The position numbers were made by a program, and so were the translations under genes. From Botryococcus braunii (lineage: Eukaryota; Chlorophyta; Trebouxiophyceae): DNA of 42,500 nucleotides. Each line of letters starts with the position of its first letter. Positions within the stretch are counted from its first letter, which is position 1. This document shows, in pieces, positions 1-42,500 of this stretch. The notes under the pieces were generated by a model. It did no database searches. It was given only the letters and a program-made list of their open reading frames with translations, and was not told the DNA's origin. The stretch lies in the NCBI GenBank assembly GCA_002005505.1, contig KV908403.1, forward strand, positions 378,242 to 420,741. Reading direction: 5' to 3'.

Positions 1-264
1 TTTACTTTCTAATCAAGTCGGTCGTCGATCACTTCTTCCAATCAACCATCCATTCACCCATTCACCGATCGGTAGGACGTCCGCAAATGGGAACAAGGGG
101 GATTCCCCTAATCCTCCTTTTAGCTTGCTCCGGCGCTTGGGCAGTCACACATGCCACCTGCACTCACACGACGTCTTCACCTAGTCTCCCTTTCCTCCCC
201 CTTACTCCTGTCTTTGGGGCCGGGCGGGCAGGCAAAACCCCGGGTGGGGGGGGGGGGGGGGCAC

Positions 265-1145
265 CTGATCTCAGCAAGCTCGGCCACGGAGAGACCTTTC
301 TGGGCAGTGAACTCCTGGAGGTGGGGGGCCCCAGTCCCCCCGGCCCGGCCTCCCTCCTGAGCCGCAAGGGCCTGGAGCTCGGCCGCATTGGAGAGCAGCT
401 CCTGGAGACCCGCGGCACTCACCTGGGACACCTTCCTTCGTAGCAGGAAGCGATCGTACAGCGCATCCAGCTCCTCGCTCTCCGGCAGCTCGTTGGAAGC
501 TCCCACCTTCCCAAGCCAAGCCTCCCATGTCAAGAGGTCTCATTCCAGAATTTTACAGACATTTTCAATCAGAATTTTTAAAGCGGACGAGCTAGTTGGG
601 TCTGCCCTGTTGAATTGTGGCGGAACAAGGTGCAGTGCAGGTGCTGATGGTGAAGCATGTAGGTGTGGGAAGAAGCGGGGGGGGAAGGGGGAGCGGGAGC
701 CGGGGGGGGGAAGGTCGTACGGGTTTTGGTGCTGGAATGGCGTGGCGAGGAAAAGGGGGACACCGGGGGGGGGGGGGAGGCGGAAAAGGGGTCTTGTCAG
801 AAGAGGGTGGGAATACAAAGGTTGAAGGAGAGAGCTACACTGCCCATGATACCACCCCCCCCCCCTTGCCAACCCGACAAATAAAAAGGAAACTGCAAGA
901 GCGCCTCCCCCATTCACGTAATCAGAACCTACAAACACAAACCGCATCAACACACACAAGCAAACCCAATGCATTCCATTGCCAATTAGCGAAAATTTGC
1001 AGGGGCCCGCGCACGTGCAAACACGCAGCCCCCCCCCGCCCCCCCCCCCCCCCACACACACACACACATGTACACACACAACACCACAGATAACAATACA
1101 GTGAGGGGTGGGGCCGGGACCCCCCCCCCACACACACACACACAC

Positions 1146-1202
<57 letters not shown>

Positions 1203-3955
1203 GCACGCAGGCGAATGCGGGGACGGGAGACAACGCACCAAGCAAATGAGAGGCACGGAGATGCGCTGGTTGCCGTTGTCGAACTGACGTTCGTTCAGAA
1301 TGGTGAGCAGCGTGTTCAGGATGGCGGAATTGGCCTTGAAGATTTCGTCCACAAAGGCCACCGTGGCATCCGGCAGGTACCCCTCCAGTTGCCTCACGTA
1401 TTTGTCCTCCTCCAGCGCCCTCATTGACAGAGGCCCAAACAGCTCCTGCCAACATGGACCCCCCCCCCCCAGGCTGTTCTCAAGTCTGCTTCATCTCAAG
1501 TCTGCTTCACAGTTATGTATCACAATTCACCGATCACGTCGAGGTTTGACGGTGTTTGGAAGCATCTTTTTACATATCTCCCCTGGCATAACACTACCTA
1601 TAACTGCAGGCATAACGGCTGTCAATCAGGTGTGAGGGCTGGGGGGATGTCTGCGCGCTTGGATCGGGGTAAGGAGGGCCGTGTCTTTCCATACAAAGTG
1701 CAAGAACAGACTTAAATTTCAGGGTAGTAAATTCTCCGGGTCGGTCATGATTTCTCCAAGCAAAGAATATCGAGAATCTGAGGAATAGAGAAGCTTCTGT
1801 CCCAGTCAAATCTGAGGCATGGCGAGGTTTTCTCCATATTTAACCGCAAGAAAAGCATGGAGGAATCCAGGAGGAGAGAAGAACACGGAGAGATTGTTTC
1901 ACACTCACATCTCAGGAATGCACAGACAAAGGGAGGAGGGGCAGCCAAACACATAAGCTCACAAGCGGTCCACAGGGAAGGGAGGAGGGGGGACAGAGCA
2001 AGGGGTCAGGGAAGGGGGGGCGGGATAGACAGCGTGAGGGCGAGCTATTCTCTTTAGATTCTATCTTTCTTATCTCAAGAGTGGGGGGTGTGGAGAGCAA
2101 GAGTGAGGGCAGGAGCGTAATGCAGACCTCGGGAACGGAAAAGCGGGTGAGCAGCCGCTCAAAGAATTTGCCTTGCAGGCCGTCCTTGGTACAGATGGCG
2201 GCCAAGCGGCGTCCCAGCTCGCTCTTTGCGGTACCGGGGGGACCGATGTACAGAATGTGCTCCCCGCTAAGGGCTGCCAACAACAATAACCTCACCTGCC
2301 ATCCCCCCACCCTCCTAATTAATGAGGACCCCCGCCTCCTCTCTTCAGATGTAGCGTGTGCCCACTCCTTCCCTCCCACCCTTCCTCACCCCACCCTCCC
2401 GCGCTCTCTCCCCACGCTCACTCCCCTCCGACACCCCATCCACAGGGCTGCTGCATATAATAAATTACTCCGCATAAAATACTTTATCCAATTTCATCTA
2501 GACATTGTCGGTTTTGCATAAAACATAAAATCGGTGGCACTACAAGAAGTACAAGTCTCATACAAGCAGTACATGCTGTACATGCAAGTTGCAACACTGG
2601 AAAGTGGCCTTGAGACCCTCCCGTGGCCTCATCTGAGGGATTATGGGTGGCTTCTGTCACTGTAGATGGGTTTTGAGTATTTCTGAGCACTTCAATGCAA
2701 TACTCATTGGGATCAATAGTGATCCGTATATACCGACTTTTATAGCTTCCAATATTTTATCAGATTTTGTCCTCTCAAAAACAGGTCGCTGATTTTATGC
2801 AAATCTGTTTTTGTAGCAGTAGAACAGTTTTCTGGTGTGAAAGAGCATCATGGTTCGATGCAGTTCTTTGAAAGGCATCGAATGACATCTCTTTTGTCTC
2901 ATTTCATCATGGCATGGACTTTTAGGATCAAAGCCAAGCCAAGGACAAATATTTTATCTATTTATGTTTTATCCATTGGGCCTGAAGAATACATGCGGCA
3001 GCCCTGCCCACCCACCCACCCACCCATCCCCAAACAAGACTACTTACATGATGATGCTACAAGAGCTCTCACGCCCAACATGAGAACCAAACATTTCCAT
3101 TAGTCTTGCTGATGCTGGTGCATATCTACTCTTATTCTGCTACACCCGTGTGCATGCACACAAGGTGCCAACAGACAGTGTATGACGCTCCGTCCATAAA
3201 TCTTTAATGCGGATGGGAATGGCGAGCACACGGGTAACATGTTTATACAACTTGCGGAATGCAGGTGGGAGCACCTCGGTGTCACGTTCAACCAGCCCCT
3301 CCTGGAGTGCTGTAATTGCAGCCCTGAGTCGTTCAGTGAGGCCCGGCATGAACTCTTCCCGGCCAGATCCAAGGTTTTGGATCCTGCTTGTTGCTGCGTT
3401 CAGCACTTGATGCTTGAAGTCGGCCATCCTTTTTCGGGCTACCTCCTTATATTCTTCAATCTGTAGCAAGCACAACATGAGCTCATCAATGGAAACCAGG
3501 GGCGGGTGCGACACACTAGCCAGCACAACACGCGCTCTTAACTTTAGACATTACGCGCTGCTCCTGCACAGTCGCGAGCACAAGGTGGGATCATTCATTG
3601 GACACCAGGAGCTTATCCTGCAAATTGCCTGGGTTGACCAGGAATCCTTGAGCTTGCAATGGAATTCACGAACAGAGCACTTTCCCGAAGAAGAAGATGA
3701 GGAAGAGGAAGAAGACAAAGAAGAGTTTGAAGATGCCCATGTTTAATTCAACATCCGATGAAGACTCATGCACTAGAGTATACATACAAGACATAATTCG
3801 ATCTCCATGAAATGTTCCCTTGGATCCAGTTCAGTCACATACCTCCTCCCTATGCTGAGCGCCTTCTGATTTGGGTTCCAATTGAAGACTCGGTATTGTC
3901 GCTTCGATATTGCTGCCGGACGTGGAGGAGCTGACTCCATCATCTTCTGCATCAT
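265..3955 (-). CDS. RavA/MoxR-type AAA+ ATPase, 5' part of gene (five exons, 3' end outside window)
   Basis: Exons in coding order: 3843-3955 (from the first of two ATGs; the frame is open a little further upstream), 3275-3515, 2128-2295, 1239-1445, 265-506. All junctions are GT-AG and phases match (2, 0, 0, 0). The product has an N-terminal extension of about 120 residues, then the MoxR core: Walker A GPPGTAKS in exon 3, RFSVPE followed by ELFGPLS at the exon 3/4 junction, Walker [11 protein letters not shown] and sensor-like LLTILNER in exon 4, and ASNELPE then LYDRFLLR in exon 5. This order is that of bacterial RavA, a hexameric MoxR ATPase thought to act as a chaperone with a VWA partner. 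Exon 5 could instead end at a strong donor after KVSQ (near position 436), but the reading beyond it still looks coding. No targeting signal can be judged. Family assignment is secure; function in a eukaryote is inferred. Confidence 0.88.
1052..1198. repeat. (CA)n microsatellite in a RavA-like intron
   Basis: Two CA blocks (about 1052-1080 and 1131-1198) with a short unique stretch between, flanked by C runs. It lies in the intron between exons 4 and 5. Cys/Val-rich or Thr/His-rich readings across it are artefacts of the repeat. Confidence 0.95.
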
Positions 3956-3969
3956 TGCCAAGTTCAGGG

Positions 3970-5941
3970 CTGATCTAGGGTGGCAGCAACTCGACGATTT
4001 GCACTTGGGAAAAGCAAATCAGTATGCGTTAAGCACGTGAAAGACCCTTCAAAGGCGTAAGTTTAGGAATGGGGGTTCAGTGACTTAATTGAACCACGTC
4101 GATTGAATCGACATGTTTCGACACCCCCTGATTTGTTTCACAAAACCTCTTTCCGCAACCAGTAAGCACTTCCCTTTTGGAATGATTATTTTGTCAACTT
4201 AAACTACATATAAGGTCACGATGTTGTGTGTATTAAATTGATGCCTTGGATTATGTCACCTGGTGTTGCAGAGTTGCGAGGTGCTGGGATACGTCTTACT
4301 AGCCTGCAATTCCCACAAAACCCCCTAAGCTTTTATGTAAAAAGCCAATCATGAGGACAGAACGGCTGCTTGACTTACTTCCGTGATTTTGATTGAAATG
4401 TCCTGTCCACAGGTACCCTCCTTGAGTTTCTATGATAAGACTTGACACCCACATGCAACGTCGTTTGGTAAGCCATCACTCCCAAATCAAAATTCAAAAC
4501 GAGTTTCAGGGCATTTCTTTGCTACAGCTCTTTCGCATAGCCACACCCCGGACATGTGCGGTCGCAATTGCATTCGGATTGGGGTATGTACCACGAACTC
4601 GGTAGGTCCTCGTGCACTTTCAACATGAAGTATAGGGGGACTGGGCCCGGGCCAGGGTCCCGTGTCGGGGACTCCTGAGCCCCTGGAGAGAGGTTCCTCA
4701 ACGGGTCCCCCAATGGGTTCCGCACAGCCACCAGAGGTTTCTCAAACATATGGGGGGATCCCCATATGTTTGAATACATTGTCAGCAATGTGCCACGATG
4801 TATCCAAACCGGACATACTCGCACATAATAGTCATGGGCCCATCACAGCTGTGCCCCCCACCGAGGAGCCCGAGTCCCCAGAGACTGCGACTGTCAAGAC
4901 GTGAGGATTTTTCCCTCTTTCTCAAGGAATCTTATGGCATGTCCTGCAACTGGGACGGATCCAGTGGCCACGGGATACCGGCAGTAAGCAAGTGGCTTGT
5001 ACCTCACTCATTTCTTTCTTGAATGGGAAGAATGGCCCATTCTGAATGGGGCTCTTGCAAATTACCAGAATCAGGTCTGGATCCAGGTGCTTCCTCAAGC
5101 GATGCTTCCTTTCAGATAAAGATTTCTTGTCTCCGAGTACTTGGCTTCTCAGTGTAGCTTGGCTTACGAGCTCGTCCCACTGTAATTAGCGCATGCGCAT
5201 GATTTGGGGTTTCATTAAGACTCTTCAAGATCCCATTCGTATTGTGTCAAGAGTCTTTCGTATCGTATTCAGAGTATTCGTATCGAGTCTATCGTGTGCT
5301 CGGCCCGAGCCTTCTGCAATCTGCCTCAGAAGTTGGAGCAGGAACAACAACCCCCATTCGGCTTCAACCATCAGCCAGTAACAGTCACTGGTGAATTATT
5401 GACACGTGTGCACAGCTGACAAAAGGAAGCTGGAATGGTGTCACTTTAAGAAACAATAAAAAGGAGGCTGTGTTGGTGATTCTCAAGGTTCAGAATGGGC
5501 GATAGTTTTTTTGCGGCCCCCAACGCAAGAACGCCAGCTCCAATATCGCATTAATACGACACCGTTCAGCTGCTGTCAGTGAGGAAGTCGATGTTGCGTG
5601 CAAGCTGACAATTCCCGGCTCAGAGGTCCCACATGCCTCCTCGAAGTTCAGTGACTTGCGGGGATTCCTGGAGCGACCTCACAACACTGGAACTTCGTTA
5701 TGAAGTGCAGGGCTTGAGAGCAGTTGGAGCAGCAGCAGACCTAGGAGGCCGTGCACATTCCTGTACTTTGACTGTGATTTGGACCGGCGCAATCCTTGAG
5801 GCCCGTCAGCTGCTCACTCGGACTGGACGCTACGCAGATGTCCTGCGGGGTTGCCAAAAATGATCAGTGTTTGCGACCTTCCTTCAAGAATGCCCAGGAT
5901 CCCCGCTTCTGCACTGGGTACCTTGCCGACTTCTCTCATGT
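3970..5941. other. Intergenic stretch upstream of the RavA-like gene
   Basis: About 2 kb with no gene I can recognise. It presumably holds the promoter of the minus-strand RavA-like gene. A short open frame around 5650-5863 reads plausibly but has no recognisable family. Confidence 0.5.
4743..4772. repeat. Perfect 13-bp inverted repeat with GGAT loop
   Basis: The arms CAAACATATGGGG and CCCCATATGTTTG flank a 4-nt centre. It could form a short hairpin or bind a dimeric protein; no neighbouring gene explains it. Confidence 0.8.
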
Positions 5942-5946
5942 GTTAC
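5796..5946 (+). other. Open frame that ran across the copia-A insertion site
   Basis: If copia-A and one copy of its GTTAC duplication are removed, a plus-strand frame open from about 5796 continues without a stop from 13226 to a TAG at 13408-13410, about 110 codons in all. I recognise no family and see no ATG. The downstream half is GC-rich and open in more than one frame, so this may be chance. Confidence 0.2.
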
Positions 5947-6304
5947 TGTTGGGTTTTGTGCTTCATTATGTCATGTTAATTTGAGGTAATTATGATTAGA
6001 TAAATAGCTGTGAGTTAACTTCACAGTTAACTCAAGGTGAGGATGCCTTGACACTGGCTAATCAATCAGAAGGATAAACATTATATGGCTGTCGTCTACT
6101 GTTACCTTTTGTGGCTGAAAAACCATGCATTTACCTTTAATAAAAACGTGCATGAGAGTACTGTTAGGATAAGGGTCCAAAACCTCAAGTTCTGGACCAT
6201 TAGGGAGACAGGAATTCAGGAAAAGGGTCAGGAGTACTGCTGAATAGCGCAACCTTCACGCGCTGATCTGAGTATTGATAGGCTTAGAATCCGGAAGGAC
6301 AGGC

Positions 6305-6728
6305 AGTCATTCGCTCTCTAAAGGCTTGTTCAAGCCGTCTCCTGTTTGACTCGTCTGTTCTCTTATTGTCTTGCTTTCTCTTCTACTCACTGTGTGTGAG
6401 CAATTCCCTGAAAGCAACAGTCTAATCTGGTAAGACTCCGGGTCATGACGGCCTCAGTTCGTTCACAGCCATGAGTGCTGAATATTGACTAGTTACTAAC
6501 ATAAGTGTGTTAATTCTACAGATTGTACACCAGTTCGACACCATTGAGTATGTGTGCCTGATTGAACTGGTGCAATATCTGGTAAGCCGGCAGTGTGACG
6601 TCTTGGTATTAGAGTAGTAATGTAGAAATCATGCAAGATACTAAAGGTGTTAGTGCGTTGACAGGATGATATACGTGTACGTATATTGATAATCTATATT
6701 TGATCTTTGACACCTTTGGATCTTGCAG
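6305..6728 (+). other. Intron-containing leader copy in the copia-A LTR
   Basis: Three exon blocks, A 6305-6429 (125 nt), B 6522-6581 (60 nt) and C 6665-6728 (64 nt), are separated by intron 1 (6430-6521, GTAAGA...TCTACAG, TACTAAC branch point at 6494-6500) and intron 2 (6582-6664, GTAAGC...TTGACAG, TACTAA-like branch site). Block C ends in TTGCAG and is followed at 6729 by a third donor, GTGAGA. The introns are inferred because 6771-7019 is exactly A+B+C without them. The start of block A is the likely transcription start. The same structure is in the 3' LTR from 12501 (intron 1 at 12626-12717). Confidence 0.92.
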
Positions 6729-6770
6729 GTGAGATTAGATAGTGTGTGTGTTCGTTCGTTCAACGTTGTA

Positions 6771-7019
6771 AGTCATTCGCTCTCTAAAGGCTTGTTCAAG
6801 CCGTCTCCTGTTTGACTCGTCTGTTCTCTTATTGTCTTGCTTTCTCTTCTACTCACTGTGTGTGAGCAATTCCCTGAAAGCAACAGTCTAATCTGATTGT
6901 ACACCAGTTCGACACCATTGAGTATGTGTGCCTGATTGAACTGGTGCAATATCTGGATGATATACGTGTACGTATATTGATAATCTATATTTGATCTTTG
7001 ACACCTTTGGATCTTGCAG
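6771..7019 (+). other. Spliced leader copy in the copia-A LTR (A+B+C)
   Basis: These 249 nt equal blocks A, B and C joined at exactly the predicted splice junctions, with no mismatch that I can see. TGTAA (6767-6771) overlaps the start. The copy ends TTGCAG followed by ATCACA, the LTR terminus. The T-rich stretch before that TTGCAG also looks like a 3' splice site, so the donor at 6729 could splice to 7020 and skip this whole copy. The counterpart in the 3' LTR starts at 12966. Confidence 0.92.
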
Positions 7020-7027
7020 ATCACAAT

Positions 7028-7040
7028 GGTTATGGGCCCA
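7028..7040 (+). promoter_or_regulatory. Primer-binding site matching the initiator tRNA-Met anticodon arm
   Basis: GGTTATGGGCCCA begins two bases after the LTR. Its complement, TGGGCCCATAACC, is the anticodon stem-loop sequence (CAT anticodon) of eukaryotic initiator tRNA-Met, not the 3' CCA end. Drosophila copia is known to be primed from a half-tRNA-iMet cut in the anticodon loop; the same is inferred here. Confidence 0.8.
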
Positions 7041-7745
7041 CCCATGGAGTCTCGACGCCTAGAAGTGCAGCGTGCGAATCTCATTCACTTTGGCGTGGAG
7101 CAACATAGAAAAGGGCGCTTCCGTTGCGACTCGTGCGATAACTACTTCTTTGGAAAGGTCCCCTTAGATCAAGTAGCATCGGCAATTGATAGTGGTTGCT
7201 ATCGTTTCGAACGCTTCTGTGACATTGGTACATAAATTGAAAGAAAAACAGAAGGAACAACCCATTTCTGAGTTTGTCTATCCTTACCGACCACCTGGCT
7301 CTGAATCCGAAGAACTTCGGCCTGTTAAACGAAGTCGGTGTGAAGTTATCTATCCGTATCGACCTTTTATTGAAGAGCAACACTCATTAAGTGATTGGGA
7401 AAGAGACTGTGTGAATCACAAACATTAGTTTAGATCGCTGTGGGTAGAAGCTGGATTATTGGTGGACTCCTGTGACAAAAATCCTTCAGACACTTCCTTC
7501 TACTGGTTAGTAATTGAAGTATTCACCCTACTTTCATTGGCAAAATCCTTAACTTGGTACTCTATCCTGAATTGCACGGTCAAGACCTTATTAGAATCAG
7601 ATTGGAAGGTGAAAGACGTAGAATTATTGACCAATTTGCTGAGGATGTTGAAACAAACAATCACTTAGTCCTTGCAAGTGTTTATTCTTTGGCGTACCAA
7701 GGCACCTGAAGTTTGAGTTTGATCACAGCACTTACAGTGTTCATA
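7041..7745 (+). other. copia-A leader with small open frames
   Basis: About 700 nt between primer site and gag. A frame from the ATG at 7026 runs 69 codons to 7235 and contains CDSC. A second frame, overlapping its end and running to 7428, contains two copies of a YPYRP motif separated by about 30 residues with a basic PVKRSR stretch between them. Neither resembles a family I know. The gag ATG is not coupled to either, since TAA TGA lies directly at it. Confidence 0.4.
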
Positions 7746-10700
7746 ATGAGTAATTCAGCTGGAGCATCTGCTCCTGGTGGTAATCCAACGGTTGCCTCAG
7801 GTAGCACACCTGACCCACATAATCCTGTTTATAACAACCAGAAATTGGTACAATCTCTGGATGTTGATTGTATAAATGGGTTCAGGTGGGCTAAGGATGT
7901 TGAAAATGTTGCTAATAGTAAGAGAATCAGGATATGCCTTGAGGAGGAACACCCGGATACGCCAGGGGACTCACTGGCTATGAGTCTAGTGACAGAAAAG
8001 ATTCCCGACGAGTGGATAGATAAAGCGCTCGACATGCCTTCAGCCAAGCAAGCCTATGAGTGGCTGAAAGGTAAGTTCACAGGAGGTAAAAATCAAAAGC
8101 TCATGTCTAAATGGGCTTTTCTCCTTGATTCAGGTAAAATCGAGGATGCCCAGACCTACATGGCATTTGTAGCCATGAAGTTCAAGCTGGCTAGAGGTCT
8201 TAGGGCAAATAATCACCCTGTGGATGATGAGCGCCTCATAATGGGAATTGTCAGTGGGCTGCCCAAGGCTTTTTCTCATGATTTAGGCCATCTGTATGAT
8301 TCATGCTTGGGAAAAGATGAGGATGAGGTTGTGTCTCGTATCAGTGCCAGTGCAAAATTCTTAGGAATCGATCAGCACAAGGCTCCCTCTGCGTCAGCAA
8401 ACCTTGTTCCTCCTCCCAGACCAAGGAATGCCCCTACTTATGAGGGTGTGAGGCCTAAGGGCATGCCTCATGATCTACCAACAGAGTTTCGTGGCTGTTG
8501 GTTCTGCCTTGGAGATGGTCATAGAAGGCAGGACTGTCAGAAGTACAAAGATGATTGTGCCAGGAGAGCTGCAATCATGGCTGGCAAGGGGCGATCTCAA
8601 AATCCTGTTGGAGGAATGGCCATGATTGACTCCTCAGATTCAGGTAAATTGTCCTCACTATGGGTAGTAGATTCTGGAGCTTCCACACATATCTGCAATG
8701 ATGTGAGATTAATGAATAATGTACATTGGTATCCAGTTCCAAAGGGTCTAAATCTGGCCACTGGTGAACATGTGGCGCAACGCAAAGCATCTGGAATCGT
8801 ATGCTTGGTTGATCAGCAGGGCAACACATGTATGTTGAGGGATGTTGAATTTGTTCCGACTGCGTTGGAAAATTTAATGTCAGTATCTGCTGGAGTCGTC
8901 GACGGTCTTAGTTTTTCAACTAATTCAGTAGGTGAAGTCACAAGTGTCTGCTGTCTGAAATCATCCTTCACAATGGAAGTTACAAAGGAGAGAGGGTTGT
9001 ATTTTTGTTCAACATCATGTCAGTCAATGAAGCCCCCTCACACTGCTGGTCTTGCGCACAAGTGCTCCGAGTATGATCTCTGGCATGCAAGGTTAGGACA
9101 TCCTGGAAGTAAAAACATGGAACGACTGCAGACAGAAAATATGGTTAAAGGGATTGAAACCTCTTTATCTCCTTGCTCACATGGTCACTCACTATGCGAG
9201 GTGTGTGTTTTGGGTAAGCAGACTAGAGAAAGCTACCAACGTTCCCCTGCAACAGCTACAGAGCGCCTACAGCTTGTCCATATGGATATTGTTGGTGAAC
9301 TTCCTGTACCGGGGGCAGAAGGGGAGAGGTATATGCTCACTGTGCTGGATGATTTTTCTAAGGCTGGTGAAGCAAGGGCTCTATGCTACAAGTCTCAGGT
9401 GGGCGATGCTGTTAAAGCAATCCTTAAATATTTAGAAAATCAAACTGGTCACTATGTAAAGGTGGTTAGGACTGACAGGGGGACTGAATTTGTTAACTCA
9501 GATTTACACGAGTTTTTTCAGTCAAAGGGCATCAGACATGAAACGTCTGCACCCTACACACCTCAACAAAATGGTAGGGCAGAGCGTTTTAACAGATCCT
9601 TAACGGAGAAGGTTAGAATGTTGCTGCTACAAGCTAAGGCCCCACAAAGTATGTGGACCGACGCACTGCCTACTGCTGTCAGGCTACTTAATCTTAGAGC
9701 TACTAAGGGGAAGTCTGCCACCCCTTATGAGCTACTGTTCGGCAGGAAACCTTCTGTGCATTATTTGAGGGTCTTTGGCTGTCTGGCGTACATCAAAATC
9801 CCAGACAAAGACTTGTCTGCCTTCTCCCCTAGGTCAGAGGCTGGTATGTTCGTGGGTTATGAACCAGCATCTAAGGCATACAGGATAAGGGTTGGCAGTA
9901 AGGTCAAGGTATCGAAAAATGTTAAGTTTTTCGAAGATAAATTGGGAATTCACACTCTCTCTACTGAAACCCAATTGCCCTCTGACTTCCCACGTGAAGT
10001 AAATTGTGATCAGGTGCCAAGCGCTGCAGATGAGGATGACTGGGACTTTGTTCCGGTTGACATTGCCGACGCCTTGGAGATGAACAGGGAAGCTGGAAGG
10101 GGACTAGATCAAATCCTTCCAGCTAACCTAGAAGTTATGCAGAGACTGAACGAAGTTCTGAGGGAACAGGCTCAGGCGGAAGAGAGTGGGATCAGAGAGA
10201 CACATGGCTCAGCCATCTCAGGGGAAGAGTTAATGGGCCTTGGGACTGGACAGGAACATCCAGAGGAGGGTGTGAATAATCCATGCTCAGAGTCGGATAA
10301 CGATAACTCATCACATGAGTCTGACAATGATGATGATGTGCAGGAAAGGGTGAGGGGTGGAACAAGTCGGTATGATCTAAGAGAGACACTTGCTCAACCA
10401 GATAAGTATGTTCCAGGCGCTTATCATGTAAAGGACAATCCATTACTAGGCGCAACAGAGGTTACACCACCCATGCAGAATGGAGCAAGAGAGAAAGTCA
10501 ACATTGCATCTAGAGATGTGAGGATTCCTAACGATTGGTTTGAAGCCAGGAATTCACCCCAATGGGTATACTGGCTGGAGGCCATGAACGAGGAAATGGA
10601 CTCCATCGAAGCGCATGAAACCTTTGAGTATTGTGACAAGCCATCACATGCAAAGGTGATCCCACTGAAGTGGGTTTATGCTATTAAAACTGATGGTTTT

Positions 10701-12099
10701 GGGGATGTAGTCAGGTTCAAGGCTAGACTTGTTGCTCAAGGATGCAAGCAACGGCCAGGAGTGGACTATTTTGAGACGTTTGCTCCAGTTAGCACTCACG
10801 CCTCCAGGCGTGTGCTTCTAAATTTGGCAAACGCAAATGGATGGAAGGTGCATCAGGTAGATATTAAAACTGCCTTTCTGAATGGATCACTAGAAGAGGA
10901 AGTTTATGTTTCTCAGCCTCCTTGCTTTTTCAATGGTGATTCCAGTAAGGTATGTAAACTCCTGAAGTCACTGTATGGCTTGAAACAGGCCCCACGTGCC
11001 TGGCACAAGCGTTTAGTTGAAGAGCTGAACAAGTTTGGATTTAAGGCTTGCAAAAGCGATTCGTCCTTGTTCATTAACAAGGAGTCCTATGAGTCACCTG
11101 TTTATCTGCTGACTTACGTGGATGATCTGTTAATTATTTGTAAGGAAGGTGAAACTATTGAGTGTGTGAAACAACAGCTCACTAGCATCTTTTCAATCCA
11201 TGATTTGGGTGAGATAAAAGCATTTTTGGGATGTGAAATTAGAAAGGATGAATCTACTGGAAATCTCAAAATGACCAATGTGTTGAAAATTGAGAGACTG
11301 GTGGAGGAGTATGGACTGCCGGCACAGGGGAAGGAAGTCAATACTCCAATGGCATATGGGTTTGTCTCTACGCAGAATCCTGAGCCACCACTAGGAAGGG
11401 CTGGTGAGCAGGTAGGAGCTGGCATGCCACTGCCAGAAGGTCACAGTACCTTGAGCTCATTGGATCGCTACAATACCTTGCTACCACAACAAGGCCTGAT
11501 ATAGCTCAGGCAGTGGGGGTACTGAGTCGGTTCAGGGGGCAGCCTACGACTGCACACTGGAATGGGGCAATAAGGGTACTGAGGTACTTAAATTGCACTA
11601 AAGAAATGGGCATCACATATACTAACTCGGGAGACAATGAGTTGGTGGGATATGTTGATGCAGATTTTGCTGGGGACCTCGATGGACGAAAATCAACCAC
11701 AGGGTTTATTTTTCTACTGAATGGGTCAGCTGTGTCTTGGTGCAGCAAGAAGCAGTCATCAGTTGCCACATCCACAGTGGAAGCTGAATTTGTTGCTGCC
11801 AGTGCAGCAGTGAAGGAGGTAATGTGGATGGGAGGTATGCTTGAAGAGCTTGGAGTAACAGTGAAGACTGTCAAGCTTTTCTGTGATAATCAAGGAGCAA
11901 TTCAGCACTTGAAAAATCACATAGTGTCCAAATTCACTAAGCATATAAGCATCAGTTATCACTATGCACGTGAAAAAGTGGCTTGGGGCAGATTGAACCT
12001 GTCTATATTGCTACGTCTGAAAACGTGGCAGATATGTTTACGAAGCCCTTAGCATCTGCCTTATTTGAGAAGCATAGGGCTAAGCTTGGAGTGTCTTAA
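7746..12099 (+). pseudogene. copia-A gag-pol, broken by two one-base losses
   Basis: Start chosen at ATG 7746. Gag core spans roughly residues 20-220. A CCHC knuckle CWFCLGDGHRRQDC begins at residue 251. Protease DSGA has its Asp at 309. The pre-integrase HHCC region starts near 446. The integrase triad is D514, D577, E613 (DX35E). RT carries YVDD (Asp 1126-1127) and the QVDIKTAFLNG and LYGLKQAPRAW blocks. A missing base near 11443 ends the frame at 11504 just before RNase H; the RNase H reading resumes in another frame with its D, E and D residues (YVDADF, VEAEF, CDNQG). A second missing base near 11985 (after GTGGCTTGGGG) displaces the final ~35 codons, which then run to TAA 12097-12099. 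Everything else looks intact. Confidence 0.93.
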
Positions 12100-12130
12100 A
12101 CAATGGGGTAAAATTAACTGACATATGAAC

Positions 12131-12142
12131 CAAGGGGAAGAT
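12131..12142 (+). promoter_or_regulatory. Polypurine tract of copia-A
   Basis: AAGGGGAAGAT directly precedes the 3' LTR and would prime plus-strand DNA. Copia-B has the same AAGGGGAAG core. Confidence 0.75.
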
Positions 12143-13220
12143 TGTTGGGTTTTGTGCTTCATTATGTCATGTTAATTTGAGGTAATTATGATTAGATAAA
12201 TAGCTGTGAGTTAACTTCACAGTTAACTCAAGGTGAGGATGCCTTGACACTGGCTAATCAATCAGAAGGATAAACATTATATGGCTGTCGTCTACTGTTA
12301 CCTTTTGTGGCTGAAAAACCATGCATTTACCTTTAATAAAAACGTGCATGAGAGTACTGTTAGGATAAGGGTCCAAAACCTCAAGTTCTGGACCATTAGG
12401 GAGACAGGAATTCAGGAAAAGGGTCAGGAGTACTGCTGAATAGCGCAACCTTCACGCGCTGATCTGAGTATTGATAGGCTTAGAACCCGGAAGGACAGGC
12501 AGTCATTCGCTCTCTAAAGGCTTGTTCAAGCCGTCTCCTGTTTGACTCGTCTGTTCTCTTATTGTCTTGCTTTCTCTTCTACTCACTGTGTGTGAGCAAT
12601 TCCCTGAAAGCAACAGTCTAATCTGGTAAGACTCCGGGTCATGACGGCCTCAGTTCGTTCACAGCCATGAGTGCTGAATATTGACTAGTTACTAACATAA
12701 GTGTGTTAATTCTACAGATTGTACACCAGTTCGACACCATTGAGTATGTGTGCCTGATTGAACTGGTGCAATATCTGGTAAGCCGGCAGTGTGACGTCTT
12801 GGTATTAGAGTAGTAATGTAGAATCATGCAAGATACTAAAGGTGTTAGTGCGTTGACAGGATGATATACGTGTACGTATATTGATAATCTATATTTGATC
12901 TTTGACACCTTTGGATCTTGCAGGTGAGATTAGATAGTGTGTGTGTTCGTTCGTTCAACGTTGTAAGTCATTCGCTCTCTAAAGGCTTGTTCAAGCCGTC
13001 TCCTGTTTGACTCGTCTGTTCTCTTATTGTCTTGCTTTCTCTTCTACTCACTGTGTGTGAGCAATTCCCTGAAAGCAACAGTCTAATCTGATTGTACACC
13101 AGTTCGACACCATTGAGTATGTGTGCCTGATTGAACTGGTGCAATATCTGGATGATATACGTGTACGTATATTGATAATCTATATTTGATCTTTGACACC
13201 TTTGGATCTTGCAGATCACA
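12143..13220 (+). repeat. 3' LTR of copia-A (1078 bp)
   Basis: Matches the 5' LTR except for one base change and one single-base deletion by eye, and contains the same unspliced/spliced leader pair. It is followed by the target duplication GTTAC. Confidence 0.96.
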
Positions 13221-13225
13221 GTTAC

Positions 13226-14283
13226 GAGCAGGTGCAAAGGGCGCGGCTATCGTAGTAGCTCCATCAACGCCTGGCTACAATCAGCATCAGCTATGGGCCT
13301 TGTGCGGAAGGAGGCGCAACAGAAGTACACCTGCTGGCACAGAGCTCGGCACAGTAGCACGCTGCGCCTCCTTCCCCGCAAGCGCCCCCACCTTGCACCG
13401 CATGCGCTAGGCATGTCAGGAATATGATGCACAGGCACTAAGAAAAAAATGTCAAGTGTATAATGCACAGGCATTGTTGAAGGGCTGATACACCGATTAC
13501 ACTTATTCCGGTGAAGAGAAAGCAATACCAAGTCTGGTTTCAAGTCGGCTTGTAGCCTCCACCTGATTCAAAGGATCACGGATTACCTATGAAGGACCCC
13601 AATGCCCCGTTGCCTTGAGATACCGCTCCCGCACGTCCGCCTAAACGGCTGCCCCACAAAGACACGCCGACACAGAGGGATATGTGTGTGTGGTGTATGT
13701 GTCAGCAACTGGCGTATTATGCCCAATCTGCCCGGCACTCTACATAATATATTCAATCCTCCGACTCTGTCTCGCTTGAACTTCTTACCTACGCGCCGCA
13801 CTTCACAGTGCTTCCGTCATGACTGAAAACTCTCAACAAACAATGTACCTCCCGTGATCACGGCAGGCGGATTGCCACCACAACAGAAGTAAATCACGGA
13901 TATCCTGACACTGAAATGTCACCTTCATGTAATATATGTCTGAACAATAGCTAAGCCACCATGGCCAGCCATTCACTAAGGCTAGCTCGGGTTTGCGTAA
14001 TTTACAAATGTATACACTGATATATTCACTTTTCTCTTAAATGTATACACTGATATATTCACTTTTCTCTTAAATGTATACAAGAATGCAATGCAATATG
14101 GCCGCATCATGCAACGCACCACGGTCACACCAAAACTCCTACTTGAACTGGTCAACTAATGGAGCTGCGCAGCTTTCAATTCAGATTCCCAAAAAAAGGG
14201 GAAACAGGGGGCGAGTCAAGCGTTTATACAGCAGCAAAACCTCCGCCGTCAACAAACGAACAGGGTGAGCGCAGGCAGCGCGG
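13226..14283. other. Intergenic stretch between copia-A and the GTPBP1-like gene
   Basis: No gene recognised. It holds two perfect 33-bp tandem copies (14006-14038, 14039-14071) starting AAATGTATACACTGATATAT, plus a 10-bp partial third copy. Confidence 0.6.
14006..14081. repeat. 33-bp tandem repeat, 2.3 copies
   Basis: Two identical adjacent 33-bp units and the first 10 bases of a third, with the palindromic GTATAC in each. Confidence 0.92.
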
Positions 14284-20739
<6,456 letters not shown>

Positions 20740-21518
20740 GCGTCCACAGTTCAAGCCCAATGTAGCGAAGCTGGTCCTGAAATTTATATCACAAACACTC
20801 AAGATATGCGTTTAATGTTGCACGCCCAGCATCGCATGCATGACTTGACAAGAGCATCATGATACCGTTTAAAACATGTTTTAACCCCAACCAACTGCAT
20901 TCTTCCGTACCTTTGGAAGAAATCGATAGTGAAATGTAGCTTAATCAAGTTTCTCGTTGTAATCGTAATGATAAACACTCTCTTATCCCTCTTCTTACTC
21001 GTACGATGTCCACGATCCAAGAAAAGCAGAGACGGAAGGAATCAAAGTAGATGCTCTGTACAAACTCCATTTGCACTGTAATCTCAAAGCAGTGGCATAT
21101 GAGAGGGGGTTGTCTCAACATTAACCATTTTTACCCCAGGAAATCGATCCCCAACACGATCCTGGTGAAGAGATTAGAAGTCGATTCGCAGGTTTCCTAA
21201 GGCTTTCAAGGACCTCAAATACTTAGTTGTACGCTTTCTCACGTCTTACTGCTCTGAACAATGGTAGCCTTTGCACGTGCAGTTTCAGCGAAGGTGTTCG
21301 TCTCTCCCGACATGGTTCCGTTGCAACATGTACGATTGATTCGCGGGAACATGTTGACATGTTACCGCGAATCAATGGTAACTGGATTCCGGTTGGAGAT
21401 CCGGGGGGTTCCCGGATCGACATCTACTTAATGACAAGTGACATGTTAACACGCTCGACGAATCAGTGACGGATGATCGGGAACACTGAATCCCGGAATC
21501 AGGAAACCGAATCCGGGA

Positions 21519-24066
<2,548 letters not shown>

Positions 24067-24756
24067 GAACAGGGCTACCTGCGGTATTTCGAGAGAACTG
24101 CAAAGTTACCTCGCTTTCCCCCGACGAGGTTTACCGGACGAGTTGAAACCTGGTTGCTGCCTCCTTCCCCAACATCTGCTCAGCCTTTCCAAAAAAAAAT
24201 CTGTTCAGCAACCTTCATACTTGATGTAAAAATGAAGAGCTTGCCACAGCAGCCCAACGATGCGGCGTTTTCTTTGGGCCAATTGGGCCCGATCGGCCCA
24301 AAGAAGGCCCCCAGTTGGGGGCCCAGCTGGGGGTCAGTGAGTCACCGGCAGTGGCCCCCGGTCACCCCCGGGGGAGAGCGAAGTGGGGCCGGCTCGGGCA
24401 CTGCCTTCGAGGGGCGGGCGGCCCACGGGGGCCCGTCAGCCTGAGGGCCTCCGGGGAACAACGGTTCAACAACCCGTGGCCAGTGGCCAGACTCGCTGCG
24501 CGTCCCTCTCCATTTGCAGCGGTTCAGCCCTTTAGTTTACATGACTTCTTCTCAATCGATGAATCAACGACGCATAGCAGCTGATCAGCATGACACATGT
24601 GCATGTATGTATGCCAGCTCATGGAGCTCCCCCTAGGCAACTGTACTTCCTATAGGTCGGATTGACCTCCTTGCAATTACTTGCACGGAGGTCAATGGGA
24701 ACCAAGTCAATCTCATCTTTGTGTTGTAGTCAATTTTCCCTTTTTTGAGGGGATCC
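24067..24756. other. Intergenic stretch between PIG-T and copia-B
   Basis: Holds a GC-rich patch (24250-24500) rich in GGGCCC-type blocks and ending in a 37-bp sequence shared with 37264-37300. No gene recognised. It should contain the PIG-T promoter. Confidence 0.5.
24498..24534. repeat. 37-bp dispersed repeat, copy 1
   Basis: Identical to 37264-37300 (core CATTTGCAGCGGTTCAGCCC). In both places GC-rich sequence ends here and AT-richer sequence begins, which suggests the end of a repeat family. Confidence 0.85.
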
Positions 24757-25447
24757 TGAAATATTCTGGGCTTGGCGTATCCTGCATGGTGGCGGCACGG
24801 AGGGTGTTAGACGATGTCCTCCTACTTGTGCGTTGTTAAGTAGGCACGGACATATACAAGTCAAGGACTGGTTAGCAACTGATTGATAGACACCCGGAGT
24901 GCCACTATAGTTCCAACCAAGTGTTACAATATCTCTCATCTCTCCTAACAAGGTGACGCAGTTCAAACACGCCTAACCTGCTCTCACCCAGGTCGTGTTC
25001 ATTACTTTGTCCGATGAGCTAAACTCAACTCTATATGTCTAACATGTTCTAACAATGTTCATCTGAGTGCTAAATCCAGGAATACAATAAGGATTAAGTC
25101 ACCTGCATGGTGGCGGCACGGAGGGTGTTAGACGATGTCCTCCTACTTGTGCGTTGTTAAGTAGGCACGGACATATACAAGTCAAGGACTGGTTAGCAAC
25201 TGATTGATAGACACCCGGAGTGCCACTATAGTTCCAACCAAGTGCCTTCCCTATCCGTGCTTGCCCCATATGCCTCCTTTCTACAAACGTGTCTGTAACT
25301 TGCGTTATGATAGTCTTCGTTCAAATGCATGTATTGCCTGGCAGAACTCAGGGTTCTGCCTCTCTTTCCTAATTGGTATTGTCTTCATACGGAGACTTGC
25401 CATTATTACTCCTCTGAGGGAAAGGCATAAAATTAATTAACACAACA
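24757..25447 (-). repeat. 3' LTR of copia-B (691 bp)
   Basis: On the minus strand begins TGTTGTGTTAATTAA and ends ATATTTCA. It contains the 142-bp leader twice, at 25103-25244 (copy 1) and 24782-24923 (copy 2). Confidence 0.96.
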
Positions 25448-25459
25448 CTTCCCCTTGCC
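25448..25459 (-). promoter_or_regulatory. Polypurine tract of copia-B
   Basis: On the minus strand GGCAAGGGGAAG sits against the LTR, sharing AAGGGGAAG with copia-A. Confidence 0.75.
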
Positions 25460-25465
25460 TTTACC

Positions 25466-28400
25466 TCACAGAAACTTGGCCAGTCCCAGTGAGTTACGAT
25501 GTCCCAGAAACACTTGTCTAACTAGTGGTTTGGTAAAAATGTCAGCCACATTTCTAGCAGATTGAATGTACTTGAATTCAACCTGCCCCTTTGCAATAGC
25601 TTCACGTGCGAAATGACAGCTAATTGCAATATGCTTTGTGTGTTTGGAGTACACCGGATTCCTCAGGTGGTTTATACACCCTTGGTTGTCACAATGAATC
25701 TTCACTATCCACGGTAACACTCCAATTTCCTCCAGGAAACCTCTCAGCCAATTTGCTTCCTTCACAACAGCACTTGCTGCCATGAATTCAGCCTCCACTG
25801 TTGAAGTGGCAACAGCAGATTGCTTTTTACTTCCCCACACTACTGCTCCTCCAAACACAGTGAGGACAAAGCCAGTGGTAGAGAAGCGATGATCCTGATC
25901 ACCTCCATAGTCGGCATCCACATAGCCTTCTAGCTCTATCTCCCCCCCTCCGAGAGTTAGAACCAAATCTCGGGTTCCTTTCAGATACTTCAACACACGG
26001 ATGGCTTCATTCCAATGTGCTGTGGTGGGAGATATGCGATAACGAGACAATACACCTACTGCCTGAGCTATATCGGGACGTGTGGTGTTGGCTATATACA
26101 GAAGAGACCCTACTAACTCACAGTAACGGTGACCTGGAGGTAGTGGACTGCCAGCACCAATGCTGTCGCTCCCATCTCTCGGTGCAGGCCTTTGGGACAT
26201 TACGAAATCTTTTGTCATGGGAGTATCAGGTCCCACTGACTCAAGATCCAAGCCAAATTTCTCTACAAGTGCATCGATTTTAGGGATGCAACTCAGGGTG
26301 ATCAGCCCTTTATCTCTATCTCTCATCACTTGACATCCCAAGAAATCCTTCACTTCCCCAAGATCATGGATGGTGAATTCTTTCTTGAGAAGTCCCTTCA
26401 CTCTCTCGATTTCTGACATGCCCTTGGAAACTATCAGAAGATCATCAACATAGATCAGCACATAGGACTTTCCTCCATCAGTAGAGCATCTCACATACAC
26501 TCCCGCATCACTCTTGCACACCTCATACCCCATGACTTCAAGTTTGTCATTCAGGGTTTTGTGCCAGGCACGTGGAGCCTGCTTCAGGCCATACAACGCC
26601 TTTCTCAATCGGCACACAATATTCTTATCACCATTCTCAAAGCCAGGAGGTTGCGTTACATATACTTCCTCCTCGAGCTCACCATTCAGAAAGGCGGTCT
26701 TAACGTCCACCTGATGAATTTCACAGCCCTCTCTTGCAGCAACAGCAAGCAGAGCTCTTCTAGCTCCATAGCTACTAGTAGGAGCAAAGACCTCCATCAC
26801 ATCCACTCCAGGGATTTGTCTGCATCCCTGTGCCACTAATCTGGCCTTGAATCTCACAACATTGCCATGTGCATCCATTTTCACTGAAAATATCCAGTGA
26901 ACTGGAATAACCTTATGTCCACGAGGTCTCGGAACATACTCCATGACCTCATGAGTATCTAGAGAATTTTGCTCTTCCTGCATAGCTGCCTTCCAGTATT
27001 CCCACTGGGGAGACATCTGTGCTTCTCTCAAATTAGAGGGAACGTGAATTTTCCCAAATCTGACACCTGTGTGCTTTTCCTCTGAATTGCCTGATTTTCT
27101 CTCACTTTGTCCAGAACCCACTACTCTTCCACTGACACTCGCTGAGTTACACATCACAGGCTCTCCAGTAGAAGTAGAATGCTCTCTCATAGCACGCTCT
27201 CGCTTGGACTCACACTTGGCTTTGCACAAGTTACTCTGCTCATCCCTCACATCATCCTCCCATGCACAGGTACCTCTCGGACAGTCTTTGTAATTTGGAA
27301 TCCCTTCACATTGTCCAGACTTCCGATTCACCTCCTCAGACACACTCTGACATGCCTGCAAGAGTTCAGACTCTTCAGGTCTCTCACAAGCAACATCGGG
27401 ATATGGCAGAGTGTCTGCATACTTCCCCTGATTTATGTGATCCACATGCCTCTCAGACCGACTGCATGTCACTGTTGGGAGTGACCTCACATCTCTGACA
27501 TCACTCTCCCAGGCACAGGTACCTCTCAGTGAGCACTTGTAATTTGGTCTGTCTCCACAATGTCTGTGCTCCTGATTCACCTCCTCCTCTCGTCCCTTAC
27601 ATGGAGTCAAGGATGCAGATCCTGTCTCCCGCTCACAATCATGTTTGGCTGGTGCAGAGAAAGCATATGATGCTTCCTCTGACCGGTGGCTGCCACCACA
27701 GTCCCGTCCAGGAGTGCTCTGACTGGACGGGTTGCCAGAAGAACTCTGCATGGTCACATCTCTTACATTTCTCTCAGTCACTGAACAAGACCCACCCATA
27801 CTGCTCAGCTCCCCGGGACCATTTGCAGCTTTGCATGTAGCTGCCCCCCTCACTGCACTCACATGCAATTCATGCCCCTCATGTGAATCACCCTCTAGCT
27901 GCACTTCCCCTGGTCCCTGTGACAGAGAGTCACATTCAGTCAACCCCTCTCGCTCTCTGCTCTCTCCCTTCTCCTGTGGCAGCAGGAGGTCTTTGGCGGC
28001 AGTGCGTTGTTCGTGTCGTTGAGCCCGGGTCAGGCCATCCAATTGGTGGTTGCGGCAATCAGACCTAGTTGGTCTGAGGACCTCCTGGGCTCGCTCCATC
28101 TGCGGTCGAAGGTGGGAGTCCTGTCTCACTCCTCTGGCTAAGTCCTGTACTGCCTCCAGGGTTTGATCCATCTCCACTGGGTCACACAGTCTTCTGGATT
28201 CAGGCTCGGGCTCAGCCTCACTGGGGGGTCCTGTGACAGGCTGTGTGGGGAGGTTGCTGGAGGCTGGCAGGTACTCAGGCTCACTGTGTGGGTCATCAAG
28301 ATCTGTCTCAAGGCTGATGTTGGTTGTGCCAGGGGAGGTGCCGGGAAAGACTGGGGGAGTGTCACTTGCAGAGGGCTCAGGACACAGAAACTCTGTAGAC

Positions 28401-30868
28401 TGTGTTGAGGAAACGCTCATGCCAACCCGAGAGGCTCCCCTGAGGTGCTCCACGAAAACCACATCTCTGCTCTCCTTCCAGATACCCCCTCCCACATAGA
28501 TCCGATAGGCTTTGGAGGAGGCTGAGTAACCAGTAAGCATCCCTGGCACAGTTTTAGGGGAAAACACAGAGCGCTGGACATCAGGAATGTGCACAAAGGC
28601 CAAGCAACCCCAGGTACGCAGTGGGGTTACATTTGGTTTGTAGCCAAAAAATAATTCTGATGGCGTGCGGTCCCTCCCGGTACTGGGACCCATGTTCAGT
28701 AGGGTGCATGCAGTTTCCAGGGCCTCCTTCCACAACGTTGGACTGGCAGCTGCAAAAGCCAGAAGAGTCCTGGTACGTTCCTTGAGGGTGCGATTGGCTC
28801 TTTCAGCCGCTCCATTCTGTTGCGGGGTGTAAGGAGCTGAGGTCTCCAATTTAGTCCCCTGGGATGCACAAAATTCTTTGAACGTGGCATTCAGAAATTC
28901 AGTTCCACGGTCACACCGGACACACTTCACTTTGGTTTTCTTCTGGGTCTGCCAGTATAGAATGAGGTCCCTCACAGCAGCACTGATGGCATCTTTGGAC
29001 TTCACAGGCAGGACCGCCTTTAACTGAGATGACTCATCCAAAGCAGTCACCCAGTAACGTTCACCAGTTACTGCAGCAGGAAAAATGGGGCCCACAGTGT
29101 CAATATGTACTCTGTCAAGTGGTTCAACAGCTGGTCTACTGCTTATTCCAAATGGAGGCCGAGACGTCTTTCCCTCAATACATGCTTCACAGTAGACTGG
29201 ACAATTGGAGCAGGGACATAGGGATGTATCAAGTCCCGAGACCAGGTCCTCATTGGTTAGGCGCTGCATCCATGTTTCACCTGGATGTCCCATTCTGCTA
29301 TGCCAGAGGTATCGTCTGGCACAGTTGTGTGAGTTTTGGGTGGGGGTTTTGGACTTCACAGCAGCTGAAATTCTTCTGTGGTTAACACTGGGACTCAGAG
29401 CTACAACTTGATGAATATAAAATAGCCCTTTCTCTGCACTGATCCGAGACCTCCAGCTGTTTGGACCACAGACTTCAGTGAACGCTCCAACATCATCTGT
29501 GCGAAAGACTGCCCCATCCCGCAATGCTGCAGATACTGACAGTATGTTTGAGGTTGCAGAAGGAACACACTGAACATGATGTATCCACAGGGGAACTCCC
29601 ACTCGACTGAGGATGCAGACAGAGCCTGATGCTACAATTCCTCCAGTGGCATCTGAAGTGGCCAGATGTAATGGGATGGGTTTGGCATGCACAGTTGGAT
29701 TATGTAGTAGGGTCACATCATTCACCAGATGTACAGATGCTCCACTGTCCACCAGCCAGGATTGCAGAGACGAATTTCTGACAGGAGTCTTCAGGATGTT
29801 GAGGGAAATTATGTATGGCATACCTCCAGGTGGTGGAGGTGGGGGAGCTGGGGGTTGGAACCATGCCGGAAAGGCATCCAGTCCAGGGTGCGCCAGCTGG
29901 GCTGCAGGAGGGTGTGGGCCACCCATATGTGGAGGTCCCTGTGGCCACATTCCCTGCAATTGTTGGACCGCTGCCACTACGTTCCGTTGGGTCTCCTCGT
30001 CCCGCTTCCTCTTTCGACAGTCCCTCCAGTAATGCCCCTTCTTATTGCAGTAGTTGCAGATGCCCTTAGTCTCGGACTTGGCCTCAGAGACAGTTGGTTG
30101 GGCCTGCTGATGGACTGCACTGGCAGCTGGTGGGGTATTGGCTCCACTGGAGCCTTGTCCAAGAGCCAAAACCCTTGGTTGGCGAGGAGCATATTCATCA
30201 AAACCCACTGCAGCTGCTGTGTTGCGCAGAAGTCCAGCCAGCTTCTCCAGGGGTTGTGCTGCAGCAGTTGTGATCATTCCTGGCTCTTTAGCTGCATCAG
30301 GCAAGCCCTGCACAATCTGGGTTGCAACGTGTGCATCCAGTAGAGCATGGTTGTTCCTGTCAAGGCATGCCTTCAGGTTGATCATTCTGTTGACATATTG
30401 CGAAATCGTCTCGTCATGTTTCATTCCCTGGCTCATTTCTTGGAGCCAATCTGCATTGGCCTCGATATTATATCCACCAATAAACTTTCTGCAGATGAAC
30501 TCATATGCATCATAAGCAGAGGGCAGATTAGACAGAGGTCCCAGCCATTCCTCTGGGACTGACTCATAAATCAGTAACATTGCGGCTGCGTCATGTGCTG
30601 TACCAGGCATAGCCTCCAGGATGGCAGGCAAAGACCCTTTTGACTCATTTGCTGCCAAAAATGCATTCTTCCAAACAATAATATTTGTCCCCCGTTCCTT
30701 CAGTTTTATGTGTACCTTGACATTTGTTGGGATAATCTTGGGCAGCTCATCTCCGCTGCCTCTTGAGGTGCTGGGAGTACACGGTTCTCTGATGGGTGTG
30801 GATGAGGCTGGTTCACTGCTTGACGTTGATGCTCCACTAGCTGATGATCCTTTCTTCTTGGAAGTCAT
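25466..30868 (-). CDS. Gag-pol polyprotein of copia-B, 1800 aa, intact
   Basis: Starts at ATG 30868 (MTSKKKGSSASG). Gag spans about residues 45-230. A CCHC knuckle CNYCNKKGHYWRDC begins at residue 271. Protease DSGA has Asp 374. The integrase triad D590, D653, E689 is DX35E. RT has YVDD at Asp 1475-1476, followed by RNase H (YVDADY, VEAEF, CDNQG) and the usual NVADIFTKPL end. The integrase-RT linker is unusually long (about residues 800-1260), hydrophilic and Cys-containing, with an internal duplication described below. Total length is well above the usual 1300-1450 residues of copia polyproteins because of this linker. Gag and Pol are in one frame, so their ratio must be set otherwise. Confidence 0.96.
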   Translation of the reverse strand: MTSKKKGSSASGASTSSSEPASSTPIREPCTPSTSRGSGDELPKIIPTNVKVHIKLKERGTNIIVWKNAFLAANESKGSLPAILEAMPGTAHDAAAMLLIYESVPEEWLGPLSNLPSAYDAYEFICRKFIGGYNIEANADWLQEMSQGMKHDETISQYVNRMINLKACLDRNNHALLDAHVATQIVQGLPDAAKEPGMITTAAAQPLEKLAGLLRNTAAAVGFDEYAPRQPRVLALGQGSSGANTPPAASAVHQQAQPTVSEAKSETKGICNYCNKKGHYWRDCRKRKRDEETQRNVVAAVQQLQGMWPQGPPHMGGPHPPAAQLAHPGLDAFPAWFQPPAPPPPPPGGMPYIISLNILKTPVRNSSLQSWLVDSGASVHLVNDVTLLHNPTVHAKPIPLHLATSDATGGIVASGSVCILSRVGVPLWIHHVQCVPSATSNILSVSAALRDGAVFRTDDVGAFTEVCGPNSWRSRISAEKGLFYIHQVVALSPSVNHRRISAAVKSKTPTQNSHNCARRYLWHSRMGHPGETWMQRLTNEDLVSGLDTSLCPCSNCPVYCEACIEGKTSRPPFGISSRPAVEPLDRVHIDTVGPIFPAAVTGERYWVTALDESSQLKAVLPVKSKDAISAAVRDLILYWQTQKKTKVKCVRCDRGTEFLNATFKEFCASQGTKLETSAPYTPQQNGAAERANRTLKERTRTLLAFAAASPTLWKEALETACTLLNMGPSTGRDRTPSELFFGYKPNVTPLRTWGCLAFVHIPDVQRSVFSPKTVPGMLTGYSASSKAYRIYVGGGIWKESRDVVFVEHLRGASRVGMSVSSTQSTEFLCPEPSASDTPPVFPGTSPGTTNISLETDLDDPHSEPEYLPASSNLPTQPVTGPPSEAEPEPESRRLCDPVEMDQTLEAVQDLARGVRQDSHLRPQMERAQEVLRPTRSDCRNHQLDGLTRAQRHEQRTAAKDLLLPQEKGESREREGLTECDSLSQGPGEVQLEGDSHEGHELHVSAVRGAATCKAANGPGELSSMGGSCSVTERNVRDVTMQSSSGNPSSQSTPGRDCGGSHRSEEASYAFSAPAKHDCERETGSASLTPCKGREEEVNQEHRHCGDRPNYKCSLRGTCAWESDVRDVRSLPTVTCSRSERHVDHINQGKYADTLPYPDVACERPEESELLQACQSVSEEVNRKSGQCEGIPNYKDCPRGTCAWEDDVRDEQSNLCKAKCESKRERAMREHSTSTGEPVMCNSASVSGRVVGSGQSERKSGNSEEKHTGVRFGKIHVPSNLREAQMSPQWEYWKAAMQEEQNSLDTHEVMEYVPRPRGHKVIPVHWIFSVKMDAHGNVVRFKARLVAQGCRQIPGVDVMEVFAPTSSYGARRALLAVAAREGCEIHQVDVKTAFLNGELEEEVYVTQPPGFENGDKNIVCRLRKALYGLKQAPRAWHKTLNDKLEVMGYEVCKSDAGVYVRCSTDGGKSYVLIYVDDLLIVSKGMSEIERVKGLLKKEFTIHDLGEVKDFLGCQVMRDRDKGLITLSCIPKIDALVEKFGLDLESVGPDTPMTKDFVMSQRPAPRDGSDSIGAGSPLPPGHRYCELVGSLLYIANTTRPDIAQAVGVLSRYRISPTTAHWNEAIRVLKYLKGTRDLVLTLGGGEIELEGYVDADYGGDQDHRFSTTGFVLTVFGGAVVWGSKKQSAVATSTVEAEFMAASAVVKEANWLRGFLEEIGVLPWIVKIHCDNQGCINHLRNPVYSKHTKHIAISCHFAREAIAKGQVEFKYIQSARNVADIFTKPLVRQVFLGHRNSLGLAKFL

Positions 30869-31137
30869 AATTCCCCAGTTGTCTTATAACTCCAGTACTC
30901 GCAAGGTAGCAGCAAGATCTTACTTCTGAACCAGGTGGGTTGAGCTAACGGACAGCCAACGTGAAGGTGAAAGATGTAGTCTTTGACGATAAAGGCTCTC
31001 TCGTCAGGATTGCGGTCTCCACGTTGTCCTCCTTCTCTGATTAGTTCGTTGTATGACGGAGGTCCTGATCTCAAGCGCGCTGGAACGTTGAGGTTGGTGG
31101 TCTTCCTGGCTGTTTGCTTTGTCCGCTTCTTCGCCAT
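30865..31137 (-). CDS. Leader ORF of copia-B with a histone H3 tail-like N-terminus
   Basis: A 90-codon frame from a true ATG (31137) begins MAKKRTKQTARKTT. RTKQTARK equals residues 2-9 of histone H3, covering K4 and K9, and the next two residues are TT where H3 has ST. After that the similarity stops (NLNVPARLRSG...), so it is not a captured histone gene. Its TGA stop overlaps the gag ATG as ATGA, an arrangement that allows termination-reinitiation. Kozak context is weak at -3 and good at +4. It lies 55 nt from the primer site, in the only leader available. Function is unknown; a histone-tail mimic or an upstream regulatory ORF is the inference. Confidence 0.65.
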   Translation of the reverse strand: MAKKRTKQTARKTTNLNVPARLRSGPPSYNELIREGGQRGDRNPDERAFIVKDYIFHLHVGCPLAQPTWFRSKILLLPCEYWSYKTTGEL

Positions 31138-31192
31138 TCACAGTCTAGTGAGCTCCGATTTAGGCGCCACCCACTCTCAGCATCCGAGCCCG

Positions 31193-31205
31193 TGGGCCCA
31201 TAACC
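31193..31205 (-). promoter_or_regulatory. Primer-binding site of copia-B, identical to that of copia-A
   Basis: GGTTATGGGCCCA on the minus strand directly abuts the LTR end and is complementary to the initiator tRNA-Met anticodon arm. Confidence 0.8.
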
Positions 31206-31896
31206 TGAAATATTCTGGGCTTGGCGTATCCTGCATGGTGGCGGCACGGAGGGTGTTAGACGATGTCCTCCTACTTGTGCGTTGTTAAGTAGGCACGGAC
31301 ATATACAAGTCAAGGACTGGTTAGCAACTGATTGATAGACACCCGGAGTGCCACTATAGTTCCAACCAAGTGTTACAATATCTCTCATCTCTCCTAACAA
31401 GGTGACGCAGTTCAAACACGCCTAACCTGCTCTCACCCAGGTCGTGTTCATTACTTTGTCCGATGAGCTAAACTCAACTCTATATGTCTAACATGTTCTA
31501 ACAATGTTCATCTGAGTGCTAAATCCAGGAATACAATAAGGATTAAGTCACCTGCATGGTGGCGGCACGGAGGGTGTTAGACGATGTCCTCCTACTTGTG
31601 CGTTGTTAAGTAGGCACGGACATATACAAGTCAAGGACTGGTTAGCAACTGATTGATAGACACCCGGAGTGCCACTATAGTTCCAACCAAGTGCCTTCCC
31701 TATCCGTGCTTGCCCCATATGCCTCCTTTCTACAAACGTGTCTGTAACTTGCGTTATGATAGTCTTCGTTCAAATGCATGTATTGCCTGGCAGAACTCAG
31801 GGTTCTGCCTCTCTTTCCTAATTGGTATTGTCTTCATACGGAGACTTGCCATTATTACTCCTCTGAGGGAAAGGCATAAAATTAATTAACACAACA
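31206..31896 (-). repeat. 5' LTR of copia-B (691 bp)
   Basis: Carries the 142-bp leader at 31552-31693 (copy 1) and 31231-31372 (copy 2), separated by 179 nt. In element direction U3 is 31896-31694 and only 25 nt follow copy 2. Confidence 0.96.
31231..31693 (-). other. Duplicated leader of the copia-B LTR with donor after copy 1
   Basis: Both copies (31552-31693 and 31231-31372) read from CACTTGGTTGG to CCACCATGCAG. Copy 1 is followed by the donor-like GTGACT; copy 2 by GATACG and the LTR end. TGTAA (31373-31377) immediately precedes copy 2. A CTAAC branch-like motif lies about 25 nt before the terminal CAG, so the end of copy 2 can serve as a 3' splice site. Splicing copy 1 to that site would give leader-GATACG, the same sequence as copy 2. 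Confidence 0.85.
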
Positions 31897-31901
31897 GATC
31901 C

Positions 31902-32700
31902 CCGGGGGGGGGGGGGGGGGGAGATCTGACACCACTTGGGGGAAGTCCCCTTCAGGACCTATCCACGCCATTGTTTCTTCACTTTGCGGGGGCCTGACTT
32001 GTTAACTCTGATCCGTCCAAGGTCCATCTTTGACGTCTTCATGATAATCCCCTTAGTTTTAGGAAGGCTCTTATAAGTAATTACCGTTCTTGTCCTTCTT
32101 CAGCGCCGTTCTTATTAGCGCCAGTTTACTACATAGCTGTTCCTGGACATGCGAAGTTTATTTTCGTTTCCTTTCCTCCTACTTTTCCTGCTGTTGTGTT
32201 CAATCCGGTACAAGCCCCTCTCTGAACTCCTGCTTGCTTCCCTGTTCATTCCATCCTTCTCACCTCGTTTCCATTCGTTAAAGTTCAGCAAGAGACCTAT
32301 GTATTTCTGCACACTTGCAGTGAATTCAATTTTGCTCCAGTATTCAGATCTCCATGAAAATGACCTAATGCACCTTCACATTTAAGTAGCAAGCAAGAGC
32401 CGTCAGATATGGGCCACCGCCTGATTTAAGTTACATGTGTCAGAGGGAGCCGTCAGGGTTCAGGATTTCGGTGCACTAGTTTCTAGGAGTGCGGTACACG
32501 TGTCGAATGTCCGGCACTCAAAAGCATAAAACCACGCATCCGGTCCGGACACATGGACTTTTGGAATTGTAAGCAAGTTTGTTCAACACCCGTATTTATG
32601 CGCTATAGCTGCCTATAGGAATGTATCGTTTTGGTTTTAATTAAGCTTAGGGTCTTAAATGCGGCCGGAAGGTGTCAAACCGCTCGCGATTCCGCCGGAC
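31902..32700. other. Intergenic stretch right of copia-B
   Basis: Begins with a run of about 18 G. No coding sequence or repeat recognised in the remainder. Confidence 0.5.
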
Positions 32701-32721
32701 GATCCCCCTCCGCCACCCTCC

Positions 32722-32722
32722 C

Positions 32723-32772
<50 letters not shown>

Positions 32773-32843
32773 CTGCCCTCTCTCTCCCTCCCTCTCTCTC
32801 TCCCTCCCTCTCTGTCCCCTCTATCTCTCTCTCTCACACTCCT

Positions 32844-32885
<42 letters not shown>

Positions 32886-32968
32886 CCTCCCTCTCTCCCT
32901 CTCTGTCTCCTCCCTCTCTCCTCCCTCTCTCCCCCCCCCTCCCTCTCTCCCTCTCCTGCTCCCTCTCT

Positions 32969-32999
<31 letters not shown>

Positions 33000-33058
33000 G
33001 CTCTCTCTCTCTCCCTCTCTCCCTCTCTCTCTCCCTCTCTCTCTCTCCCTCCCTCCCC
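32722..33058. repeat. CT-rich simple-sequence tract
   Basis: About 340 bp of CTCTCT and CCCTCC blocks, all pyrimidine but for a few bases. Arg/Glu- or Ser/Leu/Pro-rich readings over it are artefacts. Confidence 0.95.
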
Positions 33059-33059
33059 C

Positions 33060-36000
33060 CCGCCACAACCCAACGCTAAAACCCCACGCTGCTGGAGGCA
33101 ACTGCAGCCTGTACGTCTCCGCCACATCTCCACTTGACGCACCCTGGCAGACCACGCCGCCACGGTCGCCCACCTTGCTCAGGCCCCCCAACTCAGAGCT
33201 GCCAGGAACCCCAGCCCCATCTGCACCCACTCATAGTCAACGCCTTGATTGTAGCCACAAGGCCTTCACGCGACGCGCAAGCACCCCATCCCATGAAACA
33301 CCAACCCATTCTACATCCCTCTCCCCAGCATGGCCCCCACTCACCAGACATGCAGCCCCAACCCAACTACATCATCCACTGCTTCCCAACCCCCCAATCC
33401 ACCATTTCAAACTCCCTCCGGCACACCTCCGTCAAAACGAACCGTCCCCTCCCGCCACCGCTCCTCCCTCGCCATGCCAAATGCAGAACACCACCATGCC
33501 CGCCACAGAACACATACAACATTGCCCTCGTCGCCCGTCCGCGCCCCAACCCGCATGCAACCACCCACACGTACATGATCCAGGAGCCGCCAGGACTCGC
33601 AGCCCACAGCCCACACCCGACAGCAACTCCCACAAGCCACTGGTCCCCGTAACCACTGCACTATCCATCACTGCTCCAACACTTTCGCATACTACAACAG
33701 CAAATACAAGCGACCGCAGGCCACAGCCCCCTACCCCTTCAAAATCATCATCCACACCACCCCTTCAAAATCATCATCCACACAAGCCACACTACCCATC
33801 CTGCACTGCCGCTGACACCCCATCCCAATACCTCTTCACACGCCTTACACACACACCCAAACCTGCAAGTTCCAAACCCTTGACAACATCCTGCCACCTC
33901 TGTGCCTGCATACAAGTCAGCAGGGTCACATACTCAACGCCATTACATGCATACAAGTCAACAACCTCAACCCCACCTGGCCGACAACCTGCTGCCTCCA
34001 TAGGCAGAAGAAGCCTGCCGCGTATATCTCTGGCCATACGCGGGCCCGCTGCACCTGCAGCAACACATCCATGTCCTGCACAGCAACAGAGGCAGTCATT
34101 AACCGCCACCAGTCCGGACACAATAGAATCACTTCATACACCTGTTCCCAACACTCACCTTCCCCATTCCCCTGTACATGCCCAGCAGCATCCACTTCCT
34201 CACCCGCCATTGCACCTTCGCCAGCACGGCCCAAAACATCGTACCGATTCACGCATAGGCCTGCATCACCCCTGCCCTCTGCAGGACTAGCTACGCGACA
34301 AGTTTTCTTTGGGAAAAAAAAACCATCCCCAGCTTCCACATCCTGCCTGCCGCGTCGCCGCCATGGTGGCCTCCCAACATTGTGGTTGGGGAGCAACGGC
34401 GTTCGCGGCACAGTTGCGCCTTCCTGCAAACCCCCAACCCCCCCAACACCGACATTGATGGCACACCCCCGCCAACCTCCCCAAACCCCATTCCACAACC
34501 CCCCCATTCCGCATGACCTTGCCTCTGTTACACGTTCAACACCAACGTGGCAACCCCCTCCCCCCCCCACCCCCACAAGGATGTCCACCCAGCACTGCAC
34601 ATGCATAAACAAGAGTTCTACATTGCACAGTCCGCCCCCCCCCCCTCGCCCCCAAACAGCAAAAACACCCATGCACGCTTGGCCTCACCTGCTCGCCGAC
34701 ACTCCCACCAGCAGCAACAGAGACCGCTTCATGCACTGACCGCTGTGGCGAGCCGGCCCCCAACAAAGTAGAAGTCCTCGCAGAAGTACATCGCTCACGC
34801 CCCTACCATAACATGCAAGCCAAAATACGACCTCATCATCCATACCTGCATGCAATACAACATGCACGTCCCAAAGCGACCACCAATACACCTGCCTTCC
34901 CATGACTCCTGGCCACCACAACATAATAACATCCACGTCAGACCCGGCCAGCGCTGCCACGTGGGCCGCGTAGTCCCCCCCGCGCAGCACAATGACGCCA
35001 CACCCCCCCCCCACCCCGCCAGCCCTTCCTTCCAACCTTGTAATGCACACACCCACACCCCCCCCCCCCCACGCAGAGACACAGACACACGCAGTGACAT
35101 TCGCACACACAGGACCCGATACAGACACCCGCGCACGAAACTGCCCGCACCACCATGCCTGCCTGAGCACACGTACCCACACCCCAACCACTGCAGCCGA
35201 CCACAGGCTGACGCGCCCCCTGCCCCCCTTGCCTCCCCCCTTCTCCACAGCCCCCCGTCCCAAGCCCCCTTCCACCACCACTCGCCCCCCCCCCTCCTTC
35301 CCCCACGCGCACACGCCCCCGACCCCCGCACCAGCTACGACCTCCATTCCACCACATCCACACGCATACTTCGCTCACTTCGCGGCTCACCTCCAGGGCC
35401 ACCACACTGCTGGCCCTGCGCTTCCGGCCTGCTGCTGCTGCCTCCAGATACGTCTTGCGGCTGCCATGGCTGCCATCACTGTCTCCCCCACTACCGTCTT
35501 CGCCCCCCCCCTCCCTTCCAACATCCAGCCCTTTCCCCAGTAACCTCCCTACCAAATCCTCGTGCTGCCCTGGCTGATCAGCTGCTGCGCAGATAGCCGC
35601 CCACACATCCTCCCTACCAACAATAACCTCGGGCACTTCCGGCACACCGACCTCGGTGCCCTCGGGCACCAGGATCACCGACACCTGCGTTCCCAGTTCC
35701 CCCCTCAACTCCTCCACCTGCACAAACTGAAAGGGATCCACTGGCAGCACCACATCATAGTGGTTTCCCGATCCAAAAATGAAGATGTGGGGCACGTGAG
35801 CCGCCCCATACACCACACCTGCATCATACAACCAACCACCACTGAGCCACTGCTTCCAACCAAGGCCAACACTGACGTGAGCAAATAAAACACCTGCAGA
35901 TAGGCAAACCATGGCAAGGAAGACTCAGCAGGACCAATACCCAAGGCCCGGACACACCTGGAGGGAGGTACACTGTCCCAGACACAACCCCCGCCAATTC

Positions 36001-37263
36001 CTGCGCATTGTGCTTCATGCACCCCAACAAAACCACGACCACCCTGTCCAAAAATGCGACTGGCTCGGCTACCGCCGAATCAATCAGGTGCTTCTGCGGG
36101 ATTGCCAAGTCCGCCACCCCCTGCACTTGCACCACCATTCAGCCACCGCCTGCACAACAGCGCCGCAACCACAACAACACGGCCCCCATTCCCCAAACCC
36201 CAGGACACGCAAGGGTCACAACCCTCAGCTGCTTGCTCACGCACCTCCACTGGCATGTCCCTTGCAAGGTCAGACAGCGCACACCGTGCGCGAACAACAA
36301 CGGTACCCAACAACTCGTTGGGGTCCGCAATTTCCAGCCAGGTACGCAAGGGCGCATCACCCCCAACCATAATTTGGCCACACACCATGCATGCAACGAG
36401 GCAATTTCCTGCATCACACACCCCCCAAATAACGCATCAACCTCCACCTATGTGCAGCATCCTATGCCTACAACAAACACTAATACCCCCACAACTGGTT
36501 ACCAAACGGAAGAGGCATACCATCTCCATACACCCCTAGCTTCACAAATGAAGACTGCTCAGCAAGGAGCTGCGCGGCCGTCATGCTTCTGGCTGCTTCC
36601 CCGTACAGATCGGCTATATGGCCCCCAGAACGTGGGCTACCTGGCCACCACACGACAAACCCAGTCAATACTGTTGCGTCCCACACCCCATATCAGCAGA
36701 CATACGCAAACCCCCCTCCATTCTGCCGTCTCAACCGCCACACAGCCACCTCTTCTGATCTGACATTCCACACCGGCCCCACATGGTCCCCAACCCCCGA
36801 ATCACATCCGGGGGAGCCGCATCGTACCCGATCGGCTTGCACATGGGCACCGATCCCCGAACCCGCAAGTGCAACCCTGCTACACTTTCAATATCAGCCC
36901 CCCCCCTTTTGTCAATCACCCCGTCTTCAACCTATCCATCCACGAGCATCAACGCCAGCACTGCCGAGTCTGACGATCGAGCGCTGGCCTAACGGCTAGT
37001 CCTACAGGGTACCCTGCGCCGCTCCCGCAAATCAGGTCCCCCCCATTCCCTAGTCCCCTGCAGAAACCGTACTTCCCTGCCACACGGCCTGAAAAAGGAC
37101 GTAGACCTGTCACACGCACAGTCAACAGCCGCGTGCACTCCTCACGCGAAGAGGCCCCCCACACACACGCGCCACTGCAACGATACGTCACCACCCCGTC
37201 AAAAATGTAAACCCCGCTGGCACGCGCCACACCCTGCCGCGTCGGAGCCCTCCACGCGCCACG
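33060..37263. other. C-rich, strand-asymmetric domain with fragments of a minus-strand gene
   Basis: The plus strand is strongly C-rich and G-poor for 4.2 kb, unlike the rest of the window. Coding-like blocks occur only on the minus strand, separated by G-rich spacers: near 37050-37230, 36780-36905, 36503-36640, 36223-36408, 35989-36125, about 35400-35890, 34690-34743 (ends GEQ before GTGAGG), about 34186-34280 (contains YDVLGRAGEG) and 33100-33170. Long plus-strand Pro/Thr/His-rich readings come from base composition. The right edge coincides with the 37-bp dispersed repeat, so the domain may be a mobile element. Confidence 0.45.
35400..36640 (-). CDS. Possible OTU-like cysteine protease exons in the C-rich domain
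   Basis: Four blocks in coding order: 36503-36640 (HIADLYGEAARSMTAAQLL), 36223-36408 (joined after GDGMPLPF to give FGNCLVAC, the proposed nucleophile region), 35989-36125 (VADLAIPQKHLIDS) and about 35400-35890 (HIFIFGSGNHYDVVLP). Phases agree for the first three blocks, two of which use a GTTGTG donor; the entry into the fourth is unresolved. A Cys in an NCL context followed downstream by HYD in a strand-forming segment is the OTU pattern, but the usual DGNC is not contiguous here. The fourth block ends in an acidic, glycine- and serine-rich tail with a basic GRKRRASS stretch. I do not know the full gene; assignment is tentative. Confidence 0.35.
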
Positions 37264-37300
37264 GCGCGTCCCTCTCCATTTGCAGCGGTTCAGCCCTTTA
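37264..37300. repeat. 37-bp dispersed repeat, copy 2
   Basis: Same 37 bases as 24498-24534, at the right edge of the C-rich domain. Confidence 0.85.
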
Positions 37301-37711
37301 CATCAGACTCCTGAGATATCAAACAAATCGCTAGTCGCGGTTTCTCTCCTCATTCCCTTAGTCCTTCCTCTTCTTCTCCGTAGTCTTCTCCTATCTTGGC
37401 TGAACAGATGTATTATTACTCGCTTTACCATTAATGTAATATTGTGGGTGAAGAAAGGCCGTGTCCAGCCTATAGCTATGAGTCACCCCCTGACCCCCCA
37501 ATCTCATTCTACGAAGCTGTTGCAGGTGCCAAAGCGGTTGCGCATGCGCATGGTGGCAAAGGCACCAAAGAGCGAACTGGCAGCCCACCAGTAGCAACAT
37601 TGAAAGTGACGCGACGACACCGATGACATCAATTGATGACACCGATGACATCAATTTGCAAATTGGGATTCCACACCTTGACGTGCAATAGTGGCTTGTT
37701 TCCCCTTGATA
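37301..37711. other. Short unique stretch, nothing recognised
   Basis: No gene or repeat family identified. ATGACATCAATT-like short repeats occur near 37622-37655. Confidence 0.5.
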
Positions 37712-38056
<345 letters not shown>

Positions 38057-38385
38057 AGAAGAAAAAAGAAGACAGGTGGTGCCGAGTATACATGCAGCCA
38101 GCTGCAGGAACCTTTTTCAACATCCGAAAGATGTGGGGAGGGGGTGACCCGGGGGGGGGGGGGGGCGGGACCATTTATCCCCAGCTTGGTGATATGGGGG
38201 TTTTAGCCCGGTTGGATAAATGATGTATTTTCTCGGCTACTCTGCCTGCACCCGAGCCTCTCATATCCCCTCTTCAACTCCATATCCCCTCCTCTCCATA
38301 TGCCCCGCCTTAACTCCATCCCCCCCTTATCCGCAGTTCCTTCCATATCCCCCGCTTCTCCATATCCCCGCAAGAAGTCTTTTCC

Positions 38386-38999
<614 letters not shown>

Positions 39000-39022
39000 G
39001 GAAAGGGAGAAGGGAGGGAGGG

Positions 39023-39056
39023 AGGGAACATACACACAGACACAGACATAGCCACA

Positions 39057-39109
<53 letters not shown>

Positions 39110-39123
39110 ACACACACACACAC
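39023..39123. repeat. (CA)n microsatellite
   Basis: CA-rich tract directly after the purine tract. Confidence 0.93.
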
Positions 39124-39598
39124 CCGCAACACGGACACAGACACACACACTCCGCACTTTTGGACAAAGAGTTACATTGAACTTTGTATATGTAGTGCTG
39201 AGCCTCCTTCCTCCCGCTATTGCAGCGGAATGTTTCACAAACAATGTCTTTAACGCAAAAAATCAATGAAAGGTTATAAGTCTGTATCAAGGCAGGGGTA
39301 TGTGGGTTCTCTTTATCGTTTTTTAGCATTCCGACGGTGAACACCGCTCGGATTTGCGATCTCGGTAGATCACGATTCATCCGGGAGCGGCATTAAAGGC
39401 GTTACATTCCGAGGGCATAGGAGATTAGGAGAAATTTTCCGTAGTGCGGCGCTCCCATTTGCCACGAAAGGTCCAATAGGTCGCGATAGGTCCGTGACAG
39501 CCAATCACAGGCCTGCGTTCAAAACACGCGACTCTTCCTGTTACACCCTCCCCCCCTTAGCTTGGACATCACGGCCAAGAGGGAGAATCACAGGGGAG
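39124..39598. other. Unique stretch left of the inverted repeat
   Basis: No gene recognised. The outer boundary of the inverted repeat may lie here, because the right arm is cut by the window end. Confidence 0.45.
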
Positions 39599-40892
39599 TA
39601 GCGATAGGTCGCGTAGCTCCGACCTTTTGGCCTTCACAACACCTTTGGCGCCAGCAGCCCCAGCGCCACAACTACAGCGTGGAACGAAAGAAATATCTTA
39701 ACGTTACAGGCATCTCTTCTAACTTCGACAACATGGCTTTGGCCAAGGGGCCAGTGGTGCGGTCCCCTTCGTCCTAGCGTATCCCTTGCATTTGCTCTGT
39801 TGTATATCATAGATACTTCTAACGGTTGTTTTTCTATTTGGGTGGGCTATTGGTGGTACACAGCAACACAAGTTGCAAGGGCTTCTTCGTGGGGACGTTG
39901 AAGTCATAGACCTAATAACAAACAAATATGTTATAACGCACTTCAAAACGAAAATACAGCCCCGCTTGCCAAAATTGGGAAAAGGGGGAATACTGCTTCC
40001 CAGATCCCAACAGGACCCAGCAGTCCTTGAAAATTTTATAAGAACGATGCCCAATCCGACACTGGATACCTTCGTCACGAAACAGCCTATACCCAAGGCG
40101 TTTGGAGCCCAAGGGTCTTATCTCATAATCCTAGCACCCCAGTTTTTTTGGAACACGGTTTTTAAACTACCGGCATGCCCATGTTGTCGGTCCACGGCAA
40201 AAGTACAGCAAAACGGGTACAGCGATACCCCCACGCAATTGGCAGGCCTGAACAACACACACTATACTATACAATACAGATGGAAATGCGAAGCTTGCCC
40301 AGGTAAGATGATGTGTTGGTTAACATGTCCACTTTCTGTTGTTAATATGTCCGCTTCCTGCTCTTGCATTGTCTCTGTATTTGTTTGTGAATGGATAATG
40401 TGGTCTGCTTGTGTATTTGCAGGTTATGGTGGCAAGACCCCGAACTTTCAGGTCTTGCAATCCCATAAAACTGAAGGGATCCTTTCCCATCTGGACAGAC
40501 CTAGGCTTCGATTCATCTTACACCAGATCCCATTCATAGCAACCCATGGTGGAGCAGTCTCAAGAGAGATCTTGGACCTGACCACGAGCAATGTCATCAA
40601 TGGCATGTCCTTTGCAGGATCCTCAAAGGTCATAAAGGAGATCCAGGTAACGCTCATGTACCATGTTTATGGACATTTTTGCAGTGTGTTGGTTTTGTTA
40701 GTAATCAGAAGAACATACTATTGTATAGAGTACAAAATGTGTCTTATTTGTGCAGACTTTAAGCCACTACAGAAGTCATCTCGCTGACCTCCAATGCATT
40801 GAGGCATCAGAGGGACAAGCAAAAGGAACCTTGCTTCCTTGCATTATCCCCAAGCTTCCTTATGGAGAGATTGGCGGGAGACACAAGGTTTA
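39599..40892 (+). repeat. Left arm of large inverted repeat
   Basis: Pairs with 41204-42500 in reverse complement, with scattered substitutions and small indels (for example a 6-nt difference in the DLTTSNV region). A 311-bp spacer, 40893-41203, separates the arms. Confidence 0.95.
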
Positions 40893-41202
40893 TGCCCCCA
40901 GCCCGGCATACCTTGCTTCCTAGTATCTGAAGCATGGGGAAGAGCGACGGGAGTTCTCCAAGATATTTCTTGGCGACATCTCTGGCAAAATTTGGAGGCT
41001 GGACTGGACCTTCATGAACCTCAGGGGCACAAAGTACATCAGAGACTCCAGTAAACAGCGGGTCTTTAAAGCCGTGTTTACAATAATGAATGAGTTTGGT
41101 GAATTGGTCCTCCAGTTATTCACCGTTACGGCGGACAATTTTGAGGAAGTTCAGTCTGCCTTACATCAACTTCGTCTTCACATTGAGGACCAATCTTTGC
41201 AA
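39733..41202 (+). pseudogene. Zinc-ribbon/transposase-like gene, truncated copy (left arm plus spacer)
   Basis: Exons: a first block with ATG 39733 (stopped by TAG where the right arm has TGG), about 39847-40302, 40423-40646 and 40756-41202; phases agree (1, 0). The second exon has CPCC and CEAC pairs forming a likely zinc ribbon, as in the DUF6729-type N-terminal region seen in some eukaryotic transposon proteins. The last exon contains IWRLDWTFMNLRG followed by VFKAVFTIMNEFGE, resembling the first Asp block of a DDE-type transposase core. An in-frame TAG at 40921-40923 interrupts it, and the gene stops at the inverted-repeat breakpoint. Family assignment is from memory of the motif order and is moderate. 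Confidence 0.6.
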
Positions 41203-41203
41203 G

Positions 41204-42500
41204 TAAACCTTGTGTCTCCCGCCAATCTCTCCATAAGGAAGCTTGGGGCTAATGCAAGGAAGCAAGGTTCCTTTTGCTTGTTCCCTCTGATACCTCAATG
41301 CATTGGAGGTAAGCGAGATGGCTTCTGTAGTGGCTTAAAGTCTGCACAAATAAGACACATATTGTGCTCTATACAATAGCATGTTCTTCTGATTATTAAT
41401 AAAACCAACACACTGCAAAAATGTCCATAAACATGGTACACGAGCGTTACCTGGATCTCCTTCATGACCTTTGAGGATCCTACAAAGGACATGCCATTGA
41501 TGACATTGCTCAGGTCCAAGATCTCTCTTGAGACTGCTCCACCATGGGTTGCTATGAATGGGAACTGCTCGAAGATGAATCTAAGCCTAGGTGTGTCCAG
41601 CTGGGAAAGGATCCCTTCAGTTTTATGGGATGGCAAGACCTAAAAGTTCAGGGTCTTGCCACCATAACCTGCAAATACACAACAGACCATATTATCCATT
41701 CACAAACAAATACAGAGATAATGCAAGAGCAGGAAGCGGACATATTTAACAATAGAAAGTGGACATATTAACCAACACATCATCTTACTTGGGCAAGCTT
41801 CGCATTTCCATCTGTATTGTATAATATAGTGTGTGTTGTTCGGGCTCGCCAATTGCCCTGAGGGTATCGCTGAACCCGTTTGCTTCACTTTTGCCGTGGA
41901 CCGACAACATGGGCATGCCCGTAGTTTAAAAATCGTGTTCCAAAAAACTTGGGTGCTAGGATTATGAGATAAGACCCTTGGGATTCAAACGCCTCGGGTA
42001 TAGGCTGTTTCGTGACGAACGTGTCCAGTGTCGGATTGGGCATCGTTACTATAAAATTATCAAGGAGTGCCGGGTCCTGTTGGGATCTGGGAAGCAGTAT
42101 TCCCCCTTTTCCCAAATTCGGCAAGCGGGGCTGTATTTTCGTTTTGAAAGTGCGTTATAACATATTTGTTTGTTATTGGGTCTGTGACTTCAACGTCCCC
42201 ACGAAGAAGCCCTTGCAACTGGTGTTGCAGTGTACCACCAATAGCCTACCCAAACAGAAAAACAACCGTTAGAAGTATAAATGATATACAACAGAGCAAA
42301 TGCAAGGGATACGCCAGGACGAAGGGGACCGCACCACTGGCCCCTTGGCCAACTTTAAAGGCATGTTGTCGAAGTTAGAAGAGATGCCAGTAACTTAAGT
42401 AAGAAATTTCCTTCGTTCCATGCTGTAGTTGTGGCGCTGGGGCTGCTGGCGCCCAGATGTTGTGAAGGCCAAAAGGTCGAAGCTACGCGACCTATCGCTA
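41204..42500 (-). repeat. Right arm of large inverted repeat (continues past the window)
   Basis: Reverse complement of 39599-40892 with visible divergence. The match still holds at the last base of the window, so the arm may be longer. Confidence 0.95.
41280..42389 (-). pseudogene. Zinc-ribbon/transposase-like gene, second decayed copy (right arm)
   Basis: Same exons in reverse orientation. It carries its own lesions: a TAG in the block corresponding to TPNFQVL, and six T where the left arm has seven before the CPCC motif, shifting the frame. Its ATG region reads MPLKLAKGP versus MALAKGP on the left. Independent lesions show that the arms have evolved separately since duplication. Confidence 0.6.

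What the first reader, a model, noticed from the sequence alone, without database searches (positions are those of the whole stretch)
6305..7025. An LTR that carries its leader both unspliced and exactly spliced, in tandem
Seen: blocks A, B and C (6305-6429, 6522-6581, 6665-6728) are separated by two intervening sequences with canonical donors, acceptors and branch sites; 6771-7019 is A+B+C joined exactly, and both LTRs have it. Known: reverse transcription copies the RNA 5' end to the cap as strong-stop DNA, then moves to the RNA 3' end. Inference: the RNA 5' leader is spliced (A-B-C joined to ATCACA through donor 6729 and acceptor 7019/7020), while the RNA 3' end keeps the introns and ends just after TGTAA near 6771. 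Transfer of spliced strong-stop DNA to that 3' end would rebuild precisely this LTR every cycle, so introns persist in a retroelement that should lose them. I know of no described LTR with this architecture.
Basis: partly seen in the sequence, partly recalled or inferred. Interest (0 to 1): 0.95.

Follow-up and report, generated by a model that had tools for sequence, protein, structure and literature searches.

The report
LTR rebuilt from spliced leader RNA
A jumping gene in what is likely a green alga carries the start of its RNA twice in each end repeat, once with introns and once exactly spliced; the two copies change together from lineage to lineage, so the second is likely rewritten from spliced RNA each time the element copies itself, which would let introns survive in a retroelement that is expected to lose them.

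Summary
Across 13 tandem LTRs of four lineages, copy 1 and copy 2 evolve in concert: 1889 lineage-specific sites against 11 copy-specific ones in 48 comparisons; copy 1 as one clade is rejected (p-AU 1e-49). In 12 of 12 paired elements the exon copies were identical at insertion. Splice sites are mostly kept while introns diverge. Intronless LTRs arose on four U3 backgrounds. The plan recurs in three further copia families of this genome, one in this window: exon, CAG|GT donor, linker, TGTAA, near-exact exon copy ending CAG, short U5, PBS. TGTAA is the chlorophyte poly(A) signal (PMC1868727); its place predicts an RNA 3' end about 14 nt into copy 2, a short R. Best reading: spliced strong-stop DNA rewrites copy 2 every cycle. 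No transcript was seen; cap, poly(A) site and third splice are inferred.

The parts
5947..7025 (+). 5' LTR (1079 nt, TGTTGG...ATCACA)
   Evidence: TSD GTTAC on both sides of the element
5947..6304 (+). U3 part; ends at predicted cap site
   Evidence: haplotypes; similarity between the two exon copies begins right after it (J1/J2)
6305..6429 (+). leader exon A, copy 1 (predicted RNA 5' end at or near 6305)
   Evidence: cap site inferred
6430..6521 (+). intron 1 (GTAAGA...TACTAAC...CTACAG)
   Evidence: exact absence in copy 2; sites mostly conserved
6522..6581 (+). leader exon B, copy 1
6582..6664 (+). intron 2 (GTAAGC...TTGACAG)
6665..6728 (+). leader exon C, copy 1; ends CAG before donor GTGAGA
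6729..7019 (+). predicted third intron: donor CAG|GTGAGA to acceptor TTGCAG|ATCACA, removes linker, TGTAA and copy 2
   Evidence: donor GT kept in 11 of 13 LTRs; needed to explain homogenised copies; not observed as RNA
6729..6770 (+). linker
6767..6771 (+). TGTAA, predicted chlorophyte poly(A) signal, straddles linker|A2
   Evidence: only TGTAA in the 5' LTR; UGUAA rule from PMC1868727
6771..7019 (+). A+B+C exactly joined, copy 2 (spliced)
   Evidence: 249 of 249 identical to exons of copy 1
7020..7025 (+). short U5 end ATCACA
7027..7042 (+). primer binding site TGGTTATGGGCCCACC; GGTTATGGGCCCA looks like the complement of the initiator-tRNA anticodon arm, as for Drosophila copia (recalled, not tested)
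7713..11504 (+). copia gag-pol open frame (integrase before RT); a second frame 11408-12052 overlaps its end, so this copy is probably broken; not mended
12143..13220 (+). 3' LTR; A1 12501-12625, i1 12626-12717, B1 12718-12777, i2 12778-12859, C1 12860-12923, linker 12924-12965, A2B2C2 12966-13214
31206..31896 (-). family 2, 5' LTR (691 nt): exon copy X1 31693-31551, donor CAG|GTGACT, linker 31550-31373 ending TGTAA, exact copy X2 31372-31230, U5, PBS GGTTATGGGCCCA
24757..25447 (-). family 2, 3' LTR: X1 25244-25102, X2 24923-24781; TSD GGATC
25466..30883 (-). family 2 copia gag-pol open frame, 1805 codons

Best explanation
This is a Ty1/copia retrotransposon, probably of a trebouxiophyte green alga, whose LTR holds its leader once with introns and once exactly spliced, and the second copy is likely rewritten in every replication cycle from spliced leader RNA. 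Shown: the anatomy, its identity in both LTRs, concerted change of the two copies, mostly conserved splice sites, and the same plan in four families. Inferred: transcription starts at the first base of copy 1; introns 1 and 2 and a third intron (6729-7019, donor after C1, acceptor at the end of C2) are removed, leaving A-B-C-ATCACA-PBS; the third intron also takes out the TGTAA poly(A) signal of the 5' LTR. In the 3' LTR the TGTAA ends the RNA about 14 nt inside copy 2, before the third acceptor, so the 3' end keeps copy 1 with its introns plus a short start of copy 2. Minus-strand strong-stop DNA (about 255 nt, not 721) ends in the complement of A, pairs with that short R at the RNA 3' end, and is extended through linker and copy 1 into U3. 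The LTR is thereby rebuilt: copy 1 and introns come from the parent's 3' LTR, copy 2 from the spliced copy 1 of its 5' LTR. The two R sequences are therefore different copies of one repeat.
For: Exact A+B+C junctions. 13 tandem LTRs in 4 lineages: 1889 concerted against 11 copy-specific sites over 48 between-lineage pairs (pairs share rows and are not independent); copy 1 held as one clade is rejected, lnL 350 worse, p-AU 1.06e-49 (the window's two identical copies were left free in that test). Old LTRs drift apart again (copy distance 0.044-0.102 in 12 of 13), so homogenisation does not go on in the chromosome. 12 of 12 paired elements had identical exon copies at insertion; the one pre-insertion exon change seen (B42 T>C) is in both copies of both LTRs. 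Splice sites mostly kept while introns diverge 0.13-0.35. Family 3: 24-30 concerted, 0 copy-specific sites between L095 and each of 4 others; family 2: 4 and 0 between L080 and each of 3 others. TGTAA starts 4-8 nt upstream of copy 2 in 4 of 4 families and is the only TGTAA of the stretch examined in 3 of 4. Intronless LTRs on four U3 backgrounds are what transfer to copy 1 instead of copy 2 would give.
Against: No RNA data: cap, poly(A) site, third splice and intron retention at the RNA 3' end are unseen. The same short introns must be spliced at the 5' end but kept at the 3' end of one RNA, and nothing found here explains how. TGTAA is exact in 9 of 13 family-1 LTRs only. An AATAAA lies in U3 166 nt before A1 (variants of it in other lineages), which would fit a different, conventional R. 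A search for poly(A)-tailed copies ending near copy 2 found 0. Of 13 LTRs, donor 1 reads GC in 2, donor 2 is mutated in 1 and unaligned in 1, donor 3 reads CT in 2, acceptor 1 lacks AG in 1. Within the L050 group the signal is weaker: 78 concerted against 7 copy-specific sites in 28 pairs, and the tree leaves most of that group unresolved. The list was filtered for AGG at both repeat ends, so that list by itself does not show donors to be a rule. The host's use of UGUAA is inferred from kinship.
Confidence: 0.8

Rival explanations
1. One ancient accident: strong-stop DNA from a spliced RNA was once joined to an unspliced 3' end, and the tandem has since been copied by ordinary reverse transcription of unspliced RNA.
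For: Simplest origin for one locus; the junction is at the same place in the family-1 lineages.
Against: Copies would then diverge independently; they do not. The plan also occurs with dissimilar exons in other families, with copies 97-100% alike, or 94.8% in the old L094.
Confidence: 0.03
2. Unspliced RNA is the template (start upstream in U3 near the AATAAA, or at copy 2), and the copies are kept alike by recombination or gene conversion between them; splicing only serves mRNA.
For: AATAAA at -166. Recombination between copies probably happens: solo LTRs of types U (C616) and P (C364) are what C1xC2 and B1xB2 exchange would leave.
Against: Such exchange deletes linker or introns rather than keeping both; old LTRs show no continued conversion; it does not explain mostly conserved third donors, TGTAA at the same place in four families, or the mature-exon form of copy 2.
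Confidence: 0.1
3. Two-RNA variant: a spliced and an unspliced RNA share a particle, and cDNA from the spliced leader jumps to copy 2 in the unspliced 5' leader of the partner, then transfers conventionally.
For: Gives the same rebuilt LTR and the same concerted evolution (inference); packaging and reverse transcription of spliced HIV RNA is reported (PMC1868081, search listing and start of abstract only).
Against: Needs two jumps and does not use the TGTAA-defined end; no direct evidence either way.
Confidence: 0.07

Closest known systems
Ty1/copia LTR retrotransposons (copia; Osser of Volvox, recalled)
   Same: Domain order integrase then RT (RVT_2), TG...CA LTRs, 5-bp TSDs, PBS next to the LTR; GGTTATGGGCCCA PBS resembles the half-tRNAiMet site of copia (recalled).
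   Different: The LTR carries introns and a second, spliced leader copy; the listings of the paper searches showed no such LTR.
BARE of barley (PMC3735527, passages read)
   Same: A copia element with several RNA classes and splicing.
   Different: BARE splices at the end of gag for a subgenomic mRNA and replicates unspliced RNA; [quoted passage not shown] Here spliced RNA is the inferred replication template.
Foamy virus (PMC3185757 passages) and HTLV-type retroviruses (recalled) with a splice donor in R
   Same: A splice donor just downstream of the cap inside the LTR.
   Different: There the splice removes the PBS and makes mRNA (recalled); here the predicted acceptor lies upstream of the PBS, so the spliced RNA keeps it.
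Retroviruses that silence the 5' poly(A) site (review PMC12789967 passages)
   Same: The problem is the same: a poly(A) signal present at both ends of the transcript.
   Different: Here the signal would sit in an intron of the 5' leader and be removed by splicing.

Membership tests
Ty1/copia LTR retrotransposon | pol order with integrase before RT | tested here: met
   Pfam gag_pre-integrs, rve, then RVT_2 in one frame; protease and RNase H gave no Pfam row and were not tested separately
Ty1/copia LTR retrotransposon | Two near-identical LTRs TG...CA, short TSD | tested here: met
   LTRs 99.8% alike, TSD GTTAC
Ty1/copia LTR retrotransposon | tRNA primer binding site next to the 5' LTR | tested here: inconclusive
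   TGGTTATGGGCCCACC at 7027 and the core GGTTATGGGCCCA in families 2-4; no tRNA gene in the window, host tRNAs not searched
Conventional LTR (U3-R-U5 with one R set by cap and poly(A) site) | The R at the RNA 5' end and at the 3' end is the same LTR segment | not testable with these tools
   Needs RNA ends; concerted evolution argues that copy 2 is templated by copy 1
Conventional LTR (U3-R-U5 with one R set by cap and poly(A) site) | LTR holds no spliceosomal introns | tested here: not met
   Intron-bearing copy beside its exactly spliced copy in both LTRs of the window and in the tandem LTRs mapped (a few old copies carry inserts or are cut)
Chlorophyte UGUAA poly(A) signal | UGUAA about 17 nt before cleavage | tested here: inconclusive
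   Motif and place found in 4 of 4 families, exact in 9 of 13 family-1 LTRs; cleavage unseen; host grouped with Trebouxiophyceae by H2B

The most novel reading that the evidence does not exclude
A new way for LTR elements to replicate: the genomic RNA is spliced before reverse transcription, the 5' R and the 3' R are two different copies of one tandem repeat, the poly(A) signal sits in the leader intron, and the intron-bearing copy is protected because it is copied only from the RNA 3' end. Four copia families of this alga do so, so it is a general strategy of an algal copia lineage and not an oddity of one element.
Probability: 0.75. Interest if true: 0.93.

Novelty: new variant of a known kind. 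Interest (0 to 1): 0.88.

Why it matters
Intron loss during retrotransposition is the textbook mark of an RNA intermediate, and retroelements are thought to have to keep spliced RNA out of reverse transcription (stated for BARE, PMC3735527). This LTR suggests the opposite: splicing built into the replication cycle, with a repeat that hands the introns on unharmed. It also suggests a neat answer to an old problem, how an LTR uses a poly(A) signal at its 3' end and ignores it at its 5' end: the 5' one is inside an intron. Because the plan leaves a permanent DNA record (copy 1 against copy 2), splicing of a retroelement's genomic RNA can be read from genome sequence alone, and LTRs of other green algae can be screened for it.

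Tried and rejected
One ancient duplication: rejected by the tree and site counts. Start at copy 2 with copy 1 as a promoter relic: rejected, it explains neither the splice donor nor the homogenised copies. Types U and P as evidence for partial strong-stop transfer (my idea): dropped, because C616 is a solo LTR and C364 two copies of one solo LTR with matching 5-bp flanks, so LTR-LTR recombination explains them as well. L045 (type U with PBS) and L064 share a 5' flank and conflict with each other; both put aside as doubtful assembly. A1:120del in L027 and L028, first read as a shared copy-1 variant, is one locus on two contigs. L042's 22-nt insert at B|C looked like alternative splicing but is a snap-back inverted repeat; L068 shows a similar one.

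Led nowhere: poly(A)-tailed copies (0 hits); viral contigs for RT and for the family-2 LTR end (no relative); genome contigs for the family-1 LTR end (19 matches in bacterial and archaeal records, taken as chance, not examined); COX1 as a species marker (3 short matches); tRNAs in the window (0).

Rows left out: from the tree, L057 (upstream half not alignable), L078 (inserts in both introns), L080-L083 (interrupted or partial LTRs) and all further near-identical family-1 copies, which the window's 5' LTR stands for. L012, cut in U3, was left out of the U3 haplotypes. L049, L056 and L060 hold only part of an LTR and were not classed. Other direct repeats in the scans (simple or coding repeats in L075, L079, L087-L090 and the window) do not show the plan.

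Full report
Observation. The window lies in a 176-Mb genome of 989 contigs at C69:378242-420741. The element at 5947-13220 has two LTRs (5947-7025 and 12143-13220) that differ by one substitution and one indel, TG...CA ends and a 5-bp target duplication GTTAC. Blocks A1, B1 and C1 are separated by introns of 92 and 83 nt with GT-AG ends; 6771-7019 is A1+B1+C1 joined, 249 of 249 letters. Both LTRs carry it. Its reading frame holds copia domains in copia order.

How common. Forty hits were scored in the first genome search, 35 of them over the whole query (counts of the search are lower bounds). The linker|A2 junction has 47 matches at up to 3 mismatches (control 1), 44 of them in recognisable LTR copies. 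The LTR end TCTTGCAG|ATCACA has 56 exact matches. Four lineages of the tandem LTR occur: the window's, L046, a group around L050-L079, and L066/L067; a search with L067 showed no further lineage among its 40 scored matches.

Concerted evolution. For 13 tandem LTRs I compared copy-1 exons with copy 2. Over 48 between-lineage pairs, 1889 sites have both copies of each LTR agreeing while the lineages differ (27-50 per pair); 11 sites separate copy 1 from copy 2 (at most 2 per pair). A tree with the copy-1 sequences on one side is 350 log units worse (p-AU 1.06e-49; the window's two identical copies were left free; a smaller tree had been seen before). The pairs share rows, so the counts are not independent. 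In the L050 group (8 LTRs, 28 pairs) the count is 78 to 7 and the tree is mostly unresolved; there the copies of one LTR differ by 0.066 on average, about as much as different insertions do (0.071-0.083): they drift apart after insertion, so nothing keeps them alike in the chromosome, and the equality is set when an element replicates.

Fresh insertions. For 12 tandem elements both LTRs could be paired, and 12 of 12 have matching 5-bp flanks; one pair (C289 and C472) lies on two contigs and was joined by flank, U3 haplotype and exon variant, and the two LTRs of C600 differ in U3. No exon difference between copy 1 and copy 2 is shared by both LTRs of an element, so the copies were identical at insertion in 12 of 12; the one pre-insertion exon change seen (B42 T>C) is in both copies of both LTRs. 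Elements differ meanwhile in U3, introns and linker.

Splice sites. Between lineages the introns differ at 13-35% of sites. In the 13 LTRs, donor 1 is GT in 11 and GC in 2, acceptor 1 ends in AG in 12, acceptor 2 in AG in 13; donor 2 is GT in 11 (one mutated, one not aligned), the third donor (C1|linker) is GT in 11 and CT in 2, and C2 ends in CAG in 13. The third splice is an inference, but homogenised copies need it: without it the strong-stop DNA would copy copy 2 from copy 2.

Intron loss. LTRs with A-B-C directly after U3 and no linker occur as complete pairs with matching flanks at C35, C145 and C192, and once at C230; a diverged one stands at the start of C289 (L071, cut by the contig end). 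The first four insertions sit on four different U3 haplotypes; C35 shares a one-base insertion with the tandem elements at C19 and C45, C230 shares two variants with tandem LTRs at C15, C472 and C289. Intron loss is therefore recurrent, and no intronless haplotype was seen twice; with four insertions that is only a hint that the loss is a dead end. Transfer of spliced strong-stop DNA to A1 instead of A2 would produce it; template switching between the repeats could too.

Three more families. The second copia element of this window (minus strand, LTRs 31896-31206 and 25447-24757, TSD GGATC) has an exact 143-nt repeat in each LTR. A scan of the loci fetched by then (output cut, filtered for AGG at both repeat ends) found the same plan in families 3 (136 nt) and 4 (141 nt): exon copy 1, CAG|GT donor, linker of 178-341 nt in families 2-4, TGTAA, exon copy 2 ending CAG, short U5; the PBS GGTTATGGGCCCA follows in the 5' LTRs read up to it. 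Family 3 is also visible without the filter, family 4 only with it. Families 2 and 3 may be distantly alike (61 of 123 aligned exon sites differ). In family 3, L095 against each of four others gives 24-30 concerted and 0 copy-specific sites; in family 2, L080 against each of three others gives 4 and 0; family 4 was read from one element only. Searches with families 2, 3 and 4 returned 41, 43 and 40 matches, at the scoring limit. In these families the exon has no intron of its own; family 1 adds two.

Poly(A) signal. TGTAA starts 4, 5, 8 and 6 nt before copy 2 in families 1-4, and is the only TGTAA in the LTR stretch examined in families 1, 2 and 4 (family 3 has a second one 144 nt upstream; for families 3 and 4 the stretch is not the whole LTR); a given 9-nt stretch holds it by chance with probability 0.005-0.009 (the place was chosen after seeing it). 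UGUAA is the poly(A) signal of derived chlorophytes and peaks 17 nt before cleavage (PMC1868727: abstract, background and passages read). The host's H2B matches Symbiochloris and Apatococcus at 97% over 76%, Myrmecia and Coccomyxa at 88-92% (best 120 of 7990 listed, headed by long animal proteins at lower identity), so it is probably a trebouxiophyte. This predicts an RNA 3' end near 6784, with an R of about 14 nt; MMTV works with 15 (PMC12789967 passages).

Mechanism. Spliced leader RNA is copied from the PBS to the cap; the product pairs with the short R at the RNA 3' end and is extended through linker, intron-bearing copy 1 and U3. This rebuilds the LTR in both sequence and introns. In the 5' LTR the TGTAA lies inside the third intron, which would remove the premature poly(A) signal; that the downstream splice donor silences the 5' poly(A) site is known for HIV-1 (titles in the reference list of PMC12789967). 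Unexplained: why introns 1 and 2 stay in the RNA 3' end. All steps of this paragraph are inference.

Known work. Paper searches for LTRs with introns, spliced genomic RNA, leader splicing or concerted LTR repeats listed no such LTR (titles and abstract starts seen, an open-licence library only). BARE splices at the end of gag and is said to replicate unspliced RNA only (PMC3735527 passages). Foamy viruses have a splice donor in R (PMC3185757 passages).

Noticed in passing
window 24757-31896 (minus strand): A second copia family in the same window shows the same LTR plan without internal introns; followed into two further families.
   Followed up: yes
window 7026-7045 and the matching place in other family-1 copies: The window, C104 and C347 have PBS GGTTATGGGCCCA; the other 16 of 19 family-1 5' LTRs shown read GGTTATTGGGCCCCA, although PBS sequence is normally renewed from the primer tRNA each cycle.
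   Followed up: no
L042 1269-1290 (minus orientation) and L068 about 2150-2208: Snap-back (inverted) insertions at the B|C joint in two LTRs; exon C starts with a palindrome.
   Followed up: partly
C112 (L080, L081) and C930 (L083): A family-1 LTR at C112 interrupted inside C1 by about 20 kb, with 5 bp of C1 on both sides (positions 19-23), a nested insertion; C930 breaks off at the same place.
   Followed up: partly
L045 (C472) and L064 (C230): Same 5' flank but different LTR forms (introns kept against scrambled); allelic difference or assembly error.
   Followed up: no
window 7014-7235: A short open frame runs across the PBS and encodes a cysteine-containing peptide (CDSCDNYF...), upstream of gag.
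   Followed up: no
L082 1259-1751, U5 of family 3: U5 holds GCCCATAACC, the inverse complement of the PBS core just downstream, so U5 and PBS could form a hairpin.
   Followed up: no
L088 862-1995: COX1-like fragments interrupted by simple repeats in the nuclear assembly, probably mitochondrial insertions.
   Followed up: no
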